A DNA stretch of 64,000 nt from Actinocorallia herbida. Lineage in GTDB: Bacteria > Actinomycetota > Actinomycetes > Streptosporangiales > Streptosporangiaceae. Both the position numbers and the translations under genes were made by a program. Below are positions 1 through 64,000 of this stretch, piece after piece (position 1 is the stretch's first letter; each line of letters opens with the position of its first letter). Under the pieces are notes generated by a model that was not told where the DNA came from, did not search any database, and saw only the letters and a list, made by a program, of their open reading frames with translations. The stretch covers positions 558,001 through 622,000 of the forward strand of contig NZ_RJKE01000001.1 in the NCBI RefSeq assembly GCF_003751225.1. Reading direction: 5' to 3'.

Positions 1-1086
1 GCGCCCGGCCAGGTTCTCGGCGATCCGGCGCAGCTCGGCCGCGGCCGGGGCGTCCGGGTCGGAGAGCACCAGCGGCTTGCCGGCGTCGCCGCCCTCGCGC
101 AGCCGCACGTCCAGCGGCACCTGGCCGAGGAGCGGCACCCGCGCGCCGAGCGTCTTGGTCAGCTCGTCGGCGACGGTCTGGCCGCCGCCCTCGCCGAACA
201 CGTACTGCCGCTCGCTGCAGTGGTCGCACTGGAGGTAGGACATGTTCTCGATGACGCCGGCGACCTGCTGGTGGGTCTGCGCGGCGATCGCGCCGGCCCG
301 CTCGGCCACCTCGGCGGCGGCCTGCTGCGGCGTGGTGACCACGAGGATCTCCGCGTTCGGCAGCAGCTGGGCGACGGAGATCGCGATGTCGCCGGTGCCG
401 GGCGGCAGGTCCATCAGCAGGATGTCCAGGTCACCCCAGTACACGTCGGCGAGGAACTGCTGGAGCGCGCGGTGCAGCATCGGGCCGCGCCACACGACGG
501 GCTGGTTGCCCGGGGTGAACATGCCGACCGAGATCACCTTCACGTCATGCGCCGACGGCGGCATGATCATGTCCTCGACCTTGGTCGGGCGGTCGTCCAC
601 GCCGAGCATGCGCGGCACGGAGTGGCCGTAGATGTCGGCGTCCACGACGCCCACCTTCCGGCCCAGGGCCGCGAAGGCCGCCGCGAGGTTCACCGTCACC
701 GAGGACTTGCCCACGCCGCCCTTGCCGCTGGCGACCGCGTAGACCTTGGTCAGCGAGCTGGGCCTGGCGAACGGGATCTCCTTGGCGGGCTGACCGCCGC
801 GCAGCGTGGTCTGGAGCTCCTTGCGCTGTTCGTCGCTCATCACGTCGAGTTCGACCTTGACGGACGAGGCGCCGATCTTGGTGACCGCGTCGGTCACGTC
901 CTTGGTGATCCTGTCCCGCATGGGGCAGCCCGCGACCGTCAGGTAGACGCCCACGGTGACCGCGCCGTCCGCGGCGATCTCGATGTTCTTCACCATGCCG
1001 AGGTCGGTGATCGGACGGCGGATCTCCGGGTCCTGGACCGTGGCGAGTGCCGCAGTCACCTGTTCGGTCGTCAAAGGGGAGGCCAT
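1..1086 (-). CDS. mrp: Mrp/ApbC-type P-loop iron-sulfur cluster carrier (3' end outside window)
   Basis: Cytosolic P-loop ATPase of the Mrp/NBP35/ApbC family, which carries and transfers Fe-S clusters. The 362 visible codons begin with a DUF59 (MIP18-like) domain (about residues 1-85, with DPEIRRPITDLGMV), then a short linker and the deviant Walker A motif GKGGVGKS near residue 120. A MWRGPM-type segment and PPGTGD follow. A CxxC pair sits near residue 300 (QCDHCS) and should hold the bridging cluster. The C-terminal codons run off the window edge. The gene is divergent from the MarR gene, and DUF1003 and MgtE-N/CBS genes lie just beyond; the same association is known at the mycobacterial mrp locus. 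ATG at 1086 is the natural start. Confidence 0.93.
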   Translation of the reverse strand, partial: MASPLTTEQVTAALATVQDPEIRRPITDLGMVKNIEIAADGAVTVGVYLTVAGCPMRDRITKDVTDAVTKIGASSVKVELDVMSDEQRKELQTTLRGGQPAKEIPFARPSSLTKVYAVASGKGGVGKSSVTVNLAAAFAALGRKVGVVDADIYGHSVPRMLGVDDRPTKVEDMIMPPSAHDVKVISVGMFTPGNQPVVWRGPMLHRALQQFLADVYWGDLDILLMDLPPGTGDIAISVAQLLPNAEILVVTTPQQAAAEVAERAGAIAAQTHQQVAGVIENMSYLQCDHCSERQYVFGEGGGQTVADELTKTLGARVPLLGQVPLDVRLREGGDAGKPLVLSDPDAPAAAELRRIAENLAGR

Positions 1087-1187
1087 GCGTCCATGGTATG
1101 GAACGCGGGGAGTGCGGGCGAACGCGGGGCGAGTCGACCGTGTCGCAACCGCAACCGAAGGACCACTTTCCGGAACCTCGCGACGCC

Positions 1188-1193
1188 TAGCAT
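1188..1193 (+). promoter_or_regulatory. -10 box of a leaderless promoter for the MarR gene
   Basis: TAGCAT matches TANNNT and ends exactly 7 nt before the GTG at 1201. No Shine-Dalgarno sequence lies between. This is the usual layout of leaderless actinobacterial transcripts and supports GTG 1201 as the start. A convincing -35 box is not visible. Confidence 0.5.
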
Positions 1194-1200
1194 CGGGTCC

Positions 1201-1683
1201 GTGACAGACGTGAGCACCCTCCCCGGCTCGACGATCACCACCCGGGAACTGACGGTGTGGCGCACCCTGCTGCGCGCCCAGGTCCACATCTCCCGGCATC
1301 TGCACCAGGACCTCCTGGGTGAGCACGACCTCGCGCTGGGCTCCTATGACGTGCTCCAGCACCTGTCGGAGCAGCCCGACGGACGGCTGCGGATGAACGA
1401 CCTCGCCGACCGCGTCCTGCTGTCGCGCAGCGGCCTGACCCGCCTCGTCGACCGGCTCCAGCGCGACGGCCTGGTCCGGCGCGAGTCGTGCACGAGCGAC
1501 GCCCGCGGCCTGTTCGCGGTGATCACCATCGCCGGACGGGATCGGCTGCACCGGGCGACGATCACCCACCACCGCGGGGTGCGCGAACTCCTCCTCGGCC
1601 GCCTCGACGCCGCCGAGATGGACCAGTTCGAGGTGATCCTGCGCAAGCTGGCCCCGGACTACCCCGTGGCGCTGTCGGCCTGA
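1201..1683 (+). CDS. MarR-family transcriptional regulator
   Basis: 160-residue winged-helix protein of the MarR family, which acts as a dimeric DNA-binding repressor or activator often tuned by small phenolic ligands. The N-terminal helix (TVWRTLLRAQVHISRHLHQDL) is the dimerisation segment. The central part GSYDVLQHLSEQP and RMNDLADRVLLSRSGLTRLVDRL is the helix-turn-helix, and LVRRESCTSDARG is the wing carrying the conserved DxR. Start GTG 1201 is chosen because a -10 box sits 7 nt upstream. The last 25 bp overlap the convergent DUF1003 gene. The regulated target cannot be read from the sequence. Confidence 0.9.
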   Translation: MTDVSTLPGSTITTRELTVWRTLLRAQVHISRHLHQDLLGEHDLALGSYDVLQHLSEQPDGRLRMNDLADRVLLSRSGLTRLVDRLQRDGLVRRESCTSDARGLFAVITIAGRDRLHRATITHHRGVRELLLGRLDAAEMDQFEVILRKLAPDYPVALSA

Positions 1684-2159
1684 CGGTCGTCCGGCCGCAT
1701 GTCCCGCAGCAGCTGCTGGAGTTCGGAGCGGATGAAGTCGCGGGTCGCGACCTCGCCGAGGCCCAGGCGCAGGCCCGCGATCTCCCGTGACAGGTACTCG
1801 GTGTCGGCCATGGTCCGCTCGGCCTGGGCCCTGTCCTGCTCGCCCTGCACCCGGTCCCGGTCGTCCTGCCGGTTCTGCGCGAGCAGGATCAGCGGGGCCG
1901 CGTAGGACGCCTGGAGCGACAGCATCAGGGTGAGGAAGATGAACGGGTACGGGTCGAACCGCCAGGAGGCGGGCATCAGGGCGTTCCAGGCGATCCACAG
2001 GGCCACGAAGACCGTCATGTAGACGAGGAACTTCGCCGTCCCCAGGAAGCGGGCGATCCTCTCGGCGGCCACGCCGAACGCCTCGGCGTTGTAGCGCGGG
2101 GTGCGGAGCGACCTGCGCTGCTCGCGCGGCTGGTCGAGGCGGTACCGGGGCGTGCTCAT
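1659..2159 (-). CDS. DUF1003-family membrane protein
   Basis: 166-residue protein of the DUF1003 family. Residues about 35-60 hold the family pattern around ERIARFLGTAKF followed by a transmembrane helix (VYMTVFVALWIAWNAL). A conserved FDPYPFIFLTLMLSLQAS segment forms the second membrane helix, then NRQDDRDR begins a charged coiled-coil tail. The function of the family is unknown. Its ATG overlaps the stop of the MgtE-N/CBS gene as ATGA (2156-2159), so the two are probably translationally coupled, and they are adjacent in mycobacteria too. That suggests this protein could supply the membrane part missing from its partner. Confidence 0.9.
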   Translation of the reverse strand: MSTPRYRLDQPREQRRSLRTPRYNAEAFGVAAERIARFLGTAKFLVYMTVFVALWIAWNALMPASWRFDPYPFIFLTLMLSLQASYAAPLILLAQNRQDDRDRVQGEQDRAQAERTMADTEYLSREIAGLRLGLGEVATRDFIRSELQQLLRDMRPDDRQADSATG

Positions 2160-3424
2160 GGGGTGCTCCGGGAGTCGTCGGCGGCGTCCTCTTCGTCCAT
2201 GAGCGACTCGCGCCAGTCATCGGGCAGCAGATGGTCGAGCACGTCGTCGATCGTCACGGCGCCGAGCATGTGGCCGTCCTCGTCGACGACGGCGGCCGAG
2301 ACGAGGTTGTAGGTCGCGAGGTGCCCTGAGACGGCGGCCAGCGGCAGCGTCGGGCGGAGCGGAGACAGCGCCCGGTCCACGATCCCGCCGACCATCGTCG
2401 AAGGCGGATCGCGCAGGAGCCGCTGGAAGTGGACGGTACCCAGGTAACGGCCCGTGGGGGTCTCGGTGGGCGGCCGCACGACGTACACCTGCGCGGCGAG
2501 CGCCGGGTTGAGGTCGGGGTTGCGGATCTGTGCCAGCGCCTCGGCGACCGTCGCGTCCGGCGGCAGGATCACCGCCTCGGTCGTCATCAGGCCGCCCGCG
2601 GTGTTGTCGGCGTACTTCAGCAGCCGCCGGACCGGCTCGGCCTCCTCCGGCTCCATCAGGGCGAGCAGCTGCTCCCGCTGCTCGACGGACAGCTCGCCGA
2701 GGAGGTCGGCGGCGTCGTCCGGGCCCATGGCCTCCAGGACGTCGGCGGCGCGGTCGGCGTCGAGGCTGCCGAGGATCTCGACCTGGTCGTCCTCCGGCAG
2801 CTCCTCCAGGACGTCGGCGAGCCGCTCGTCGTCGAGGGCCGCGGCGACCTCGCCGCGCCGCTTGGAAGGCAGCTCGTGCATGACGTTGGCGAGGTCCGCG
2901 GGCTTCATCCGCTCGAACGCGGTGATCAGCTGGACCGCGCCCTGCTGCTCTGTGGGCACCTCCAGGCCGCTGATCTCCTCCCAGTCGAAGACCAGCGTCT
3001 CGGCGCGCGCCCTGCGCGACCCCTTGTCCCGCCGGACGGCGACCTTGGTGATCTCCCAGTCGCGGGTGCGCATCCGCTCCATCGCCAGGTCCACCAGCAC
3101 GTAGTCGGCGCCTTCCGCGGACACGCGCCGGTCGAGGATCTCCGCGATCGCCAGCGTCTCGGCGGGCCGCTGGGCGAACCTGCGCATGTTGAGCTTGCCG
3201 TTGAAGATGACGGCCTTCGCGTCGAACATGGTGACCCGGGTGATCGGCAGGAAGACGGGGCGGCCGGGCAGCACGTCCACCACGAGCCCGAGCACGCGCG
3301 GCCGCTCCAGCGGCCGCAGGGCCACGACGACGTCGCGGACCCGGCCGACCTGGTCGCCGATCGGGTCGAAGACGCCGATGCCCGTCAGACGGGCGAGGTA
3401 CACCCTGGAAGGCCCGGAGTTCAT
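2156..3424 (-). CDS. MgtE N-terminal and CBS domain protein without a transporter domain
   Basis: 422-residue cytosolic protein. The first about 160 residues form a PRC-barrel-like region (RVYLARLTGIGVFDPIGDQV and similar). Next comes an MgtE intracellular N domain rich in repeated short helices (ELPEDDQVEILGSLDADRAADVLEAM), then two CBS motifs (about residues 285-410) ending in DDVLDHLLP. The membrane domain of true MgtE magnesium channels is absent. MgtE-N and CBS domains sense Mg2+ or nucleotides in the family. ATG 3424 is preferred over GTG 3442 because TAGGCA lies 7 nt upstream and relatives begin with a similar short SRVYxARL start. It is translationally coupled to the DUF1003 gene. Confidence 0.88.
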   Translation of the reverse strand: MNSGPSRVYLARLTGIGVFDPIGDQVGRVRDVVVALRPLERPRVLGLVVDVLPGRPVFLPITRVTMFDAKAVIFNGKLNMRRFAQRPAETLAIAEILDRRVSAEGADYVLVDLAMERMRTRDWEITKVAVRRDKGSRRARAETLVFDWEEISGLEVPTEQQGAVQLITAFERMKPADLANVMHELPSKRRGEVAAALDDERLADVLEELPEDDQVEILGSLDADRAADVLEAMGPDDAADLLGELSVEQREQLLALMEPEEAEPVRRLLKYADNTAGGLMTTEAVILPPDATVAEALAQIRNPDLNPALAAQVYVVRPPTETPTGRYLGTVHFQRLLRDPPSTMVGGIVDRALSPLRPTLPLAAVSGHLATYNLVSAAVVDEDGHMLGAVTIDDVLDHLLPDDWRESLMDEEDAADDSRSTP

Positions 3425-3457
3425 GGTCTGGTGCCTACCCACGGATAGGGGCGGCGA

Positions 3458-3973
3458 TCACCGGTCGGCCGGGCGACCTCGGCCGCCGACCATGAACGGC
3501 CGTGCGGTCCTGTTCGTCGCGGGCGTCTCGACGGTCCGGACGGCGGGGGAGTCCCGGTAGGCGCCGGGCAGCTCGGGATGGGTCCCGTCAGGGGTGAGCC
3601 GCATCAGGTAGGACTCGCGCGCCCAATAGGCGGGGCCGCGCTCTGGGGAGGCGTTCAGCCGGGCCTTGAACAGGTGCGGCATCAGCTCCTCCCACTCCGG
3701 AGAGCCGGGCTCCACCTCGGCGACATCGGCCGTCCAGGTGATCAGGCGGCCGCCCTTGTCCTTGCTCCGCACCGTCACCTCCGCCGAGGAGGCTTCGGGA
3801 AGGCCGGGAAGAGGCTGCTCTCCCTCGCCGCCCGTCAGCACGTACGCGACGCCCTTCAGCCACACGTACCAGGCCGGCCGCGGCCGCTCGGGGGGCAGCC
3901 CGATCCAGACCAGCGAGGACTTCTTCATCGCCTCGTCCAGGGTTGCCGCCGCGTCCACCGGGGTCTCCGTCAT
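3458..3973 (-). CDS. Conserved actinobacterial protein, possible split-barrel fold
   Basis: 171 residues, not assigned to a characterised family with certainty. The pattern LVWIGLPPERPRPAWYVWL, then AYVLTGGEGEQPLPGL and VTVRSKDKGGRL, looks like beta-strands of a flavin- or F420-type split barrel, but no cofactor-binding motif is clear. There is no signal peptide or membrane helix. It lies upstream of, and in the same direction as, the MgtE-N/CBS gene with a short gap, and is divergent from the CitE-like gene. The split-barrel assignment is inference; only the coding potential and conserved style are seen. Confidence 0.75.
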   Translation of the reverse strand: MTETPVDAAATLDEAMKKSSLVWIGLPPERPRPAWYVWLKGVAYVLTGGEGEQPLPGLPEASSAEVTVRSKDKGGRLITWTADVAEVEPGSPEWEELMPHLFKARLNASPERGPAYWARESYLMRLTPDGTHPELPGAYRDSPAVRTVETPATNRTARPFMVGGRGRPADR

Positions 3974-4040
3974 GGCCTCATCATGACGGAGACGGGGCGC
4001 GTCGGGGGAACCTGCCGTGACGGCGCCGGAGGCGGATCGG

Positions 4041-4046
4041 TAGCCT
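4041..4046 (+). promoter_or_regulatory. -10 box of a leaderless promoter for the CitE-like gene
   Basis: TAGCCT matches TANNNT and ends 7 nt before ATG 4054, with no Shine-Dalgarno sequence between. This is consistent with a leaderless transcript. Confidence 0.5.
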
Positions 4047-4053
4047 CCGGCTC

Positions 4054-4998
4054 ATGCAGCGATCGCGACGCACCACCCTCGCCGTGCCCGGAAGCAACCC
4101 GCGCTTCATCGAGAAGGCCAGGGGCCTCGCCGCGGACGAGATCTTCCTCGACCTGGAGGACGCGGTCGCGCCCGACGCCAAGGCCGAGGCCCGCAAGCTC
4201 GTCGTGGCGGCCCTGCGCGAGGGCGGCTGGGGCGACAAGGTCAAGGTGGTCCGCGTGAACGCCCTCGACACCGAGTGGACGTACCGGGACGTCATCGAGG
4301 TCGTCGAAGGCGCGGGCGAGGCGCTCGACTGCGTCATGCTGCCGAAGGTGACCGAGCCGTCGGACGTGCAGTGGCTCGACAAGCTGCTCACCCAGATCGA
4401 GCGGGCCAACGGCCTCGCGCCGGGCCGCATCGGCATCGAGGCCCAGATCGAGGACGCGCGCGGCCTCATCAACGTCGACGCGATCGCCGCCTCCTCGCCC
4501 CGGCTGGAGACCCTCGTCTTCGGCCCCGGCGACTTCATGGCGTCCCTCAACATGAAGACCCTCGTCGTCGGCGAGCAGCCGCCCGGCTACACCGAAGGCG
4601 ACGCCTACCACTACATCTACATGCGGATCCTCATGGCGTGCCGCGCGTTCGGCCTCCAGGCCATCGACGGCCCCTACTTCAACGTGCGCGACACCGAGGC
4701 GTTCACCCGGGCCGCCCGCCGCACCGCGGCGCTCGGCTACGACGGCAAGTGGGTGCTGCACCCATCGCAGATCGAGGCGGGCAACGAGGTCTTCTCCCCG
4801 GCGCAGGAGGACTACGACCACGCCGAGCTGATCCTCGAGGCCTACGACTACTACACGACCGTGGAGAAGCGCGGTGCGGCGATGCTCGGCGACGAGATGA
4901 TCGACGAGGCGTCCCGCAAGATGGCGCTCGTCATCGCGGCCAAGGGCAGGGCCGCGGGGCTGGCGCGCACGAAGTCGTTCGAACGTCCGGGGAACTGA
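4054..4998 (+). CDS. CitE-like HpcH/HpaI aldolase/citrate lyase family protein
   Basis: 314-residue TIM-barrel lyase that would cleave or form C-C bonds of acyl-CoA substrates (malyl-CoA, beta-methylmalyl-CoA or citramalyl-CoA) with Mg2+. Visible family motifs are RTTLAVPGSNPRFIEKA at the start, IFLDLEDAVAP (acidic metal site), KVVRVNALDTEW, a MLPKV strand, GIEAQIEDARGL (catalytic Glu) and VFGPGDFMASL with the second metal acid. KWVLHPSQIEAGN, the typical substrate-binding strand, is near residue 230. Length is normal for the family. The substrate cannot be told from the sequence; it stands alone, behind an apparent leaderless promoter. Confidence 0.9.
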   Translation: MQRSRRTTLAVPGSNPRFIEKARGLAADEIFLDLEDAVAPDAKAEARKLVVAALREGGWGDKVKVVRVNALDTEWTYRDVIEVVEGAGEALDCVMLPKVTEPSDVQWLDKLLTQIERANGLAPGRIGIEAQIEDARGLINVDAIAASSPRLETLVFGPGDFMASLNMKTLVVGEQPPGYTEGDAYHYIYMRILMACRAFGLQAIDGPYFNVRDTEAFTRAARRTAALGYDGKWVLHPSQIEAGNEVFSPAQEDYDHAELILEAYDYYTTVEKRGAAMLGDEMIDEASRKMALVIAAKGRAAGLARTKSFERPGN

Positions 4999-5020
4999 TC
5001 ACCGCCTTATGGCGGCCGGT

Positions 5021-5026
5021 TACGCT
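5021..5026 (+). promoter_or_regulatory. -10 box of a likely leaderless promoter for the CPBP protease gene
   Basis: TACGCT ends 6 nt before ATG 5033. It argues for that start rather than the upstream in-frame ATG at 5009, which would lie before the transcript. Confidence 0.4.
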
Positions 5027-5032
5027 GCTGGG

Positions 5033-6691
5033 ATGGAGCCACCCGAGGACGTGCCGCCCCCGGACCGCGAGGGCACGCAGGACGCGCGGGACGCGCAGGG
5101 AGCCACGTCGGGGACCACGTCCTGGGCGCCGGTGGATCCGGGGCCCGTGTTCGGCCCGCCCGAGCCGCAGGCGTCCTGGCCCGCCGAGCACACCTACCCC
5201 GTGCAGCACTCGGAGCCGCCGCCCGCCGTGCCAGGGTCCGGCCCGGAGGCGCCCGGCTACCAGGTCCCCTCCTGGGGCGCGCCCGCAGGCCCGGGCTACC
5301 GCCTGCCCGAGCCGGGCGGCCACCCGCCCGCGCAAGGCCCCTACGGCTACGCACCCCCGCCTCCGCCCGGCTACGGCGGCCGTCCTCCCGCGCAAGGCCC
5401 GCCTGTGCCTCCGCCCTACGGCTACGGCGGCCAGGCTCCGCCTGCGCAGGGCCAGGCCGCTCCTTCGCCTTACGGCTACGGAGCCCCGCAGCCAGGCGCC
5501 GCACCGGGGGCTTATCCAGGTCAGCCCTACGGCGGTGTTCCCGGAGTCCCCGGGCAGCCGTACGCGACGGGCGCCTATGCGACGGGTCCTTACGCGCCGC
5601 CGCCCGGTCCGGGGTATCTCGTGCCGGGTGTGCACCTTCCCGTCAAGTCGGAGCCTTGGCTGGCGGCTCCCGGGCCGGGCACGCCCTTCCACCGGATGGA
5701 CCGCACCCGTCTGCACAGCTGGTGGCGGCCGCTCGTCGGCACGCTCACGCTCGCCGCGCTGATCTTCGCCGTGTCCATCCTCGTCTTCGTCCTCTGGATG
5801 GCCGCGCACTGGATCATCACCGGTGAGGAGCCCAAGCTCCTCGAGGGCGGCACCCAGCTCTTCGGCGGGGTCGTGGAGGACCTGGCCGCCCAGCTCACGC
5901 TGATCGCCGTCTGGCTGCCGCTGGTGCCCCTCGTCGTCTGGTGGATCGCGCGGAGGCCCGCGGGGACCGTGGTGTCCGTGCTCGGCCGGATGCGCTGGAA
6001 GTGGCTGGGCGTCTGCGCGCTGGTCGCGGTCGGGTACGTCGTGATCTCCTACGCGCTGCTGGTGGTCGTCACCGCGGCCTTCGGCGACGACGAGCCGGCG
6101 AAGGGCACGGGCTTCCCAGGCTGGTCGGCCGTGGTGGCGCCGCTCGTCGTCATCGTGCTGCTCGTGCCGTTCCAGGCCGCGGCCGAGGAGTTCGTCTTCC
6201 GCGGCTGGCTGCTCCAGGCCATCGGTGGCTGCACCCTCGCCCGTCCCGACGGCGGCTACCGCAGCGGGTTCACCAGCGCGCTGGGCAAGGTGTTCGCCAC
6301 GCCGTGGCCCGCGATCATCATCAGCAGCGCGGTCTTCGTCGCGGGCCACGGCTACACCGGCTGGGCGATGCTCGACATCGGGCTGTGGGCGGTGACCTGC
6401 GGCTGGCTCGCGGTGAAGACCGGCGGCCTGGAGGCGCCGATCGCGCTGCACGTGCTCAACAACCTCGTCGCCTTCGCCGCCCCGGTCTTCGCGGGCGAAC
6501 TCGACGACGCGCTGGTCCAGGGCGGGGCACCGGCTTACATCCTGCTCGCCGACGTCCCGCCCCTGATCTTCTTCGCCGGGATGGTGCTGTGGCTGCGGCG
6601 CCGGACGGGCGTCGCCGTGGTCACCCCCGGAGAACCGCTGCCCCCGCCGAAGCCGGGGCCTTACGCATCTGCGCCGCAGCCGGGTTCCTGA
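5033..6691 (+). CDS. CPBP-family intramembrane metalloprotease with long Pro/Gly/Tyr-rich N-terminal tail
   Basis: 552-residue membrane protein. The first about 210 residues are low complexity, rich in Pro, Gly, Tyr and Gln (repeated YGYGG and PPAQGP), probably a disordered cytosolic tail. The rest has about eight hydrophobic helices and the CPBP (CAAX protease/bacteriocin-processing) motif EEFVFR with its catalytic glutamates near residue 385. The second motif (FVAGHGY) supplies a metal-ligand His, and the third, ALHVLNN, lies near residue 470. The family comprises Rce1-type glutamic/metallo intramembrane proteases; the substrate is unknown. ATG 5033 is preferred over ATG 5009 because a -10 box lies between them. 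Confidence 0.88.
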   Translation: MEPPEDVPPPDREGTQDARDAQGATSGTTSWAPVDPGPVFGPPEPQASWPAEHTYPVQHSEPPPAVPGSGPEAPGYQVPSWGAPAGPGYRLPEPGGHPPAQGPYGYAPPPPPGYGGRPPAQGPPVPPPYGYGGQAPPAQGQAAPSPYGYGAPQPGAAPGAYPGQPYGGVPGVPGQPYATGAYATGPYAPPPGPGYLVPGVHLPVKSEPWLAAPGPGTPFHRMDRTRLHSWWRPLVGTLTLAALIFAVSILVFVLWMAAHWIITGEEPKLLEGGTQLFGGVVEDLAAQLTLIAVWLPLVPLVVWWIARRPAGTVVSVLGRMRWKWLGVCALVAVGYVVISYALLVVVTAAFGDDEPAKGTGFPGWSAVVAPLVVIVLLVPFQAAAEEFVFRGWLLQAIGGCTLARPDGGYRSGFTSALGKVFATPWPAIIISSAVFVAGHGYTGWAMLDIGLWAVTCGWLAVKTGGLEAPIALHVLNNLVAFAAPVFAGELDDALVQGGAPAYILLADVPPLIFFAGMVLWLRRRTGVAVVTPGEPLPPPKPGPYASAPQPGS

Positions 6692-6706
6692 GGGGCGGAA
6701 GGCGGC

Positions 6707-7402
6707 TCAGCGGCGGTCGTCGGGATTCTGCTGACCGCCGACGCCGAAGACCTGGGTCCAGTCCCCGGCCGGCTGCTGCTGAGGGGCGGGCTGCCCGTAA
6801 GGCGGCTGCTGGCCCTGCGGCGGGACCTGCGGCCCGCCGTACTGGCCCTGCTGCGGCTGGGCGGGCTGCGGCTGGGCGGGCTGGCCGAACTGCTGCCCGA
6901 ACGCGTGCTGCGGCTGCCCGTACTGGGGCTGCCGACCCGGCAGGCCCTGCGGTCCGGGCGCGCCCTGCTGCGGCTGCGGCGCGACGCCCGCGAACTGGGC
7001 GTGCCACTGCTGGATGCCCTGGACCTTGAGCGGGAACTGCGGGTCGCGCATGCCCGCGGCGTTCACCGGTGCCCAGGCGCGGCGCTTCGTGCCGTCGGTC
7101 AGCCGCAGGGTGACGCGGTCGGCGAACCAGAACTTGCCGGACTCCACCGCGGCGACCTCGGACCAGGCGTGGGCGCGGGTCTGCCAGCCGTTCATGGTGA
7201 TGCCCTGGGGCGTCAGCGTGAGGCCGTACTTCGCGAACTGGAAGTAGTAGAAGACGAAGACGCCCGCGAGGATGAGGAACAGGACACCGAGGCCGGGCGC
7301 CGAGACGGTGAACTGGAGCAGGCCGATGATCACATAGGCGCCGGCCAGGATGAGATACATCTTGCGCTGTCCCGGTTCCATCCGGAATTCCAGACGCTGC
7401 AT
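6707..7402 (-). CDS. Membrane protein with two helices, PH-like domain and Gln/Pro-rich tail
   Basis: 231 residues. After a short charged N-terminus come two adjacent hydrophobic helices (about residues 13-50), a hairpin like those in YcxB/bPH proteins. A small beta-rich domain follows (YGLTLTPQGITMNGW, AHAWSEVAAVESGKFWF, VTLRLTDGTKRRAWAPV) that resembles a bacterial pleckstrin-homology domain. From about residue 130 the protein is a Gln/Pro/Gly-rich tail ending in NPDDRR. Start ATG 7402 opens with QRLEFRMEPGQRKMY. Function unknown. It is convergent with the CPBP protease gene, which also has a low-complexity tail. Confidence 0.8.
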   Translation of the reverse strand: MQRLEFRMEPGQRKMYLILAGAYVIIGLLQFTVSAPGLGVLFLILAGVFVFYYFQFAKYGLTLTPQGITMNGWQTRAHAWSEVAAVESGKFWFADRVTLRLTDGTKRRAWAPVNAAGMRDPQFPLKVQGIQQWHAQFAGVAPQPQQGAPGPQGLPGRQPQYGQPQHAFGQQFGQPAQPQPAQPQQGQYGGPQVPPQGQQPPYGQPAPQQQPAGDWTQVFGVGGQQNPDDRR

Positions 7403-7446
7403 CGGCGGTGCCCCCTCGGGTGGAACGCTTCGGTGGGCGTCTGATT

Positions 7447-7818
7447 TTACCCGTCGATGACCCGCCAGAGCAGGAGCGCGTCGCGCAATCCGTCGGTCAA
7501 GGGCAGGTCGCCGAGCCGGGTGAGCGGGACCCATCGCAGGTCGGCGGCGTCGTCACCCGCCCTCGCCTCGCCGGAAAGAACCCGCGCGCGGTAGTCGAAG
7601 ACGTCATAGGGGCCGATCCGCACGGAGCCGAGCAACGCCCCGGGTTCGACCGTGAGCGCGGTCTCCTCGGCGAGTTCCCGGATGACGGCGGCGTGGTCGG
7701 TCTCGCCCGGTTCGACCCGCCCGCCGGGAATCGACCACAGCCCCTCGCCCGGCGGGCGGCCGCGCCGCACCAGCAGCAGCGCCCCGTCCTGCACGATCAC
7801 CGCCCCCACACATCGCAT
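7447..7818 (-). CDS. NUDIX hydrolase
   Basis: 123-residue single-domain NUDIX enzyme that would hydrolyse a nucleoside diphosphate linked to another group (MutT-like size). The NUDIX box starts at GRVEPGE and ends RELAEETAL, matching GX5EX7REUXEEXGU except that Thr replaces the last Gly. A strand LWSIPGG precedes it, as in MutT and ADP-ribose pyrophosphatase relatives. Start ATG 7818 is taken; a GTG three codons later is possible. The gene lies upstream of the PH-domain membrane protein on the same strand with 44 bp between. Confidence 0.9.
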   Translation of the reverse strand: MRCVGAVIVQDGALLLVRRGRPPGEGLWSIPGGRVEPGETDHAAVIRELAEETALTVEPGALLGSVRIGPYDVFDYRARVLSGEARAGDDAADLRWVPLTRLGDLPLTDGLRDALLLWRVIDG

Positions 7819-7898
7819 ACATCCCAGTAAAAGACTTTCCGGACTCGATAGGCAATCAGCCTTGACTTGCCGCCGCCGAACGGCGACCGTGAGTAGTC

Positions 7899-8549
7899 GT
7901 GGGATCTGAACGCTTCTGTCCCCGCTGCGGCGGAACTGCGGTCCCGCCCGGCGAGGGCGGGGAGTGGAGCTGTGTCCTGCACGGCCCGGTGCTCCCGCTG
8001 GATCCGCCCGTTCCGCCCGGCGAGGAGGGCCTCGCGACGGTCCGGGAGGACGCCCAGGTGCCGCTGTGGCTGCCCTGGCCGCTGCCGTCCGGCTGGCTCG
8101 TCACCGGCTTCCTGCGGGCCGGAGACGAACGCTCAGGCACTCGCGCGGCGGGGGTGGCACTTTCGGGCCCCGGCCTGGCCGCGGGCCCTGCGGACATGCT
8201 CCTGGTCTCCGAGGAGGTGGGTGTGGGCCTCGGCGCCCACTACGCGGGCCTGAAAGGGACCGACCCCGGCCCCGCGTTCGACGACGGACCTCCGAACGCG
8301 AAGGTCACCGCGCAAGGCCGTCCGGTGCCTCTGTGGGCCGTCGACGCGCCCCCTGACCGCGCGGTCTACGCGGGCGAGGCCCTGGGCCGCTGGCTGTGGG
8401 CGGTGCTCTGGCCCGCCGAGGCGGGCGTGATGATCCTCGACCGGCTTCAGTTCACCGACCTGCGCGAGCCCGGCATGGACCTTGATCTGCCGTTCGGCGC
8501 CCCCTGCCCCCGACTGGCCGGCCCGCCGCCGGACGAGGACCGCGGCTGA
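7899..8549 (+). CDS. DUF6758-type conserved actinobacterial protein with N-terminal zinc-ribbon-like motif
   Basis: 216 residues. The N-terminus carries CPRCGG and then a lone C..HG (CVLHGP), which together look like a zinc-binding knuckle. The middle holds PLWLPWPLPSGWLVTGF, LLVSEEVGVGLGAHYAGL and VPLWAVDAPPDRAVYAGEALGRWLW, conserved in uncharacterised actinobacterial proteins that I recall as DUF6758. No enzymatic motif is recognised. GTG 7899 is the start used. It is followed by the MBL-fold gene and a nuclease gene on the same strand. Function unknown; confidence applies to the gene being real. Confidence 0.83.
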   Translation: MGSERFCPRCGGTAVPPGEGGEWSCVLHGPVLPLDPPVPPGEEGLATVREDAQVPLWLPWPLPSGWLVTGFLRAGDERSGTRAAGVALSGPGLAAGPADMLLVSEEVGVGLGAHYAGLKGTDPGPAFDDGPPNAKVTAQGRPVPLWAVDAPPDRAVYAGEALGRWLWAVLWPAEAGVMILDRLQFTDLREPGMDLDLPFGAPCPRLAGPPPDEDRG

Positions 8550-8598
8550 CGGCCGCGCGGGCTCCCCGGAGACCGTGCGTTTCCGGGCGAAGGGGGGA

Positions 8599-8604
8599 TA
8601 GGCT
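8599..8604 (+). promoter_or_regulatory. -10 box of a likely leaderless promoter for the MBL-fold gene
   Basis: TAGGCT ends 6 nt before the GTG at 8611 with no ribosome binding site between them, indicating a leaderless transcript for the MBL-fold/nuclease pair. Confidence 0.45.
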
Positions 8605-8610
8605 TCCGCC

Positions 8611-9309
8611 GTGACTGCGCGCATTGAATCTGTGGTGACCAGCGGACCGGTGACGGTCGACGACGAGACCCTGACCGTCGAGGCGAACACATGGATCGTC
8701 GGCGACGACGAGGCGGTGATCGTCATCGACCCGGCCAACGACGCCGAGGCCGTGCTCAAGGCCGTCGACGGGCGTGAGGTCATGGCAGTGGTCTGCACCC
8801 ATGGACGCGACAACGTCCTGTCCACGGTGCTGGAGGTCTCCGCCGACGAGGAGCGCGGCGACGCGCCGATCATGCTGCACCGCGCCGACCGCCCGCTGTG
8901 GCGCACCTACTTCCGCAAGCTCGCGCAGGAGACCGAGGACGAGGACCTCCGCTCGCTGGAGCCGGACCAGTTCCTGGAGGAGGGCGGCGCCTTCGAGATC
9001 GCCGACGTCCAGCTCGAGGTCCTGCACACGCCGGGCTTCACCGGCGGCAGCATCACGCTGTACGGCGAGGGCGAGTCCATCCTGTTCACCGGCAACACCC
9101 TGTGGCGCGGCCGTCCGGGCGCCTACGGCGACGACTACCCCGAGCTGCACACCCAGCTGAACTCCATCAGCGCCCAGTTCGGCCAGTTGCCGCGCGACAC
9201 CCGTGTGCTGACCGGCCAGGGCGCGGAGACCACCGTCGGCGAAGAGGCCGACCGCTGGGAGTCCTGGTACGAGCTGTCGCGCAACGACACCGAGTCCGAC
9301 GAGTCCTGA
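8611..9309 (+). CDS. MBL-fold protein with substituted metal ligands (probable pseudoenzyme)
   Basis: 232 residues with the overall plan of glyoxalase-II/MBL hydrolases: the opening strands (NTWIVGDDEAVIVIDPAND), then VCTHGRDNV, HTPGFTGGS, FTGNTLW and TGQGAETT. In active relatives these positions read THxHxDH, HTPGHTPGS, SGDTLF and TGHGP. Here most metal-binding His and Asp residues are changed (His to Arg and Asn/Val, His to Phe, Asp to Asn, His to Gln), so a two-metal site is very unlikely. The fold seems intact and the reading frame is clean, so it may bind a ligand or partner. It is 3 bp upstream of a RecB-type nuclease gene and likely cotranscribed with it. Confidence 0.88.
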   Translation: MTARIESVVTSGPVTVDDETLTVEANTWIVGDDEAVIVIDPANDAEAVLKAVDGREVMAVVCTHGRDNVLSTVLEVSADEERGDAPIMLHRADRPLWRTYFRKLAQETEDEDLRSLEPDQFLEEGGAFEIADVQLEVLHTPGFTGGSITLYGEGESILFTGNTLWRGRPGAYGDDYPELHTQLNSISAQFGQLPRDTRVLTGQGAETTVGEEADRWESWYELSRNDTESDES

Positions 9310-9312
9310 CGG

Positions 9313-10200
9313 GTGGAGCAGCTCGGCCTGGAAGGAATGCCGCGCCGCCTCTATCCGTGCACTCCGTCCCGGCTCAACACCTGGCTGGACTGCCCGCGCC
9401 GGTACCGGATGACCTACCTGGACCGTCCGCAACCGGCCAAAGGGCTGCCCTGGGCGCACAACAGCATGGGCGCCGCGGTGCACAACGCGCTGGCCGCCTA
9501 CTGGCGGCTCCCGCTCGCCGAGCGCACGCCTGAGGCGGCGGGCGCCCTGCTGGCGCGCGGCTGGCTCACCGACGGGTTCCGCGACGCCGCGCAGGCACAG
9601 GAGTGGCGTGCGCGGGCCCGCACGATGGTCGAGGACTACGCCGCGGGGCTCGACCCCGAGCAGGAACCGGCCGGCGTCGAGCGGACCGTGGCCACCCGCA
9701 CCGAGGTGATCGCGGTCTCCGGCCGGATCGACCGGCTCGACCACCGGGGCGCCGCCCTGGCCGTCGTGGACTACAAGACCGGCCGCCGCGCGCTCGGCCC
9801 CGAGGACGCGCGGGGCTCCCTGGCCCTCGCCCTTTACGCCGTCGCGGCCTCCAGGGTCCTGCGGCGGCCGTGCCGGACCGTCGAACTCCACCACCTGCCC
9901 ACGGGCACGGTGGCGGCGTGGGACCACACCGAGGAGTCCTTGGGACGGCACCTTCGCCGGGCCGAGCAGGTCGCCATGGAGTGCGCCGATGCCGACGAGG
10001 CGTACAAGACCCGCATCCCGGCGCCGCGCAGGTCGCCGGAAGGCGGGGTCGAGCACGCGGGGCACGACGAGGTCTTCCCGCCCCGCCCCGGGCCCCTGTG
10101 CGGCTGGTGCGACTACGCCAGGCACTGCCCCGAGGGACAGGCGGCCGCGCCGCGCAAGGAGCCCTGGGCGGCGCTGGAAGGCGCACGCGCCGAAGGTTAG
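9313..10200 (+). CDS. Stand-alone RecB-type PD-(D/E)XK nuclease with Fe-S staple
   Basis: 295-residue nuclease of the RecB/AddB C-terminal type. CTPSRLNTWLDCPRRYR opens the domain and supplies the first cluster Cys. GAAVHNALAAYW carries the conserved His. SGRIDRLD and VVDYKTG give the metal-binding Asp and the catalytic Asp/Lys pair. The C-terminus CGWCDYARHC supplies three more Cys, so together a 4Fe-4S staple as in AddB and Cas4 is expected. There is no helicase domain. GTG 9313 follows the MBL-fold stop by 3 bp. The stop overlaps the convergent MpaB-like gene by 4 bp. Role presumably DNA end processing; partner unknown. Confidence 0.9.
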   Translation: MEQLGLEGMPRRLYPCTPSRLNTWLDCPRRYRMTYLDRPQPAKGLPWAHNSMGAAVHNALAAYWRLPLAERTPEAAGALLARGWLTDGFRDAAQAQEWRARARTMVEDYAAGLDPEQEPAGVERTVATRTEVIAVSGRIDRLDHRGAALAVVDYKTGRRALGPEDARGSLALALYAVAASRVLRRPCRTVELHHLPTGTVAAWDHTEESLGRHLRRAEQVAMECADADEAYKTRIPAPRRSPEGGVEHAGHDEVFPPRPGPLCGWCDYARHCPEGQAAAPRKEPWAALEGARAEG

Positions 10201-11102
10201 GCGTGGGTGAGCCGTCCGGACGGCCAGCGGCGCGGGTCGCGCAGCCCGATGAGGCCCTTGGACAGGTCGTAGCCTTCGGCGGCGAGGTTCTGCCGGGTGC
10301 GTTCCAGCATCTCGCGCGTCGGCTTCATGAACGCGTAGTCGTGGACTCTCTCGGGGACGGAGTTCACGGCGAGCCGGAACGAGCGCAGCGCCGCGGTCAC
10401 CAGGGGCTGCGGGACCTCCGGGAGCGTCCCGTACATCTCCCGCGCCCACTTGGGCAGCGAGTAATAGCAGAGCGCGCCGAACGGGAAGTAGGCGGGCTTG
10501 CCGGGCGTGAGGAACTTGAGGTTCTCCGGCATGTTCGGCCACACCAGGAATTTCACGGTCTCCAGGGCCTCGCGGGTGGCGCGGAGCCGGGGCCGCATCT
10601 CCCGGAAGTAGGCCTCCATCTCCTTGACGCTGCCGGGCACATCCTCGGCGTGCAGGCCGACGTGCTCGGCGGTGTGCCGCTGCTCGTCGAGGTAGCGGTC
10701 GGCCATGGCGTCGGTGAGGGGCAGCCCCGCCCTGCGGGCGGTCTCCAGGTAGGAGTAGACCTCCGCGCAGTGCACCCACAGCAGCAGTTCCGGCTGGTCG
10801 AGCCGCTCGCGTTTGCCGGTGTCGTGGTTGAGGATGCGCAGGCTGCGGTGGATGCCGCGCACCCGGGCCGCGAGCGTCTCGATCTCCTCGGTGCTGCCGA
10901 AGGTCGCCACCCCGACGAAGTCGGCGGTCCGCTGGAGCCGTCCGAAGGGGTCCTCCTGGAAGTTGCTGTTCTGCCACACGCCCCACATCGCCATGGGGTG
11001 GAGTGCCTGGAGCATGAGGCTCCGTACTCCGCCGATCCACATGGACCGGTCGATGTGCACCCGCCACGTCACGCTCTCCGGAGCCGCCACCGAAGCCGCC
11101 AT
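10197..11102 (-). CDS. MpaB-family (DUF2236) oxygenase-like protein
   Basis: 301-residue helical protein of the DUF2236/MpaB family, related to latex-clearing protein Lcp, whose members are haem or metal oxygenases. The signature near the N-terminus is SLMLQALHPMAMWGV (the His is a probable metal/haem ligand), then PFGRLQRTADFVGVATFGS and HRSLRILNHDT. A second conserved stretch is LLLWVHCAEVYSYL, and RLRATREALETVKFLVWPNMPENL follows. ATG 11102 is chosen because GGAGGTG lies just upstream. Substrate unknown. It is convergent with the nuclease gene. Confidence 0.88.
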   Translation of the reverse strand: MAASVAAPESVTWRVHIDRSMWIGGVRSLMLQALHPMAMWGVWQNSNFQEDPFGRLQRTADFVGVATFGSTEEIETLAARVRGIHRSLRILNHDTGKRERLDQPELLLWVHCAEVYSYLETARRAGLPLTDAMADRYLDEQRHTAEHVGLHAEDVPGSVKEMEAYFREMRPRLRATREALETVKFLVWPNMPENLKFLTPGKPAYFPFGALCYYSLPKWAREMYGTLPEVPQPLVTAALRSFRLAVNSVPERVHDYAFMKPTREMLERTRQNLAAEGYDLSKGLIGLRDPRRWPSGRLTHA

Positions 11103-11188
11103 CCCACACCTCCATGAGACAAAGTGGGGTAAGTGTATCGTTACGGCGTTCGTCCGCGACAGGGGCTCCGCGGTCCGGAAAAGACCGA

Positions 11189-11216
11189 GGCCCCGCACCC
11201 GGAGGGGCGCGGGGCC
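11189..11216 (-). terminator. Rho-independent terminator of the alpha/beta hydrolase gene
   Basis: Inverted repeat GGCCCCGC/GCGGGGCC with a 12-nt loop starts about 22 nt after the hydrolase stop. On the minus strand it is followed by CGGTCTTTTCC, giving a short T-run. Confidence 0.5.
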
Positions 11217-11238
11217 GGACGGGCACGGGCACAGGCCG

Positions 11239-12111
11239 TCAGCGGCGCTCCGCGGAGTTCCAGAAGTCGGTGAGGGCGTGCGCGGTGGTCTCCGGGGCCT
11301 CCCACGCGGGCGAGTGGGCCGCGCCGGGGATCACCACGCGGACGGCGTCCAGCTTGTCGGCCATCGCCGCCTGGACGCGCGGGTCCCAGGCGTCGTCGTC
11401 CTCGCCGAACAGGACCATGATCGGCAGATCGGCGTCGTCGCAGACCTTGCACAGGTCCTCGACCTTGTCGGGCGCGGTGGTCAGCTCCCCGGCCATCTCG
11501 ATCAGGCCGCGCGGGCAGGTTCGCAGCGAGCGGCCGCGCAGGAAGGAGATCACCGGTCCCGGCTGGCCCGCGGCCACCGCGTCCGGGCCGAGCTTGATCT
11601 CCCAGACGTCGTTCATGCTGAGCACCCCGAGGGCGTCGCGCAGCATGGTCGCGCGCTCCGCGGACCGGCCGGTGATCGCGCCGGGGCCCGACGACATCAG
11701 GGTGAACGAGGCGACGGCCGTCGGCTCGGCCAGGACCGCCTCGCGGGTCACCAGGCCGCCGAAGGAGTGGCCGACCAGGTGGACGGGCTCGGGGCCGAGT
11801 CTTTCGGCCACCGCGAGGATGTCGGCGCCGAGAGCGGCGATCCGGTAGGCGTCGGGGTCGTCCGGGGTGCCAGGGGTCTCGTACTGGCCGCGCATGTCCA
11901 TGGCGACGACGCGTCGGCCTACCCGCGTCAAAGTCTGCAGAATTCCGAGGAAGTCCTCTTTGCTCCCGGTATATCCGGGTACCAGGAGCGCCGGCTGGCG
12001 CTCGGGCTCACCGACCGGCAGAGCTTCGAGCACGGCGAACTCGCCGCGCGTCGTTCTCAGGGTGGTACGGCGAACGACGGGGGGCAGTTCGAGGAACCGG
12101 GGCGTACTCAC
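11239..12111 (-). CDS. Alpha/beta-fold hydrolase
   Basis: 290-residue cytosolic alpha/beta hydrolase. The oxyanion strand is LLVPGYTGSKEDF, the nucleophile elbow is GHSFGG (Ser near residue 118), a probable acid lies in FGEDDDAWDP and the catalytic His in PGAAHSPAW. There is no signal peptide. The lid region (about 150-215) is average sized. The substrate is unknown; the pattern fits esterases or haloperoxidase/epoxide-hydrolase relatives. ATG 12111 is the start. A terminator hairpin lies downstream. Confidence 0.9.
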   Translation of the reverse strand: MSTPRFLELPPVVRRTTLRTTRGEFAVLEALPVGEPERQPALLVPGYTGSKEDFLGILQTLTRVGRRVVAMDMRGQYETPGTPDDPDAYRIAALGADILAVAERLGPEPVHLVGHSFGGLVTREAVLAEPTAVASFTLMSSGPGAITGRSAERATMLRDALGVLSMNDVWEIKLGPDAVAAGQPGPVISFLRGRSLRTCPRGLIEMAGELTTAPDKVEDLCKVCDDADLPIMVLFGEDDDAWDPRVQAAMADKLDAVRVVIPGAAHSPAWEAPETTAHALTDFWNSAERR

Positions 12112-12216
12112 GATGATTCAACCTACCAACCGGGCGGCGCGTTGGGTGTCCCCGAAAGGGAAGGGCTTGCGCTTCGGGACGTCCGAAGCATCCGTTGATC
12201 TATCAGGAAAAGCAAA

Positions 12217-12258
12217 GAATCCGCCTGATCCCGCGAAGAAAAGGGATCAAGCGGATTC
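12217..12258 (-). terminator. Rho-independent terminator of the helicase gene
   Basis: A 15-bp stem with one mismatch (GAATCCGC..TGATCCC pairing with GGGATCA..GCGGATTC) and a 10-nt loop begins 34 nt after the helicase stop. On the minus strand it is followed by TTTGCTTTTCC, a T-rich tail. Confidence 0.75.
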
Positions 12259-12291
12259 CGAGTAACTCACCCGGCCAACCGGTCAGGTGTC

Positions 12292-13806
12292 TCAGGTGTT
12301 CTCCGACACCTGGCCCTCACCGGCGGTGCGCCGGGTCCGGGTGCGGCGGCGGCGCGGCCGCTTGGCCTCGGCCGACTCGTTGCGCACCGGCTCGATCGCC
12401 TCGGCCTTGCTCTCCGGAGCGGAGACGGCCTCGGTGGTGACCGGAGCCGACTCGTCGGCCGACCCGCTGCGGCGGGTACGGGTCCGGGTGCGCTCGCGGC
12501 GCGGCCGGGGCGCCCGCTCGACGGTCTCCCTGTCCTTGTCCTTGGACTTGGGAGTCCGCTGCCGGCCCGTCTCGCCGATGTCCTCCAGTGCCTCGGCGTT
12601 CAGCCCCTCCCGCTCGCGCTGCTCCTTGGGGAGCGTGCCCTTGACGGTCCTGGGGATGGAGAGCGCCTCGTAGAGGTGATCGGAGGTGGAGTAGGTCTCC
12701 TGCGGGTCGGCGAAGTCGAGCCCGAGCGCCTTGTTGATCAGCTTCCAGCGCTGGAGGTCGTTCCAGTCCACGAGGGTCACCGCGATGCCCTCCTTACCGG
12801 CCCGGCCGGTGCGGCCGATCCGGTGGACGTAGGTCTTCTCGTCCTCGGGGCACTCGTAGTTGACCACGTGGGTGACATCGTCGATGTCGAGGCCGCGCGC
12901 CGCCACGTCGGTGGCGATCAGCACGTCGATCTTGCCGTGCCGGAACGCGCGCAGCGCCCGCTCGCGCTGGCCCTGGCCGAGGTCGCCGTGGACCGCCGCG
13001 ACGGCGAAGCCGCGCTGGGCCAGATCAGCGGCCAATCTGTCGCAGGTGCGCTTGGTCTGGCAGAACACCATGGTCAGGCCCCGGCCGTCGGCCTGGAGGA
13101 TGCGGGAGAGCATCTCGGGCTTGTCCATCTGGTGGGCCTGCCAGACGACCTGGCGCACCTTGGGCTGGGCCTCGGACTCGGCATGAGCCTCGGCCCTGAC
13201 ATTGGTGGGACGGGTCAGGTACCGCCGCGACAGCGCCGTGATCTCGCCCGGCATGGTCGCCGAGAAGAGCATGGTCTGCCGCTCCGCGGGCACCTTGGAC
13301 AGGATCCGCTCGATATCGGGCAGGAAGCCCAGGTCGAGCATGCGGTCGCCCTCGTCCAGCACCAGCACCGAGACCTGCGAGAGGTCGAGGTGGCGCTGCT
13401 TGATGAGGTCGAGCATCCGGCCCGGGGTGCCGACGACGACGTCGACGCCATCGCGCAGCGCCTCGATCTGCGGCTCGTACGCCCGGCCGCCGTAGACCGA
13501 CAGCACGCGAGTGCCGAGCTTGCCGCCCGCCAACGTGAGGTCGTCGTGGACCTGGATGGCCAGCTCGCGGGTCGGCACGATGACGAGGCCCTGGGGAGCC
13601 TTGCCGCCGTGGGTGATCCGCTGAAGGAGCGCGATGCCGAACGCGAGCGTCTTGCCCGTGCCGGTCCGCGCCTGGCCGATGATGTCCTGGCCGCCGAGCG
13701 CTATGGGCAGCGCGAGGGCCTGGATCGGGAAGGGTGTGGTGATGCCCTCTGTCGCGAGGGCATCGGCTATTTCGGGGATGACCCCAAGGTCGGTGAACGT
13801 AGTCAG
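12292..13806 (-). CDS. DEAD-box-type RNA helicase with DEGD motif II, apparent CTG start
   Basis: 504-residue ATP-dependent RNA helicase. Seen in order: Q-motif (Gln 29), Walker A ARTGTGKT (Lys 52), PTREL (78-82), TPGR, motif II DEGD at about 151-154 instead of DEAD, SAT near 182, and HRIGRTGRAG. The last about 95 residues are rich in Arg, Thr, Ser and Glu with RTRTRTRR-like stretches, a typical RNA-binding tail. No ATG, GTG or TTG exists between an in-frame stop at 13840-13842 and the PTREL region, yet the Q-motif and Walker A lie there. CTG 13806 fits, with GGAGG 9 nt upstream, giving TTFTDLGVIPEIADAL as the opening. Such helicases remodel RNA in ribosome assembly, decay or cold response. 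Confidence 0.9.
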   Translation of the reverse strand: MTTFTDLGVIPEIADALATEGITTPFPIQALALPIALGGQDIIGQARTGTGKTLAFGIALLQRITHGGKAPQGLVIVPTRELAIQVHDDLTLAGGKLGTRVLSVYGGRAYEPQIEALRDGVDVVVGTPGRMLDLIKQRHLDLSQVSVLVLDEGDRMLDLGFLPDIERILSKVPAERQTMLFSATMPGEITALSRRYLTRPTNVRAEAHAESEAQPKVRQVVWQAHQMDKPEMLSRILQADGRGLTMVFCQTKRTCDRLAADLAQRGFAVAAVHGDLGQGQRERALRAFRHGKIDVLIATDVAARGLDIDDVTHVVNYECPEDEKTYVHRIGRTGRAGKEGIAVTLVDWNDLQRWKLINKALGLDFADPQETYSTSDHLYEALSIPRTVKGTLPKEQREREGLNAEALEDIGETGRQRTPKSKDKDRETVERAPRPRRERTRTRTRRSGSADESAPVTTEAVSAPESKAEAIEPVRNESAEAKRPRRRRTRTRRTAGEGQVSENT

Positions 13807-14008
13807 GGCTTCCAGCCTCCGTAGTAGGACGGCGGTCGTTCACCCCGGAAGCACCGTGGGAGCGCGGCGCTGCAAAGGCCTTGGTTTCCGGCCGCGCGCT
13901 CGCGCGGGAGGGACCTGCCGTCGGTCTTCGTTTCGGCATGACCGCGTACGCGGGGTGGCACCGATTCGTAGACGGTCATATCGCAGACGGTCGGCGGGGC
14001 GCGCGGTC

Positions 14009-14027
14009 ACACTCTGCAACACAGTGT
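14009..14027. promoter_or_regulatory. Operator-like inverted repeat upstream of the helicase gene
   Basis: ACACTCTG-CAA-CACAGTGT is an 8-bp inverted repeat with one mismatch, containing the perfect palindrome ACACAGTGT. It sits in the 283-bp gap between the TetR stop (14090) and the helicase start. The style resembles TetR operators, so the adjacent TetR protein may bind here. This is inference only; the rest of the gap (13807-14089) shows no gene. Confidence 0.35.
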
Positions 14028-14089
14028 ACCTCTTGCCCCGCACTCCCCGCCATAGCAGAAAATCACGCTGTCAGGACGGCGATTGGCCC

Positions 14090-14653
14090 TCAACCGCCCG
14101 CTTGACCCCGGGGAAGCCCAGCGATGATCATCTCTGTGAGCAGGGCGAAGCTCTCGTCGATCTTCTCGGGCAGCCCGAAGCCCCCAGAAGTCTCCAGCAT
14201 CGCGAAGCCGTGCAGCGCCGATCGGGCGCAGCGGGTGGCGTGGACGGCGTCGGAGCCTTCCAGGCCGCGGGATCGCAACGCCGCGTAGAAGACCTCCACA
14301 AGGCGGGCCCCGGCCTCGGCGAGCGCGGGTTCGGGTCGCTGGATCATGGCGGCGTACCTGTGCGGATGCTCCCGGACATAGTTCCGGTAGGCGTCCATCA
14401 CGGCTCTGATCCCCTCGTCCCCGGCACGGCCCATCAGCGCCTCCGTCGCGCGCCCGGTCAGCTCGTCCATCACGCGGATGGAGATCAGGACGCGCAGCTC
14501 CGCGAGGTGGCGCACGTGCTTGTACAGCGAAGGGGTGGCGACGCCCGCCCGTCCGGCCACGGCCGCCAGGGTGAGCGCGGCCGGGCCCTCCTCGTCCAGG
14601 AGGGCCACGGCGACGTCCACGACGGCCCCGGCCGACAGGCCCGCCCTAGGCAA
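14090..14653 (-). CDS. TetR-family regulator (WHG-type C-terminal domain)
   Basis: 187-residue one-component repressor. The N-terminal helix-turn-helix is visible as GPAALTLAAVAGRAGVATPSLYKHV (about residues 23-47). The C-terminal part (DAYRNYVREHPHRYAAMIQRPEP, SALHGFAMLETSGGFGLPEKIDESF) matches the WHG ligand-binding type. The start is TTG 14653, overlapping the stop of the alpha/beta hydrolase gene by 8 bp, so the two form an operon and the hydrolase is the likely regulated function. A symmetrical operator candidate lies before the hydrolase gene at 15484-15523. Confidence 0.9.
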   Translation of the reverse strand: MPRAGLSAGAVVDVAVALLDEEGPAALTLAAVAGRAGVATPSLYKHVRHLAELRVLISIRVMDELTGRATEALMGRAGDEGIRAVMDAYRNYVREHPHRYAAMIQRPEPALAEAGARLVEVFYAALRSRGLEGSDAVHATRCARSALHGFAMLETSGGFGLPEKIDESFALLTEMIIAGLPRGQAGG

Positions 14654-15473
14654 CGGCGTGGGCCTTCAGGAAGCCCAGGACGGCCTCGGCCGTCTCGGCC
14701 GGGTACTGGGCGTGCGGGTAGTGCCCGGCGCCCTCGATGAGCGACACCTCGCCGTGCGGAAGGACGCGGGCGAGATCCTCGGCCTCGGCGCGCGGATTCG
14801 GGAAATCGGGATCCATGGTCCCCATGATGACGAGCGCGGGCACCTGGACCCGCGCGAGGGCCGCCGCGGAATCGGCGCTGGACCCGGTCATCATGGTCGA
14901 GAAGACCTTCATCCGGCCGGGTTCCCCCATCTTCGCCATCAGCGCGGTCAGTTCCGCGTCATGGTCGGCCATGCGGACGCCGGGGTAGGCGAAGTCCAGG
15001 TAGCGGCGCCAGAAGCCGAGGCTGCGCAGGAGCGCGGCCATGGCGAGGAGGGCGATGCCCTTGACGAAGCGGCCGTTGACGTCGCGGAGCCGGATCTTCG
15101 GGGCTCGGACGCCCGGTCCGATCTGCACGATGGCGACGATGTCTTCGGGGGAGTCGGCGGCCGCGACGGTGGCCGCGCCGGCCCCGAACGACTGGCCGAT
15201 GAGGACGGCGGGACCGGAGCCCAGGTGGCGGACGAGGGCGAGGAGGTCGTTGGCGGTGTCGGTCCGCTTGTAGGAGGAGAAGGTGATCTCACTGTCTCCG
15301 TGGCCGCGCAGGTCGGTCGAGACGACGCGGTATCCGGCCTTCACCAGGGCCGCCGAGAGGTGCCGGAAGGTCTGCCGCCGGTCGCCGATGCCGTGGCTGA
15401 GCACGACAAGGGGCCCTTCTCCAGCGACTTCGTAAGCGATCCGTCCGCCTTCGACAGCGAGGTACTCGGTCAT
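14646..15473 (-). CDS. Alpha/beta-fold hydrolase in operon with TetR regulator
   Basis: 275-residue hydrolase. The oxyanion strand is VVLSHGIGDRRQTF, followed by DLRGHGDS. The nucleophile elbow is GQSFGAG (Ser about residue 95). The acid probably lies in MGTMDPDFPNP and the catalytic His in EGAGHYPHAQ. There is no export signal. It is first in a two-gene operon with the TetR gene and is expected to be induced by its own substrate or a related compound. The pattern fits ester hydrolases and prolyl/epoxide-hydrolase-like enzymes; the substrate is unknown. Confidence 0.9.
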   Translation of the reverse strand: MTEYLAVEGGRIAYEVAGEGPLVVLSHGIGDRRQTFRHLSAALVKAGYRVVSTDLRGHGDSEITFSSYKRTDTANDLLALVRHLGSGPAVLIGQSFGAGAATVAAADSPEDIVAIVQIGPGVRAPKIRLRDVNGRFVKGIALLAMAALLRSLGFWRRYLDFAYPGVRMADHDAELTALMAKMGEPGRMKVFSTMMTGSSADSAAALARVQVPALVIMGTMDPDFPNPRAEAEDLARVLPHGEVSLIEGAGHYPHAQYPAETAEAVLGFLKAHAVA

Positions 15474-15483
15474 GTCAGCTCCA

Positions 15484-15523
15484 TGGCTAATCTCTGTAGC
15501 TAAAAAGCTAATCTACTTAGCCA
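15484..15523. promoter_or_regulatory. Nested palindrome, candidate TetR operator
   Basis: TGGCTAA (15484-15490) pairs with TTAGCCA (15517-15523), and inside them TAGCT (15497-15501) pairs with AGCTA (15506-15510), all centred on the same axis. GCTAATCT is also directly repeated 20 bp apart (15487, 15507). The stretch is conspicuously AT-rich and lies just before the hydrolase/TetR operon (start 15473) and ahead of the divergent kinase gene. Confidence 0.6.
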
Positions 15524-15615
15524 AACTCGTCAACCGTCATCTAGGCCACACCGGTTCCGGATTTTCTGGACAATGGACCCCGCAAGATCCCCTACTCCCC
15601 CTTCCGAGGACGACC

Positions 15616-17286
15616 ATGAGCTGGCAGGCGCCCGGTTACGACGAGATCCGCGAGCTGGGCACCGGCGCCCACGGGCGGGTCGTCCTCGCGGTCGACAAGA
15701 TGACCGGTACCTACCGGGCGATCAAGTACGTCACCCGTCGACCCGACCTGCTCAAGGCGGAGGCCGCCACCCTCGCGTCCCTGGACGACCCGCATGTCGC
15801 CAAGGTCCACCAGGTGCTCGACGGCCCGGGGGAGGAGGCCGCGATCGTCATGGAGGCGGTCGAGGGCCACAGCCTGCGCGCCGTCCTCGACAAGCACGGC
15901 CACCTCGAGCCCGTGGCGGCCCTGTACGTCCTCAAGGGCTCCCTGCTGGGCCTGGGCGCCGCGCACGCCGCGGGGATCGTGCACCGGGACTACAAGCCCG
16001 CCAACGTCATCGTGGGGCCGGACGGGGTCAGCAAGCTGGTCGACTTCGGCATCGCGGTCCCCGACGGGGAGACCGGGCGGGCGGGGACCCCCACGTACAT
16101 GGCGCCCGAGCAGTGGACCGGAGGCCCCGCCTCACCCGCGACCGACGTGTACGCCGCGACCTGCGTGTTCTTCGAATGCCTCGCCGGGATGAAGCCGTTC
16201 GACGCCTACGACCTGGCCGACCTCCAGCAGCAGCACCAGAACACCGCGCCGCCCGTCGAGCGGGTGCCGCAGTACCTGCGCGAACTGACCGTGCGCGGCC
16301 TCGCCAAGTTCCCGGCCCAGCGGCCCGTCGACGCCTTCGCCTTCGTCAGGCAGGTCGAGAAGGTGGCACGCAAGGCCTACGGCCGGCACTGGGAGCGGCG
16401 CGGGGCCGCCGCCCTCGCCGCCGCGGGCGGGTTCGCCGGAGGGCTCGTGCTCGCGGCCGGCACGGGGAGCACGACGGTCGGCTCGGTGACGAGCTTCTCG
16501 AGCCAGATCGGCAGCCGCGGCCTGCTCGGCAAGATCGGGGTGGTCCAGGCCAGCATCGTCACCACCGCCGCGGTGATCGCGGGCACCGCCGGATTCCTGG
16601 TGTACTCGGCGTCCGGCGAGGCGCCCGAGCCCCAGCCGACCCTCGTCCAGGCGGCGCCGGTGGCGAAGGTGGAGGTCCAGTTCGTCCAGGAGGACACGAC
16701 GACCGAGCGGGTGACCGTCCCGACCGTCATCGGGATCGCGGACCCGATCGTCGCGGAGAAGGTCAACGCGACCCTACGCGCGCCGGTCGACCGGCAGCTC
16801 ACCGAGGCCAGAGGCATGCGGACCGGCCAGGACGTCCTGCGCCTGGAGGCAAAGGTGGGCCTCCAGACCGAGGACCTGCTCTCGGTCGGCTACGAGTACG
16901 GCATCGAGCCCGCCGACACCGCGACCGGCAACTGGGCGAAGAACTTCTGGACCCGCTTCGCGGTCACCGTGGACCTGCGCAGCGGGGCGGACATCGGCCC
17001 CCGGCGGATGTTCCCGGCGACCTCGCTGCCCGCCCTCGCCGAGCGGATCACCGCGGCGGCCGACGACCAGGCCGCGGCCTGCTTCGCCGAGGCGCCGCTG
17101 CGGTTGACCCCCGCGACCCTGGACGAGGTGCTGCGGCCGGTGCTCCAGAAGAACGCGATCAGGGCCGATCTGTATCTGGGCACCAAGGAGCACTCCCAGG
17201 CCTGCCGGGTCGTGTCGGTCAGACTGCCCTACAAGGGCGTCGAGAAGCTGATGACGCCCTTGGTGCGCGCCGCCGCGGGCCGCTAG
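15616..17286 (+). CDS. Transmembrane Ser/Thr protein kinase with extracytoplasmic domain
   Basis: 556 residues. The kinase domain spans about 7-255: glycine loop LGTGAHGRV, Lys 37, catalytic HRDYKPAN (Asp 125, with Tyr where Leu is usual), DFG 143-145 and APEQW. Hydrophobic stretches at about 264-282 and 308-330 anchor the protein. Residues about 345-556 should be outside the cell. They contain VDLRSGADIGPRRMF and a C-terminal YLGTKEHSQACRVVSVRLPYKGV, resembling DUF3298/RsiV-like sensor folds (inference). No PASTA repeats are present. ATG 15616 has a GAGGA element 5 nt upstream. The kinase probably senses a cell-envelope signal. Confidence 0.9.
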   Translation: MSWQAPGYDEIRELGTGAHGRVVLAVDKMTGTYRAIKYVTRRPDLLKAEAATLASLDDPHVAKVHQVLDGPGEEAAIVMEAVEGHSLRAVLDKHGHLEPVAALYVLKGSLLGLGAAHAAGIVHRDYKPANVIVGPDGVSKLVDFGIAVPDGETGRAGTPTYMAPEQWTGGPASPATDVYAATCVFFECLAGMKPFDAYDLADLQQQHQNTAPPVERVPQYLRELTVRGLAKFPAQRPVDAFAFVRQVEKVARKAYGRHWERRGAAALAAAGGFAGGLVLAAGTGSTTVGSVTSFSSQIGSRGLLGKIGVVQASIVTTAAVIAGTAGFLVYSASGEAPEPQPTLVQAAPVAKVEVQFVQEDTTTERVTVPTVIGIADPIVAEKVNATLRAPVDRQLTEARGMRTGQDVLRLEAKVGLQTEDLLSVGYEYGIEPADTATGNWAKNFWTRFAVTVDLRSGADIGPRRMFPATSLPALAERITAAADDQAAACFAEAPLRLTPATLDEVLRPVLQKNAIRADLYLGTKEHSQACRVVSVRLPYKGVEKLMTPLVRAAAGR

Positions 17287-17292
17287 GCGCCG

Positions 17293-17309
17293 CGGCCCTT
17301 CGGGGGCCG
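17293..17309. terminator. Small hairpin between convergent kinase and TetR genes
   Basis: CGGCCC-TTCGG-GGGCCG, 6 bp with a 5-nt loop, lies in the 31-bp gap between the two convergent stops. It has no T-run. Confidence 0.35.
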
Positions 17310-17317
17310 GAGGGCCG

Positions 17318-17947
17318 TCAGGGAGCCTCGGAGGGAATGGGGAAGCCGGAGATCCCGCGCCAGGCGAGCCGGGCGATGACGTTCTCGGCGGTCTCCTTGG
17401 GGATCGACTTCTGCTGCCCCAGCCAGTACCGGGCGCTGACCTCGGCCATGCCGACCAGGCCGATGCCCAGCAGGTAGGCCTCGTCGACCGACGCGCGGGT
17501 GTCCTCCTGGATCACCTTGGCGATCATCTCGGCGCACTTGTGGTTGGCACGCTCTACCCGCGCGCGCACCTGGGCGACGTTGCGCAGGTCGGACTCGAAG
17601 ACCAGGCGGTAGGCCTCGCCGTCGCCCGCCACGAAGTCGTAGAAGGCCTGCATGCTGGCCTGGACGCGCATCTTGTTGTCGTTCGTGGAGGCCAGCGCGT
17701 CGCGGACCGTCGTCACCAGGGCCTCGGCGTGCTCGTCGAGCAGGGCCAGGTACAGCTCGAGCTTGCCGGGGAAGTGCTGGTAGAGCACGGGCTTGCTCAC
17801 TCCGGCACGCTCCGCGATCTCGTCCATCGCAGCGGCGTGGTAGCCCTGCGCCACGAAGACCTCCTGGGCGGCGCCGAGCAGCTGCCGCCTGCGGGCCATC
17901 CGCGGCAGCCGGGTGCCCCGGGGTCGGGCGTCCGGAGTTGCGGTCAC
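17318..17947 (-). CDS. TetR-family transcriptional regulator
   Basis: 209-residue repressor. RRRQLLGAAQEVFVAQGYHAAAMDEIAERAGVSKPVLYQHF is the complete TetR DNA-binding region (cited here by its key motifs AMDEIAERAGVSKP and LYQHF). The C-terminal ligand domain includes YRLVFESDLRN and ARVERANHKCAEMI. GTG 17947 is preferred over the ATG two codons earlier because GAGGAG is then 7 nt upstream rather than 1 nt, and relatives open with TATPxxRPRGTRLPR. Three GGTNACC copies lie upstream (18027-18071) and may be its operator. The target gene is not evident. Confidence 0.9.
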   Translation of the reverse strand: MTATPDARPRGTRLPRMARRRQLLGAAQEVFVAQGYHAAAMDEIAERAGVSKPVLYQHFPGKLELYLALLDEHAEALVTTVRDALASTNDNKMRVQASMQAFYDFVAGDGEAYRLVFESDLRNVAQVRARVERANHKCAEMIAKVIQEDTRASVDEAYLLGIGLVGMAEVSARYWLGQQKSIPKETAENVIARLAWRGISGFPIPSEAP

Positions 17948-18026
17948 GACCATGCTCCTCTTGGTACTGGAACAAACTTGAGCGGCCCTGGGTGTGCCGC
18001 TGCCCAATCCCATCATCCTACGCGTC

Positions 18027-18071
18027 GGTAACCTAGCTGGTCACCTATCTGCAATGCACGCGATGGTCACC
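18027..18071. promoter_or_regulatory. Three GGTNACC repeats upstream of TetR gene
   Basis: GGTAACC (18027-18033), GGTCACC (18039-18045) and GGTCACC (18065-18071) occur in the intergenic region before the TetR start. They are possible binding sites for autoregulation. Confidence 0.3.
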
Positions 18072-18130
18072 TGTGTCCCAGTGCCTGTGCGCCCCGGCGT
18101 CCGACGGGAGAGCCCGGACGGAGCCGTGGT

Positions 18131-18310
18131 TCAGCCCGAACGGTACTCGTCCTCGTCTATGCCGACCTCCTTGCGCTGCTCATGGGTGTCTGCGGGATCG
18201 GCCTCCATGGGCACCGGCTCCTCCTGCTCCAGCTCGTCCTCCCTGGCGTCCTCCTGGAGTTCGACGGCCTCGTCCTCGGGCGTCGCGTCGAAGATCTGCG
18301 GATCGGGCAT
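18131..18310 (-). CDS. Small acidic protein
   Basis: 59 residues, about 40% Asp and Glu, opening PDPQIFDATPEDEAV and ending EDEYRSG. There is no membrane segment or known motif. ATG 18310 is chosen because AGGAGG lies 4 nt upstream. A GTG eight codons earlier overlaps the stop of the flavoprotein gene (GTGA at 18331-18334) and is an alternative that would give translational coupling. It is the last gene of the flavoprotein transcript. Function unknown. Confidence 0.6.
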   Translation of the reverse strand: MPDPQIFDATPEDEAVELQEDAREDELEQEEPVPMEADPADTHEQRKEVGIDEDEYRSG

Positions 18311-18330
18311 CGGTCCTCCTGCGTCGCTGG

Positions 18331-19575
18331 TCACCTGGCTAGCTCCCGGAGCGAGGGCTCTATGGCTTCACCGTACGTCGGAACGGCGCGGACCACGTCG
18401 GCCAGGGCCGCCACCGGTAGTTCTGCCCTGATGGCGAGGGCTATCTCGGCCATCCAGTCCGGCGCCCCGGGGCCCACGGCCGCGGCTCCGGCGAGGACGC
18501 CGCGCCGGGCGTCGGCGTAGAGCTCCACCCTGCCCACGACGCCCGGGGACAGCGCGGCCCGGACCGTCGCCGACAGGTCGCGGCCCGCCGTCGTCAGCGC
18601 CTCGGAGGGCGCCGCGCCCGCCGCCCAGACGGGCGGACTGGTCTGCACGGTGCGCGGGAGCGCCCGGTAGTCCGCGGTGCGCTCCATGCCGAGAAGGTTG
18701 TCCAGGACGACCCGGGACTGCTCCAGCGACGCGTGCCGGTGCCCGGTGACGCTGCCCGCCGCCCAGACGCCCTCCAGGACGCGGCAGCGCTCGTCGGCCT
18801 CCATGGTGGTCGTGCCGAGGTTCTCCAGCCCGAGCCCCGACGCCCGGGGACGCCGTCCGGCGGCCAGCAGAAGGCGGTCGGCGAAGAGGTCGGTGCCGTC
18901 CGACAGCAGGAGGCGCACGCCGAGGTCGGTCAGTTCGGCCTGCGCGGGGCGGACGTCGGTGAGCACCCGCACGCCGGTCCGGCGGAGGATCTCCGCCAGG
19001 AGCTCTCCGGTGAAGGGGGCCTCGCGGGGGAGCAGTCTGGGCTCATCGGTCACCAGGGTGACGTGGCTGCCGTAGGTGGCGTAGATCTGAGCGAGCTCGC
19101 AGCCTTCGGGGTCATCGCCGAGCACCACCAGGCGGCGGGGGACGCCGAAGCCGCCCAGCGCCTCGGCGGTGGTCCAGGTGGGCACGTCGAGCAGGCCGGG
19201 GACGACGGGGAGCAACGGTTCGCTGCCGGTGGCGAGCACGAGGTCGCGGCAGCCGTGCCCGGCGGCGTCCTCCGGCCCGAAGACCTTCACCCGGCCCGGC
19301 CCCGCGATCTGGCCGATGCCCTCCAGGACCGTCACGCCCGCCGGGAGCCGCGGTGGATGGCCCGCGAGGTCCCGCAGCGCCACCGCCTGCGACCAGGCGT
19401 CCCCCCGCTCGGCCGCCTGCTGGAGCGCGGCGCAGCGCTCCCGGATGCGGTCGCCGCCGACGGTGCGGCACTCCACGAGCCCGACCGCGCGGCCCGCGTC
19501 GGCAAGACCGGCGGCGATGCGGGAGCCGGAGGTGCCGCCGCCGAGCACGATGACGTCGAAGTCCATGCTCGCCAT
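18331..19575 (-). CDS. Degenerate pyridine nucleotide-disulfide oxidoreductase-like flavoprotein
   Basis: 414 residues with the plan of dihydrolipoamide dehydrogenase/mercuric reductase. The FAD Rossmann motif is VIVLGGGTSGSRIA, then ATGSEPLLPVVPG, a second Rossmann motif RLVVLGDDPEGCELAQ and GVWAAGSVTG. The redox-active CxxxxC that normally follows the first strand is missing: the region reads VGGDRIRERCAAL. The C-terminal catalytic His-x4-Glu is also altered (RAVPTYGEAIEP, Val where His is expected). FAD and NAD(P) binding look preserved, but disulfide chemistry is not possible in the usual way. Starts at ATG 19575 or 19566. Confidence 0.85.
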   Translation of the reverse strand: MASMDFDVIVLGGGTSGSRIAAGLADAGRAVGLVECRTVGGDRIRERCAALQQAAERGDAWSQAVALRDLAGHPPRLPAGVTVLEGIGQIAGPGRVKVFGPEDAAGHGCRDLVLATGSEPLLPVVPGLLDVPTWTTAEALGGFGVPRRLVVLGDDPEGCELAQIYATYGSHVTLVTDEPRLLPREAPFTGELLAEILRRTGVRVLTDVRPAQAELTDLGVRLLLSDGTDLFADRLLLAAGRRPRASGLGLENLGTTTMEADERCRVLEGVWAAGSVTGHRHASLEQSRVVLDNLLGMERTADYRALPRTVQTSPPVWAAGAAPSEALTTAGRDLSATVRAALSPGVVGRVELYADARRGVLAGAAAVGPGAPDWMAEIALAIRAELPVAALADVVRAVPTYGEAIEPSLRELAR

Positions 19576-19639
19576 GGTGGCGGAGCGTGACCGATCGTGC
19601 GCGGGTTTTCCGCAACAGCGGGTGTGTTCGTGCGGGCGC

Positions 19640-20494
19640 TCATCCGCCGATCAGGGGTGCCAGGAGGTCGCCCTTCTCGGCGACCCTGACCAGGACGTCT
19701 TCGGCGGTGCAAGGCACCGGCTCGCCCTTCTCGACCTCTTCCCACGTGAGGGGCGTGGAGACGCGGGGCTCGTCGGCCGCGCGCAGCGAGTAGGGCGCGA
19801 CCGTCGTTTTGGAGGGATTGTTCTGCGACCAGTCGACGAGCACCTTGCCGCCGCGGAGGCTTTTGTCCATCTTGCTGACCACGAGCCCGGGCTGCTCCTT
19901 GGCGAGGCGTTCCGCGGAGCGCTTGGCGTAGGCGCTGGTGTCGTCCACCTGCCCGTCCTTGATCGGGACGTACAGGTGCAGGCCCTTCTTGCCGCTGCTC
20001 TTCGGATAGGCCTCCAGCCCGTCCTCGGCGAGGAGGTCACGCAGCAGGAGGCCGACCTCGCAGGAGGCCGAGAAGGCCGCGGGGGCCCCGGGGTCGAGGT
20101 CGAACACCATCAGATCGGGCGGGCGGCCCACGCGCCACTGGGGTACGTGCAGTTCCAGCGCGGCGAGGTTGGCGCACCAGACGAGCGTCGGCAGGTCGTC
20201 GATGACGACGAACTCGACGGACCCGCTCCGGCCCCCCGGCGTCGCCACGGTCTCGGTCCGCACCCACTCCGGGGTGCCTCGCGGGGCGTTCTTCTCGAAG
20301 AAGCGCAGCCCGTCGACGCCCTCGGGGAAGCGCACACGGGTGGCGACCCTGTCGCGCAGGTGCGGGAGCAGGACGGGGGAGATCCGCGTGTAGTAGTCGA
20401 TCACCTCGCCCTTGGTGAAGTGCGGGTAGAGCGGCTTGCCGAGGTTGGACAGAGCGAGGCTCTTGCCCTCGATCGCGACATGGACCTTATTCAC
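19640..20494 (-). CDS. ligD: LigD-type polymerase/primase domain protein (NHEJ)
   Basis: 284-residue archaeo-eukaryotic primase-superfamily polymerase, the POL module of LigD, which fills gaps with ribo- or deoxyribonucleotides during end joining. Visible motifs are LSNLGKPLYPHFTKGEVIDYY, FFEKNAPRGTPEWV, the catalytic pair in VFDLDPG, YPKSSGKKGLHLYVPI with the conserved Lys/His, and DWSQNNPSKTTVAPYSLR. Length matches the isolated POL domain, so this is a free-standing subunit. Its start overlaps the ligase gene by 8 bp, giving a coupled pair divergent from ku. Confidence 0.95.
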   Translation of the reverse strand: MNKVHVAIEGKSLALSNLGKPLYPHFTKGEVIDYYTRISPVLLPHLRDRVATRVRFPEGVDGLRFFEKNAPRGTPEWVRTETVATPGGRSGSVEFVVIDDLPTLVWCANLAALELHVPQWRVGRPPDLMVFDLDPGAPAAFSASCEVGLLLRDLLAEDGLEAYPKSSGKKGLHLYVPIKDGQVDDTSAYAKRSAERLAKEQPGLVVSKMDKSLRGGKVLVDWSQNNPSKTTVAPYSLRAADEPRVSTPLTWEEVEKGEPVPCTAEDVLVRVAEKGDLLAPLIGG

Positions 20495-21461
20495 GGACGA
20501 CCTCCGCGGGATCCTTGTCCGAGCGGAGGCCGCGCCAAGACGGGTGACGGAGGCGTCCTTCGGGGGTCCACTCGGTGAAGACGACTTCTCCGACGAGCAG
20601 AGGCTCCACCCAGTGGGCGTCCTTTTCGACGGCCCGGGGGATCTCGCCGTGGCAGGGCGTCGTGGAGCGCTCCAGGGGCTTGAGCAGTAGGGCCAGTTCG
20701 TCGAGGAAGTCGTCAGTGAAGCCGGTGCCTACGTGCCCGGCGAAGCGCAGCTCCCCGTCAAGGTGCACGCCGCAGAGCAGCGAGCCGACGGACCCGTGCC
20801 TTCGGCCCTGCCCCGGGCGCCATCCGACGATGACGACCTCCTGCGTGCGCAGATTCTTGATCTTGATCCAGGCGCCGCTCCTGCGGCCCGGCGTGTAGCG
20901 GGAGTCCAGCCGCTTGGCGACCAGCCCCTCCAGGTTCTCCTCCGCCGTGTAGGCGAGCAGCTCGTTCACCTGCTCGCGGTCCTCGGCGAGCAGGTGCGGG
21001 GGCACCTCCACCGGCCCCGCGGCGAGCTCCAGCTCCTCCAGCGCGGCGCGGCGCTCCACGTACGGGACGTCGAGGAGCGACCTGTCGTCCAGCCGCAGAA
21101 GGTCGAACACGACGTACCGGACGGGGACGGCGCGGACCAGGGCCGTCGTGGGCGCGCGCACGTGCATCCGCCGCTGGAGCCGGGAGAAGGACGGCTTGCC
21201 GCCCTCGAAGGCGACGATCTCGCCGTCGAGGACCGCGTTGTGTCCGGGCAGGAGGTCGGCGAGCGCGCCGAGCTCGGGGTAGGAGGCGGTGATCGGGGTG
21301 CCGCGGCGGCCGAAGATCAGGGCGCGGCCGTGCTCAAGTCTGCTGATGGCGCGGACCCCGTCCCACTTGAGCTCCAGGGCCCAGCGGTCGAGGTCGTCCG
21401 GCAGCTCTCCGGGGGTGGCCAGCATGGGCTCCAGCACATCCACGGGGATGTTCGTACCCAA
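20487..21461 (-). CDS. ligD: ATP-dependent DNA ligase (LigD ligase module)
   Basis: 324-residue ATP-dependent ligase that seals breaks in non-homologous end joining. The adenylated Lys lies in ELKWDGVRA (about residue 33). Motif III is LDGEIVAF, motif IV EGLVAKRLDS and motif V WIKIKN. The OB-fold C-terminal domain includes VVIVGWRPGQGRRHGSVGSLL. No nuclease (3'-phosphoesterase) domain is attached. The annotated start is TTG 21461. GTG 21443 or 21437 are real alternatives, since no clear ribosome site precedes TTG. Confidence 0.95.
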   Translation of the reverse strand: MGTNIPVDVLEPMLATPGELPDDLDRWALELKWDGVRAISRLEHGRALIFGRRGTPITASYPELGALADLLPGHNAVLDGEIVAFEGGKPSFSRLQRRMHVRAPTTALVRAVPVRYVVFDLLRLDDRSLLDVPYVERRAALEELELAAGPVEVPPHLLAEDREQVNELLAYTAEENLEGLVAKRLDSRYTPGRRSGAWIKIKNLRTQEVVIVGWRPGQGRRHGSVGSLLCGVHLDGELRFAGHVGTGFTDDFLDELALLLKPLERSTTPCHGEIPRAVEKDAHWVEPLLVGEVVFTEWTPEGRLRHPSWRGLRSDKDPAEVVRE

Positions 21462-21480
21462 CTGCCCGAATCGAACGCCT

Positions 21481-21486
21481 TACTGT
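21481..21486 (+). promoter_or_regulatory. -10 box of a leaderless ku promoter
   Basis: TACTGT ends 6 nt before GTG 21493 and has no Shine-Dalgarno sequence after it. The whole ligD/ku divergent gap is only 31 bp. Confidence 0.45.
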
Positions 21487-21492
21487 GGGTAG

Positions 21493-22401
21493 GTGCCCGA
21501 TATGCGGAGTATCTGGAAGGGTGCCATCTCCTTCGGATTGGTCACGATCCCGGTGAAGCTGTACTCGGCCACCGAGCAGCGTGACGTCGCCTTCCATCAG
21601 GTGCACCGCACGGACGGAGGCCGCATCAAGTACAAAAGGGTCTGTCAGGTCGACGGCGAAGAAGTGCCGTATGCGGACATCGCCAAAGGGTTCGAGCTGC
21701 CTTCCGGCGAGATGGTGGTCCTCACGGACGAGGACTTCAAAGACCTCCCCTTGACGACGTCGAGGCGCATCGACGTCCTCCAGTTCACCCCTGTCGAGCA
21801 GGTGGACCCGATCTACTTCAACAAGAGCTACTACCTCGAGCCCGACGGCCTGGGAGCCAAGCCGTACGTCCTGCTGAGGGACGCCCTGGAGGGGTCGGGA
21901 CAGGTGGCCGTCGTGAAGGTCGCGCTGCGCTCACGCGAGGCGCTGGCGACGCTCCGTGTCCGGGACGGCGTGTTCGTCCTGGAGACGATGCTGTGGCCCG
22001 ACGAGGTGCGCGAGGCCGACTTCCCCTTCCGGGAGGAGGACATCGAGGTGCGCCCGCAGGAGCTGAAGATGGCGTCCTCGCTGATCGAGTCGATGCAGGC
22101 GGACTTCGACCCCGCGGAGTACAAGGACGCCTACCGGGAGGCGCTCCAGGCGGTGATCGACGCCAAGGCCGAGGGCCGCGAGGTCGTCCAGCCCGAGATG
22201 CCGGCGGAGGAGCCCGCCGCCACGGATCTGCTCGCCGCCCTGCGGGCCAGCGTGGAGGCGGCCAAGAAGAGCCGCGCGGAGGGCGCCGGGAAGGCTTCCA
22301 CCGGGACGGCCGCCAAGACGGGTACCAGGACGGCCGCGAAGAAGACGACGACGGCCAAGAAGCCCGCGGCGCGCAAGGCGCCTCGCCGCAAGTCGGCCTG
22401 A
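21493..22401 (+). CDS. ku: Ku-family DNA end-binding protein (NHEJ)
   Basis: 302-residue homodimeric ring protein that threads onto double-strand breaks and recruits LigD. The core is seen in RSIWKGAISFGLVTIPVKLYS, VPYADIAKGFELPSGEMV, DPIYFNKSYYLEPDG, ALRSREALATLRVRDGV and ELKMASSLIESM. The last about 45 residues are a Lys/Ala/Thr-rich tail (repeated TAKKP/TAAKK), histone-H1-like, as in several actinobacterial Ku proteins, where it binds DNA and modulates ligation. GTG 21493 is supported by the leaderless promoter; ATG 21502 is an alternative. Confidence 0.96.
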   Translation: MPDMRSIWKGAISFGLVTIPVKLYSATEQRDVAFHQVHRTDGGRIKYKRVCQVDGEEVPYADIAKGFELPSGEMVVLTDEDFKDLPLTTSRRIDVLQFTPVEQVDPIYFNKSYYLEPDGLGAKPYVLLRDALEGSGQVAVVKVALRSREALATLRVRDGVFVLETMLWPDEVREADFPFREEDIEVRPQELKMASSLIESMQADFDPAEYKDAYREALQAVIDAKAEGREVVQPEMPAEEPAATDLLAALRASVEAAKKSRAEGAGKASTGTAAKTGTRTAAKKTTTAKKPAARKAPRRKSA

Positions 22402-22445
22402 GCCGGCGGGTCCGGGGGGCCGGTGTTCGGCGACCTTCCGAGGCC

Positions 22446-22565
22446 CGGGAAGCAGCGGTAGAGCGTCCTCGCCGTCATGCCCATCTCCCGCTCGGTGGCA
22501 CGGAGGGTGACGTCTTCGCTACCTTCCTGCACCAGCAGGCGTCGCGCGGTCTCGGTGATCTCCAT
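22446..22565 (-). pseudogene. Remnant of a TetR-family regulator
   Basis: The minus strand reads MEITETARRLLVQEGSEDV, then LRATEREMGMTARTLYRCFP, a recognisable TetR helix-turn-helix with good match up to the FP of the last helix. After that the frame runs into unrelated sequence (GLGRSPNTGPPDPP) and directly toward the ku stop at 22401. The whole ligand-binding domain is absent, so this is a broken gene. It lies head to head with the MMPL transporter, the classical arrangement for a repressor and its exporter. The fragment could conceivably still be translated as a short DNA-binding peptide. Confidence 0.65.
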
Positions 22566-22578
22566 GATCGTGGCGGCG

Positions 22579-24756
22579 ATGGATGGCGAAACAGACGGGA
22601 TCAGCGGGATGTTCGAGACCTGGGGACGGTTCGTCCACCGGCGCCGCAAGCCCATCCTCTGGCTCTCCCTCGCCGTGGTCCTGTTCTTCGGGGGCTGGGG
22701 CACCGGCGTGTTCGGAGGACTGACCACCGCGGGAGGGTTCGACACACCGAGCAGTCAGAGCCACAAGGCCGCGACACTGCTTGAGGACACGTTCGGCCGG
22801 GGGGAGCCGGACGTCGTCGTGCTGTACGAGGGCGCGCCCGCGGACGTCGCCACCGAGGCCGCCGTGACGCTCTCGCTGGACGAACTGCCCAAGGACAAGG
22901 TCGCCACGGTGGCCACGTACTGGAGCACGGGGTTCCCGCAGTTCGTGAGCGAGGACAAGAAGTCCACCTACGCCGTGCTCACCCTGTCGGGAGAGACCCC
23001 GCAGGAACGGACCGACCAGTACGCCGCCATAGAACCCCTGCTCCGCGACGCCGGAGGGCTGACGGTCGAACTCGGCGGCCCCGTCGCGGTGGAAGACGCG
23101 ATCAACACGCGCATCTCAGGGGACATCGGCGCGGTCGACGCGATCTCCCTGCCGATCCTGCTCGTCCTCCTGCTCGTCATCTTCGGTGGCGTCGTCGCGG
23201 CTTCGCTTCCGCTCGTGATCGGCGGCATCGCCATCCTCGGGTCCTTCACCGCCCTCCACGCCCTCACTCACCTCACCGACGTCTCGACGTTCTCCATCTC
23301 CATCACCACGTTCCTCGGCCTCGGCCTCGCCATCGACTACGGGCTCTTCATGGTCTGGCGCTTCCGCGAGGAACTGGCCCGCGCCGACGGCGACACGGAG
23401 ACCGCGACGGTCCGGACGATGAACACCGCGGGGCGCACCGTCCTGGTCTCGGGCGTCACCGTCGCGACGTCCCTCGCCGGGCTCCTGGTCTTCGAGCAGT
23501 CCTTCCTGCGCTCCATGGGCATGGGCGGCATCGGCACCGTCCTCGTCGCGATGCTCGCCGCGGTCGTCGTCCTGCCCGCGCTCATGGCGGTCCTCGGGCC
23601 GCGGGTCGACAGCCGGCGCACGCGCCGAGTCGGCGAGCCCGCCGAGGACTCGGGACAGCGATGGCGGCGGCTCGCCGACGCGGTCATGCGCCGCCCCGTC
23701 CTCGTCGCCCTGCCGATCGTCGCGCTGCTGCTGGCCGTCGGCTCGCCGTTCCTGCGCATCGCCTGGGGAGGCGTCGACACCAGGGTCCTGCCCGAGGGGA
23801 CCGAGAGCAGGGTCGTCGCCGAGGCGCTCGAGCACGACTTCACGGGCAACACGGTCAACCCGATCGAGGTGGTCGCCCGGGGCGCGGACAAGGGGACCGC
23901 GCGGTCCTACCTCGCCGCCCTCACCCAGGTGCCCGGCGTGACGGGAGGACGGATCACCGGGGTGTCCGGAGACGTCACCCGTATCCAGCTCACGTACGCC
24001 GCGAAGCCTTACTCCGACGGGGCCCGCGACATCGTCGAGAGGGTGAGAGGCGTCCCCGGCCCTGGCACGACGTACGTCGGCGGCGTCTCGGCGACCCTTG
24101 ACGACCAATTGGCCAGCCTCGCCTCACGGCTCCCGCTCCTCGCCGGGATCGTCGGCACGGCGACCTTCGTGCTCCTGTTCCTCGCCTTCGGATCTGTGCT
24201 CCTGCCCGTCAAGGCGATCCTCATGAACCTGCTGTCCCTCACCGCCACCTTCGGCGCGATCGTCTGGATCTTCCAGGACGGGCACTTCTCCGGGCTGCTG
24301 GACTTCACCGTCACGGGCGACATCTCGCCCTCGATGCCCATCCTCATGCTGGCCCTGCTGTTCGGCATCTCGATGGACTACGAGGTGTTCCTGCTGTCGC
24401 GCATCCGGGAGCAGTACGACCTGACCGAGGACAACACCCTCGCCGTCGCCACCGGCCTCCAGCGCACCGGGTCGATCATCACCACCGCGGCGCTGCTGTT
24501 CGTGGTGGTCGTAGGCGCGTTCGCCACCTCGGGCATCAGCTTCATGAAGCTCACCGGGGTCGGCATGGTCATCGCGATCGCGATCGACGCGACGGTCGTC
24601 CGGGCGCTGCTCGTCCCGGCCACGATGCGGCTGCTCGGCTCGGCCAACTGGTGGGTGCCCGGGCCGCTCGTCGGGATCTACCGCAGGTACGGCATCCGCG
24701 AGGAGGAGACGCCGGCTCCCGTGCCGGAGCCGGAGCCGGAGTTGGAGCCGGTCTGA
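22579..24756 (+). CDS. MMPL-family transporter (RND superfamily)
   Basis: 725-residue inner-membrane exporter of the MMPL type, which moves lipids or drugs using proton motive force. It has 11-12 hydrophobic helices in two related halves. The first carries FLGLGLAIDYGLFMVWRFREEL and the second ALLFGISMDYEVFLLSRIREQY, whose Asp-Tyr pairs mark the proton relay. A large extracytoplasmic loop follows the first helix, and a Pro/Glu tail (PVPEPEPE) closes the protein. ATG 22579 is taken; ATG 22609 is equally plausible. The last 79 bp overlap the convergent beta-lactamase-fold gene. Confidence 0.92.
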   Translation: MDGETDGISGMFETWGRFVHRRRKPILWLSLAVVLFFGGWGTGVFGGLTTAGGFDTPSSQSHKAATLLEDTFGRGEPDVVVLYEGAPADVATEAAVTLSLDELPKDKVATVATYWSTGFPQFVSEDKKSTYAVLTLSGETPQERTDQYAAIEPLLRDAGGLTVELGGPVAVEDAINTRISGDIGAVDAISLPILLVLLLVIFGGVVAASLPLVIGGIAILGSFTALHALTHLTDVSTFSISITTFLGLGLAIDYGLFMVWRFREELARADGDTETATVRTMNTAGRTVLVSGVTVATSLAGLLVFEQSFLRSMGMGGIGTVLVAMLAAVVVLPALMAVLGPRVDSRRTRRVGEPAEDSGQRWRRLADAVMRRPVLVALPIVALLLAVGSPFLRIAWGGVDTRVLPEGTESRVVAEALEHDFTGNTVNPIEVVARGADKGTARSYLAALTQVPGVTGGRITGVSGDVTRIQLTYAAKPYSDGARDIVERVRGVPGPGTTYVGGVSATLDDQLASLASRLPLLAGIVGTATFVLLFLAFGSVLLPVKAILMNLLSLTATFGAIVWIFQDGHFSGLLDFTVTGDISPSMPILMLALLFGISMDYEVFLLSRIREQYDLTEDNTLAVATGLQRTGSIITTAALLFVVVVGAFATSGISFMKLTGVGMVIAIAIDATVVRALLVPATMRLLGSANWWVPGPLVGIYRRYGIREEETPAPVPEPEPELEPV

Positions 24757-25739
24757 CCCGTCACGGGTCCGGTGGCGGCGTCCGGAGTCGCGGACGCCGT
24801 GGCCGTGGCCGTGGCCGTCGGTGTCGAGGGCGCCGGCGCGGCGAGGACGTCGGGGGTGGTGGCGCGGAACGCGTCGGCCACCTTCGCCACCAGGTGCTCG
24901 GCGGTCTCGATGCCGTAGCCGTGCGACGGGTTGTGCTTGGTCATCACCGCGATCAGCAGGTCGTGGCCGTGCCCCTCGATCCGCCCCACGCTGTTGACGG
25001 CCCAGCGCTCGCCGTCCCGGGCATGGGTCATCCATCCGTTCTTGACGTAGAGCCCGTCTCCGTCGAGCGCGCCCGCCTCCAGGCCCCAGCGCTGGTCCTC
25101 CTGAACCGCGTTCATCTGCGCCAGGACGAAACCCCGGTTCTCCTCGTCCAACGGGCCGGTGAACAGGTGCTCGAGGAGCCTGACGCGGTCGGCGGGGGTG
25201 GTCGTGGTGAGGCTCCAGCACAGCAGGTCCAGGCACGAGGCGTCGATCGCGGTCGTGTCCTCCAGACCGAAGCGCCGGTCCGCCGCGTTGACGCCGGTGG
25301 CGCTCCCGGCCCGGACGAACGAGCGGTCGGCGGCCTCGTTGTCGGAGTTGCGGATCATGATCTTCAAATCGTCGCGTTCGTAGTCCGTCAGGGCGTCGTC
25401 CGCCTTCTGGTGGCGGAGCAGGAGCGTCATGGCGATGTCGAGCTTGGCGACGCTCGCCGTCACGAACTCGTCGTCCGCCCGGAACGCGTAGGACTGCCCG
25501 GTGACCCGGTCGACGGCCATGATCCCCGCGGCGCTGGCCCGGTCCGCCAGGTAGGCCTTGAAGTCCTTGTTCAGCGCGCTGGAGTCGAGCTTGAGAGGAG
25601 GGGCGGGGGTCGTCGCGGTGGGGGCGGGCGTGGCGGAAGGCGTCGCGGTGGCAGGCGAGCGGTCCGGCGCGGCGGGACTGCAATTCGCGGCCAGCGCGAG
25701 TGCCAGCAGCACGGCGGTCGCGCGGGGAGCTTTGATCAT
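24678..25739 (-). CDS. Secreted class A beta-lactamase-fold serine hydrolase
   Basis: 353-residue exported protein. The N-terminus is a signal peptide with Cys 20 in ALAANC, a lipobox-like but atypical site (Asn at -1), followed by a Thr/Pro/Ala linker (about 21-50). The beta-lactamase fold then shows SVAK (Ser 96, Lys 99), SDN (132-134) and KNG (233-235) in place of KTG. No clear class A Glu166 motif is seen, so efficient beta-lactamase activity is doubtful; a peptidase-like role is possible. A Thr/Ala/Ser/Gly tail overlaps the MMPL gene convergently by 79 bp. Confidence 0.88.
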   Translation of the reverse strand: MIKAPRATAVLLALALAANCSPAAPDRSPATATPSATPAPTATTPAPPLKLDSSALNKDFKAYLADRASAAGIMAVDRVTGQSYAFRADDEFVTASVAKLDIAMTLLLRHQKADDALTDYERDDLKIMIRNSDNEAADRSFVRAGSATGVNAADRRFGLEDTTAIDASCLDLLCWSLTTTTPADRVRLLEHLFTGPLDEENRGFVLAQMNAVQEDQRWGLEAGALDGDGLYVKNGWMTHARDGERWAVNSVGRIEGHGHDLLIAVMTKHNPSHGYGIETAEHLVAKVADAFRATTPDVLAAPAPSTPTATATATASATPDAATGPVTGQTGSNSGSGSGTGAGVSSSRMPYLR

Positions 25740-25778
25740 GTTCGCCTTCTCACCACCGGGACGGTTCCGGGAACCCGC

Positions 25779-26123
25779 TCACCGCCTGCGGGGGAGCGGG
25801 CCCTGCCATCGGGCCCGGCGCAGGTCGACGCGGTCTTCGCCGCGCAGCGGAGTGCCTTCGCGAGCGTACTCGGTGAGGGCGCGCCGCTCGTGTCCGGGCA
25901 GCATCCGGCCGTCCGCGCGGATCACCCGCCACCACGGCACCGCGCCGCCCGAGGTGGCCATCACCCGGCCGACCTGCCTCGGGCCGCCGGCGCCGAGGTA
26001 CTCGGCGACGTCGCCGTAGGTCATGACATGTCCCGATGGGATGCGGTCCACCAGGTCGAGGACGAGGTCGGCGTAGGCGGTCGCGGCTCCGCCCGCCGTC
26101 TCGTCTTCGTTGTGCTCCGGCAT
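25779..26123 (-). CDS. Alkyltransferase-like (ATL) DNA repair protein
   Basis: 114 residues, the C-terminal domain of O6-alkylguanine-DNA alkyltransferase. YGDVAEYLGAGGPRQVGRVMA is the DNA-binding part (arginine-finger region) and the active-site segment reads PWWRV (63-67), where true MGMT has PCHRV. Trp replaces the alkyl-acceptor Cys and also the His. ATL proteins bind alkylated guanine and pass it to nucleotide excision repair rather than removing the alkyl group. Start ATG 26123. The gene follows the beta-lactamase-fold gene start by 40 bp on the same strand. Confidence 0.92.
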   Translation of the reverse strand: MPEHNEDETAGGAATAYADLVLDLVDRIPSGHVMTYGDVAEYLGAGGPRQVGRVMATSGGAVPWWRVIRADGRMLPGHERRALTEYAREGTPLRGEDRVDLRRARWQGPLPRRR

Positions 26124-26181
26124 GGTCCGATCCTGCCACGGGAGGCCGGGCGCGGCGTCTCCGCACACTCGAGGAAAGTAC

Positions 26182-26227
26182 TTGACGATGTGGAAAGTGG
26201 AATGTAGTTTCCAGAGTGGAAAGTGGA
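26182..26227 (+). promoter_or_regulatory. Sigma70-type promoter with repeats for the membrane protein/winged-helix operon
   Basis: TTGACG (26182-26187) and TAGTTT (26205-26210) are separated by exactly 17 bp. GTGGAAAGTGGA occurs at 26190-26201 inside the spacer and again at 26216-26227 around the start point, 26 bp apart. TGGAAA (26191-26196) also pairs with TTTCCA (26208-26213). A repressor bound here would occlude the promoter; the operon's own winged-helix protein is the obvious candidate. Confidence 0.7.
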
Positions 26228-26279
26228 TGTGCCGAGCAGGTCGGCGCCGCGGGCGCCGTCCCCCCAGGAGGTACGTGTG

Positions 26280-26741
26280 ATGAGTGAACTGTCGCCCGAG
26301 GAGGCCCTGGCCCAGGTCGGGCACACACAGCAGAGCGCCTACAGCCGACAGCAACTGCCGGTCTGGTACCCGGCGGGCTGCGCGGCGTGGATGACCGTCT
26401 CCCAGATCGGCCTCGACGACGAGTTCGGCTGGCGGTTCTTCGTGCTCGGCCTCGGCGGCATCGCGGGGATGGGCGCGCTCATCTACCTGCTGCTCAACCG
26501 GTGGGCTCGGGTGCGCTGGACCAAGGAGACCTGGACGCCACGCGCGTCGGCCGTCTACGTCGGCTGGCTCTTCGGCGCGGTGGCCCTCGCGCTCGGCATG
26601 CACTACCTGGTGGTCGACGACCTCGCCGAGCCGGTCCGCAAGCTCGCCTCGGGCGGGGTCGCCGTGGTGTACCTGCTGCTCACCACCCGGCCCGCCGAAG
26701 GGATCGTCATCCGGCTGAGCAAGGGGAAGGTGATCTCATGA
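26280..26741 (+). CDS. Four-helix membrane protein paired with a winged-helix regulator
   Basis: 153-residue protein with four probable transmembrane helices (about 30-50, 56-76, 95-115 and 122-138; examples FFVLGLGGIAGMGALIYLLL and YVGWLFGAVALALGM). The N-terminus contains SPEEALAQVGHTQQSAYSRQQLP and loops carry many aromatic residues. Start ATG 26280 has AGGAGG 8 nt upstream. The stop overlaps the next gene as ATGA (26738-26741), so translation is coupled. The family is known to me only as small actinobacterial membrane proteins encoded beside wHTH genes; function unknown. Confidence 0.85.
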   Translation: MSELSPEEALAQVGHTQQSAYSRQQLPVWYPAGCAAWMTVSQIGLDDEFGWRFFVLGLGGIAGMGALIYLLLNRWARVRWTKETWTPRASAVYVGWLFGAVALALGMHYLVVDDLAEPVRKLASGGVAVVYLLLTTRPAEGIVIRLSKGKVIS

Positions 26742-27049
26742 GCCCGCTCGACCCGGTGATCCACGCACCCGTCAGGTTGCAGATCATGTCGCTGCTCGCG
26801 GCGGCGCAGGAGGCGGAGTTCTCCTTCGTCCGCGATTCCGTCGAGGTCAGCGACTCGGTGCTGTCCAAGCAGGCGGCGGCCCTGGAGAACGCGGGATACG
26901 TCGCCATCCGCAAGGGCCACGTCGGCAAGCGCCCGCGCACCTGGCTCTCCCTCACCCCCGAGGGGCGCGCGGAGTTCCGCGCCTATGTGGCCGAGCTGCA
27001 GCGGATCGTCGGCCGGCCGATCGCCTCGGGCCAGGACGGCGTGCCCTGA
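26738..27049 (+). CDS. Winged-helix transcriptional regulator (MarR/PadR-like, short)
   Basis: 103-residue DNA-binding protein. IHAPVRLQIMSLLAAAQEAEFSF is the first part of the winged helix, SVEVSDSVLSKQAAALENAGYVAIRKG the recognition region, and RPRTWLSLTPEGRAEFRAYVAEL the wing and C-terminal helix. It resembles the stand-alone DUF-type transcriptional regulators (winged helix DNA-binding domain family). It is coupled to the membrane protein gene by an ATGA overlap. It probably represses its own operon at the repeats 26190-26227. A strong terminator follows. Confidence 0.9.
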   Translation: MSPLDPVIHAPVRLQIMSLLAAAQEAEFSFVRDSVEVSDSVLSKQAAALENAGYVAIRKGHVGKRPRTWLSLTPEGRAEFRAYVAELQRIVGRPIASGQDGVP

Positions 27050-27057
27050 AGAGCGAG

Positions 27058-27089
27058 AAGAGCCCCGCGGGAACACCCGCGGGGCTCTT
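27058..27089. terminator. Strong Rho-independent terminator
   Basis: A 14-bp perfect stem (AAGAGCCCCGCGGG pairing with CCCGCGGGGCTCTT) with loop AACA, followed by T. It lies directly after the winged-helix stop and before the convergent moeZ stop, so it may serve both. Confidence 0.88.
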
Positions 27090-27145
27090 TCACCTGCATC
27101 GGCCACTGTGCCGCACCGGCGCGGCGGTCACCGCGCCCGGGGCCG

Positions 27146-28327
27146 TCAGTAGGACGGCAGGCTCGGGTCGATCTGGCGCACCCAGGCCAGCACACCGCCG
27201 CCGACGTGCACGGCGTCGGCGAAGCCGGCCTGCTTCACCACGGCGAGGGCCTCGGCCGAGCGCACACCCGACTTGCAGTGCAGCACGATCTTGCGGTCCT
27301 GCGGCAGCTTCTCCAGCGCGTTCCCGTTGAGGAACTCGCCCTTGGGGATCAGCGTCGCACCCGGGATGCTGACGATCTCGTACTCGTTCGGCTCGCGGAC
27401 GTCGATCAGGAAGATCTTCTCGTCCGCGTCCTGCCAGGCCTTGAGCTCCTGCACGGTGATCGTCGAGTCCTGGGCCGCGTCGGCGGCCTCGACCGAGACC
27501 GCGCCGCAGAAGGCCTCGTAGTCCTCCAGCAGTTCGGTGATCGTGGCGTTCTCACCGCACAGCGGGCACTCGGGGTCCTTGCGCACCTTGACCGAGCGGT
27601 AGGTCATCTCCAGTGCGTCGTAGATCATCAGCCGGCCGACCAACGGCTCGCCGATGCCCGCGAGCAGCTTGATGGCCTCGTTGACCTGGATGGAGCCGAT
27701 CGAGGCGCACAGCACACCGAGGACACCGCCCTCGGCGCAGGAGGGCACCATGCCGGGGGGCGGGGGCTCGGGGTAGAGGCAGCGGTAGCACGGGCCGTGC
27801 TCGGCCCAGAAAACGCTGGCCTGGCCGTCGAAGCGGTAGATGGAGCCCCACACATAGGGCTTGCCGAGCAGGACCGCCGCGTCGTTGACCATGTAGCGGG
27901 TCGCGAAGTTGTCGGTGCCGTCGACGATCAGGTCGTACTGGGCGAAGATCTCCAGCACGTTGTCGCGGTCGAGCGCGGTGTTGTGGACCACGATCTCGAT
28001 CAGCGGGTTGATCTCGCGCACGGTCGCCGCGGCGGACTCGGCCTTCGGCAGGCCGAGCGTGGCCTGCCGGTGGATGATCTGCCGCTGGAGGTTCGACTCG
28101 TCGACGATGTCGAAGTCGATGATGCCCAGCGTGCCGACACCGGCGGCCGCGAGGTACATGAGCGCGGGCGAACCGAGGCCGCCGGCGCCGACGACCAGCA
28201 CCTTGGCGTTCTTCAGGCGCTTCTGCCCGGTCATCCCCACATCGGGGATGATGAGGTGCCGCGAATAGCGGTTCACCTCGTCACGGGTCAGGTCGGCCGC
28301 AGGCTCGACCAGCGGTGGCAGGGACAC
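27146..28327 (-). CDS. moeZ: MoeZ-type adenylyltransferase/sulfurtransferase
   Basis: 393-residue fusion of an E1-like ThiF/MoeB domain and a rhodanese domain. It adenylates and then thiocarboxylates small sulfur-carrier proteins used for molybdopterin, thiamine or siderophore sulfur transfer. ATP-binding GAGGLGSP is near residue 48, with DESNLQRQ and the metal-site Cys pairs in CYRCLYP and CPLCG. The rhodanese part (about 290-393) ends with the active-site loop HCKSGVRS. Start GTG 28327. moaE, its expected functional partner, is at 58970 in the same window but far away. Confidence 0.95.
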   Translation of the reverse strand: MSLPPLVEPAADLTRDEVNRYSRHLIIPDVGMTGQKRLKNAKVLVVGAGGLGSPALMYLAAAGVGTLGIIDFDIVDESNLQRQIIHRQATLGLPKAESAAATVREINPLIEIVVHNTALDRDNVLEIFAQYDLIVDGTDNFATRYMVNDAAVLLGKPYVWGSIYRFDGQASVFWAEHGPCYRCLYPEPPPPGMVPSCAEGGVLGVLCASIGSIQVNEAIKLLAGIGEPLVGRLMIYDALEMTYRSVKVRKDPECPLCGENATITELLEDYEAFCGAVSVEAADAAQDSTITVQELKAWQDADEKIFLIDVREPNEYEIVSIPGATLIPKGEFLNGNALEKLPQDRKIVLHCKSGVRSAEALAVVKQAGFADAVHVGGGVLAWVRQIDPSLPSY

Positions 28328-28402
28328 GTTTCACTCCAATGCCGGGATGGGGCGCGCTGTTCGTCCAGCCATAACCGAGTCATGGTCCGGGACATTCCCA
28401 AT

Positions 28403-29329
28403 CTACCGGTGGGGCGCGGCGGCCCCGCCGATCAGGGCCGCGCCGAGCAGTCCGGCCCGGTCGCCGAGGGAGGCGCGCACGATCTCGACGGGCCGGTGGT
28501 AGGTCGTCCTGGCCGTCACCAGATCGCGCAGCGGCGCCAGCAGGGTCTCGCCGCTCTGGGCGAGGCCGCCGCCGATGACCACGCGCGCCGGGGCGCAGAT
28601 CGTCATATAGGCGAGGATCGCGGTGGCCAGGGCCTCCACGGCGTCGTTCCAGACGCCGAGCGCGGTCGGGTCGCCCGCCTCCACGAGGGCGGCGACATCG
28701 TGCGCCGCGGCGGTGCGGCCGGCCCGCTCGGAGTAGCGGCGGCCGACGGCCGAGGCGGAGGCGACGGTCTCCAGGCATCCCCGCGATCCGCAGCCGCACC
28801 GGTGGCCGCCCTGCTCGATGAGCATGTGGCCTATCTCTCCGCCGTACCCGTTGCCGCTGAACGGGCGCCCTTCGAGGATCATCGCGCCGGCGATGCCGGT
28901 GCCGAGGGCGAGGAACAGCAGGTCGGGCTCGCCCTTGCCCGCGCCGAGCACCGATTCGGCGAGCCCGCCCGCGCGCACGTCGTGTCCGATGGCGACGGGC
29001 AGGTCGGTGTGCGCGGTGAGGTGGTCGCGCAGCGGGAAGTCGGTCCAGCCGATGTTGGCCGAGGAGCGGACCACCCCATCGGCCTCGTCGATGATGCCGG
29101 GGATCACCACACCGGCCCCCGAGGGCCGCAGGTCCCGCGCATCGGCCTGGGCGGACAGATCGCGGACCGCGCCGACCAGGCGTTCGGTCACCGCGGCGGG
29201 GCCGTCCTCGCGGCCGGTGTCGTACAGCCGCTCGGTGATCACCCGCGCGTCGGTTCCGACGAGCCCGGCTTTCATCCGAGTGCCGCCCACGTCAAGCGCG
29301 ACCACGCACGACTCACGCGACTCCGGCAT
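28403..29329 (-). CDS. ROK-family sugar kinase (glucokinase-type)
   Basis: 308-residue ROK kinase phosphorylating glucose or a similar sugar. The phosphate-binding loop is ALDVGGTRMKAG and the sugar site includes GHDVRAGGLAE and GNGYGGEIGHM. The zinc motif is HRCGCGSRGCLE, and an ATP-site GGGLAQSG lies near the end. There is no N-terminal DNA-binding domain, so it is an enzyme rather than a ROK repressor. ATG 29329 has a GGGGAGAG element 7 nt upstream. It is the last gene before the divergent kinase-TPR gene. Confidence 0.92.
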   Translation of the reverse strand: MPESRESCVVALDVGGTRMKAGLVGTDARVITERLYDTGREDGPAAVTERLVGAVRDLSAQADARDLRPSGAGVVIPGIIDEADGVVRSSANIGWTDFPLRDHLTAHTDLPVAIGHDVRAGGLAESVLGAGKGEPDLLFLALGTGIAGAMILEGRPFSGNGYGGEIGHMLIEQGGHRCGCGSRGCLETVASASAVGRRYSERAGRTAAAHDVAALVEAGDPTALGVWNDAVEALATAILAYMTICAPARVVIGGGLAQSGETLLAPLRDLVTARTTYHRPVEIVRASLGDRAGLLGAALIGGAAAPHR

Positions 29330-29581
29330 GCAGGACTCTCCCCTCTACTGTGGGGCGAACCCCCCGGCCGCATCATGCCCTGTCCCCGATGACCGCGGGT
29401 AATCGGAGCCGTCGAGCGGTTTCGGCGACCCCGGAACCCACCGGACGAGGGAGCGATCCCGGAGGGAAGATTCGGCGTCGAAACGGTGCGGGGCAGCCAA
29501 GTCGGATGTTTCACGATGGCAGCCCATGTGGCGCCTGGTTGGTGCGATCATGCGTTCTGGGCCCTCGGGGAGGAGAGTGCG

Positions 29582-31240
29582 TTGACGGACGGGGTGGTTC
29601 TCGGCGGCCGGTACCGGCTGGGCGAGCAGATCGGCAAGGGCGGGATGGGCCAGGTCTTCAAGGCCTTGGACACCCGGTTGGAGCGCGAGGTCGCGGTCAA
29701 GGTGCTGCCGCAGGCGCCGGAGCAGGACACGGTGGGCGTCGCCAGGTTCCTGCGCGAGGCGCGGCTCGCCGCGACCCTCCAGCATCCGGGCATCACCGTC
29801 GTCCACGACATCGACGTGGACGACAACGTGCTCTACCTGGTCATGGAGCTGCTGAACGGCAGGGACCTGCACAAGCTGCTGGAGGCGCGGCCGGGCGGGC
29901 TCCCGCTCGACCAGGCGGTGGACCTGGCGATTCAGATCACCGACGCGCTCGGCGCGGCCCACGCCCGCGGGGTGATCCACCGCGACCTCAAGCCCGCGAA
30001 CGTCATGATCGTGGAGGGCGGCCGGGCGAAGCTCTGCGACTTCGGCATCGCCAAGCACCTGTCGTCGGCGACCGGGCTGACCGGCAGCGGCGTCCTCGGC
30101 ACCCCCGTCTACATGGCGCCCGAGCAGTTCCTCGGCCGCGAGATCGACGCGCGCACCGACGTCTACCTGCTCGGCGGCATGTTCCACGAGCTGTTCTGCG
30201 GCAAGCCGCCGTTCCCGATCGACGAGGGCCTCGAGGAACTCGTCCAGGGGCACCTGCGGTACCAGCCGAAGGGGCCGCGGCACCACAACCCCGCGGTGCC
30301 GCCGGAGGTCGACAGGCTCGTTCTGGACATGCTCGCGAAGGAGCCCGCCGAGCGGCCCGCCGACGCCGCCGAGATCGTCCGGCGCCTGAAGGCGCTCGGC
30401 GCCCTTCCGGCAGGTCCGCCCGCCGCCGGCCCGGCCGCGCACCACCCCGTGTCGGCTCCCCCCGCGCACTCGGCGCCGTCGCTCCCGTCCGCGCCCTCGT
30501 TCCCGCCGGTCTCCGCGCACACGCCGCCGCCCACGCCCGCCGCCGAGTACGACCAGCTGCACAGCCGGGCCGCGCGCTACTGCCACGAGGGCAGGTTCGC
30601 CGACGCGATCACCGCGGCGGAACAGGCGTCCAACGGGCGCGCGCAGCTGCTGGGACCCGAGCACCCCGACACCCTGAGCAGCCGGAACATCCTCGCGTCC
30701 GCGCTCTACCTGGGCGGGCGCGGCCAGGAGGCCGAGGCCGTCGCGCGGACCGTCGCCCAGGCGCGCGCCCGCGTCTTCGGCGGGGAGCACCCGCGGACCC
30801 TGCGCAGCTGGCTGCTCGTCGCGAAGATCCTCTACACGGTCGGCCGGCCGCTGGAATCGCTGCCGATCGCGCAGGGCGTCGCCCGCGACCGCAGCCGCAT
30901 CTTCGGGCCCGAGAACGCCGAGACGCAGGAGGCGCGCAACACCGAGGGCTGGTCCCTGCACGCGCTCGGCCGCCACCCGGAGGCGCTCGGCGTCGCGTTC
31001 GACACCGCGACGGCCCGCGGCAGGCTGCTCGGCAACGAGCACCCCGACACCCTCGAGACCCGGCTCTTGCTGGGCCTGGCCAACCAGGCGGTCGGCCAGT
31101 TCCCGCGCGCCCACGCGATCGCCACGGCCCTCAAGACCGACTGCCACAAGGTCCTCGGCCCGGCGCACCCGCTCACCGCCCGCGCCGAAGCCCTGTGGAC
31201 CTCCCTCAGCGCCCCCTCCCCAACGCCGTACTACCGCTGA
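29582..31240 (+). CDS. Soluble Ser/Thr protein kinase fused to kinesin-light-chain-type TPRs
   Basis: 552 residues, no transmembrane helix. The kinase domain (about 10-265) has IGKGGMGQVF, Lys 40, HRDLKPANV, DFGIAKH and APEQF. A Pro/Ala/Ser linker (about 280-320) leads to about five 42-residue TPRs, each carrying LGPEHPDTL-like sequence, as in kinesin light chains. Such C-terminal TPRs usually hold partner proteins, so this kinase is likely a cytosolic signalling scaffold. The start is TTG 29582, with AGGAG 6 nt upstream; upstream in-frame codons are not conserved in style. Divergent from the ROK gene. Confidence 0.9.
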   Translation: MTDGVVLGGRYRLGEQIGKGGMGQVFKALDTRLEREVAVKVLPQAPEQDTVGVARFLREARLAATLQHPGITVVHDIDVDDNVLYLVMELLNGRDLHKLLEARPGGLPLDQAVDLAIQITDALGAAHARGVIHRDLKPANVMIVEGGRAKLCDFGIAKHLSSATGLTGSGVLGTPVYMAPEQFLGREIDARTDVYLLGGMFHELFCGKPPFPIDEGLEELVQGHLRYQPKGPRHHNPAVPPEVDRLVLDMLAKEPAERPADAAEIVRRLKALGALPAGPPAAGPAAHHPVSAPPAHSAPSLPSAPSFPPVSAHTPPPTPAAEYDQLHSRAARYCHEGRFADAITAAEQASNGRAQLLGPEHPDTLSSRNILASALYLGGRGQEAEAVARTVAQARARVFGGEHPRTLRSWLLVAKILYTVGRPLESLPIAQGVARDRSRIFGPENAETQEARNTEGWSLHALGRHPEALGVAFDTATARGRLLGNEHPDTLETRLLLGLANQAVGQFPRAHAIATALKTDCHKVLGPAHPLTARAEALWTSLSAPSPTPYYR

Positions 31241-31390
31241 GCCGTCAGGCGACGGGTGTGACGCGGGTCGTCACATCCGTCGCGGGCCGCCCTTCCGGAC
31301 GGGGAGCCACTGGGGTTTTTCCGAGATGAAACCTGGCGCGTCGGTGCACATTGGCCCAACGAGGCTGGATCTTCTGCTTGAGTTTCCAGG

Positions 31391-34300
31391 GTGGTCTCCT
31401 CTCCCTACCGGCTCGTGCGTCGCGGTGGTCCCGGCGTGGGCCCGGCACGGACGGAGGCGCCCGCTCTCGACGCCGCCCAGCGCGCGGTCGTCGCCCACTC
31501 GGGCGGGCCGCTGCTGGTGCTCGCGGGGCCCGGCACGGGCAAGACCACCACGATCGTGGAGGCGGTCGTCGACCGGATCGAGCGGCGCGGCACAGACCCG
31601 GAGCGGGTCCTCGTCCTGACGTTCAGCCGTCGTGCCGCCGAGGAGCTGCGGCAACGGATCACCGGCAGGCTCGGCGCGACCACCCGCTCGCCTCTGGCCT
31701 TGACCTTCCACTCCTACGCGTGGGCGCTGCTGCGGCGTCAGGCGGTCCTGGACGATCTCGAGCCGCCGCGCCTGCTCACCGGCCCGGAGCAGCTCCTCGA
31801 GGTGCGGCGGATGCTGGAGGGAGAGGTCGACGACGGCGCGAAGGGCTGGCCGGAAAGGCTGCTGCCCGCCTTGGAGACCCGGGGGTTCGCCGAGGAACTG
31901 CGGGACTTCGTCTCCCGTGCCCAGGAACGCGGCATCGACCCCCGCCGACTGTACGAGCTGGGCATCGAGAACGGCCGCGACGACTGGACCGCGGTGGCCC
32001 GGTTCATGGTCCGCTACGACCAGCGGTTCGCGCTCGACCCCGTCCAGTCCTACGACTACGCCGAGATCATCCGCGAGGCGGCGGGCCTGCTCACGCATGA
32101 CGAGGACGTCCGCCGAAGGGAGCGGGCCGCCTATGACGCCGTCTTCGTCGACGAGTACCAGGACGCGGATCCGGCGCAGGAGGCGCTGCTCCAAGGACTC
32201 GCCGGAGGGGGCCGCGACCTGGTCGCCGTCGGAGACCCCGACCAGTCCATCTACGCCTTCCGCGGCGCCGACGTCCGCGGCATCCTCGACTTCCCCGACC
32301 GCTTCACCCGCCATGACGGCTCGCCCGCACCCGTTCTCCCGCTGACCGTTTCGCGAAGGATGCCCGAGCGCCTGCTGGAGGCCAGCCGCCGCGTCGCGCG
32401 CCGCCTTCCCGGTCCCGCCGAGCACCGCGCACTGGCGCCCGGCGAGGAGGCGCCCGAAGGTGAGGCGGAAACCGAGGGCGCCCATCCCGGTGAGGTACGG
32501 GTCGTCGTCGCCGACGGTGCGAGCCAGGAGGCCGCCGTCGTCGCCGACGAGCTGCGCCACGCGCACCTGCTGGAGGGCGTCCCGTGGTCCCGGTGCGCGG
32601 TGCTCGTCCGCGGCGCCCACCAGGTGGCGGGCCTGCGCCGGGCCCTGGTCCAGTCGGGCGTGCCGGTCAGCGCGTCGGCCGAGGACGTCCCGCTCTACAA
32701 CGAGCCCGCGGTGCGGCCCCTGCTCATGGTGCTCAGGGCGGCGCTGCGGCCCGGCAACCTCACCGAGCGGATCGCCGAGGAACTGCTCACCGGCCCCCTC
32801 GGCGGCGCCGACGCGCTCGGCATGCGGAGGCTGCGGCGCGCGTTGCGCGACCTCGAGGAACTCGCCCACGGCACCCGGGGCGGCGGCGAGACGCTCGTCG
32901 CCGCGCTGGACGACGCCCGTGAGCTGATCTTCGTGAACGAGAAGGTCCGAGCCCCCGCCGAACGGGTCGCGGCGCTGATCAGGACCGCGCGGGAGACCGG
33001 CGGCACCGCCGAGGACGTGCTGTGGGCGGTGTGGGAGCAGTCGGGCCTCGGCGAGCGCTGGCTCGCCGAGAGCCAGCGCGGCGGCGCGCGCGGCGCCGCG
33101 GCCGACCGGGACCTCGACGCGGTGGTCGCCCTGTTCGACCGGGCCGCCCGGTTCGTCGACCGGCTTCCCAAGGGCGGCCCGCTGGTCTTCGTGGAGGACC
33201 TCGCCGACCAGGAGATCGCCGGGGACACCCTCGCCGACCGGGCCCCCGACGGCGAGACCGTCAAGATCCTCACCGCGCACCGGGCCAAGGGCCTGGAATG
33301 GGACGTGGTCGCCGTCGCCGGGGTCCAGGAAGGGCTGTGGCCCGACCTGCGGCTGCGGGGCTCGCTCCTGGGCGTCGAGGAACTGATCGAGGGCCCCGAC
33401 CTCCTCGACCCGGTGTCCGGCGCGACCCTGGCCGCCAAGATGATGGCCGAGGAGCGGCGGCTGTTCTACGTGGCCGTCACGCGCGCGCGAAAGCGCCTCA
33501 TCGTGACGGCCGTCGGAGGCGAGGACACCGAGGACCGGCCGTCCAGGTTCCTCAACGAGCTGGTGCCCGGAGGCGCGCAGGAGGTACGGCCGGAGGAGAA
33601 GACCCGCTGGCTTTCCCTGCCCGCCCTCGTCGCCGACCTCCGCTCGTCCGTCGCCGATCCGGGCAGGCCGCTCGCCTTGCGCCGTGCCGCGGCCGCGCAC
33701 CTCGCCCGGCTGGCACGCGCGCAGGTACGCGGCGCGGGCCCGGACGGCTGGTACGCCATCACACCCCTGTCGGACCCCGGCCCCGCCTTCCCGGCCGGTG
33801 AGCAGATCGCCGTCTCCCCGTCGCAGGTCGAGACGTTCACCACCTGCGGCCTGCGCTGGCTGCTCACCTCGGCGGTGGGCGCGCAGGAAGGCAGCCCCGG
33901 CGAGTACAGCACGATGGGCAAGGTCATCCACGCCGTCGCCGAGCTGGCGGGCTCGGTCCCGGAGGTGACCGAGCGGCACCTCGCGCAGCGGCTCGACGAG
34001 ATCTGGTCGGACCTGGACTTCCGCAGCGCCTGGTACGGCGAGAAGCAGCGCGCGCAGGCCGCCGAGATGGTCGACAAGTTCATGGCGTGGCATCGGGACA
34101 ACCCCAACGAGATCGTCGCGCTGGAGGAGTCGTTCAAGGTCGACCTGGGCCGGGTCGTCATCCGGGGGCGGATCGACCGGGCCGAGCGGGACGTGCACGG
34201 CCGCGGCGTCATCATCGACATCAAGACCGGCGGACAGCCCGTGCCGTCCGACCAGCTCGCCCGCAATCCCCAGCTCGGGGTCTACCAGTACGCGGTGATG

Positions 34301-34573
34301 CTCGGCGCGTTCGCCCGGCACGGGCTGCTGGAGCCCGGCGGGGCCAAGCTCGTCCAGGTGGGCAAGGCGGCCTTCACCCGCAAGGCCAGGGAGCAGTCCC
34401 AGCCGCCGCCCGCCGACGATCCCGATCCCGCGTGGCCGAAGAAGCTCGTGGAGATCGTGGCCGAGGGGATGTCCTCGCCGGTGTTCCAGGCGACGGTCAA
34501 CGAGAAGTGCCGGACGTGCCCCGTCCAGTCCTGCTGCCCGGTCCACGAGAACGGTGGCGAGGTCGGCTCCTAG
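31391..34573 (+). CDS. adnA: AdnA subunit of the AdnAB helicase-nuclease
   Basis: 1060-residue UvrD-like helicase joined to a RecB-type nuclease. Seen: Walker A AGPGTGKT (Lys 51), the Walker B region FVDEYQDADP, GDPDQSIYAFRGA, TAHRAKGLEWD and YVAVTRARKR. The C-terminal nuclease (about 810-1060) has SPSQVETFTTCGLRW, GKVIHAVAEL, RGRIDRAE, the catalytic IIDIKTG, and C-terminal CRTCPVQSCCPVH for the Fe-S staple. It pairs with AdnB downstream. AdnAB processes double-strand break ends in mycobacteria. GTG 31391 is the start; the 150 bp upstream hold no gene. Confidence 0.95.
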   Translation: MVSSPYRLVRRGGPGVGPARTEAPALDAAQRAVVAHSGGPLLVLAGPGTGKTTTIVEAVVDRIERRGTDPERVLVLTFSRRAAEELRQRITGRLGATTRSPLALTFHSYAWALLRRQAVLDDLEPPRLLTGPEQLLEVRRMLEGEVDDGAKGWPERLLPALETRGFAEELRDFVSRAQERGIDPRRLYELGIENGRDDWTAVARFMVRYDQRFALDPVQSYDYAEIIREAAGLLTHDEDVRRRERAAYDAVFVDEYQDADPAQEALLQGLAGGGRDLVAVGDPDQSIYAFRGADVRGILDFPDRFTRHDGSPAPVLPLTVSRRMPERLLEASRRVARRLPGPAEHRALAPGEEAPEGEAETEGAHPGEVRVVVADGASQEAAVVADELRHAHLLEGVPWSRCAVLVRGAHQVAGLRRALVQSGVPVSASAEDVPLYNEPAVRPLLMVLRAALRPGNLTERIAEELLTGPLGGADALGMRRLRRALRDLEELAHGTRGGGETLVAALDDARELIFVNEKVRAPAERVAALIRTARETGGTAEDVLWAVWEQSGLGERWLAESQRGGARGAAADRDLDAVVALFDRAARFVDRLPKGGPLVFVEDLADQEIAGDTLADRAPDGETVKILTAHRAKGLEWDVVAVAGVQEGLWPDLRLRGSLLGVEELIEGPDLLDPVSGATLAAKMMAEERRLFYVAVTRARKRLIVTAVGGEDTEDRPSRFLNELVPGGAQEVRPEEKTRWLSLPALVADLRSSVADPGRPLALRRAAAAHLARLARAQVRGAGPDGWYAITPLSDPGPAFPAGEQIAVSPSQVETFTTCGLRWLLTSAVGAQEGSPGEYSTMGKVIHAVAELAGSVPEVTERHLAQRLDEIWSDLDFRSAWYGEKQRAQAAEMVDKFMAWHRDNPNEIVALEESFKVDLGRVVIRGRIDRAERDVHGRGVIIDIKTGGQPVPSDQLARNPQLGVYQYAVMLGAFARHGLLEPGGAKLVQVGKAAFTRKAREQSQPPPADDPDPAWPKKLVEIVAEGMSSPVFQATVNEKCRTCPVQSCCPVHENGGEVGS

Positions 34574-34605
34574 CGCGCTGGGAAGTGCCCGAAGGGCGCG
34601 CGATT

Positions 34606-34628
34606 TTGTCGGACCCCTCGTGTTGACT
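34606..34628 (+). promoter_or_regulatory. Possible DNA-damage-type promoter upstream of adnB
   Basis: TTGTCGGAC, then 8 bp, then TTGACT resembles the mycobacterial PafBC/RecA-NDp layout (TTGTCRGTG-N8-TANNNT) with three mismatches. It lies in the 162-bp gap between adnA and adnB. Speculative. Confidence 0.2.
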
Positions 34629-34653
34629 CGCGGTCAAGTCGCGGCTCGAAGCC

Positions 34654-34662
34654 TGTGGATAA
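34654..34662. promoter_or_regulatory. Perfect DnaA box in the adnA-adnB gap
   Basis: TGTGGATAA is the complement of the consensus TTATCCACA. It is isolated and not in a cluster, so it does not mark oriC; regulatory binding is possible but may be coincidental. Confidence 0.3.
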
Positions 34663-34735
34663 CTTTCTGCGGCTGTCGTCGCGGGGGTGTTGAATCGGGA
34701 CTGCCGGTCGGGTGACCGGCGCGAGCGGAGAGGGG

Positions 34736-37700
34736 GTGAGCGGTGTGATCACACCGGGGGAACTGGCGCGGCGGCTCGGGCTGCCGGAGCCGACGGACGA
34801 GCAGGCCGCGGTCATCCGCGCGCCGCTCGGCCCGATGGCGGTGGTCGCCGGGGCCGGGTCCGGCAAGTCCGAGACGATGGCGGCGCGCGTGGTGTGGCTC
34901 GTCGCGAACCGGCTCGTGCGGCCGGAGCGCGTCCTCGGCCTCACCTTCACCCGCAAGGCCGCCGCCGAACTCGCCGCCCGGGTCCGCAGGCGGCTGGACG
35001 GGCTGCGCGAGCATCCCGATCTCGTCGAACCGGAACTGCTCGACGGCGAGCCCACCGTCTCCACCTACCACTCCTACGCCGCCCGGCTTTTCGGGGACCA
35101 CGCGCTGCGCGAGGGGCTGGAACCGACCCTGCGGCTGATCTCCCCGGCCGTCGCCTGGCAGATCGCGACCCGGGTGGTGGACTCCCACGACGGCCCGATG
35201 GACCGCATCGACTGGACCCCCGACACCGTCACCCGGGCGGTGATCGGCCTTTCCGGCGACCTCGCCGAGCACCTGCGCGGCCCCGAGCACATCAGGCGGG
35301 TGGGGGAATGGCTGTCCGAGCGGTTCACGGCGCTCGCCAAGCCCCTGGTCAAACAGCGTGAGGTGCTGGACAGGCACGCCGCGCGAGAGCAGCTGCTCCC
35401 GCTCATCGAGTCCTACGCGCGGGCCAAGCGGCGCCGCGAGGTCGTCGACCACGGCGACCAGATGTCGTTCGCGGCCAGGATCGCCGAACGGCATCCCGAG
35501 GTGGGGGCGATCGAGCGCTCGCGCTACCCGGTCGTCCTGCTGGACGAGTACCAGGACACCGGCCACTCCCAGCTCGTCCTGCTCAAGTCGCTGTTCGCCG
35601 GCGGGCACGCGGTCACCGCGGTCGGCGACCCCTGCCAGTCCATCTACGGCTGGCGGGGCGCCTCGGCGGGCAACCTGCTGGGCTTCCCGCGCGACTTCCC
35701 CGTGCCCGGCGGGGGCGAGGCGCCCATGCGGGAGCTGACCCGCAGCTTCCGCAACGGCGAGCGGATCCTGGACGCCGCGGCCCGGGTGCAGGCCGAACTG
35801 CGGGCCGACATGCGGCGGGTCTCACCACTGCGGCCCGCGGAGTCCCGGCGGGGCCGGGGCAGGGTCGAGTGCGCGCTGCTGCCGACCGTAGAGGACGAGG
35901 CCGAGCAGATCGCCGCACGTATCTCGGGGCTGCTCGCGGCCGTGGATCCGGAGACCGGCGAGCAGCTGAAGTCCTCGGACATCGCGGTCCTCGCCCGCAA
36001 ACGCGCCCAGTTCCCGCTGATCAGGCAGAAGCTGATCGAGCGGGACATCAAGGTCGAGGTGGTCGGGCTCGGCGGACTGCTCACCGTTCCGGAAGTGCAG
36101 GACGTCGTGGCCACCCTGCGCGTCATGCAGGACCCGTCGGCGGGGGCGTCGCTGGCGCGGCTGCTCACCGGCCCGCGCTGGCGGATCGGGCCACGCGATC
36201 TCGTCGCCCTCGGGCGGAGGGCACGGGACCTCGCGCGAGAGGCCCGCCGCGACATCACCCGGGAGGACCTCCCGGAACCCGAGGCCCCGGCCGAGGCCGC
36301 CGATCCGCTGGCCCAGCTCGTCCGGGAACTGGGCGAGGAGCAGGGCAGCCTGGTCGACGCGCTCGACGACCTCGGCCCCGCCGAGGTCTACTCGCCGGAC
36401 GGTCTCCGCCGGTTGCTGCGGCTGCGCGACGAGCTCCGGTACCTGCGGCGGCAGGCGAACCTTCCCCTGCCCGACCTGGTGACGGAGATCGAACGGGTAC
36501 TCGGCCTCGACATCGAGGTCGCCGCGCGGTCCGGTCTCGATCCGGTCACCGCTCGCGCCGACCTCGACGCCTTCGTGGACGCCGCGGCGTCCTTCGCGGG
36601 AGACAACGAGGATCCGACGGCGGGCGCCTTCCTGGCCTACCTCGCGGCGGCCGAGACGGAGGAGTTCGGCCTCGAGGCGGGCCGGGTCAGCGAGGCCGAG
36701 AGCGTCAAGCTGCTCACCGTGCACGCCTCCAAGGGGCTGGAATGGCCCGTGGTCTTCGTGCCGGGGCTGTCGTTCACCCCGCTCAAGAACGGAAATCCGG
36801 GCAAGGGCTCGGTGTTCCCCACACCGCCCGCGGGCTCCACCCGCTGGACCACGAACCCGCGGATGATCCCGTTCCCACTGCGCGGCGACCACGCCGACCT
36901 GCCCGCGCTGCCCGGCCTGGAGAAGGAGGATCTGGCGGCCTTCGACGAGGCGTGCGCCGAGCGGGACTTCCGAGAGGAACGGAGGCTCGCCTACGTCGCC
37001 GTCACCCGCGCGAGCGATCTGCTGGTGGCCACCGGCTACCGCTGGGGCGGCTCGGCGAAGCCGCTCGGGCCCTCGCCCTTCCTCGCGGAGATCCGGGAGG
37101 GCGCGGACACGGAGTGGGTCTGGACCCCCGAGCCGGAGGAATCCGCGCACAACCCGCTGCTCGCGGAGCCGAAGACCGAGAGCTGGCCCGCCCCGCCGCT
37201 CGGCGAAGGCCCGCTGCTGGAAGGCGCGCGCTTCGTCCGGGACGCGATGACGGGCAGGCCCGCCCCCTGGACGTCCACCGCGGACCTCGACGGCACGCAC
37301 CGCGCCCGGCTGGGCGCGTGGGCGCGCGACGTCGAGCTGCTGCTCGCCGAACGGGACAAAGGCCGCGGCGTCAACGGTCTCACCGTCGAACTCCCGGACA
37401 AGCTCACGGTGACCTCGCTGGTCGCGCTCGCCGCCGACCCGGCGGAGCTCGCCGCGCAGATCCGCCGCCCGATGCCGCGGCCGCCCGCGCCGTTCGCGCG
37501 CCGCGGCACCTCCTTCCACCGCTGGCTGGAGAGCCGCTGGGGCCAGCAGCGCCTGGTCGACCCCGACGACCTCTTCGGCGCCGCCGACGACGATCTCGAC
37601 GAGGCCGCGCTGGACGGCGACGCCCACCTCGCGCTCCTCCAAGCCCGTTTCGAGGAATCGGAGTGGGCCGCCCGCGAACCCGTCGACGTGGAGATCCCCT

Positions 37701-38005
37701 TCGAGACCCGGATCGGCGACCGCCTCGTCCGCGGCCGGATGGACGCGGTCTTCCGCGACGGAGATCGCTACGAGGTCGTCGACTGGAAGACCGGCTCCCC
37801 ACCCCCGGTGGAATCCCGCGCCCACCTCGTCATCCAGCTCGCCGCCTACCGCCTGGCCTGGGCCGCCCTGGCCGGCGTCCCCCTCGACCGAGTCTCCGCC
37901 GCCTTCCACTACGTCCGCGCCAACACCACACTCCGCCCCACCGACCTCCCCGACGCCACCGCCCTCGCCGCCCTCTTCACCGCCCTCCCCCAAACCCCAC
38001 CCTGA
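34736..38005 (+). CDS. adnB: AdnB subunit of the AdnAB helicase-nuclease
   Basis: 1089-residue UvrD-like motor plus RecB-type nuclease. Seen: TDEQAAVIRAPLGPMAVVAG and Walker A GAGSGKS, TFTRKAAAEL, VLLDEYQDTGHSQ, GDPCQSIYGWRGAS, TVHASKGLEWP and YVAVTRASDL. The C-terminal nuclease (about 890-1089) has RGTSFHRWLE, RGRMDAVF and the catalytic VVDWKTG. It is the leading translocase in mycobacterial AdnAB. GTG 34736 is chosen because GGAG is 5 nt upstream; GTG 34712 and 34745 are alternatives. A 162-bp gap separates it from adnA, unusual for obligate partners. Confidence 0.95.
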   Translation: MSGVITPGELARRLGLPEPTDEQAAVIRAPLGPMAVVAGAGSGKSETMAARVVWLVANRLVRPERVLGLTFTRKAAAELAARVRRRLDGLREHPDLVEPELLDGEPTVSTYHSYAARLFGDHALREGLEPTLRLISPAVAWQIATRVVDSHDGPMDRIDWTPDTVTRAVIGLSGDLAEHLRGPEHIRRVGEWLSERFTALAKPLVKQREVLDRHAAREQLLPLIESYARAKRRREVVDHGDQMSFAARIAERHPEVGAIERSRYPVVLLDEYQDTGHSQLVLLKSLFAGGHAVTAVGDPCQSIYGWRGASAGNLLGFPRDFPVPGGGEAPMRELTRSFRNGERILDAAARVQAELRADMRRVSPLRPAESRRGRGRVECALLPTVEDEAEQIAARISGLLAAVDPETGEQLKSSDIAVLARKRAQFPLIRQKLIERDIKVEVVGLGGLLTVPEVQDVVATLRVMQDPSAGASLARLLTGPRWRIGPRDLVALGRRARDLAREARRDITREDLPEPEAPAEAADPLAQLVRELGEEQGSLVDALDDLGPAEVYSPDGLRRLLRLRDELRYLRRQANLPLPDLVTEIERVLGLDIEVAARSGLDPVTARADLDAFVDAAASFAGDNEDPTAGAFLAYLAAAETEEFGLEAGRVSEAESVKLLTVHASKGLEWPVVFVPGLSFTPLKNGNPGKGSVFPTPPAGSTRWTTNPRMIPFPLRGDHADLPALPGLEKEDLAAFDEACAERDFREERRLAYVAVTRASDLLVATGYRWGGSAKPLGPSPFLAEIREGADTEWVWTPEPEESAHNPLLAEPKTESWPAPPLGEGPLLEGARFVRDAMTGRPAPWTSTADLDGTHRARLGAWARDVELLLAERDKGRGVNGLTVELPDKLTVTSLVALAADPAELAAQIRRPMPRPPAPFARRGTSFHRWLESRWGQQRLVDPDDLFGAADDDLDEAALDGDAHLALLQARFEESEWAAREPVDVEIPFETRIGDRLVRGRMDAVFRDGDRYEVVDWKTGSPPPVESRAHLVIQLAAYRLAWAALAGVPLDRVSAAFHYVRANTTLRPTDLPDATALAALFTALPQTPP

Positions 38006-38475
38006 CCCACCCACGCTGTCGGGTCGGCGGTGTGTCCGTGCCGTGCTCGGCTCGGCTCGGTATTCGGGTCGGTCCAGTCGAGGGACTGGGGGCGGTATGT
38101 CCGGAAAGTGGGCGGTGTGGGGGCGCCGGGTTGCGCGATGGGTCGTCCCCGCGATGGGTCGTCCCGGAGCGCTCGGGGCCGGGGTGGGGAGTGCGGGGTG
38201 GGGGAGTGCGGGGTGGGGGAGTGCGGAGGGCGTATCGGGGAGCGGGAGGGAGGGCGCGGGGGGCTTGCGGGGCGGGGGGTCGGGGGCGGAGGCCACCGGT
38301 GGGTTGGGGGTGTCCGGAACCGGACGGGGGTGGTGTTCGGGGGATTATTGGCGCAATGGTGGTGATGTGGGTGGTCGGTTGTGGCTTCTGGGGTAAGGGT
38401 GATCCTGCTCACCGGACTAGCTTTTGTTGGTGGGTTCGGGGCATATTCCTCTGAATGAACAACCCGGGAGGCGGC
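38006..38475. other. Non-coding gap after adnB with GC-rich tandem repeats
   Basis: No convincing gene in either strand. The G-rich plus strand carries small tandem repeats (separate entry). Long open frames here are products of high GC. The last part (38390-38475) is less GC-rich and precedes the methyltransferase-like gene. Confidence 0.55.
38135..38226. repeat. Two short GC-rich tandem repeats
   Basis: GCGATGGGTCGTCCC occurs at 38135-38149 and 38151-38165. GTGCGGGGTGGGGGA occurs at 38191-38205 and 38206-38220, then GTGCGG at 38221, so about 2.7 copies including a partial first copy. Slippage-prone, no coding role. Confidence 0.8.
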
Positions 38476-38973
38476 GTGACGGTGATGAGCGAGGAAACGG
38501 TCACGGCGGCCGTGCGGGAGTTCTGCGGGTACGCCGAGCCGGAACTCGATCTTGAGGACGTCTGCCTCGAGGTACGTGCGGGGGCCGCTGAGGTCGGGCG
38601 GGCGCTGGCCCGGCGCGTCCGGCACATCACGGCTCTGGACGAGTCCTTGGAGGCGCTGGCCGACGGCAAGCGCCGGGCCGACCGCGACGCGCTCACCAAC
38701 ATCACGTTCCAGCGGGGCGACGCCGCCGCGCTGCCCTACCTCGACCGCACCTTCACCCTTCTGCTCTGCAACGACGCGCTCGGCACCGTCGCGGACCCGG
38801 TCGCGGTGCTGCGCGAACTCGTCAGGGTGAGCCGTCCGGGGGCGGGCATCGTGGTCGCAGACCCGGACTTCTCCGAGGCCGACCTGTGTGCGCTGGTCGT
38901 CGCGGCGGGCGGCGAGATCAAGCGGTCCAAGACGTCGGGTTCGCGGGCGTTCGTCCATGCGACCGCGCACTGA
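38476..38973 (+). CDS. Methyltransferase-like protein with degenerate SAM-binding motif
   Basis: 165 residues with the layout of class I methyltransferases (type 11). The expected motif I (VLDLGCGTG) reads CLEVRAGAAEVGRAL, so the glycine-rich loop is lost. Later elements remain: HITALDESLEAL, ITFQRGDAAALPYLDRTFTLLLCNDALG and LVRVSRPGAGIVVADPD. It is also shorter than usual family members, which run about 200-270 residues. GTG 38476 is chosen because GGGAGG is 4 nt upstream; ATG 38455 is an alternative. SAM binding is doubtful; it might be a regulatory or decaying relative. Confidence 0.78.
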   Translation: MTVMSEETVTAAVREFCGYAEPELDLEDVCLEVRAGAAEVGRALARRVRHITALDESLEALADGKRRADRDALTNITFQRGDAAALPYLDRTFTLLLCNDALGTVADPVAVLRELVRVSRPGAGIVVADPDFSEADLCALVVAAGGEIKRSKTSGSRAFVHATAH

Positions 38974-39004
38974 TCTTCGAACGTACTGTGGAAAGGGCGA
39001 ACCC

Positions 39005-39328
39005 ATGTTCGATAGTGTGTCGAACGTGGGTTCTACCGAGACGTCCCCCTCGCCGGCCGCCCTCGCCATGCGGATCGGCGTCGTCGCGGCCGAGCGCGCC
39101 CTGAGCACGCTCCTGCACAACGTCGACTTCGAGCAGGCCGCCGAAGAGGGCTACGACCTGCGCGGTTTCATCGCCGCCGAGGACTGGCCCGTCTTCTCCC
39201 TGGTCCTCGACACCCTCGCCGCCGCCGACCCGGGCGACCGCCGCCCCCTCGAGGAACGCCGCTCCCAGGCCCTCGTGGACCTCGCCCGCCTCTGCCGCGC
39301 AGCCCGGGACTCCGCCCTCGTGGCCTGA
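39005..39328 (+). CDS. Small helical hypothetical protein
   Basis: 107 residues, mostly alpha-helical, including PAALAMRIGVVAAERALSTLL, EQAAEEGYDLRGFIAAEDWPVF and a C-terminal ALVDLARLCRAARDSAL. No recognised domain, signal or membrane segment. ATG 39005 has a GGAAAGGG element upstream, and the gene follows the methyltransferase-like stop by 31 bp on the same strand. Third-position G/C content is typical of the neighbours, supporting a real gene. Function unknown. Confidence 0.6.
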   Translation: MFDSVSNVGSTETSPSPAALAMRIGVVAAERALSTLLHNVDFEQAAEEGYDLRGFIAAEDWPVFSLVLDTLAAADPGDRRPLEERRSQALVDLARLCRAARDSALVA

Positions 39329-39368
39329 CCCCTCCTGCCCCGCTCGGGCCGCCCACATCGACCGCGTG

Positions 39369-40085
39369 GGCGTGCCCGTACCCCTGAGACTCCGTCCGGG
39401 TACCTGTCTTTCGGGTGCTCCGCCCGCATCGGTCCTGATAAGCGTGTCCGCGCTCTCAGGCGTCGTCCGGGCGCCTGGCCCCGGCCATTGCCCGCGCGTC
39501 AGCCGACGTCGGCCGCGATAGGTGTGCCCGCGCCCTGGGTGTGGTTCGGGTGCCTGCCTTGAGCACTCGCCCTATCCGCAGCCGATGGGCTTGGGCGTGT
39601 CCGGCGCCCGAACCGGCCCCGATGGGCGAGCCCAGGACCATGGTCTTGTTCGGGCGGCCGCTCGGATCGTGTCGGTGACCCGGGGCGCCCATTTGTCCGA
39701 TTCGCTTCGGCGGGCCCGGGTATCTTCCGGCTCCTGCCCTGGGTGCGTGCCTGCGTCCCTTAGGCGGCGTCAGGGTGTCTGCCTTGGGCGCTTGCCCGGT
39801 TCGCGATGGCGGGGGCTGGGCGTTGTGCGGGCGCCTGGTCTGGACGTTCGCCTGAATCGCGTCCTAGGTGTGCCCGCGGTCGGGGCTTCGGTGGGTGGCG
39901 CTGAGCTGTGGTGTGCGTGGTCGGGGGAGGTTTCGGCTCCTTGGGAGTTGTCCGGGTGCTTGCTCCGGGCGCTCGACCGATCCGCTGTCGCCGAGCCTCG
40001 GCGTCGAGTCCGGGGTACGTCCGAACCGGGCTCGATGGGCGCGTCTGCGGCCTTGGGTGTCGTTCGGGCGGCTTTCCGGGCGCGG
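39369..40085. repeat. Degenerate array of about 75-bp repeats in an 890-bp gap
   Basis: Between 39329 and 40219 there is no good gene, but a core like GTYCGGGYGCCTGYCTYGGG recurs near 39394, 39464, 39543, 39645, 39766, 39822, 39948 and 40060. It is usually preceded by GYGTGYCCGCG (near 39370, 39441, 39521, 39593, 39744, 39867 and 40041) and followed by GCTCGCCCGATCCGC-like sequence. A 20-bp segment, CGAACCGGNCYCGATGGGCG, is repeated at 39608 and 40022. Copies differ by 20-40%, so this is an old, decayed tandem array. Confidence 0.6.
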
Positions 40086-40219
40086 CCGGCCGCGGGGCTC
40101 GGTGGTGGGTGGACGGGATGGCTGGACCGGGTGTTGGGCAGGTGGGAAAAGGGGTTGTCTGGATGGTTCGGGTTGGATTGGGTGGGGCCGACAGGCGGGA
40201 CCGGGTCGGGAGGGTTTTG

Positions 40220-40885
40220 GTGGGTGTTGAGGATCGGGCGGCTGAGGTGTACGTGGCGTTGCGGGACCGGGGGTCGGTGCGCGCGGCGGCGGTGGAGCTC
40301 GCGGGCGAGGTGCTCGAGGCGCTGCTCGAGTTCGGGGCGGGGGAGGACGACGAGGAGGCGCGGGAGGCGTACGCGGTGGTGCGGCGGATTCTCGAAGAGG
40401 ATCTCGATGAGGAGGAGATCCGGGAGGCGGCCGCGCGGTTGCTGAAAGTGACGTCGTTCGAGCCGGGGTTCGCGGACGCGCCGGAGCGACGGGCGGCGTT
40501 GGAGGCGGCTGTGGAGGTGGTCGCCCGTGACGCGCGGGTCCAGGGTCTCACCGAGCCGGTGACGGTCCGCTATGACGAGCCTGGAGAGGTGGAGGCCCAT
40601 GTCTGTTACGCGGGCTCGTGGCACGGGCAGGGGTTGCGCGCCCATGACATGGACCCGGAGAGCTGGCTTTTCGGGGCGGCCGACGCGCTCCAGGAGGCCG
40701 TGATGGAGAAGACCTGGCAGGTCTGGCCGGTTTGTCCAGACCATGAGCTGGGTCTGCATCTGGAGACGGTGGACTCGGAGGACCGGCGGGGGCCTCGCGC
40801 GGATGGGGCGTTCTGGGTGTGCGCGGGGGAGGGCGGGCATCGGGTGGCGCGGGTCGGCGCGCTTTCCGAGGGTCGCGTGGAGTAG
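40220..40885 (+). CDS. Hypothetical protein, acidic, two-part
   Basis: 221 residues. The first about 85 are helical and acidic (AAEVYVALRDRGSVRAAAVELAGE, EDDEEAREAYAVVRRILEEDLDEEEIREAAARLL). The second half includes RAALEAAVEVVARDARVQGL, VRYDEPGEVEAHVCYAGSWHGQGL and WPVCPDHELGLHLETVDS, with several Cys, His and Trp but no known motif. GTG 40220 is chosen because GGGAGG is 6 nt upstream; upstream in-frame codons lie in the repeat array. It is convergent with the PH-like membrane protein across a hairpin. Function unknown. Confidence 0.68.
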   Translation: MGVEDRAAEVYVALRDRGSVRAAAVELAGEVLEALLEFGAGEDDEEAREAYAVVRRILEEDLDEEEIREAAARLLKVTSFEPGFADAPERRAALEAAVEVVARDARVQGLTEPVTVRYDEPGEVEAHVCYAGSWHGQGLRAHDMDPESWLFGAADALQEAVMEKTWQVWPVCPDHELGLHLETVDSEDRRGPRADGAFWVCAGEGGHRVARVGALSEGRVE

Positions 40886-40894
40886 GGGGAGCGG

Positions 40895-40917
40895 GCCCGG
40901 CGTGGGGGACGCCGGGC
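40895..40917. terminator. Hairpin between convergent genes
   Basis: GCCCGGCGT-GGGGG-ACGCCGGGC forms a 9-bp stem with 5-nt loop, between stops at 40885 (+) and 40954 (-). The T-run is poor. Confidence 0.5.
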
Positions 40918-40953
40918 TTGGAGGGAGCGCTAGGGATCTGGCCGCCTGGGGCG

Positions 40954-41475
40954 TCAGAGGGCGGCGAGGTTCTTCGGGGGGAGGCCGCGGCGGATCTGGT
41001 CGCGGGGGACGCCGGCGCGGATCGCGGCCTCGATGAGGGCGAGGTTGCGGACCGGGGCCTTCAGGGTGAAGTAGGTGTTGTCCTCCAGGTGGAGGAGGAG
41101 GCGCTTGCCCGGGGTCAGGTAGGCGATCTTCACCGACGCCCAGGGAAGGGCGGTCAGGCCGGACTCGGAGGCGTGCACGAGGCCGTTCTCGAAGAGCGCG
41201 ACGGAGGAGACCGCGAGGGCGCGGCGCCGGGAGGCCTGGATCGCGGCGTGGCCGAGCAGGGCGAGGGTCAGCACCGCCCACAGGCCCGCCACCGCCAGGT
41301 GCAGGGTCGGCGCGAACGCCGCGCCGACGCCGAGGACGACCACCGCGACGAGATCGACGATGATCATCAGCAGCAGGGTGCGGCTGCGGGGGTCCGGCTG
41401 GTCGGCTACGGGTTCTCCCAGCTCGGATCCGGCTTCCAGCACGTCTTCGGGGAACTCCGCGGTGACCTCGCTCAT
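40954..41475 (-). CDS. Two-helix membrane protein with PH-like C-terminal domain
   Basis: 173 residues. The N-terminus is acidic (about 1-30). Two hydrophobic helices follow (LLLMIIVDLVAVVVLGVGAA and LAVAGLWAVLTLALLGHAA). The C-terminal part (ALAVSSVALFENGLVHASES, LTALPWASVKIAYLTPGKRLLLHLEDN) is a small beta domain similar in layout to the PH-like protein at 6707-7402, although the helices come first here too. Start ATG 41475. It is followed, on the same strand and 40 bp away, by the acyl-CoA synthetase gene, but its role is unknown. Confidence 0.8.
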   Translation of the reverse strand: MSEVTAEFPEDVLEAGSELGEPVADQPDPRSRTLLLMIIVDLVAVVVLGVGAAFAPTLHLAVAGLWAVLTLALLGHAAIQASRRRALAVSSVALFENGLVHASESGLTALPWASVKIAYLTPGKRLLLHLEDNTYFTLKAPVRNLALIEAAIRAGVPRDQIRRGLPPKNLAAL

Positions 41476-41515
41476 GCCTCTGATCTACCGCAAGTGACGG
41501 CAAAGCGCCACCGGA

Positions 41516-43114
41516 TCACCGATCCTGGAGCACCGCGTGCTTGACCTTTCCGGTCGTGGTACGCGGCAGCTCGGTGACGAAATGGACGTCTCGCGGGACT
41601 TTGTAGCGCGCCAGCCGGGCGCGTACATGGGCCTTGAGCATGTCGGATGTCACATCGGCGCCGGCCACGGGGACGACCCAGGCGGCGAGGCGCTGCCCGA
41701 ACTCGGCGTCCTCGACCCCGGAGACCGCGACCTCCGCGACGGAGGGGTGGGCTTCGAGCAGATCTTCGACCTCGCCGGGGAAGACGTTCTCGCCGCCGGA
41801 GACGATCATGTCGTCGGCGCGGCCGTCGATGAAGATCCTCCCTTCGGCGTCGAGGTGGGCGAGGTCGCCGGTGTCCAGGAGGCCGTCGATCCGGTTCTTG
41901 TCGCCGCCGCCGGTGTAGCCGCCGAAGTCGAGTCCGGCGTCCAGGTGGAGGGTGCCGACCTCGCCGGCGGGCACGTCGCGGCCGTCGGGGCCGAGGACCC
42001 GCGCGGTCGTGCCGAAGGTGGGACGGCCGACGGTGCCGGGGGCGGCGCGCAGGTCGGCCGGGGTGGCGATGGCCGCCCAGCCGGTCTCGCTGGCGCCGTA
42101 GGCGTTGTACAGGACGTCGCCGAACCGTTCGGTGAAGCGCCGGGCGAGGCCGGGGTGCAGGGCGGCGCCGCCGCTGAGCACGACCCGCAGCGCCTGCGGC
42201 CTGCGCCGGGCGGGCGTCTCCAGGAGGCGGGAGAGCATGAGCGGCACCGCGACGAGGACGGCGACGGCCCTCCGGTCGAGCGTCTTGAGCACGTCGGCGG
42301 GGTCGAAGCGGCGGCGCAGGACGAGCGGGGAACCGAGGCCGAGCGCGACGGCGAGGTAGGTGAAGCCGAGTCCGTGGAAGAGCGGGGGCGCGATCAGGAT
42401 CGGCTCGCCCGAGCGCAGCGGGACCCGCAGGAGGTGGCCGAGTCCCTGGGCGAGGAGCGCGGACGGGCCGAAGGAGTGCGCGGCGCCCTTGGGCGGCCCG
42501 GTGGTCCCCGACGTGAGCAGGACGATCCGGCCCGTCCTGGGGGCGACGAGGGGTTCGGCGGGCCCGGCGGCGAGGTCGTCGAGGGTGGGCGCGTCGGCGG
42601 GGCCGTCGTGCCAGGCGATCACGCGGGCGCCGTCGTATCCGGAGGCGGCGACGGCGTCGGCGAACTCGGCGTCGTGCACGAGCACGCCGACGCCTTCCGC
42701 GGCCAGGACCGGGCCGAGCTGCGGGCCGGAGAAGTCGGTGTTGAGCAGGACGACGTCGTGGCCGAGCCGCGATCCGGCGAGGACCGCCTCGACGAACCCG
42801 CGGTGGTTGCGGCACAGGACGCCGAGCCGGGCCTCGCCGTTCAGGAGGCCGCGGAGCGCGGTCGCCTGGGCCGCCGCGCGCGCTTCGAGCTCGGCGAAGG
42901 TCACCGCGCCCTTCTCGTCGACGACGGCGATCCGGGCGGGGAAGCGCAGGGCGGCCGCGGCTCCGGCGAGGGCGGGGGAGGCGCCGAACCTGGCGGCCTG
43001 GAGGGGCAGCCGGGCGAGGCCGCGCGGCCCGATCGGGTGGAGCGCGCCGACGTCGCGGATCACCCGCGCGGTGCCGGAAAGGAGGTCGATGGCCGGGCGG
43101 AACTGTGCGAGCAC
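41516..43114 (-). CDS. AMP-forming acyl-CoA synthetase/ligase
   Basis: 532-residue ANL-superfamily enzyme that adenylates a carboxylic acid and transfers it to CoA. Motifs: phosphate loop TSGTTGPPKGA, FHGLGFTYLAVAL, VVLSGGAALHPGL, YGASETGW, the DTGDL hinge region near residue 430, GGENVFPGEVED and the catalytic Lys in PRTTTGKVKH close to the C-terminus. Sequence style is like mycobacterial FadD12-type fatty-acid ligases. GTG 43114. It lies 87 bp downstream of the siderophore operon on the same strand, so it may be cotranscribed and could load a fatty acyl group onto the siderophore, but this is speculative. Confidence 0.92.
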   Translation of the reverse strand: MLAQFRPAIDLLSGTARVIRDVGALHPIGPRGLARLPLQAARFGASPALAGAAAALRFPARIAVVDEKGAVTFAELEARAAAQATALRGLLNGEARLGVLCRNHRGFVEAVLAGSRLGHDVVLLNTDFSGPQLGPVLAAEGVGVLVHDAEFADAVAASGYDGARVIAWHDGPADAPTLDDLAAGPAEPLVAPRTGRIVLLTSGTTGPPKGAAHSFGPSALLAQGLGHLLRVPLRSGEPILIAPPLFHGLGFTYLAVALGLGSPLVLRRRFDPADVLKTLDRRAVAVLVAVPLMLSRLLETPARRRPQALRVVLSGGAALHPGLARRFTERFGDVLYNAYGASETGWAAIATPADLRAAPGTVGRPTFGTTARVLGPDGRDVPAGEVGTLHLDAGLDFGGYTGGGDKNRIDGLLDTGDLAHLDAEGRIFIDGRADDMIVSGGENVFPGEVEDLLEAHPSVAEVAVSGVEDAEFGQRLAAWVVPVAGADVTSDMLKAHVRARLARYKVPRDVHFVTELPRTTTGKVKHAVLQDR

Positions 43115-43201
43115 GGTCGGTCCCCTCGGGAGCGGCTGTTCCTTCTTCCGCTTTCCACAGTGTCATACCGCGACGGACGTCGCATGTGACATGAGTCCCG
43201 G

Positions 43202-44716
43202 CTAATCGATCATTGGATTGAATACCTGGACGTATTGGGCGGCTCGGTCCGGTGACCGGGACCACCGGGTCAGCAGGTTCGCCTTGCCCGGCAAGGGGTC
43301 CCCCGCGAAGAGGCCGGCAAGGCGCCGATGCGAGGGCAACTCCTCCAGGATCTTGCGCAGGGCACGCCACAGGTCGGGCTCGCAGGCAGGGTCCCGGTCG
43401 GCGAGCGCGGCGGCGATCTCGGCGAGGTGGTTAACGAACAGGCAGTACGCGACCCGGTTCCAGCCGCGCTCCTCGTCATAGGTGACCGACTCCCTGACGG
43501 CGGGCTCCAGCTCGGCCAAGGACGGCCCCGGAAGCAGCTTCGTCCCCTCCAGATCGCGGAAGACGGCCCGTGACGGGAGGCCCGCCGGATCGTGAAGGAT
43601 CAGGACGTTCTGGAGATGGGGTTCGAGCACGACGCCGTGGTCGAAGAAGAGCCGCAGAGCGGGCAGCGCGACGATCCGCACATACGCTGTCCAGTACTCC
43701 AGCGGGTCCACGCCCTCGGGAAGGAAGCCCGCCCAGGGGTCGGCCAAGGCGGCGGCCACGACGGCCTCGGAAGGGGCGGCCTCCCGGAGGATGACCCCTA
43801 GCCCCTCGTACAGGTTCCGGTCGGCGAGCGCGACGGTGCGGTACGCGGGCTCGCCGAGGAGGTCCGCGCCGAGCAGCGGCTTGAGCAGCCGGGTGAGGGC
43901 GGGCGCGGAGGCGAGTTCGTACCAGGCGTTCTTGCGGACGCAGTTGGTGATCCGCACGTCGAGGCTGAACTTGGCGAAGACCCGCTCACCGTGGGTGAGC
44001 ACGGTGCGCACCGACGACGTCGGGGCCGCCTCGGGGCCCGGCCCGGCGTCGCGCAGCATCCCCGAGGAGAGAGCGCGGCGCAGGACGGGGTTGCCGTCGA
44101 GCAGCCGCCACTGCCACGGGTGCACCGGGAGCGTGCCTTCGGCGGCCAGCGGGGTGAAGTCGCCCTCGCCGCACAGCAGTCCGGGGTCGGCCGCGAGCAG
44201 GCCGAGCCGGAACCGCGCGCCGGTCTCCGGGGCGTACCGCAGCCAGGTCGCGGGCGCGCCCTGGCGGGCCTTGGGCGACGGGTGGTAGCGGTGCCCGGCC
44301 ACGAGCGCCTGCTCCGACGCGACGAGCGGGCTCGCCGGAACCGCGGTGCGGGCGCGCAGGATCGCGGTCATCGCCTGGTGGCTGTTGACGACCTGGCCGA
44401 GGAACTCGGGGTTGTCCGCGCCCGTCCAGCGGCTCAGTTCGGCCGCGACGAGTTCGGCGACCTCGTACCAGCCGATCTCCTCGCCGTCGCGCAGGAACGG
44501 CCCTGAGAGCCGCAGGGACGGTCCATGGGACGGTCTGGGCAGCCGCGCGGTCAGGGTGGTCCGGCCGAGCCGGACGAGGAGCCTGTCGCCGTCGGCGACG
44601 GCCCGCCCGGCGGGGCCGCTGACCTCGCGGACGAGGCAGTGGAGCAGGGCGGTGGCGGTCGCCTCGTCCGCGTCCGCCGGGCTGGTCCCGGTCGGTGCGG
44701 TCGCGGTCAGCGGCAC
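43202..44716 (-). CDS. IucA/IucC-family NIS siderophore synthetase (third gene of operon)
   Basis: 504-residue NRPS-independent siderophore synthetase, which adenylates a carboxylate (citrate-type) and couples it to an amine or alcohol. Seen: HRYHPSPKARQG (142-153), YAPETGARFRLGLL, HPWQ (199-202), SSVRT (234-238), KFSLDVRITNCVRKNAWYEL (250-269), LEPHLQNVLI and FRDLEGTKL. It is shorter than the usual about 580-600 residues, mainly at the N-terminus. GTG 44716 overlaps the previous gene by 10 bp with GGGAGC upstream. Product chemistry is unknown, but family and context give the role. Confidence 0.9.
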   Translation of the reverse strand: MPLTATAPTGTSPADADEATATALLHCLVREVSGPAGRAVADGDRLLVRLGRTTLTARLPRPSHGPSLRLSGPFLRDGEEIGWYEVAELVAAELSRWTGADNPEFLGQVVNSHQAMTAILRARTAVPASPLVASEQALVAGHRYHPSPKARQGAPATWLRYAPETGARFRLGLLAADPGLLCGEGDFTPLAAEGTLPVHPWQWRLLDGNPVLRRALSSGMLRDAGPGPEAAPTSSVRTVLTHGERVFAKFSLDVRITNCVRKNAWYELASAPALTRLLKPLLGADLLGEPAYRTVALADRNLYEGLGVILREAAPSEAVVAAALADPWAGFLPEGVDPLEYWTAYVRIVALPALRLFFDHGVVLEPHLQNVLILHDPAGLPSRAVFRDLEGTKLLPGPSLAELEPAVRESVTYDEERGWNRVAYCLFVNHLAEIAAALADRDPACEPDLWRALRKILEELPSHRRLAGLFAGDPLPGKANLLTRWSRSPDRAAQYVQVFNPMID

Positions 44717-46098
44717 GGAAGCTCCCTCAGGTAGTTGGGGCCCGGCGGGCCGTAGTGTTTGTTGATGTCGGCGGAGCCGGTCCGTGCCTTGGGCACGAGG
44801 GTGCCGGCCGTGAGCATGGCCTTGGCGGGCAGCCGGGGGGCGTCGAGCGTGCGGGCGCGGAGGAAGGGGTCGGTGACGGCCTCGGCCAGGCGGTCCCGGA
44901 CGAGGCCCAAGGCGTCGGGCAGCGGCAGCAGGCCGCGTTGGGCGAGCCCGAACGCGACGGCCCCTGCGCACAGGTGCAGGGTGATCGTGACGAAGACGCG
45001 GGCACGCGCCTCGGGGCCGCCGACCATGCGGGGGTCCTCGAAGTCGCCGGAGGCGAGCATCGCCCCGTCGTTGTCCTTGAGCAGGAGTTCTCCGCGCGGG
45101 GTGACCGAGACGTTCTGCTGGTGCGCCTCCAGCGCGATCCCGTGCCGCTCGAAAAGCGCGACGTTCCAGGCGAACAGGGTGTGCAGGTAGGCGTCGAAGA
45201 ACCTGCGGACGTCGCCGGAGGACACCTCTTCGATGACGTAAGGGCCCTCAGGAGTACGGGCCAGAAGGGCGGCGACGGGGACTGCGTCGGAGACGGGCAG
45301 CCTCCGGACGAGGAAGGCGAGGTTCGGGTCGTGGGCGTGCCCGTAGGTCTGCTCGTCGGCGAGCAGGACGGGCAGCCCTTCGGCTTCGGCGATCCGGGAC
45401 AGCAGCCGTTGCACGCGGGCGCCGTCCACGAGGGTGCCCGGTTTGATGGAGCGCACGTTCCTGCGGCCGAGGGTGGCCGTCGGCAGGGGCACCTTGACGT
45501 GTTCGGCGGCCGTGACGGCGAGGGTGCGCATCGACAGGGTGGGGCTGACGGGGACCCGGCGTCCGGCGACCGTCGGGACGAGTCCCTTGTCGGCCGTCAA
45601 AGGGTGGACGGGGAAGGGCACCGCGTCGCCGGGCAGTCCAAGGGAACCCGGGGTAGGCCACCACGAGGGGAGTTCCCCCCGCAGGACGGGTCCGGTGACC
45701 CCGGTCCAGGCGAGCTCGAAGGTCGGCTGGTACTCCGGCGCGTACGCGGCGATCTCCGAGGACGTCAGACCGGCCTTCGCCCTTCCCAGCGGATGGACCG
45801 GGTGCCCTAGCCGCGCGGCCAGGGCGTCGTGGCGGGTGACTCCGGGGCGGACCGGAGGCAGCTCGGCGCCTTCTGCGAGGAAGGCTTCTCCGCACTCGGC
45901 GAGGAAACCCTCGACGTCGTCGTCCTCGGCGGCTTCGGCGCGGACCAGGGCGGCCACCTCGGCCAGCGAGACCCCGCCGGACACTCTGGCGTCGGACAGG
46001 AAGCCGTCGGGCTCGGTGGCGGCGTGTGCGGGCGCGCGGACATAGCCTTCGCGGACGAGGGCGGTGAGCACCCGCGCCGCGAACTCCGCCTCAGTCAA
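44707..46098 (-). CDS. IucA/IucC-family NIS siderophore synthetase (second gene of operon)
   Basis: 463 residues, clearly short for an NIS synthetase. The family motifs are present: HPVHPLGRAKAG (99-110), AYAPEYQPTFELAW, SMRT (189-192), EEVSSGDVRRFFDAYLHTLFAW, AHQQNV (325-330) and KDNDG (341-345). HPLT (165-168) replaces the HPWQ found in the sister protein. The last about 100 residues are helical. ATG 46098 overlaps the ATP-grasp stop by 8 bp. It would catalyse one acyl coupling in the assembly of a polycarboxylate siderophore together with the ATP-grasp ligase and sister enzyme. Confidence 0.88.
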   Translation of the reverse strand: MTEAEFAARVLTALVREGYVRAPAHAATEPDGFLSDARVSGGVSLAEVAALVRAEAAEDDDVEGFLAECGEAFLAEGAELPPVRPGVTRHDALAARLGHPVHPLGRAKAGLTSSEIAAYAPEYQPTFELAWTGVTGPVLRGELPSWWPTPGSLGLPGDAVPFPVHPLTADKGLVPTVAGRRVPVSPTLSMRTLAVTAAEHVKVPLPTATLGRRNVRSIKPGTLVDGARVQRLLSRIAEAEGLPVLLADEQTYGHAHDPNLAFLVRRLPVSDAVPVAALLARTPEGPYVIEEVSSGDVRRFFDAYLHTLFAWNVALFERHGIALEAHQQNVSVTPRGELLLKDNDGAMLASGDFEDPRMVGGPEARARVFVTITLHLCAGAVAFGLAQRGLLPLPDALGLVRDRLAEAVTDPFLRARTLDAPRLPAKAMLTAGTLVPKARTGSADINKHYGPPGPNYLRELPCR

Positions 46099-47173
46099 CG
46101 GCCCACGTCCGGGCGTGCCGGAAGCGGGTGAGCGCCGCGTCGACGGCGGCGCGGTCGGGACCGAGCAGCTGGACGGTGCCGAGATAGTCCCGGTTTGTAT
46201 TGGTCTGGATGATCACATCACCAATATTCCGCTGGGGGCGGTAGGTAACCGAGACACCGCTGTCCAGAACCGTCCCCGGCGCGGGCGCGGAGGTCAGGGT
46301 GCCGGATCTGTCCGCGACCAGGTACTCCACGGTCGCCGCGCCGGCCGGACGGGGCACGAAGGCCGGCGGCTGTCCGAGATGGGTCAGCAGGACGTCGGCG
46401 AAGATGTCGCGGCGGAGGAGCTCGGCGAGCAGGAAGTCGCAGTGGTCGCCGATGATCCGGTAGTTGACCTCGATGATGCGGGCCCGTCCCTCGTGCACGA
46501 CGAACTCGGTGTGGCAGGCGCCGAAGCCGACGCCGAGGGAGTCGAGCGCGGCGAGGACCTGAGGGGTCTCCGGGGGAGGGGGAGCCCAATCCAGGCGCTC
46601 CTCGATGAAGTAGGGCTCGGGGGAGAGGGTGGTGGTGAAAGAGCCGAGTACTTGCCCATTCAGGGTCTCCAGCGTGTGGAGGCGTCCGGGCAGGTACTCC
46701 TCGGCGACCATCGGCCGCCCGGTGTCGGACAAGGCCGCGAGTTCGCTCGGCGTCCGCACCAGGACCACGTCTTCGCTGGCCACGCCTTCCCTGGGCTTCA
46801 CGACGAGCGGGTAAGGCGCGTCGTCGGGGACAGGGAAAGGGGCCGCCCATACGTCGCCGAGGTGGCGCCGCATGAGGCTCTTGTTCTTGCAGCGGAGGGT
46901 GGCCTTCCAGTCTTTGCCCGGCAGGCCGTGGAACTCGGCGGCGAGTGCGGTCGGCGTCTGGAGGAAGTCGCCGTTGGAGAAGTAGGCGTCCGGCCTCCCG
47001 TGCTGCACGATCTCGCGGAAGTCCGCGACGTCGCAGCCGACGGCCGTGCGGCCCGGATACTGCTCCGGCCGGTCGGTGAGGACCGTCACGTCGAGGCCGA
47101 GCCGGTCGGCCGCGGGCAGGAAGCCCGCCAAGACCGAGTCGGTGGCCTTCCCCGCGATCACGAACAGCCGCAC
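46091..47173 (-). CDS. ATP-grasp ligase of the siderophore operon
   Basis: 360-residue ATP-grasp enzyme (carboxylate-amine ligase). Signs: an N-terminal RLFVIAGKATDSVL Rossmann-like start, KNKSLMRRHLGDVWAAPFPV, PLVVKPREGVASEDVVLV (ATP-binding Lys), AEEYLPGRLHTLE, and the metal-binding FVVHEGRARIIEVNYRIIGDHCDFL. It resembles PvsA, the ATP-grasp ligase of vibrioferrin biosynthesis, in being encoded beside two IucA/C genes. It is first in the operon, behind the iron box at 47228-47246. The ATG is at 47173. Confidence 0.9.
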   Translation of the reverse strand: MRLFVIAGKATDSVLAGFLPAADRLGLDVTVLTDRPEQYPGRTAVGCDVADFREIVQHGRPDAYFSNGDFLQTPTALAAEFHGLPGKDWKATLRCKNKSLMRRHLGDVWAAPFPVPDDAPYPLVVKPREGVASEDVVLVRTPSELAALSDTGRPMVAEEYLPGRLHTLETLNGQVLGSFTTTLSPEPYFIEERLDWAPPPPETPQVLAALDSLGVGFGACHTEFVVHEGRARIIEVNYRIIGDHCDFLLAELLRRDIFADVLLTHLGQPPAFVPRPAGAATVEYLVADRSGTLTSAPAPGTVLDSGVSVTYRPQRNIGDVIIQTNTNRDYLGTVQLLGPDRAAVDAALTRFRHARTWAVD

Positions 47174-47227
47174 CCGTCCCCCTCGGATGTGAGAGGCGAA
47201 ATGGATTCGCCCGGCCTACCAGTCGCC

Positions 47228-47246
47228 TTAGGTAAGCCTTGCCTAA
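47228..47246. promoter_or_regulatory. DmdR1/IdeR-type iron box
   Basis: TTAGGTAAGCCTTGCCTAA is a 19-bp near-perfect palindrome matching the actinobacterial iron-repressor consensus (TTAGGTTAGGCTAACCTAA). It lies 55 bp upstream of the ATP-grasp ATG and 42 bp upstream of the divergent HD-domain gene, so iron-bound repressor should silence the siderophore operon, and perhaps affect the HD gene. Confidence 0.9.
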
Positions 47247-47275
47247 TTCTAACGAGCCGCGCCCGTCCCGCGTGG

Positions 47276-47281
47276 GATATT
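47276..47281 (+). promoter_or_regulatory. -10 box of a leaderless promoter for the HD-domain gene
   Basis: GATATT (TATATT-like) ends 6 nt before ATG 47288, with no Shine-Dalgarno sequence. Confidence 0.35.
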
Positions 47282-47287
47282 GACCCG

Positions 47288-47890
47288 ATGGATCTCCTGG
47301 AGCGGTGGACGGCCCTCGCCGGCCCCGAGACGCGCCCCCTCGGCGAGGAACTCCTCGTCCGCTACGCCGAACCCCACCGGCACTACCACACGACCGCGCA
47401 CCTGGTCGCGGTGCTCGACCTCGTCGACGAGCTGGCCGCCGAGGCCGCCGACCCCGACGCGGTCCGCCTCGCGGCCTGGTTCCACGACGCCGTCTACGAC
47501 CCCCAGCGCGACGACAACGAGGAGCGCAGCGCCCGCCTCGCCGAGCGGATGCTGGGCGACACCTCGCTCGACCCCGCCCGGGCCGAGCACGTGGCCGCGC
47601 TGGTGCGGATGACCAAGACGCACGACCCGCAGGACCCCGACGGCAGGGTCCTGTGCGACGCCGACCTCGCCATCCTCGCCGCGGACGAAGCCGCCTACAC
47701 CGCCTACACCGCGGCCGTGCGCGCCGAGTACTCCTTCGTCCCGGACGACTACTTCGCTCTGGGCCGCACGGCGGTCCTGGAGCAGCTCCTCGGCCTACCG
47801 GCGCTCTTCCACACCGGCACAGCGCGCCTTCGCTTCGACGCCGCCGCGCGCGCCAACCTCGCCGCGGAGCTCGCGGTGCTGCGCGGCTGA
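47288..47890 (+). CDS. HD-superfamily predicted metal-dependent phosphohydrolase
   Basis: 200 residues. HYHTTAHLVAVLDLVDEL and RLAAWFHDAVYDPQRDDNEERSA are the two metal-binding parts of the HD domain family found in small actinobacterial proteins; both the first His and HD pair are present. A third element, LCDADLAILA, holds the conserved Asp. No fused domain. The family comprises predicted nucleotide phosphohydrolases; the substrate is unknown. It is divergent from the siderophore operon and shares the intergenic region with the iron box, but its own promoter looks separate. Confidence 0.9.
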   Translation: MDLLERWTALAGPETRPLGEELLVRYAEPHRHYHTTAHLVAVLDLVDELAAEAADPDAVRLAAWFHDAVYDPQRDDNEERSARLAERMLGDTSLDPARAEHVAALVRMTKTHDPQDPDGRVLCDADLAILAADEAAYTAYTAAVRAEYSFVPDDYFALGRTAVLEQLLGLPALFHTGTARLRFDAAARANLAAELAVLRG

Positions 47891-47898
47891 GCGGAGGG

Positions 47899-48165
47899 TC
47901 AGCGCACCGCGAACTTGGGCCGCCGCAGCCCCGACCGCCGCAGATGCCCGAGCAGCTCCTGGCAGCCGACCTCCTGGGCGCCCAGCCTTACGGCGGCCGC
48001 GTACGCCTCCTCGGGCACGTCGTAATGGTCGCGTTCGAAGGCCCGGCGGGGAGCGCCCATCCGGTCGGCGAAGGCGTGCAGCTCTTCGAAGGAGACATCG
48101 CTGATGAGGTGCGACCACAGCAGCCCCCTGGCACGCCAGATGGGCGGGTCGATGTAAAGAGCCAC
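47899..48165 (-). CDS. DUF4031-domain protein
   Basis: 88 residues. ALYIDPPIWRARGLLWSHLISD opens the DUF4031 domain, followed by ELHAFADRMGAPRRAFERDHYDVPEE. Function unknown; the short domain is widespread in actinobacteria, often near HD-domain genes. GTG 48165. It is convergent with the HD-domain gene with 8 bp between stops and divergent from nudC. Confidence 0.82.
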   Translation of the reverse strand: MALYIDPPIWRARGLLWSHLISDVSFEELHAFADRMGAPRRAFERDHYDVPEEAYAAAVRLGAQEVGCQELLGHLRRSGLRRPKFAVR

Positions 48166-48228
48166 CTGCCCAGCGTAGACACTCCCGGGCTGGCGCTAGG
48201 TTTGGTGCGGCTTTAAGGAGTTGGGGAT

Positions 48229-49131
48229 ATGACGCTGGGGTGGCTGGCACTGGCCCGTGGGGCCGTTGACCGGATGGCGGAGCGGCGCAGGGACGAGGAT
48301 TGGGTGGCCGCCGCCTGGGCGGGCTCCCGCGTCCTGGTCGTCGACGAGCAGGGCAGGGTCCCGGTCCGGCTGACCGAACGTCCGGAGCTGGTCTACGTCC
48401 GCTCGCGGACCGCCCCCAAGGGCGAGCGCATCCTCCTCGGCGTCGACGAGGACAAGATCGCTTATTTCGCCGTCTGCGCGCCGATCCCCGAGGACCTGCC
48501 CGACGCCGAGCCGACGGGCCTGCGCCGTATCGGGGCGCTGCTCGCCGATGTCGAGTCCACCTTGATGACGCAGGCCGTCGCGATGGCCGCCTGGCACTCG
48601 GCGCACCGGTTCTGCCCGCGCTGCGGCGCGCCCACCAAGGCGATCGCGGCGGGCCACGTGCGGGTCTGCACCGTCGACGGCGGTGAGCAGTACCCGCGGC
48701 TCGACCCCGCGGTCATCATGCTGGTCGCCGACACCGACGACAGGGTGCTGCTGGCCCGCGGCGTCTCGTGGCCGGAGCGGCGGGCCTCGGTGCTCGCCGG
48801 GTTCATCGAGCCGGGGGAGGCGATGGAGCAGGCCGTCGCGCGGGAGGTCAAGGAGGAGGTCGGCCTTGACGTCGATGACATCCGCTACATGGGCAGCCAG
48901 CCCTGGCCGATGCCGCAGAGCCTCATGATCGGTTTCTCCTGCCGGACCGAGGCGGGCGCGCGGCTCAAGCTGGACAAGGCGGAGATCGTCGAGGCGCGCT
49001 GGTACACGCGCGACGAGCTGAAGGCCGCCGCGCTCAACCAGGACCTGCTGCTGCCCGGCCGCGTCTCGATCGCGCGCCAGCTGATCGAGCACTGGTACGG
49101 CGCGGACCTGCCGGGGAGCTGGGGGTTGTGA
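48229..49131 (+). CDS. nudC: NAD(+)/NADH diphosphatase NudC
   Basis: 300-residue NUDIX enzyme hydrolysing NADH to NMNH and AMP and able to remove NAD caps from RNA in relatives. A zinc ribbon (FCPRCGAPT, then RVCTVDGGEQYPR) is near residue 125-160; as in many actinobacterial homologues, one of the four usual Cys is missing. The NUDIX box begins GFIEPGEAMEQAV and ends REVKEEVGL, and SQPWPMPQSLM is the family-specific signature. A ribosome site AAGGAG is 8 nt before ATG 48229. It is convergent with mycoredoxin, as in mycobacteria. Confidence 0.95.
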   Translation: MTLGWLALARGAVDRMAERRRDEDWVAAAWAGSRVLVVDEQGRVPVRLTERPELVYVRSRTAPKGERILLGVDEDKIAYFAVCAPIPEDLPDAEPTGLRRIGALLADVESTLMTQAVAMAAWHSAHRFCPRCGAPTKAIAAGHVRVCTVDGGEQYPRLDPAVIMLVADTDDRVLLARGVSWPERRASVLAGFIEPGEAMEQAVAREVKEEVGLDVDDIRYMGSQPWPMPQSLMIGFSCRTEAGARLKLDKAEIVEARWYTRDELKAAALNQDLLLPGRVSIARQLIEHWYGADLPGSWGL

Positions 49132-49133
49132 CG

Positions 49134-49156
49134 GGCGGGCGCGTACCGCGCCCGCC
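49134..49156. terminator. Bidirectional terminator between nudC and mycoredoxin
   Basis: GGCGGGCGCG-TAC-CGCGCCCGCC is a 10-bp perfect stem in the 42-bp gap between the two convergent stops. No T-run. Confidence 0.6.
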
Positions 49157-49173
49157 GCACATCACGGCCGAGG

Positions 49174-49437
49174 TCAGGCGGCCCCGATCAGGCCCTTCAG
49201 GGTCTTGGCGCTGGGGTTGGTGAGGACGTGCTCCTCGCCGTCCGGCGTGATCGCGATCACGGTCGGCACCGTCATGTTGCCGCCGTTGACGCTGGCGACG
49301 AACTCCGCGGCCTTCGGGTCGCGCTCGATGTCGATCTCGTGCATGGCGATGCCGTCGCGGGCCAGCTGGGCCTTCAACCGCTTGCAGAAGCCGCACCACT
49401 GAGTGGTGTACATCGTGAGCTGGCCGGTGGCGCTCAT
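49174..49437 (-). CDS. mrx1: Mycoredoxin (glutaredoxin-like, mycothiol-dependent)
   Basis: 87-residue thioredoxin-fold oxidoreductase that reduces protein-mycothiol mixed disulfides. MYTTQWCGFCKRLKAQL holds the active-site CGFC, and MTVPTVI holds the cis-Pro. YTTxWCGxC is the actinobacterial mycoredoxin-1 pattern. Start ATG 49437. Between nudC and uvrD2 as in Mycobacterium (Rv3198A), which strongly supports the assignment. Confidence 0.93.
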   Translation of the reverse strand: MSATGQLTMYTTQWCGFCKRLKAQLARDGIAMHEIDIERDPKAAEFVASVNGGNMTVPTVIAITPDGEEHVLTNPSAKTLKGLIGAA

Positions 49438-49596
49438 CGGGGTCCTTTCGCTGGTCGGGGGCGGGTGGACCGTCCGGGTCAAGGATCGGGAACGGCCCGG
49501 CAAATCCTGCCAGACGAGCAAACGTGCCGAAGACCGCCGTAATTCCTGGCAGGGGCAGGGCGCGTACTGTCGGTACCGGCTGGGAGGATGGGACGC

Positions 49597-51693
49597 ATGG
49601 ACGCGCGACGGGTGCTGGCAGGTCTCGACCCCGAGCAGCGGGCGGTCGCCGAGGCCGTCCGCGGGCCGGTCTGCGTCCTGGCCGGGGCGGGCACGGGCAA
49701 GACCCGCGCGATCACGCACCGCATCGCCTACGCGGTCGTCACCGGCGTGGTGAAGCCGCAGAACGTCCTGGCTGTGACGTTCACCACCAGGGCGGCCGGA
49801 GAGCTGCGCGGCCGCCTGCGCGCGCTGGGGGCACCCGGGGTGCAGGCCCGCACCTTCCACGCCGCCGCCTACAAGCAGCTCCTCTACTTCTGGCCGCGGA
49901 CCGTCGGCGGTGAGCCGCCGCGGCTGATCGAGTCGAAGTTCCCGCTGCTCGGGGACGCCGCCCGCGCCTGCCGGCTGACCGCCCTGGGCCGCACCGAGCT
50001 GCGCGAGATCGCGGGCGAGATCGAGTGGGCCAAGGTCACCCAGACCAGGCCGGAGGATTACGCGGCCGCGGCCGCCAAGTCGGGCCGCCGCCCAGGGGTC
50101 GACGTCGTGGACATCGCCCGCCTCTACGTCATGTACGAGGAGCTGAGGCGCGAGCGCAACCTCCTGGACTTCGAGGGGATGCTGGAGCTGACCGCGGGCC
50201 TGCTCGCGGAGTCACCCGAGATGCGGCGCGAGGTCCACTCCCAGTACCGATCGTTCGTCGTCGACGAGTACCAGGACGTCAACCCGCTCCAGAAGCTGCT
50301 GCTCAAGGAGTGGCTGGGGGACCGGCGCGAGCTGTGCGTGGTCGGCGACCCGAGCCAGACGATCTACTCCTTCACCGGCGCGACCCCCGATTACCTGCTC
50401 AATTTCACCCGCGAGCACCCCGACGCGACGGTCGTGCGCCTGGTCCGCGACTACCGGTCGACCCCCGAGGTCGTCGGGCTGGCCAACGAGGTGCTGAAGG
50501 GCTCCCGGCAGAAACTCGAACTCGTCGCCCAGCGCCCGTCCGGCCCGCCTCCGCAGCACGCCTCCTACAACAACGAGCTGGACGAGGCCGAGGACATCGC
50601 GCGGCGCGCGGCCCGTCTCATCGAGTCGGGGGTCCCGGCCCGCGAGATCGCGGTGCTGTTCCGGATCAACGCCCAGTCCGAGGTGTTCGAGCAGGCCTTC
50701 GCCGACGCGGGCGTGCCCTATGTGCTGCGCGGCGCCGAGCGGTTCTTCGAGCGCCCCGCCGTCCGCGAGGCGGTGGTGCGGCTGCGCGGCGCGGCCCGCT
50801 CCGGCGGCGACGCCGACCTCGACGGCATGGGCCTGATCCACCAGGTGCGCGCGGTCCTCGCCGGGTGCGGCTTCACCGAACGGCCACCGGACGGCCGCGG
50901 CACCGTCCGGGAGAAGTGGGAGTCCCTGGCCGCCCTCGCCCAGCTCGCCGAGGACATGGCGATGGCGGAGCCGGAGGCCGGGCTGCCCCGGTTCGTCGCG
51001 GAGCTGGAGGAGCGGGCCGCGGCCCAGCACGCGCCTCCGCTGGAGGGCGTCACGCTCGCGTCGCTGCACTCCGCCAAGGGCCTGGAGTGGGACGCGGTGT
51101 TCCTCGCCGGGCTCGCCGACGGCACCCTGCCGATCGTCTACGCCGAGACCCCCGAGCAGATCGAGGAGGAGCGGCGGCTCCTGTACGTCGGGGTCACCCG
51201 GGCCCGCGAGCATCTGACCCTGTCGTGGTCGGCGGCGCGCTCTCCGGGCCAGCGGGCGCACCGGCGCCTCAGCCGGTTCCTCGACGGCATCGCGCCGGGC
51301 TCTGCCACCCCGCTGCCGCCCCGGGCGGAACGCGCTTCGCGAGCGGCGCCCTCGCGCGGGCCGCAGCCGTGCCGGGTGTGCGGCAGATCACTGCTGCGCG
51401 CGGTAGAGCGCAAGCTCGGCCGCTGTGAGAGCTGCCCGGCCGAGGTGGACGAGGCCCTGCTGGAAGCGCTCAAGGAGTGGCGGGCCGAGACGGCCAAGGT
51501 CCAGAAGGTGCCGGTCTACGTGGTGTTCACCGACGCCACCCTCCAGGCGATCGCGGAGCGCAGGCCGGCCAGCCGGGCGGAGCTCGCCGGGATCGGCGGG
51601 ATCGGCGCGGTGAAACTGGAGAAGTACGACACCGCGGTGCTCGCGCTGTGCCGGGGCGAGGCCCCGGGTGAGATGTACGTCGCTCCCCCCTGA
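49597..51693 (+). CDS. uvrD2: UvrD2-type superfamily 1 DNA helicase with HRDC domain
   Basis: 698-residue helicase. Walker A AGAGTGKT, TFTTRAAGEL, VVDEYQDVNPLQ, GDPSQTIYSFTGA, SLHSAKGLEWD and YVGVTRAREHL are in order. A tetracysteine zinc motif (CRVCGRSLLRAVERKLGRCESC) links the helicase core to a C-terminal HRDC domain (about 595-698, ending GIGGIGAVKLEKYD). This layout is diagnostic for the UvrD2 group, essential in M. tuberculosis. ATG 49597 is taken because GGGAGG lies 9 nt upstream; ATG 49588 would overlap the ribosome site. Confidence 0.95.
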   Translation: MDARRVLAGLDPEQRAVAEAVRGPVCVLAGAGTGKTRAITHRIAYAVVTGVVKPQNVLAVTFTTRAAGELRGRLRALGAPGVQARTFHAAAYKQLLYFWPRTVGGEPPRLIESKFPLLGDAARACRLTALGRTELREIAGEIEWAKVTQTRPEDYAAAAAKSGRRPGVDVVDIARLYVMYEELRRERNLLDFEGMLELTAGLLAESPEMRREVHSQYRSFVVDEYQDVNPLQKLLLKEWLGDRRELCVVGDPSQTIYSFTGATPDYLLNFTREHPDATVVRLVRDYRSTPEVVGLANEVLKGSRQKLELVAQRPSGPPPQHASYNNELDEAEDIARRAARLIESGVPAREIAVLFRINAQSEVFEQAFADAGVPYVLRGAERFFERPAVREAVVRLRGAARSGGDADLDGMGLIHQVRAVLAGCGFTERPPDGRGTVREKWESLAALAQLAEDMAMAEPEAGLPRFVAELEERAAAQHAPPLEGVTLASLHSAKGLEWDAVFLAGLADGTLPIVYAETPEQIEEERRLLYVGVTRAREHLTLSWSAARSPGQRAHRRLSRFLDGIAPGSATPLPPRAERASRAAPSRGPQPCRVCGRSLLRAVERKLGRCESCPAEVDEALLEALKEWRAETAKVQKVPVYVVFTDATLQAIAERRPASRAELAGIGGIGAVKLEKYDTAVLALCRGEAPGEMYVAPP

Positions 51694-51730
51694 GAGGCGG
51701 CGGTACCGCGGGGTTTGCCACACTGGCGGG

Positions 51731-52594
51731 GTGAACACGGCTCTGCAGAACCTGCTGGACATCCTCGACCTCGAACAGATCGAGGACGACATCTTCCGCG
51801 GCAGAAGCCCCGAGGACCGCCAGCAGCGCGTGTTCGGGGGCCAGGTCGCGGGTCAGGCGCTGGTCGCCGCGACGCGCACCGTGCCGATCGCCCGGCAGGT
51901 GCACTCGCTGCACGCCTACTTCATCCGCCCGGGTGATCCGCTCGTGCCGATCGTCTACACCGTCGACCGGGTGCGCGACGGCAGGTCGTTCTCCACCCGC
52001 CGGGTGGTCGCGGTGCAGCACGGCAAGGCGATCTTCACCCTGTCGGCGAGCTTCCAGGTGCCCGAGTCGGGCCCGGACCACCACACGCCGATGCCCATGG
52101 CGCCCGATCCGGAGTCGCTGCCGACCGGTTTCGAGCGGTTCGAGAAGCTCTTCGGCACCAAGATCGCCGAGCAGTTCATGGCGCACCGCCCGTTCGACCT
52201 GCGGCACGCCACGCCCCTGACGTGGGAGGCCAAGGGCAAGCCGGAACTGGCCACTCCGGAGTCCGTCGTCTGGCTCAAGGTCAACGACAAGCTCCCGGAC
52301 GACCTCACCCTGCACGTCTGCCTCATGACGTACGCCTCCGACATGACGCTCCTGGACACCGTCCTGGTGAACCACGGCCTCGCCTGGGGCGACAACCGGA
52401 CGATCGGGGCGAGCCTGGACCACGCGATGTGGTTCCACCGGCCGTTCCGCGCCGACGAATGGCTGCTGTACGTGCAGGAGACGCCTTCGGCGAGCGGAGC
52501 CCGTGGGTTCGCGCGCGGCCAGGTGTTCACCCAGGCCGGTGATCTCGTCGTGTCGGTCGCGCAGGAGGGCCTCGTCCGCGTCACCGACCTCTGA
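51731..52594 (+). CDS. tesB: Acyl-CoA thioesterase II (TesB-like)
   Basis: 287-residue double hotdog-fold thioesterase that hydrolyses fatty acyl-CoA. Motifs: FRGRSPEDRQQRVFGGQVAGQAL near the N-terminus, VHSLHAYFIRPGDP, RDGRSFSTRRVVAVQHGK, and in the second hotdog MTYASDMTLLDT, then SLDHAMWFHRPFRADEWLL. The catalytic Asp, Thr/Ser and Gln positions of TesB appear present. GTG 51731. It sits between uvrD2 and whiB7 with 37 bp to uvrD2, an insertion relative to my memory of the mycobacterial order. Confidence 0.93.
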   Translation: MNTALQNLLDILDLEQIEDDIFRGRSPEDRQQRVFGGQVAGQALVAATRTVPIARQVHSLHAYFIRPGDPLVPIVYTVDRVRDGRSFSTRRVVAVQHGKAIFTLSASFQVPESGPDHHTPMPMAPDPESLPTGFERFEKLFGTKIAEQFMAHRPFDLRHATPLTWEAKGKPELATPESVVWLKVNDKLPDDLTLHVCLMTYASDMTLLDTVLVNHGLAWGDNRTIGASLDHAMWFHRPFRADEWLLYVQETPSASGARGFARGQVFTQAGDLVVSVAQEGLVRVTDL

Positions 52595-52643
52595 GGCCCC
52601 ACGGGTTCGGTTTTTCTTTCAAGAACGTGAGAAACCCCAGCTC

Positions 52644-52682
52644 AAAAATAGGTTGAAGAGTTTCGGAGTCTTCTCGTAGGCT
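52644..52682 (+). promoter_or_regulatory. WhiB7-dependent type promoter of whiB7
   Basis: AAAAATA (52644-52650) sits just before GGTTGAAG, whose TTGAAG (52653-52658) is the -35 box. TAGGCT (52677-52682) is the -10 box after an 18-bp spacer. An A-rich patch directly upstream of the -35 box is the known signature of promoters activated by WhiB7 with SigA through its AT-hook, as expected for autoregulation. Start of transcription should be near 52689. Confidence 0.8.
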
Positions 52683-52750
52683 CATCGCAGCACTGAAACA
52701 GCCCGCGCTTGTGCGGGGGCCCGGACAGCTTGAAGGAGGTGGCGACAGTC

Positions 52751-52996
52751 ATGTGGAACACGATCAAAACGCCTAACGGCAACCTGAACGTCAGCAGCCG
52801 GACCATGGTCGATTTGACCATCGGTGGCATGCCCACTGGCGTCGCCGCGTTCCCGCAGGCCATCTGCGCCCCAGCCGCCAGGCATGGTGAGCAGTTCGGC
52901 TACGGATCGACCCTCGGCGGCGAATCCGTGCTGACGCGTGTCCGTGAGGACCAGTTCGGTGCACAGGCTCCGTATAGCTGGAGGCCACCGGTCTAA
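52751..52996 (+). CDS. Leader ORF in the whiB7 5' region (81 codons)
   Basis: 81 codons starting ATG 52751, with AAGGAGGT 10-11 nt upstream and stop TAA 52994-52996. It contains WNTIKTPNGNLNVSS, GVAAFPQAIC and a C-terminal SWRPPV, with no domain match. It lies within the transcribed leader, and its stop is 19 nt before the attenuator stem at 53016. The known whiB7 leaders of mycobacteria and Streptomyces use a translated upstream ORF to sense ribosome stalling, so this is probably the leader peptide. It is longer than most such peptides. A real small protein is the alternative. Confidence 0.55.
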   Translation: MWNTIKTPNGNLNVSSRTMVDLTIGGMPTGVAAFPQAICAPAARHGEQFGYGSTLGGESVLTRVREDQFGAQAPYSWRPPV

Positions 52997-53015
52997 CGAC
53001 CGAGTGTGAGCTTCT

Positions 53016-53048
53016 AGGCCGCGGATCCGAGCACCGGATCCGCGGCCT
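53016..53048 (+). terminator. Attenuator terminator in the whiB7 leader
   Basis: AGGCCGCGGATCCG and CGGATCCGCGGCCT form a 14-bp perfect stem with loop AGCAC, followed by TTCTGGTTTT. It lies between the leader ORF and whiB7 (start 53140), so transcription should end here unless the hairpin is prevented. CGGATC at 52903-52908 can pair with part of the left arm and is a possible antiterminator component. Confidence 0.85.
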
Positions 53049-53139
53049 TTCTGGTTTTCCAAGGAAGCTCCTTCCGCCAGGGAACGGCCGCCCGATACCC
53101 CGACGACAAAGACGTTGAGATCCAACGAGAGGACTGAGG

Positions 53140-53427
53140 GTGAACCTCATCCAGGGGCCCCAGCCGAGCTTCGCGGCCACCGACGAGCTGCCCTGCCGCA
53201 CCGACCCCGAACTGTTCTTCGCCGAGGCGCCCGCCGAGGTGGAGCTGGCCAAGGCGCTCTGCGTGGACTGCCCGGTCCGCAAGAGCTGCCTCGCCGGTGC
53301 CATCGAGCGGCACGAGCCGTGGGGCGTGTGGGGTGGCGAGCTGTTCGTCCGCGGCGAGATCGTCGCGCGCAAGCGGCCCCGCGGCCGTCCGCGCAAGAAC
53401 CCCGCGCAGACCGAAGTGGCCGCCTGA
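53140..53427 (+). CDS. whiB7: WhiB7, redox-sensitive Fe-S transcription factor for antibiotic resistance
   Basis: 95-residue WhiB-like protein (Wbl). Four Cys (19, 41, 44, 50) bind a 4Fe-4S cluster in the pattern C-x21-C-x2-C-x5-C. The turn motif GVWGGE (62-67) is followed by an AT-hook RGRPRK (81-86), the mark of WhiB7 among WhiB proteins, which docks onto A-rich DNA beside the -35 box. It activates ribosome-protection, efflux and drug-modifying genes after translation inhibitors. GTG 53140 has AGAGG 7 nt upstream. It sits behind its autoregulated-type promoter and attenuated leader. Confidence 0.96.
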   Translation: MNLIQGPQPSFAATDELPCRTDPELFFAEAPAEVELAKALCVDCPVRKSCLAGAIERHEPWGVWGGELFVRGEIVARKRPRGRPRKNPAQTEVAA

Positions 53428-53723
53428 TGTCCGACGGACCGCGCACAGACCTCCGCGCCGAACGGCGCACCGAAGTGCGGGTGCCGGGCTTCCGCCCGGC
53501 TCCCGCCCCCCGTACGGGAGTGAAGATGAGCTTGCTCGAAGTAGAACTCAGCCGAGAACGAATACGACTCCTCCAGGAGGAGGTCGCCGCGATCCAGTGG
53601 GCCGCGGAGGTGCGGCGCTCGCGCCGTGCGGCCCTGCGCAGGGCGGCCGCCGACACCGGCCGCGCCACCCGTGAGGAGGCGCGGATCAGGATGGGCCGGC
53701 TGCGGTCCCTGATCGGCCGGTGA
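53427..53723 (+). CDS. Small basic, coiled-coil-like protein coupled to whiB7
   Basis: 98 residues, start ATG 53427 overlapping the whiB7 stop by one base (TGATG), so translation is coupled. A disordered Pro/Arg-rich first third is followed by VELSRERIRLLQEEVAAIQWAAEV and repeated Arg-rich helices (RRSRRAALRRAAADTGRATREEARIR), suggesting a nucleic-acid-binding or coiled-coil helix. An internal ATG at 53526, with GGGAG 6 nt upstream, gives a 65-residue alternative. No known domain. Confidence 0.6.
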   Translation: MSDGPRTDLRAERRTEVRVPGFRPAPAPRTGVKMSLLEVELSRERIRLLQEEVAAIQWAAEVRRSRRAALRRAAADTGRATREEARIRMGRLRSLIGR

Positions 53724-53730
53724 GAGAAGA

Positions 53731-53762
53731 CCGAGGCGCCCGTCCTGCGACGGGCGCCTCGG
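53731..53762 (+). terminator. Hairpin after the whiB7 operon
   Basis: CCGAGGCGCCCGTC-CTGC-GACGGGCGCCTCGG, a 14-bp perfect stem beginning 7 bp after the stop at 53723, ahead of the convergent ABC1 kinase gene. T-run is weak. Confidence 0.65.
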
Positions 53763-53812
53763 CGCGTTCTGCGGGATCGCCCTGATCAGCCGCGCTCGTC
53801 GGCTCTCGCGGC

Positions 53813-55162
53813 CTAGGCCGAGGGGTCGCCGGCGGCGGTGCCCTCGCCGGTGGGCTCGCCGGGCGCGAAACCCTTGACCCAGCGGATCGCCTCGGCCCGG
53901 AAGGGGCCTTCGCATTCGAGCTGGCACAGCACCCCGGTGCCGAGGCCGATGGTCCGGTGCACCAGGACGTAGTCGTTCGGCAGGTTGAGGTAGCGGACCA
54001 CGTTGTCGGGCCGCAGGTCGGTGACCCGGGCCGCCTGGTCGCGCAGCCATTCGCGGCTGAACTGGAACGTCTCGGCCTTCATCGGCACCGCGAGCGGCTC
54101 GATGAACGCAGCGAGCGCCGCGCCGTCGACCTCGACGCCGTCGCGGATGATGCCCTCGGTGCGGCACGCCTCGACGATCTCCTCGGGGGAGCCGAGGGTG
54201 CCGATCCGCATGAGGGTGCCGATCTCCTCCTGGAGGCCGCCTTCCAGCCGGTCGACGGCGCCGAAGTCGATGACGCCGAGGCGTCCGTCCTCCATGAGCC
54301 GGAAGTTGCCGGGGTGCGGGTCGGCGTGCAGGAGGCCACAGCGCACGGGCGCGGAGAACAGGAACCTGGCGAAGAGCAGACCCGCCCTGTCCCGTTCGGC
54401 CTTGGTGCCCTTGGCGATGATCTGCGACAGGGGGGTGCCGTAGATCCACTCGGTGACCAGGACGCTGCCGGACTGGGTGATCACCTCGGGGACCAGGAAG
54501 TCGGGGTCGCCGGAGTACGCCTTGGCGAAGGCGGACTGGGAGGCGGCCTCGACGGTGTAGTCGAGTTCCTCGCGGACCCGGACCTTGAGCTCTTCGAGGA
54601 TGCTCTTGACGTCGGCGCCGGGGAACAGCACGCCGATGAGCTTGCCGACCCGGGCGAGCTGGTTGAAGTCGCTGATCAGGGCCTTGCCCGCACCCGGGTA
54701 CTGGACCTTGACGGCGACCTCCCGCCCGTCCTTCCAGACCGCCTTGTGCACCTGGCCGATCGACGCGGCGGCGGCCGGCTTGTCGTCGAAGGACTGGAAC
54801 TCCGCCCGCCAGCCGGCGCCGAGGTTCTCGGCGAGCACCCGGTGCACCGTGGTGACGGGCATGGGCGGCGCCGACTCTTGGAGGCGGGTGAGGGTGGCCC
54901 GGTAGGGTCCGGCGATCTCGGGTGGCAGGGCCGCCTCGAAGATCGACAGCACCTGGCCGAACTTCATGGCTCCGCCCTTGAGCTCCCCGAGGACTTTGAA
55001 GAGCTGCTCTGCGGTGCGGGTCTGGATCTCGTTGGCGACGACCTCGGCGGACCGGCCGATCGTCTTCTTGCCGAGGCCAAGAGCGGTGCGGCCGGCGAAG
55101 CCCAGGGGGAGGGCGGCCAGCTTGGCGGTTCGCGTCACGGCGCGCAGGGGTAGGTCGCTCAC
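53813..55162 (-). CDS. ABC1/UbiB-family atypical kinase
   Basis: 449-residue protein of the ADCK/UbiB/Abc1 atypical kinase family. KGGAMKFGQVLS (the KxGQ-type motif), the Ala-rich loop AAAASIGQVHKAV, VAVKVQYPG (Lys), ELDYTVEAASQSAF, LLHADPHPGNF and VIDFGAVD are all present; the N-terminal regulatory helices are also there. Members regulate lipid or quinone metabolism. GTG 55162 is chosen because the opening SDLPLRAVTR matches homologues; upstream in-frame codons are optional. In M. tuberculosis the homologue (Rv3197) lies beside whiB7 and contributes to macrolide resistance, fitting the present context. Confidence 0.92.
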   Translation of the reverse strand: MSDLPLRAVTRTAKLAALPLGFAGRTALGLGKKTIGRSAEVVANEIQTRTAEQLFKVLGELKGGAMKFGQVLSIFEAALPPEIAGPYRATLTRLQESAPPMPVTTVHRVLAENLGAGWRAEFQSFDDKPAAAASIGQVHKAVWKDGREVAVKVQYPGAGKALISDFNQLARVGKLIGVLFPGADVKSILEELKVRVREELDYTVEAASQSAFAKAYSGDPDFLVPEVITQSGSVLVTEWIYGTPLSQIIAKGTKAERDRAGLLFARFLFSAPVRCGLLHADPHPGNFRLMEDGRLGVIDFGAVDRLEGGLQEEIGTLMRIGTLGSPEEIVEACRTEGIIRDGVEVDGAALAAFIEPLAVPMKAETFQFSREWLRDQAARVTDLRPDNVVRYLNLPNDYVLVHRTIGLGTGVLCQLECEGPFRAEAIRWVKGFAPGEPTGEGTAAGDPSA

Positions 55163-55227
55163 GGCTTCATTCTCCGCGATCCCGCCTCGTTCTCGCCACA
55201 GTGTGACGGCCAAGGCGTAAGTATGGG

Positions 55228-55361
55228 TTTACCTGGGGTGCGGGGAGTGTTGTATATCACGTTTAGCCAGAGGGTGCCGGAAGGTTGTGGAAAACCCTTG
55301 GGGTTCTGGGGCGTTTGTCAGGTTTTACCTGGGCAAACGTTGGTTGGACCCTGTGGAAAAC
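55228..55361. promoter_or_regulatory. Paired direct repeats upstream of the YgjP-like gene
   Basis: TTTACCTGGG occurs at 55228-55237 and 55324-55333 (96 bp apart). TGTGGAAAAC occurs at 55286-55295 and 55352-55361 (66 bp apart) and resembles a DnaA box (TTTTCCACA). The stretch is AT-richer than its surroundings and sits between divergent ABC1 kinase and YgjP-like genes. Confidence 0.35.
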
Positions 55362-55374
55362 GGAAACTTTCGGC

Positions 55375-55380
55375 TACGGT
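55375..55380 (+). promoter_or_regulatory. -10 box of a leaderless promoter for the YgjP-like gene
   Basis: TACGGT ends exactly 7 nt before GTG 55388. Confidence 0.5.
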
Positions 55381-55387
55381 TGCGCAT

Positions 55388-55903
55388 GTGCCCCCCAACG
55401 TCGAGGTCCGCCGCAGCGCCCGACGCCGGAGAACAGTCTCGGCATATCGCGACGGCGACAAAACGATCGTGCTAGTGCCCTCCCGCCTGACCAAGGCCGA
55501 GGAGGAATACGAGATCGCCCGCATCCTCCAGCGCCTGGAGGGCCGTGAGCGCAAATCCCGCCCGCCCTCCGGTGACGACGAGCTACTGGACCGTGCCATG
55601 CGGTTGTCGCACCGCTACCTGGACGGCGCAGCGTGCCCCAGCAGCGTCCGGTGGGCCGCCAACCAGCGCAGCCGCTGGGGTTCCTGTACCCCGGACGACG
55701 CCACGATCAGGATCTCGACGATGCTGCGCGGCATGCCCGCCTGGGTCGTCGACTACGTGATCGTGCACGAGCTCGCCCACCTGCTGGAGCCCACGCACAA
55801 CGCCTACTTCTGGAACCTGGTCAACCGCTACCCCAAGACCGAGCGGGCCAGGGGCTACCTCGAAGGCGTCGCCGCGGCCCCGCACCTGGAGGCCACGGGC
55901 TGA
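55388..55903 (+). CDS. YgjP/SprT-like (DUF45) M48-type metalloprotein
   Basis: 171 residues. VRRSARRRRTVSAYRDGDKTIVLV is the typical N-terminal DUF45 strand pattern. RWAANQRSRWGSCTPDD is the family signature, and VIVHELAHLLEPTHNAYFW contains HELAH, a zinc-binding HExxH with a third His, predicted to be a protease of the M48 type. GTG 55388 is set by the leaderless promoter. Homologues occur near whiB7/uvrD2 clusters. Substrate unknown. Confidence 0.92.
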   Translation: MPPNVEVRRSARRRRTVSAYRDGDKTIVLVPSRLTKAEEEYEIARILQRLEGRERKSRPPSGDDELLDRAMRLSHRYLDGAACPSSVRWAANQRSRWGSCTPDDATIRISTMLRGMPAWVVDYVIVHELAHLLEPTHNAYFWNLVNRYPKTERARGYLEGVAAAPHLEATG

Positions 55904-55909
55904 TCCGCC

Positions 55910-56449
55910 CTAACCGGCGAGCGCCGCGCGTGCCACGAGGGAGCGCAGCGCCGTGTCGGTGAGGTCGGGCAGTGCGTCCACCTCGAACCAGCGCAGATCA
56001 TCGGATTCCGCGCTGATCATATACCGTGCGCCCTCGGGCGCGACGGCGAGGTACTGCACATCGAGATGCCAGGAGCCCTCCGGATGGCAGGGCACCGGAT
56101 GCCGGTCGAGCTGCACCGGGGCCACCGAGAGCGCGAGCCCCGCGATTCCGGACTCCTCGGTGGCCTCGCGCAGGGCGGCGGCGGCCAGCGTGGCGTCGCC
56201 GGGCTCGCAGTGGCCGCCCATCTGGAGCCACATCTTCAGCTTGCCGTGCAGCGTGAGCAGCACCCGCGAACGGTCCGCGCTCAGCACCAGGGTGCTCGCC
56301 GTCAGATGGCCGGGCCGGCAGGCACGCCACATCCCGTCCTGATGCCGGGACAGATGGCCGAGGAAGTCCTCGCGCATCGCCTCCTGGCCGGGATCGGGCG
56401 CCCGCCAGCCCGTCAGCACCTCGACGGCGTCGGTGTGCAGGTCGCTCAC
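55910..56449 (-). CDS. NUDIX hydrolase
   Basis: 179 residues. The N-terminal part (WRAPDPGQEAMREDFLGHLSRHQDG, CRPGHLTASTLVLSADRSRVLLTLH) leads to a NUDIX region WLQMGGHCEPGDATLAAAALREATEESGI, which matches GX5EX7REUXEEXGU with a Gly-His-Cys-Glu-Pro start. The C-terminal half has SWHLDVQYLAVAP and DDLRWFEVDALPDL. GTG 56449 overlaps the stop of the zincin gene (GTGA), so the two are coupled. Substrate unknown. Confidence 0.9.
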   Translation of the reverse strand: MSDLHTDAVEVLTGWRAPDPGQEAMREDFLGHLSRHQDGMWRACRPGHLTASTLVLSADRSRVLLTLHGKLKMWLQMGGHCEPGDATLAAAALREATEESGIAGLALSVAPVQLDRHPVPCHPEGSWHLDVQYLAVAPEGARYMISAESDDLRWFEVDALPDLTDTALRSLVARAALAG

Positions 56450-57804
56450 GCGGGACCCGGCTCGTCGCCCTTGTCCCCGCCCTGGTCCTCCGCGGGGGGC
56501 AGACCCTCCAGCTGGGACAGGTCGAACTCGTCGCCGGTGGAGTGCAGGAACGCGTCGGGGTTCTCCAGGTCGTCGGCGGTCGGCATGAGGTCGGGGTGGC
56601 TCCACAGCGCGTCCCGGCCGTCCACGCCCTTGAGCGCGGTGACCGACTGCCACAGCGCCTCGGCCTCACGGAGCCTGCGGGGCCGCAGTTCCAGGCCGAC
56701 CAGCGCGGCGAAGGTGTGCTCGGCGGGGCCGCCCGTCGCACGGCGGCGGCGGATCGCCTCGGCCAGCCGGTCCGCGCTCGGCAGCCGGTTCGCCGCCGCG
56801 GCGGCCACCGCGACGCCGACCCAGCCCTCGACCAGGGCGAGCAGGGTCTCCAGCCGGGAGAGCGCGAGCTTCTGCTCGGGGGTCTCCTCCGGGGTCAGCT
56901 GGATCTCGCCGCCGCCCAGTGCCTCCTGGATCGCCTGCGGGTTGCTGAGGTCGAGACCGGAGATCTTCTCCTCCAGGCCCGACAGGTCGACGCTGATCCC
57001 GCGCGCGTAGTCGCCGACCGCGCTCAGCAGCGCCGGACGCAGCCACGGCACATGCGCGAACAGCCGCTGGTGGGCCGCCTCGCGCAGCGCCAGGTACAGC
57101 CGCACCTCGTCGGTCGGGATCTCCAGCCCGTCGGCGAAGGCCGCGACCCCCGCGGGCAGCAGCGCGCCGACGCCCTCGGGCGCCAGCGGCAGCCCGACGT
57201 CGGCCGAGCCGATGATCTCCTTGGCGAGCTCGCCGAGCGCCTGCCCGGCCTGGCCCGCGACCATCGCGCCGGCCATCTGGCGGACCATGCCGATCAGCGG
57301 TCCGGCCATCGCCGCCATCTCCGGCGGGATGTTGTCGGGGCCGCCCATGGCGCCGCCCATCGCCTCGGTCATCCGCGCGGCGATCGGGTCGACGACCTTC
57401 TCCCACACCGGAAGGGTCTCCTCCAGCCACTCCGAGCGGCTCCACGCCTTGGGGGAGCGGATGCCCGCGGGCAGGGTGGTGCCCTCGTCCAGCCACAGGT
57501 CGGCCAGGCGCAGGGCGTCGACGATCTGGCGGCGCTCGGCGTCCACGACGGACGGGTCGCCCGCCTCCACCACAAGGTGGCGCGCGATATTGCGCACCAT
57601 CTCCCAGTTCACCGGGCCGGAGCCGCCTGCGCCCATGCCGCCGAGCATGTCGGCGAACTGGTGCAGCATGTCGGCGAACTGCCGCATGTCACCTCCGCCG
57701 GGCGTGCCGGGCAGACCGAAACCCATACCGAACGGGTCGTTGGGCTTGTTGTCCCCGTCGTCGTCATCGGAGGACCGGTTGAAGCCGAAAGGAGTGTCGC
57801 CCAT
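56446..57804 (-). CDS. Zincin-superfamily putative hydrolase (TIGR03624-like)
   Basis: 452 residues, matching the actinobacterial zinc-dependent metalloprotease/F420-biosynthesis-associated family by its features. The acidic, Gly-rich N-terminus (DPFGMGFGLPG) precedes NWEMVRNIARHLVVEAGDP and RLADLWLDEGT. The predicted metal region is YLALREAAHQRLFAHVPWLRP; the expected HExxH reads REAAH, lacking the first His. Later LETLLALVEGWV supplies a conserved Glu. Predicted hydrolase activity is therefore uncertain. In M. tuberculosis its homologue (Rv3195) also lies between whiB7 and a PDZ protease gene. Start ATG 57804. Confidence 0.82.
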   Translation of the reverse strand: MGDTPFGFNRSSDDDDGDNKPNDPFGMGFGLPGTPGGGDMRQFADMLHQFADMLGGMGAGGSGPVNWEMVRNIARHLVVEAGDPSVVDAERRQIVDALRLADLWLDEGTTLPAGIRSPKAWSRSEWLEETLPVWEKVVDPIAARMTEAMGGAMGGPDNIPPEMAAMAGPLIGMVRQMAGAMVAGQAGQALGELAKEIIGSADVGLPLAPEGVGALLPAGVAAFADGLEIPTDEVRLYLALREAAHQRLFAHVPWLRPALLSAVGDYARGISVDLSGLEEKISGLDLSNPQAIQEALGGGEIQLTPEETPEQKLALSRLETLLALVEGWVGVAVAAAAANRLPSADRLAEAIRRRRATGGPAEHTFAALVGLELRPRRLREAEALWQSVTALKGVDGRDALWSHPDLMPTADDLENPDAFLHSTGDEFDLSQLEGLPPAEDQGGDKGDEPGPA

Positions 57805-57894
57805 CAGAATCGCCTTAGGCTGCGGGGAAAGGCCATAACCTCAAAGGTAGTCGCTTTCCGGAGCGAGCCGTGGCCGCATAGGGGGGCGTTCGCC

Positions 57895-58953
57895 ATGAGC
57901 ACAGGGGACAGACGGACCGTCGCCGTCACAGGCGCGGCGTCCGGAATCGGACAGGCGCTGACCGAGCGCCTCGTGGCGTCCGGCAGGTTCGCCCGGGTGA
58001 TCGCGCTCGACGGCAGGCGTGGCGACGTGCCCGGCGCCGTCTGGAGGGTCGTGGACATCCGCGACCCCGCCCTCGCCCGCCGCCTCGACGACGTCGACGT
58101 CCTGGTGCACGTCGACGTCGACCGCTCGCCCGAGACCGATCCCAAGGAACGCAGGACCTACAACGTCCGCGGCGCCCAGACGGTGATCGCCTGCGCGGCG
58201 GGGGCCGGCGTCAGGGACGCGATCCTGCTCAGCTCCGCGGCGGTCTACGGGGCGTCCGCGGAGAATCCGCTGCCCCTGCCGGAGAACGCGCCGTTGCGGG
58301 CCGAGCCCGACACGTCGGTGGCCGGGGACTTCCTGGAGATCGAGGAACTCGCGGCCGGCCGTCTGCACCCCGGCCTGCGGATCTCCATCGTCCGGCCCGC
58401 GTCGCTGGCCGGACCCGGGATCGACACCGTCGTCACCCGCCACTTCGAGGCGCCCCGGCTGCTCCGGGCCAAGGGCGTCGAGCCGCGCTGGCAGTTCTGC
58501 CATGTCGACGATCTCGTCGCCGCGCTCGAACTCGCCGCGCTCGGCGAGGTGTCCGGGGCGATCGCCGTCGGATGCGAGGGGTTCCTCACCGGCGAAGAGG
58601 TCGAGCAGATCACCGGGAAATCCGGGTTCGAACTGCCCGCCTCGCTCACCTTCGGCACCGCCCAGCGCCTGCACCGCCTCGGCCTCACCCCGGCTCCGGC
58701 CACCGACCTGCACTACGTCGTCTATCCCTGGGTGGTCGACTGCGCCAAGCTGCGCGCCTCCGGCTGGAAGCCCCAGCACGACAACGAGGCGGCGCTGCGG
58801 GCCATGCTGGCGGAGTCCGCGGGACGCCACGCGGTCGTCGGCCGCAGGGTCGGCGGCAAGGAGGCCACCATGGCGACGGCGGCGGGCGCCACCGTCGCGG
58901 TGATCGGCGCCGCTGCCGCGGTCCGGCGCGCCCGCAAGCGGCGCAGGATCTAG
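57895..58953 (+). CDS. NAD-dependent epimerase/dehydratase family protein
   Basis: 352-residue extended-SDR protein. The Rossmann motif is AVTGAASGIGQAL, followed by NVRGAQTVIACAAGAGV, LLSSAAVYGASAENPLPLPE with the catalytic Tyr-type motif and IVRPASLAGPGIDTVV. The C-terminal end has a short hydrophobic segment (ATAAGATVAVIGAAAAV) and then RRARKRRRI, suggesting a membrane-proximal tail anchor. The active-site YxxxK is not clearly complete. Start ATG 57895. Substrate unknown; sugar-nucleotide or steroid-like epimerase relatives are possible. Confidence 0.85.
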   Translation: MSTGDRRTVAVTGAASGIGQALTERLVASGRFARVIALDGRRGDVPGAVWRVVDIRDPALARRLDDVDVLVHVDVDRSPETDPKERRTYNVRGAQTVIACAAGAGVRDAILLSSAAVYGASAENPLPLPENAPLRAEPDTSVAGDFLEIEELAAGRLHPGLRISIVRPASLAGPGIDTVVTRHFEAPRLLRAKGVEPRWQFCHVDDLVAALELAALGEVSGAIAVGCEGFLTGEEVEQITGKSGFELPASLTFGTAQRLHRLGLTPAPATDLHYVVYPWVVDCAKLRASGWKPQHDNEAALRAMLAESAGRHAVVGRRVGGKEATMATAAGATVAVIGAAAAVRRARKRRRI

Positions 58954-58956
58954 AGG

Positions 58957-58962
58957 TAGTTT
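58957..58962 (+). promoter_or_regulatory. -10 box of a leaderless moaE promoter
   Basis: TAGTTT ends exactly 7 nt before GTG 58970. Confidence 0.5.
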
Positions 58963-58969
58963 CTCCCCT

Positions 58970-59410
58970 GTGACTGTTATTCGACTGGCGGACATCCGCG
59001 AGACGCCCCTGTCCGTGGACGAGGTCGTCGCCGCGGTGCAGGACGCCGCGGCAGGGGGCACCGCGTTCTTCGCGGGCACCGTGCGCGATCACGACCGTGC
59101 CCAGGACGGCACCGAGCCCAAGGCCGTCACCGCCCTGTCCTACAGCGCGCACCCTTCGGCGCTGGACAGGCTCCGCGAGGTGATGGAGAAGGTCGCGGCC
59201 GACTTCCCCGTGGAGGCGCTCGCGGCCGTCCACCGGGTCGGCGATCTCGCGATCGGCGACCACGCGGTGATCGTCGCCGCCTCCGCGCCGCACCGCGCGG
59301 AGGCGTTCGAGGCGTGCCGGAGGCTGATCGACGACCTCAAGCACGAGGTGCCGATCTGGAAGCACCAGCACTTCACCGATGGCAGCTCAGAGTGGGTCGG
59401 CGCCTGCTGA
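58970..59410 (+). CDS. moaE: Molybdopterin synthase catalytic subunit MoaE
   Basis: 146-residue MoaE, which transfers sulfur from thiocarboxylated MoaD to precursor Z (cPMP) to make molybdopterin. FFAGTVRDHD, TALSYSAHPSALDRLREVMEKV and VHRVGDLAIGDHAVIVAAS are conserved, and VPIWKHQHF near the C-terminus holds the catalytic Lys. GTG 58970 follows a -10 box by 7 nt. moaD is not seen nearby. It needs MoeZ-type activation, and moeZ lies at 27146. Confidence 0.95.
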   Translation: MTVIRLADIRETPLSVDEVVAAVQDAAAGGTAFFAGTVRDHDRAQDGTEPKAVTALSYSAHPSALDRLREVMEKVAADFPVEALAAVHRVGDLAIGDHAVIVAASAPHRAEAFEACRRLIDDLKHEVPIWKHQHFTDGSSEWVGAC

Positions 59411-59418
59411 GGTGCCCT

Positions 59419-59424
59419 TAGGCT
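59419..59424 (+). promoter_or_regulatory. -10 box of a leaderless promoter for the PDZ protease gene
   Basis: TAGGCT ends exactly 7 nt before ATG 59432. Confidence 0.5.
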
Positions 59425-59431
59425 TGCGCGC

Positions 59432-60523
59432 ATGGTCTCCAACGTCGTTCAGTCGCTCCGCGGGCAGCTCCCGCACCGGCGGGCGCTGACCCTCTCCGTC
59501 GTCGCGGTGGTCGTGCTGCTCCTCGCGCTGGCCGGCGCCGTCATCCCGGTGCCGTACGTCTCGCTCCAGCCCGGCCCGACGATGAACACCCTCGGCGTGA
59601 ATCCCGAGACCAAGAAGCCGCTCATCGAGATCGTCGACGCCAAGACCTATCCCGACGACGGCCACCTGAACTTCACCACCGTCGCCTACACGGGCGATCC
59701 CGAGAACCCGCCGACGCTCTACCGGGCGCTGCGCGACTGGCTCGACCCGAAGCGCGCCGTCGTCCCCATGGACACGATCTTCCCGCCGGGCGAGACCGCC
59801 GAGCAGGTCGAAGAGGCCAACACCGCCCTCATGGCGGACTCCCAGCAGACGTCGGTCGCCGCCGCGCTCACCCAGATGGGCAAGCCGCTCGGCAGCGAGA
59901 CCTACGTCGGCGGGGTCAAGAAAGGACTGCCCGCCGAGGGCGTCCTCAAGGTGGGCGACCAGATCACCGCGGTCGACGGGACGAAGGTCACCAAGGCGAC
60001 CGAGGTCACCGACAAGCTGTCGCACCTCGCCGTCGGCGACAAGGTCACCCTGACGATCGTGCGCGGCGGCAAGGAGCAGAAAGCCGAGCTGACGATGGGG
60101 GAGACCACCACCGACGGCCAGAAGCGCGCGGTCATCGGCGTCGAGCTCGTCGACAAGTTCGTGCTGCCGATCGACGTGAAGATGAACGTCGGCGAGATCG
60201 GCGGGCCGAGCGCGGGCCTGATGTTCTCCCTCGCGATCTACGACATGCTCACCCCCGGCAGCCTCACCGGCGGCAAGTTCATCGCCGGCACCGGCACGAT
60301 CACCGCCGACGGGCAGGTCGGCGCGATCGGCGGCATCCAGCAGAAGATGATCGCCGCCCGCGACGCGGGAGCCACCGACTTCCTCGTCCCGGCCGGCAAC
60401 TGCGACGAGGCGAAGTCCGCGGCCCCTGACGGCCTGCGCCTGATCAAGGCCGAGACGATGGGCAGCGCGGTCGAGAGCCTCCAGGCGATCCAGAGCGGGA
60501 AGACCCAGCTCCCCGCCTGCTGA
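59432..60523 (+). CDS. PDZ-domain Lon-like serine protease (YlbL family)
   Basis: 363-residue membrane-anchored protease. One transmembrane helix (about 22-42, LTLSVVAVVVLLLALAGAVI) is followed by VSLQPGPTMNTLG. A PDZ domain (about 150-220, including GLPAEGVLKVGDQITAVDGTKV) precedes the Lon-like domain with catalytic Ser in GGPSAGLMF and catalytic Lys in GAIGGIQQKM. It is expected to act outside or at the membrane as YlbL does. ATG 59432 is backed by the leaderless -10 box. Homologue of Rv3194c by position. Confidence 0.93.
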   Translation: MVSNVVQSLRGQLPHRRALTLSVVAVVVLLLALAGAVIPVPYVSLQPGPTMNTLGVNPETKKPLIEIVDAKTYPDDGHLNFTTVAYTGDPENPPTLYRALRDWLDPKRAVVPMDTIFPPGETAEQVEEANTALMADSQQTSVAAALTQMGKPLGSETYVGGVKKGLPAEGVLKVGDQITAVDGTKVTKATEVTDKLSHLAVGDKVTLTIVRGGKEQKAELTMGETTTDGQKRAVIGVELVDKFVLPIDVKMNVGEIGGPSAGLMFSLAIYDMLTPGSLTGGKFIAGTGTITADGQVGAIGGIQQKMIAARDAGATDFLVPAGNCDEAKSAAPDGLRLIKAETMGSAVESLQAIQSGKTQLPAC

Positions 60524-60576
60524 GCCCCGCCGCCACGGCCCTTCCGACGGTCCCGCCCGGTGATCCGGCCGGGCCG

Positions 60577-61080
60577 TCAGCCTTCTTCGGGCAGGAGGGT
60601 CTGGGCGAGCGCCTCGGTGACGTCCGGGACGAGGTCCGCGGCCGACAGCAGTTCCTCCTCGTGGCTGCGGATCCGCAGGACCGCGTGCCGGGAACCGTCT
60701 CGCAGCGCGCCGGCGACGATCCGCAGCTCCTCGTGCCGCGGATGGGCCATCGCCCACGCCACCGCGTCGCCTTCGGCGGGGATCTCCTCCTCGACCTCGG
60801 GCGGCAGTGTCACCCGGACCATCGCCAGCGCGACCCCGGCGACGCTCGACGGCCACACGATGCCGGGCAGCAGCGCGCCGATGTCGCCGTCCTCCAGATC
60901 GCCCTGGTCGACGGCGGTGAGCGCGTCGTCCGGGGAAAGGCCGAGCTGCCCGGCGAGTTCGGGCTGCGCGCGCAGCAGCTCGCCGGTCTCCACGAGTGCG
61001 AACAGCCGCGGCGCGCCGTCCCAGCCGGTCTGCGCCTCGATGCTCCGCACGGTCTCTTCGAGAGGGGTCATGTCCACCAT
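60577..61080 (-). CDS. PPA1309-family conserved actinobacterial protein
   Basis: 167 residues. LEETVRSIEAQTGWDGAPRLFALVETGELLRAQPEL and VDQGDLEDGDIGALLPGIVWPSSVAGVALAMVRVTLPP match the PPA1309 family found next to UPF0182 genes in actinobacteria; HPRHEELRIVAGALRDGSRHAVLRIRSH follows. Function unknown, likely cytosolic. GTG 61080 has GGAAG 4-5 nt upstream; ATG 61071 is an alternative. Divergent from the UPF0182 gene with 98 bp between. Confidence 0.85.
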   Translation of the reverse strand: MVDMTPLEETVRSIEAQTGWDGAPRLFALVETGELLRAQPELAGQLGLSPDDALTAVDQGDLEDGDIGALLPGIVWPSSVAGVALAMVRVTLPPEVEEEIPAEGDAVAWAMAHPRHEELRIVAGALRDGSRHAVLRIRSHEEELLSAADLVPDVTEALAQTLLPEEG

Positions 61081-61178
61081 TCTTCCGTTGCCGAGCTGAT
61101 GCCTGGATCGGGAACCGCGCGGGATGTCGGTAAGTTGCTCTTAGTGCTGGCTGGAACTTGAAGAATCGGAGGGAAGCG

Positions 61179-64000
61179 GTGAGCTTCCGAACCCCACGCC
61201 CGGGCGGGCGGCGTGTCCCCGAAGGGAGACCGCGGCTGCTCGCGCCGGTGTTGATAACACTGGCTGTGCTCGTCGCTCTTTTCTTCATCATCACGGGCTT
61301 CTGGACGGACCTGCTCTGGTACCGGTCGCTCGGCGACGGCTTCTCCGGGGTCTTCACCACCCAGCTGCGCACCCGCGCGCTGTTGTTCGTGCTCGGCGGG
61401 CTGCTGATGGCCGCCGCGGTGGGCCTGAACATGGTGATCGCCTACCGGCTGCGCCCCGCCTACCGGCCGGTCTCGGTCGAGCAGCAGGGCCTGGAACGGT
61501 ACCGGGCCGCCGTCGACCCGCACCGCAAGGCCGTGTTCTTCGCGCTGCTCGGCGCGATCGGCCTGTTCACCGGGCTCTCGTCGGCAGGCCAGGTAGGCAC
61601 CTGGCTCGCCTTCATGAACCGGACGAGCTTCGGTGAGAAGGACGCGCAGTTCGGCATGGACGTGTCGTTCTTCGTGTTCACCTATCCGTTCCTGCGGCTC
61701 ATCATGGGCTTCCTGTTCGTCCTCGTGGTGCTGTCGATCATCGCCGCGGTGGCCGTTCACTACCTGTACGGCGGCCTGCGGCTCCAGGGCCCGGGAGACA
61801 AGGCCTCGCCTTCGGCGCGCGCCCACCTGTCGGTCCTCGTCGGCCTGTTCGTCCTGCTGAAGGCCATCGCCTACTGGCTGGACCGCTGGGGCCTCGCCTA
61901 CTCCGAGCGCGGCAAGGTGACCGGGCTCGGCTACACCGACGTCAACGCGGTCCTGCCCGCCAAGACGATCCTCGCGGCGATCGCGCTCATCTGCGCGATC
62001 CTGTTCTTCGTCAACATCTGGCGCAGGGGCATGATGCTGCCGGGCGTCGGCTTCGGCCTGCTGGTCCTGTCGGCGATCCTCATCGGCGGTGTCTACCCGC
62101 TGATCATCCAGCAGTTCCAGGTCAAGCCGAACGAGCTGGCCAAGGAGCGCGTCTACATCGAGCGCAACATCGAGGCGACGCGAGAGGCGTTCGGCGTCGG
62201 GGGCGTGGAGGAGCAGAACTACGCGCCCACCAAGCAGCCGGACGCCGAAGAGGCCGAGAAGTACTCCGAGACGATCCCGAACGTCCGGCTGCTCGACCCG
62301 ACGCTGCTGTCCCCGACGTTCCGCCAGAACCAGCAGCTCCAGGGCTACTACACCTTCTCCGACCCGCTCGACATCGACCGCTACCCCGACGCCGACGGCA
62401 AGATGCAGGACACCCTCGTCGCCGTCCGCGAGCTGACGGGACCGCCCGGCACCCAGTCCGGCTGGGTCAACGAGCACCTGACCTACACGCACGGCTACGG
62501 GTTCGTCGCCGCCCCCGGCAACACGGTCGACCCGCAGAGCAAGGGCCCGGTCTACACCGCCTCCGACATGCCCCAGTCGTGCGAGATGAAGACCAAGGAG
62601 AACGAATGCCAGTTCTCCATTGAAAAGCCCCAGGTGTACTTCGGTGAGCAGTCCCCGGACTACTCGATCGTCGGCGTGCAGGACGAACTCGACTTCCCCA
62701 ACGGCCCCCGCACCACCTACGACGGCACGGGCGGCGTCCGCATGGACTCCTTCTTCAACCGGGTGTCCTACGCGCTGAAGTTCCGGGACCGCAACATCCT
62801 GCTGTCCGGCGACATCACGGAGCAGTCGCGCATCCTGTACGACAGGAACCCCCGCGAGCGCGTCCAGAAGGCCGCCCCCTGGCTGACGGTCGACGGCAAC
62901 GCCTACCCGGTCGTCGCCGACGGCCGCATCGTGTGGGTCGTCGACGGCTACACGACGTCCAACGGTTACCCCTACTCCGAGCGGATCAACCTCCAGGACA
63001 CCACGCGCGACTCCAACAGCAACCGCCAGGCCGTCGGCCGGCAGCCGGGCTCGGAGATCAACTACATCCGCAACTCGGTGAAGGCCACGGTCGACGCCTA
63101 CGACGGCACCGTCACGCTGTACGCCTGGGACGAGAGCGACCCGGTCCTCAAGACCTGGCAGAAGGCGTTCCCCGGCACCGTCAAGACCAAGGCCGAGCTG
63201 GAGAAGACCCTCGGCGGCGAGGTGTTCTCGCACGTCCGCTACCCCGAGGACCTCTTCAAGGTGCAGCGCAGCGTCCTGCGCAGCTACCACGTCACGGACC
63301 CGTCGGCGTTCTACGACGGCCAGGACAGCTGGGAGATCCCCGTCGACCCGACGGAGGCGTCGGTCACCGAGCCGCCGTTCTACCTGACGCTCCAGATGCC
63401 GTCGCGGGAGGAGGAGAAGGAGCCGGAGCAGCCCGGATTCTCCCTCACGTCCACGTATGTGTCGCGGAACGGGACGAACCTGACGGGCTTCCTGGCGGCG
63501 AACAGCGATCCGGGTTCGCCGAACTTCGGTGAGCTTCGCCTCCTCCAGGTGCCCCGTGAAGTGTCGATTCTCGGCCCGGGGCAGATGCAGAACACCTTCA
63601 AGGGCAACGACAAGGTCGCACCGGTTCTGAACCGTCCGGCCGGAAGCACGACGCAGGTGGTCTACGGAAACCTGCTGACGCTCCCGTTCGGCGGCGGATT
63701 CATGTACGTCCAGCCGGTCTACCAGCAGTCCGCGAGCGGCGCGCAGTATCCCGTGCTCGGCTGGGTCCTGGTCAGTTTCGGCGATCAGATCGGCTTCGCG
63801 ACGACCTTCGAGGACGCGCTCAAGCAGGTTCTGCAACCGGGCACCGAGGTCCCCACGACCGGCCAGACGCCCGAACAACCGGAAACGGCACCCGGCACGT
63901 CGCCTTCGGTTCAGCAGGCGATCAACGCCGTCAAACAGGCGTTCCAGGAATCGCAGGACGCACTCAAGAGCGGCGATCTGAAGAAGTACGCAGAAGCCCA
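61179..64000 (+). CDS. UPF0182-family membrane protein (3' end outside window)
   Basis: The first 940 codons of a UPF0182 protein, which usually have about 980-1000 residues, so only the very end is missing. Seven hydrophobic helices fill about residues 25-310 (VLITLAVLVALFFIITGFWTDLLW first). The rest is a large extracytoplasmic domain with YRSLGDG, NNRTSFGEKDAQFGMDVSFF-like, ERNIEATREAFGV, RLLDPTLLSPTFRQNQQLQGYY and a C-terminal Gln/Pro/Glu tail. GTG 61179 has GGAGGG 5 nt upstream. Function unknown; homologous in position to Rv3193c. Confidence 0.93.
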   Translation, partial: MSFRTPRPGGRRVPEGRPRLLAPVLITLAVLVALFFIITGFWTDLLWYRSLGDGFSGVFTTQLRTRALLFVLGGLLMAAAVGLNMVIAYRLRPAYRPVSVEQQGLERYRAAVDPHRKAVFFALLGAIGLFTGLSSAGQVGTWLAFMNRTSFGEKDAQFGMDVSFFVFTYPFLRLIMGFLFVLVVLSIIAAVAVHYLYGGLRLQGPGDKASPSARAHLSVLVGLFVLLKAIAYWLDRWGLAYSERGKVTGLGYTDVNAVLPAKTILAAIALICAILFFVNIWRRGMMLPGVGFGLLVLSAILIGGVYPLIIQQFQVKPNELAKERVYIERNIEATREAFGVGGVEEQNYAPTKQPDAEEAEKYSETIPNVRLLDPTLLSPTFRQNQQLQGYYTFSDPLDIDRYPDADGKMQDTLVAVRELTGPPGTQSGWVNEHLTYTHGYGFVAAPGNTVDPQSKGPVYTASDMPQSCEMKTKENECQFSIEKPQVYFGEQSPDYSIVGVQDELDFPNGPRTTYDGTGGVRMDSFFNRVSYALKFRDRNILLSGDITEQSRILYDRNPRERVQKAAPWLTVDGNAYPVVADGRIVWVVDGYTTSNGYPYSERINLQDTTRDSNSNRQAVGRQPGSEINYIRNSVKATVDAYDGTVTLYAWDESDPVLKTWQKAFPGTVKTKAELEKTLGGEVFSHVRYPEDLFKVQRSVLRSYHVTDPSAFYDGQDSWEIPVDPTEASVTEPPFYLTLQMPSREEEKEPEQPGFSLTSTYVSRNGTNLTGFLAANSDPGSPNFGELRLLQVPREVSILGPGQMQNTFKGNDKVAPVLNRPAGSTTQVVYGNLLTLPFGGGFMYVQPVYQQSASGAQYPVLGWVLVSFGDQIGFATTFEDALKQVLQPGTEVPTTGQTPEQPETAPGTSPSVQQAINAVKQAFQESQDALKSGDLKKYAEA

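Follow-up and report, generated by a model that had tools for sequence, protein, structure and literature searches.

The locus raises the question of what is made by three tightly overlapping minus-strand genes, encoding an ATP-grasp ligase and two NIS synthetases, that lie behind an iron box with neither a PvsC exporter nor a PvsE decarboxylase adjoining them. In the window, by which we mean the whole analyzed stretch of 64,000 nucleotides from Actinocorallia herbida, the open reading frames between positions 43202 and 47246 overlap by 8 and 10 bp (Table 1). The coordinates, overlaps and gene content read here agree with those given in an earlier note on this DNA, as does the likeness to PvsA, PvsB and PvsD that it had pointed out. 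Judged by sequence, the segment is pvsA, pvsB and pvsD of a vibrioferrin-type pathway. We consider it probable that this is an iron-repressed operon for a vibrioferrin-type α-hydroxycarboxylate siderophore, and that a detached PvsE completes the pathway in trans.

Table 1. Coordinates of the operon genes, the iron box and the neighbouring gene
Feature	Position	Strand	Description
pvsA-like ATP-grasp ligase	46091..47173	-	360 aa; ATP-grasp match (Pfam)
pvsB-like NIS synthetase with VHPLT	44707..46098	-	463 aa; IucA_IucC and FhuF (Pfam)
pvsD-like, AcsD-like NIS synthetase	43202..44716	-	504 aa; IucA_IucC and FhuF (Pfam)
Iron box, 19-bp palindrome	47228..47246	.	54 bp upstream of pvsA start
Acyl-CoA synthetase, neighbour	41516..43114	-	AMP-binding (Pfam); probably outside the pathway

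Identity and conservation of the operon genes

The pvsA-like protein, with an ATP-grasp Pfam score of 26.2 bits (cut-off 23.2), was compared with PvsA as the earlier note had proposed, and proved to be of the PvsA type (34.5% against the gene in the pvsA position of Vibrio fortis and 39.8% against a Pantoea soli gene annotated as PvsA); the PDB entry nearest to its family profile was the L-amino acid ligase 3vot (E 1.6e-18). The top PDB match of the pvsB family profile was 7cbb (E 4.5e-27), which we take to be SbnC, and the pvsD-like protein matched the AcsD structure 2w02 (E 3.9e-58) and was identical to AcsD at all 11 positions checked. A tree of 33 NIS proteins placed the window's pvsB-like protein inside the PvsB clade (support 100/100) and its pvsD-like protein in the PvsD/AcsD clade, where the PvsD proteins grouped with the Sodalis AcsD nested inside; the window holds one NIS synthetase of each type, and both clades are common to the window, V. 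fortis and Pantoea. The VHPLT motif, previously remarked on as HPLT in place of HPWQ, is present in the pvsB-like protein but is not unusual: HPLT is common in PvsB, being found also in Vibrio fortis, Pantoea and Rhodococcus (HPFV in Cupriavidus), which rules out an oddity of this strain.

From the 105 relatives found, the best 80 loci were compared, and the three genes co-occurred in 74 of them. Among genomes that are related to one another, pvsA was present in 85 of the 151 surveyed from the window's order and in 8 of 398 from the phylum, and the usual arrangement in carriers was A-B-D-E without the PvsC exporter. A likely siderophore class is thus assigned to a gene set found in over half of the genomes sampled from the order, a group rich in antibiotic producers.

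Both synthetases are short, as had been stated earlier. The window's PvsB, at 463 aa, has the shortest length among 79 related loci (median 525), and its PvsD, at 504 aa, lies at the short end of 72 loci (range 502–628, median 541, with lengths across loci resting on automatic start choice); the Vibrio fortis proteins exceed them by 140 (B) and 117 (D) residues. These lengths, the position of pvsE outside the operon, and the related locus L010, which has a stop within pvsB and whose genome yielded no match to pvsD, are consistent with a decaying remnant in which genes and protein length are being lost and synthesis has ceased. We regard such decay as very unlikely, given that the frames are open, the motifs are conserved, the AcsD-type residues are kept and the iron box is perfect. 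Moreover, the nearest relatives are trimmed alike, the NIS proteins of locus L004 having the window's lengths, and dN/dS against the nearest relative was 0.13 for A, 0.18 for B and 0.23 for D, as against 0.22–0.33 for three neighbour genes. The operon genes are under purifying selection, and decay was rejected on the dN/dS values and the matching lengths in L004.

The next gene encodes an acyl-CoA synthetase on the same strand, and its start lies 87 bp beyond the pvsD stop, the distance given in the earlier note, which had also suggested an acylated product. This enzyme would load a fatty acid to yield an acylated, amphiphilic citrate siderophore, a reading with which the short gap, the lack of any listed terminator-like site within it and a spacing of 33 to 111 bp at 7 of the 75 loci having pvsD are compatible. 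However, an acyl-CoA synthetase of >50% identity was not found in 38 of these 75 loci (some stretches end early), and in the 37 that have one it lies 33 to 4933 bp away, in several cases with genes between; no acyltransferase was identified by Pfam among the three operon genes. Because the distance and presence of the gene vary, acylation is not indicated, and since the genes past it share their order in relatives, its linkage may be plain synteny. Of 100 NCBIfam families matched by the protein, 25 were listed, and its score fell under the cut-off for every one of these. The downstream position stands, whereas acylation is unsupported and appears highly improbable.

The iron box upstream of pvsA

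The box TTAGGTAAGCCTTGCCTAA, described earlier as near-perfect, has 0 mismatches to TTAGGNNAGNCTNNCCTAA, a 19-bp sequence that we take to be of the IdeR/DmdR1 type. The two other matches in the window carry 3 mismatches, where 0.28 matches at ≤3 mismatches would be expected by chance. Genome-wide, 24 sites were detected at ≤2 mismatches, compared with 2 for the reversed control, and six of them were perfect, including that of the window. A box with ≤1 mismatch is conserved upstream of pvsA in 77 of the 78 testable related loci (the other two of the 80 are without a pvsA start), and none at ≤2 mismatches occurred in 689 control stretches.

The detached PvsE decarboxylase

As the earlier note had stated, no PvsE is encoded beside the operon, but the genome carries a PvsE-type PLP decarboxylase at 9.10 Mb (G000:C1:9103190-9104326), so that loss of PvsE from the strain is ruled out; its best match among solved structures was 6knh, presumably SbnH. 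Within the window's order, PvsE was present in 85 of 85 pvsA-positive genomes and in 4 of 66 pvsA-negative genomes, at a cut-off of at least 55% identity that was chosen after the hits were seen and that leaves weaker PvsE-like matches (35–45%) in further genomes out of the counts. The four pvsA-negative carriers were counted against the proposed pathway.

PvsE was solely distant from the operon in 21 of the 85 pvsA-positive genomes, a count in which a contig break in a draft genome can make an adjoining pvsE seem distant and some matches are partial. Reading the cluster by its neighbours alone would therefore overlook the decarboxylase in roughly one carrier in four and could mislead structure prediction, as in the earlier note. 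Adjacent and distant copies were both kept in a further 7 of the 85, which suggests that the detached copy may have begun in a separate role. Among the related loci, 21 have no complete PvsE next to the operon, and all 17 of the genomes searched from this group carry PvsE elsewhere, one as two partial matches (L013, L028, L036 and L045 were left out of this search, and L036 stops short of the site). In the genome of L045, PvsD adjoins PvsE at a second site.

The window's PvsE grouped with 14 other detached copies in one tree, which omits L113 (short) and the duplicates L109 and L110, and with 19 in another, which omits L084, L109, L110, L112, L113 and L114. Plasmid or D+E loci (L093, L133, L134, L135, L137 and L138) fall outside this clade and were not counted as detached. 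Of 19 PvsE genes apart from the operon that were taken for the iron-box test (only 248 bases for L128), 15 belong to the detached clade, and the box was absent from all 15, including the window's. Co-regulation with the operon is thereby left without support, and PvsE may have another substrate. Detached loci had few neighbouring genes in common (non-window stretches were ~4 kb or less), and hence no common landing site was seen.

We also considered a three-gene variant without PvsE, which would make a new undecarboxylated citrate siderophore carrying a seryl rather than an ethanolamine unit. Such a variant would fit the absence of pvsE from the gap that follows pvsD in the window and likewise in L004, as well as the box-free state of the detached copy. 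It is rendered improbable by the occurrence of PvsE in every pvsA-positive genome surveyed and by the conservation of the detached protein, which retains 77 of the 79 alignment columns that do not vary among 60 PvsE sequences from operons and plasmids (stop-free and >335 aa) and has a dN/dS of 0.26 against L111.

As far as our searches of the openly accessible literature went, with Actinocorallia not searched by name, the breadth of pvsA and the detached, box-free decarboxylase appear to be newly found, neither having been met in print.

Proposed pathway and relation to known systems

In the pathway that we favor, completed in trans by PvsE, low iron would free the box of a repressor, probably of the IdeR/DmdR1 type, and pvsA, pvsB and pvsD would be co-transcribed, because the genes overlap. 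AcsD joins citrate to L-serine, and by family PvsD would likewise couple the two; PvsE would then decarboxylate the seryl part to an ethanolamine unit, PvsA would link an amino acid such as alanine through an amide, and PvsB would attach 2-oxoglutarate. Vibrioferrin itself is built from citrate, ethanolamine, alanine and 2-oxoglutarate. Export of the product would rely on a transporter different from PvsC, and uptake on a system encoded separately. PvsE itself probably descends from a copy that separated long ago in Thermomonosporaceae; no operon copy was found here, and the detached box-free one would serve the pathway.

Published reviews, in the parts available, place PvsE first, acting on free serine, with PvsB and PvsD making the amides and PvsA forming the citrate ester; in one of these reviews the enzyme functions are described as untested. 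Our step assignment differs from the published one, and this was counted against the proposal.

A further, speculative and rather unlikely scenario is that the Thermomonosporaceae decarboxylase was duplicated, escaped iron control and replaced the operon copy in several lineages. The operon would then make a seryl intermediate, possibly secreted as a chelator, whose conversion into the mature siderophore would be set by the decarboxylase under another signal, so that a single strain might alternate between two siderophores.

As described in the available parts of PMC5812596 and PMC5577590, pvsABCDE of Vibrio parahaemolyticus shares with the window's system the A-B-D order, the protein families, a PvsE-type decarboxylase in the genome and, as predicted from the box, an iron-responsive type of control; the window differs in being without PvsC, in its distant, box-free PvsE and in an iron box of the actinobacterial kind. 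A-B-C-D-E stand in line in Rhodococcus, Cupriavidus, Vibrio and Pantoea records, and the A-B-D-E make-up occurs also in a Streptomyces chartreusis plasmid and in Nonomuraea gerenzanensis. No PvsC MFS exporter was found in the operon. A Rhodococcus PvsC query matched none of the 80 related loci, although it matched L090–L092, and no PvsC was detected in the window's genome at E 1e-10 with a different tool, run without its own positive control; this negative was weighed against the proposed pathway.

The earlier note's view that such a product is not yet described in actinobacteria does not hold: the available part of PMC9394381 reports a 'vibrioferrin-like polyhydroxycarboxylate siderophore' cluster, avsABCD (SAVERM7320-7323), in Streptomyces avermitilis, with the same four-gene content. 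There, three siderophore synthetase components are followed by a diaminopimelate-decarboxylase-type gene, with no exporter listed. The window's gene set is alike, compared by content and order rather than by sequence, except that its pvsE lies apart whereas the avs decarboxylase is beside the synthetase genes. Given this cluster without a listed exporter, PvsC is taken as typical rather than defining, and the class that we propose is 'vibrioferrin-type' rather than 'the pvs operon'.

Two other siderophore systems show partial likeness. Among solved structures, AcsD, of the achromobactin-like systems, stands nearest to the pvsD-like protein, and in the achromobactin-like Sodalis plasmid cluster L133 a type III PLP enzyme adjoins an NIS gene; unlike the window, L133 has three NIS genes together with a diaminobutyrate transaminase, and the part of it that was read contains no ATP-grasp ligase. 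The staphyloferrin B-like clusters L134 and L135 resemble the window's system in the best structural matches noted above for PvsB and PvsE, but contain sbnA, sbnB and three NIS genes, with no ATP-grasp ligase in the clusters read.

Gene content and layout of the operon

Three minus-strand genes, overlapping their neighbours by 8 and 10 bp, lie behind an iron box, as claimed in the earlier note and confirmed by the ORF coordinates (see table), and an acyl-CoA synthetase gene is located 87 bp beyond the third. An IucA_IucC family search of the genome, which is a single contig of 9.8 Mb, matched the two operon synthetases only. The closest named relatives, from which the order of the window was deduced, were Actinocorallia sp. 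API 0066, at 87% for the second gene, and A. populi, at 74%.

Coordinates of the operon, its iron box and the separate decarboxylase gene (window positions unless the genome contig, G000:C1, is named)
Feature	Position	Strand	Description
Iron box, 19 bp	47228-47246		54 bp before the first operon gene
pvsA-type ATP-grasp gene	46091-47173	minus	360 aa, ATP-grasp
pvsB-type NIS gene	44707-46098	minus	463 aa, IucA/IucC + FhuF
pvsD-type NIS gene	43202-44716	minus	504 aa, IucA/IucC + FhuF
Full-length PvsE, window genome	G000:C1:9103190-9104326		few kb from gyrA/gyrB-like genes (by eye)

The order A-B-C-D-E was found in public plasmid records of Rhodococcus sp. WAY2, Cupriavidus necator pHG1, Vibrio fortis and Pantoea soli; here an MFS gene separates B from D, which is followed by a type III PLP enzyme. 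A Streptomyces chartreusis plasmid has A-B-D-E in line. A tree of 33 NIS proteins placed the second gene in one clade with the PvsB sequences (support 100/100) and the third with those of PvsD, among which Sodalis AcsD was nested. The nearest solved structures agreed with this placement: the third gene was closest to AcsD (E 3.9e-58), the PvsB family profile to 7cbb (E 4.5e-27) and the ATP-grasp family to an L-amino acid ligase (E 1.6e-18). We take 7cbb to be SbnC, which the title of a paper on this protein names as a type B representative. These gene families and their conservation are direct observations.

Because of these structural relatives, we propose that PvsD would join citrate and serine, PvsE would then decarboxylate the intermediate, PvsA would make an amide with an amino acid and PvsB would add 2-oxoglutarate; the substrates, reaction order and product are all putative. 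In passages of two papers, PvsABCDE of V. parahaemolyticus is described as making vibrioferrin (PMC5812596, PMC5577590). The scheme outlined in parts of two reviews places PvsE first, converting serine to ethanolamine, and assigns the amides to PvsB and PvsD and the citrate ester to PvsA (PMC6836290, PMC5577590); one of the two, in the same parts, calls the Pvs enzyme functions untested.

Both synthetases had been described as short, and they are: PvsB has 463 residues against a median of 525 (79 loci) and PvsD 504 against 541 (72 loci), the missing residues belonging chiefly to the N-terminal part and loops. The HPLT motif, singled out in the earlier note, is no peculiarity of this strain, since it recurs in PvsB of Vibrio fortis, Pantoea and Rhodococcus; the motif reads HPFV in Cupriavidus and HPLA in Actinomadura violacea. 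Eleven AcsD positions in or around the presumed active site (S279, R281, K293, T301, N302, R305, E442, H444, N447, D464 and G467) were identical in the third gene (11/11). Compared with the related locus L004, dN/dS was 0.13 for A, 0.18 for B and 0.23 for D; three neighbouring genes ranged from 0.22 to 0.33, and the operon values lie below or inside that interval. The enzymes look trimmed, not broken. In a metagenome-assembled relative, L010, a stop lies within the called pvsB reading and pvsD had no match in the genome; either this operon copy is broken or the assembly is at fault.

A decarboxylase at a second locus

A PvsE-type gene adjoins the operon in 59 of 80 related loci (the best 80 of 105), on the same strand in 58 and on the opposite strand in L077; three of the 59 are partial. 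It is adjacent in A. populi and absent from this position in the window and L004, and only a short PvsE tail stands at the operon of L045. The earlier note was therefore right that no PvsE lies beside the operon, but the strain does not lack the gene, a full-length copy being present elsewhere in the genome. Among the 21 loci of the best 80 of 105 without a full adjacent copy, 17 genomes were searched and PvsE was found elsewhere in all 17, in one as two partial matches.

We surveyed 151 genomes of the window's order that were at least 95% complete, and pvsA was present in 85 (two as partial matches). PvsE, counted at ≥55% identity, was found in 85/85 of these, compared with 4/66 of the others; of the 85, 57 had it solely within 8 kb, 21 solely elsewhere and 7 in both positions. 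Because the surveyed genomes are related and mostly drafts, this directly observed co-occurrence is read as strong linkage, not as 85 independent events. By its gene content, the operon is of vibrioferrin type, with a predicted pathway split over two loci. In some genomes pvsD is separated from pvsA-pvsB, or the stretch read around it lacks these two genes (L045 with L138, L063 with L139, and L137), and in two cases pvsE adjoins pvsD; the pathway thus appears to split in more than one way.

In a careful tree, the window PvsE and 14 other detached copies formed one clade (support 100/98). A quick-method tree of a larger genome set united 20 detached copies (SH-aLRT 99), among them the detached copies from three genomes in which the operon copy is retained too. 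The simplest history would be that the gene was duplicated long ago and that several lineages later lost the copy in the operon; transfer is a possible alternative route. Detachment appears to have happened more than once, because other detached copies, from Streptosporangium-like genomes, fall outside the main clade. Few neighbours are common to the detached loci.

Probable iron control

Apart from the operon iron box, every match in the window had at least three mismatches. Genome-wide, the pattern yielded 24 sites with at most two mismatches versus 2 for the reversed pattern, and the operon box was among six perfect sites. A box with at most one mismatch was observed upstream of pvsA in 77 of 78 loci, compared with 0/689 control stretches at up to two mismatches; the sole exception was L063, with pvsD located elsewhere and a best site of 4 mismatches. 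The operon is very probably under iron control through a putative repressor. None of 19 PvsE genes remote from the operon, of which 15 belong to the detached clade, had an iron box (the best sites had 6 or 7 mismatches), which indicates that the detached decarboxylase is not controlled via such a box.

Distribution, transport and neighbouring functions

At E 1e-60 the ATP-grasp profile hit 8 of 398 genomes sampled across the phylum, one of them that of the window, so the pvs set belongs mainly to the window's order and is scattered outside it. A vibrioferrin-like cluster is not new to actinobacteria: part of a published account presents avsABCD of Streptomyces avermitilis as a "vibrioferrin-like polyhydroxycarboxylate siderophore" cluster made up of three synthetase components plus a decarboxylase of the diaminopimelate type (PMC9394381), and the suggestion of a siderophore not yet described in this group has to be dropped. 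The likeness of avs to the window operon was judged by gene content and order only. Neither the breadth within the order nor the detached, box-free PvsE turned up in literature searches on vibrioferrin or NIS siderophores of actinobacteria.

A Rhodococcus PvsC query, which does match PvsC of Cupriavidus, Vibrio and Pantoea, had no match in the 80 related loci (best 80 of 105) or, at E 1e-10, in the window genome; because of this, export probably proceeds via another protein, and the transport route is conjectural. An acyl-CoA synthetase of >50% identity occurs in 37 of 75 pvsD-bearing stretches, at distances of 33 to 4933 bp, which speaks for a plain neighbour; the acylated product that had been considered possible is not supported. 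In Rhodococcus, Cupriavidus and Pantoea (L089, L090, L092), an aldolase/citrate lyase family gene, presumably resembling the SbnG citrate synthase, lies alongside the pvs cluster; the Rhodococcus protein had no match in the 80 related loci (best 80 of 105).

Other iron boxes in the genome are followed by lipoproteins that resemble binding proteins and by an ABC ATPase (named by eye). Near the sites L094, L105 and L106 (G000:C1:120461, 4160714 and 5235014; 0 or 1 mismatch), an NRPS adenylation-type protein, two MbtH-like small proteins and an isochorismate-synthase-like gene were recognized by eye from ORFs; the strain probably also has NRPS siderophores. A one-mismatch box (L108, G000:C1:8077239-8077257) lies directly before a ribosomal protein S4-like gene (by eye), an unusual target if real. 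Two boxes about 1.3 kb apart (L096 and L102, G000:C1:1993409 and 1994761) have as neighbours a heme-oxygenase-like gene and two secreted-looking proteins that resemble each other (by eye), perhaps a heme uptake locus.
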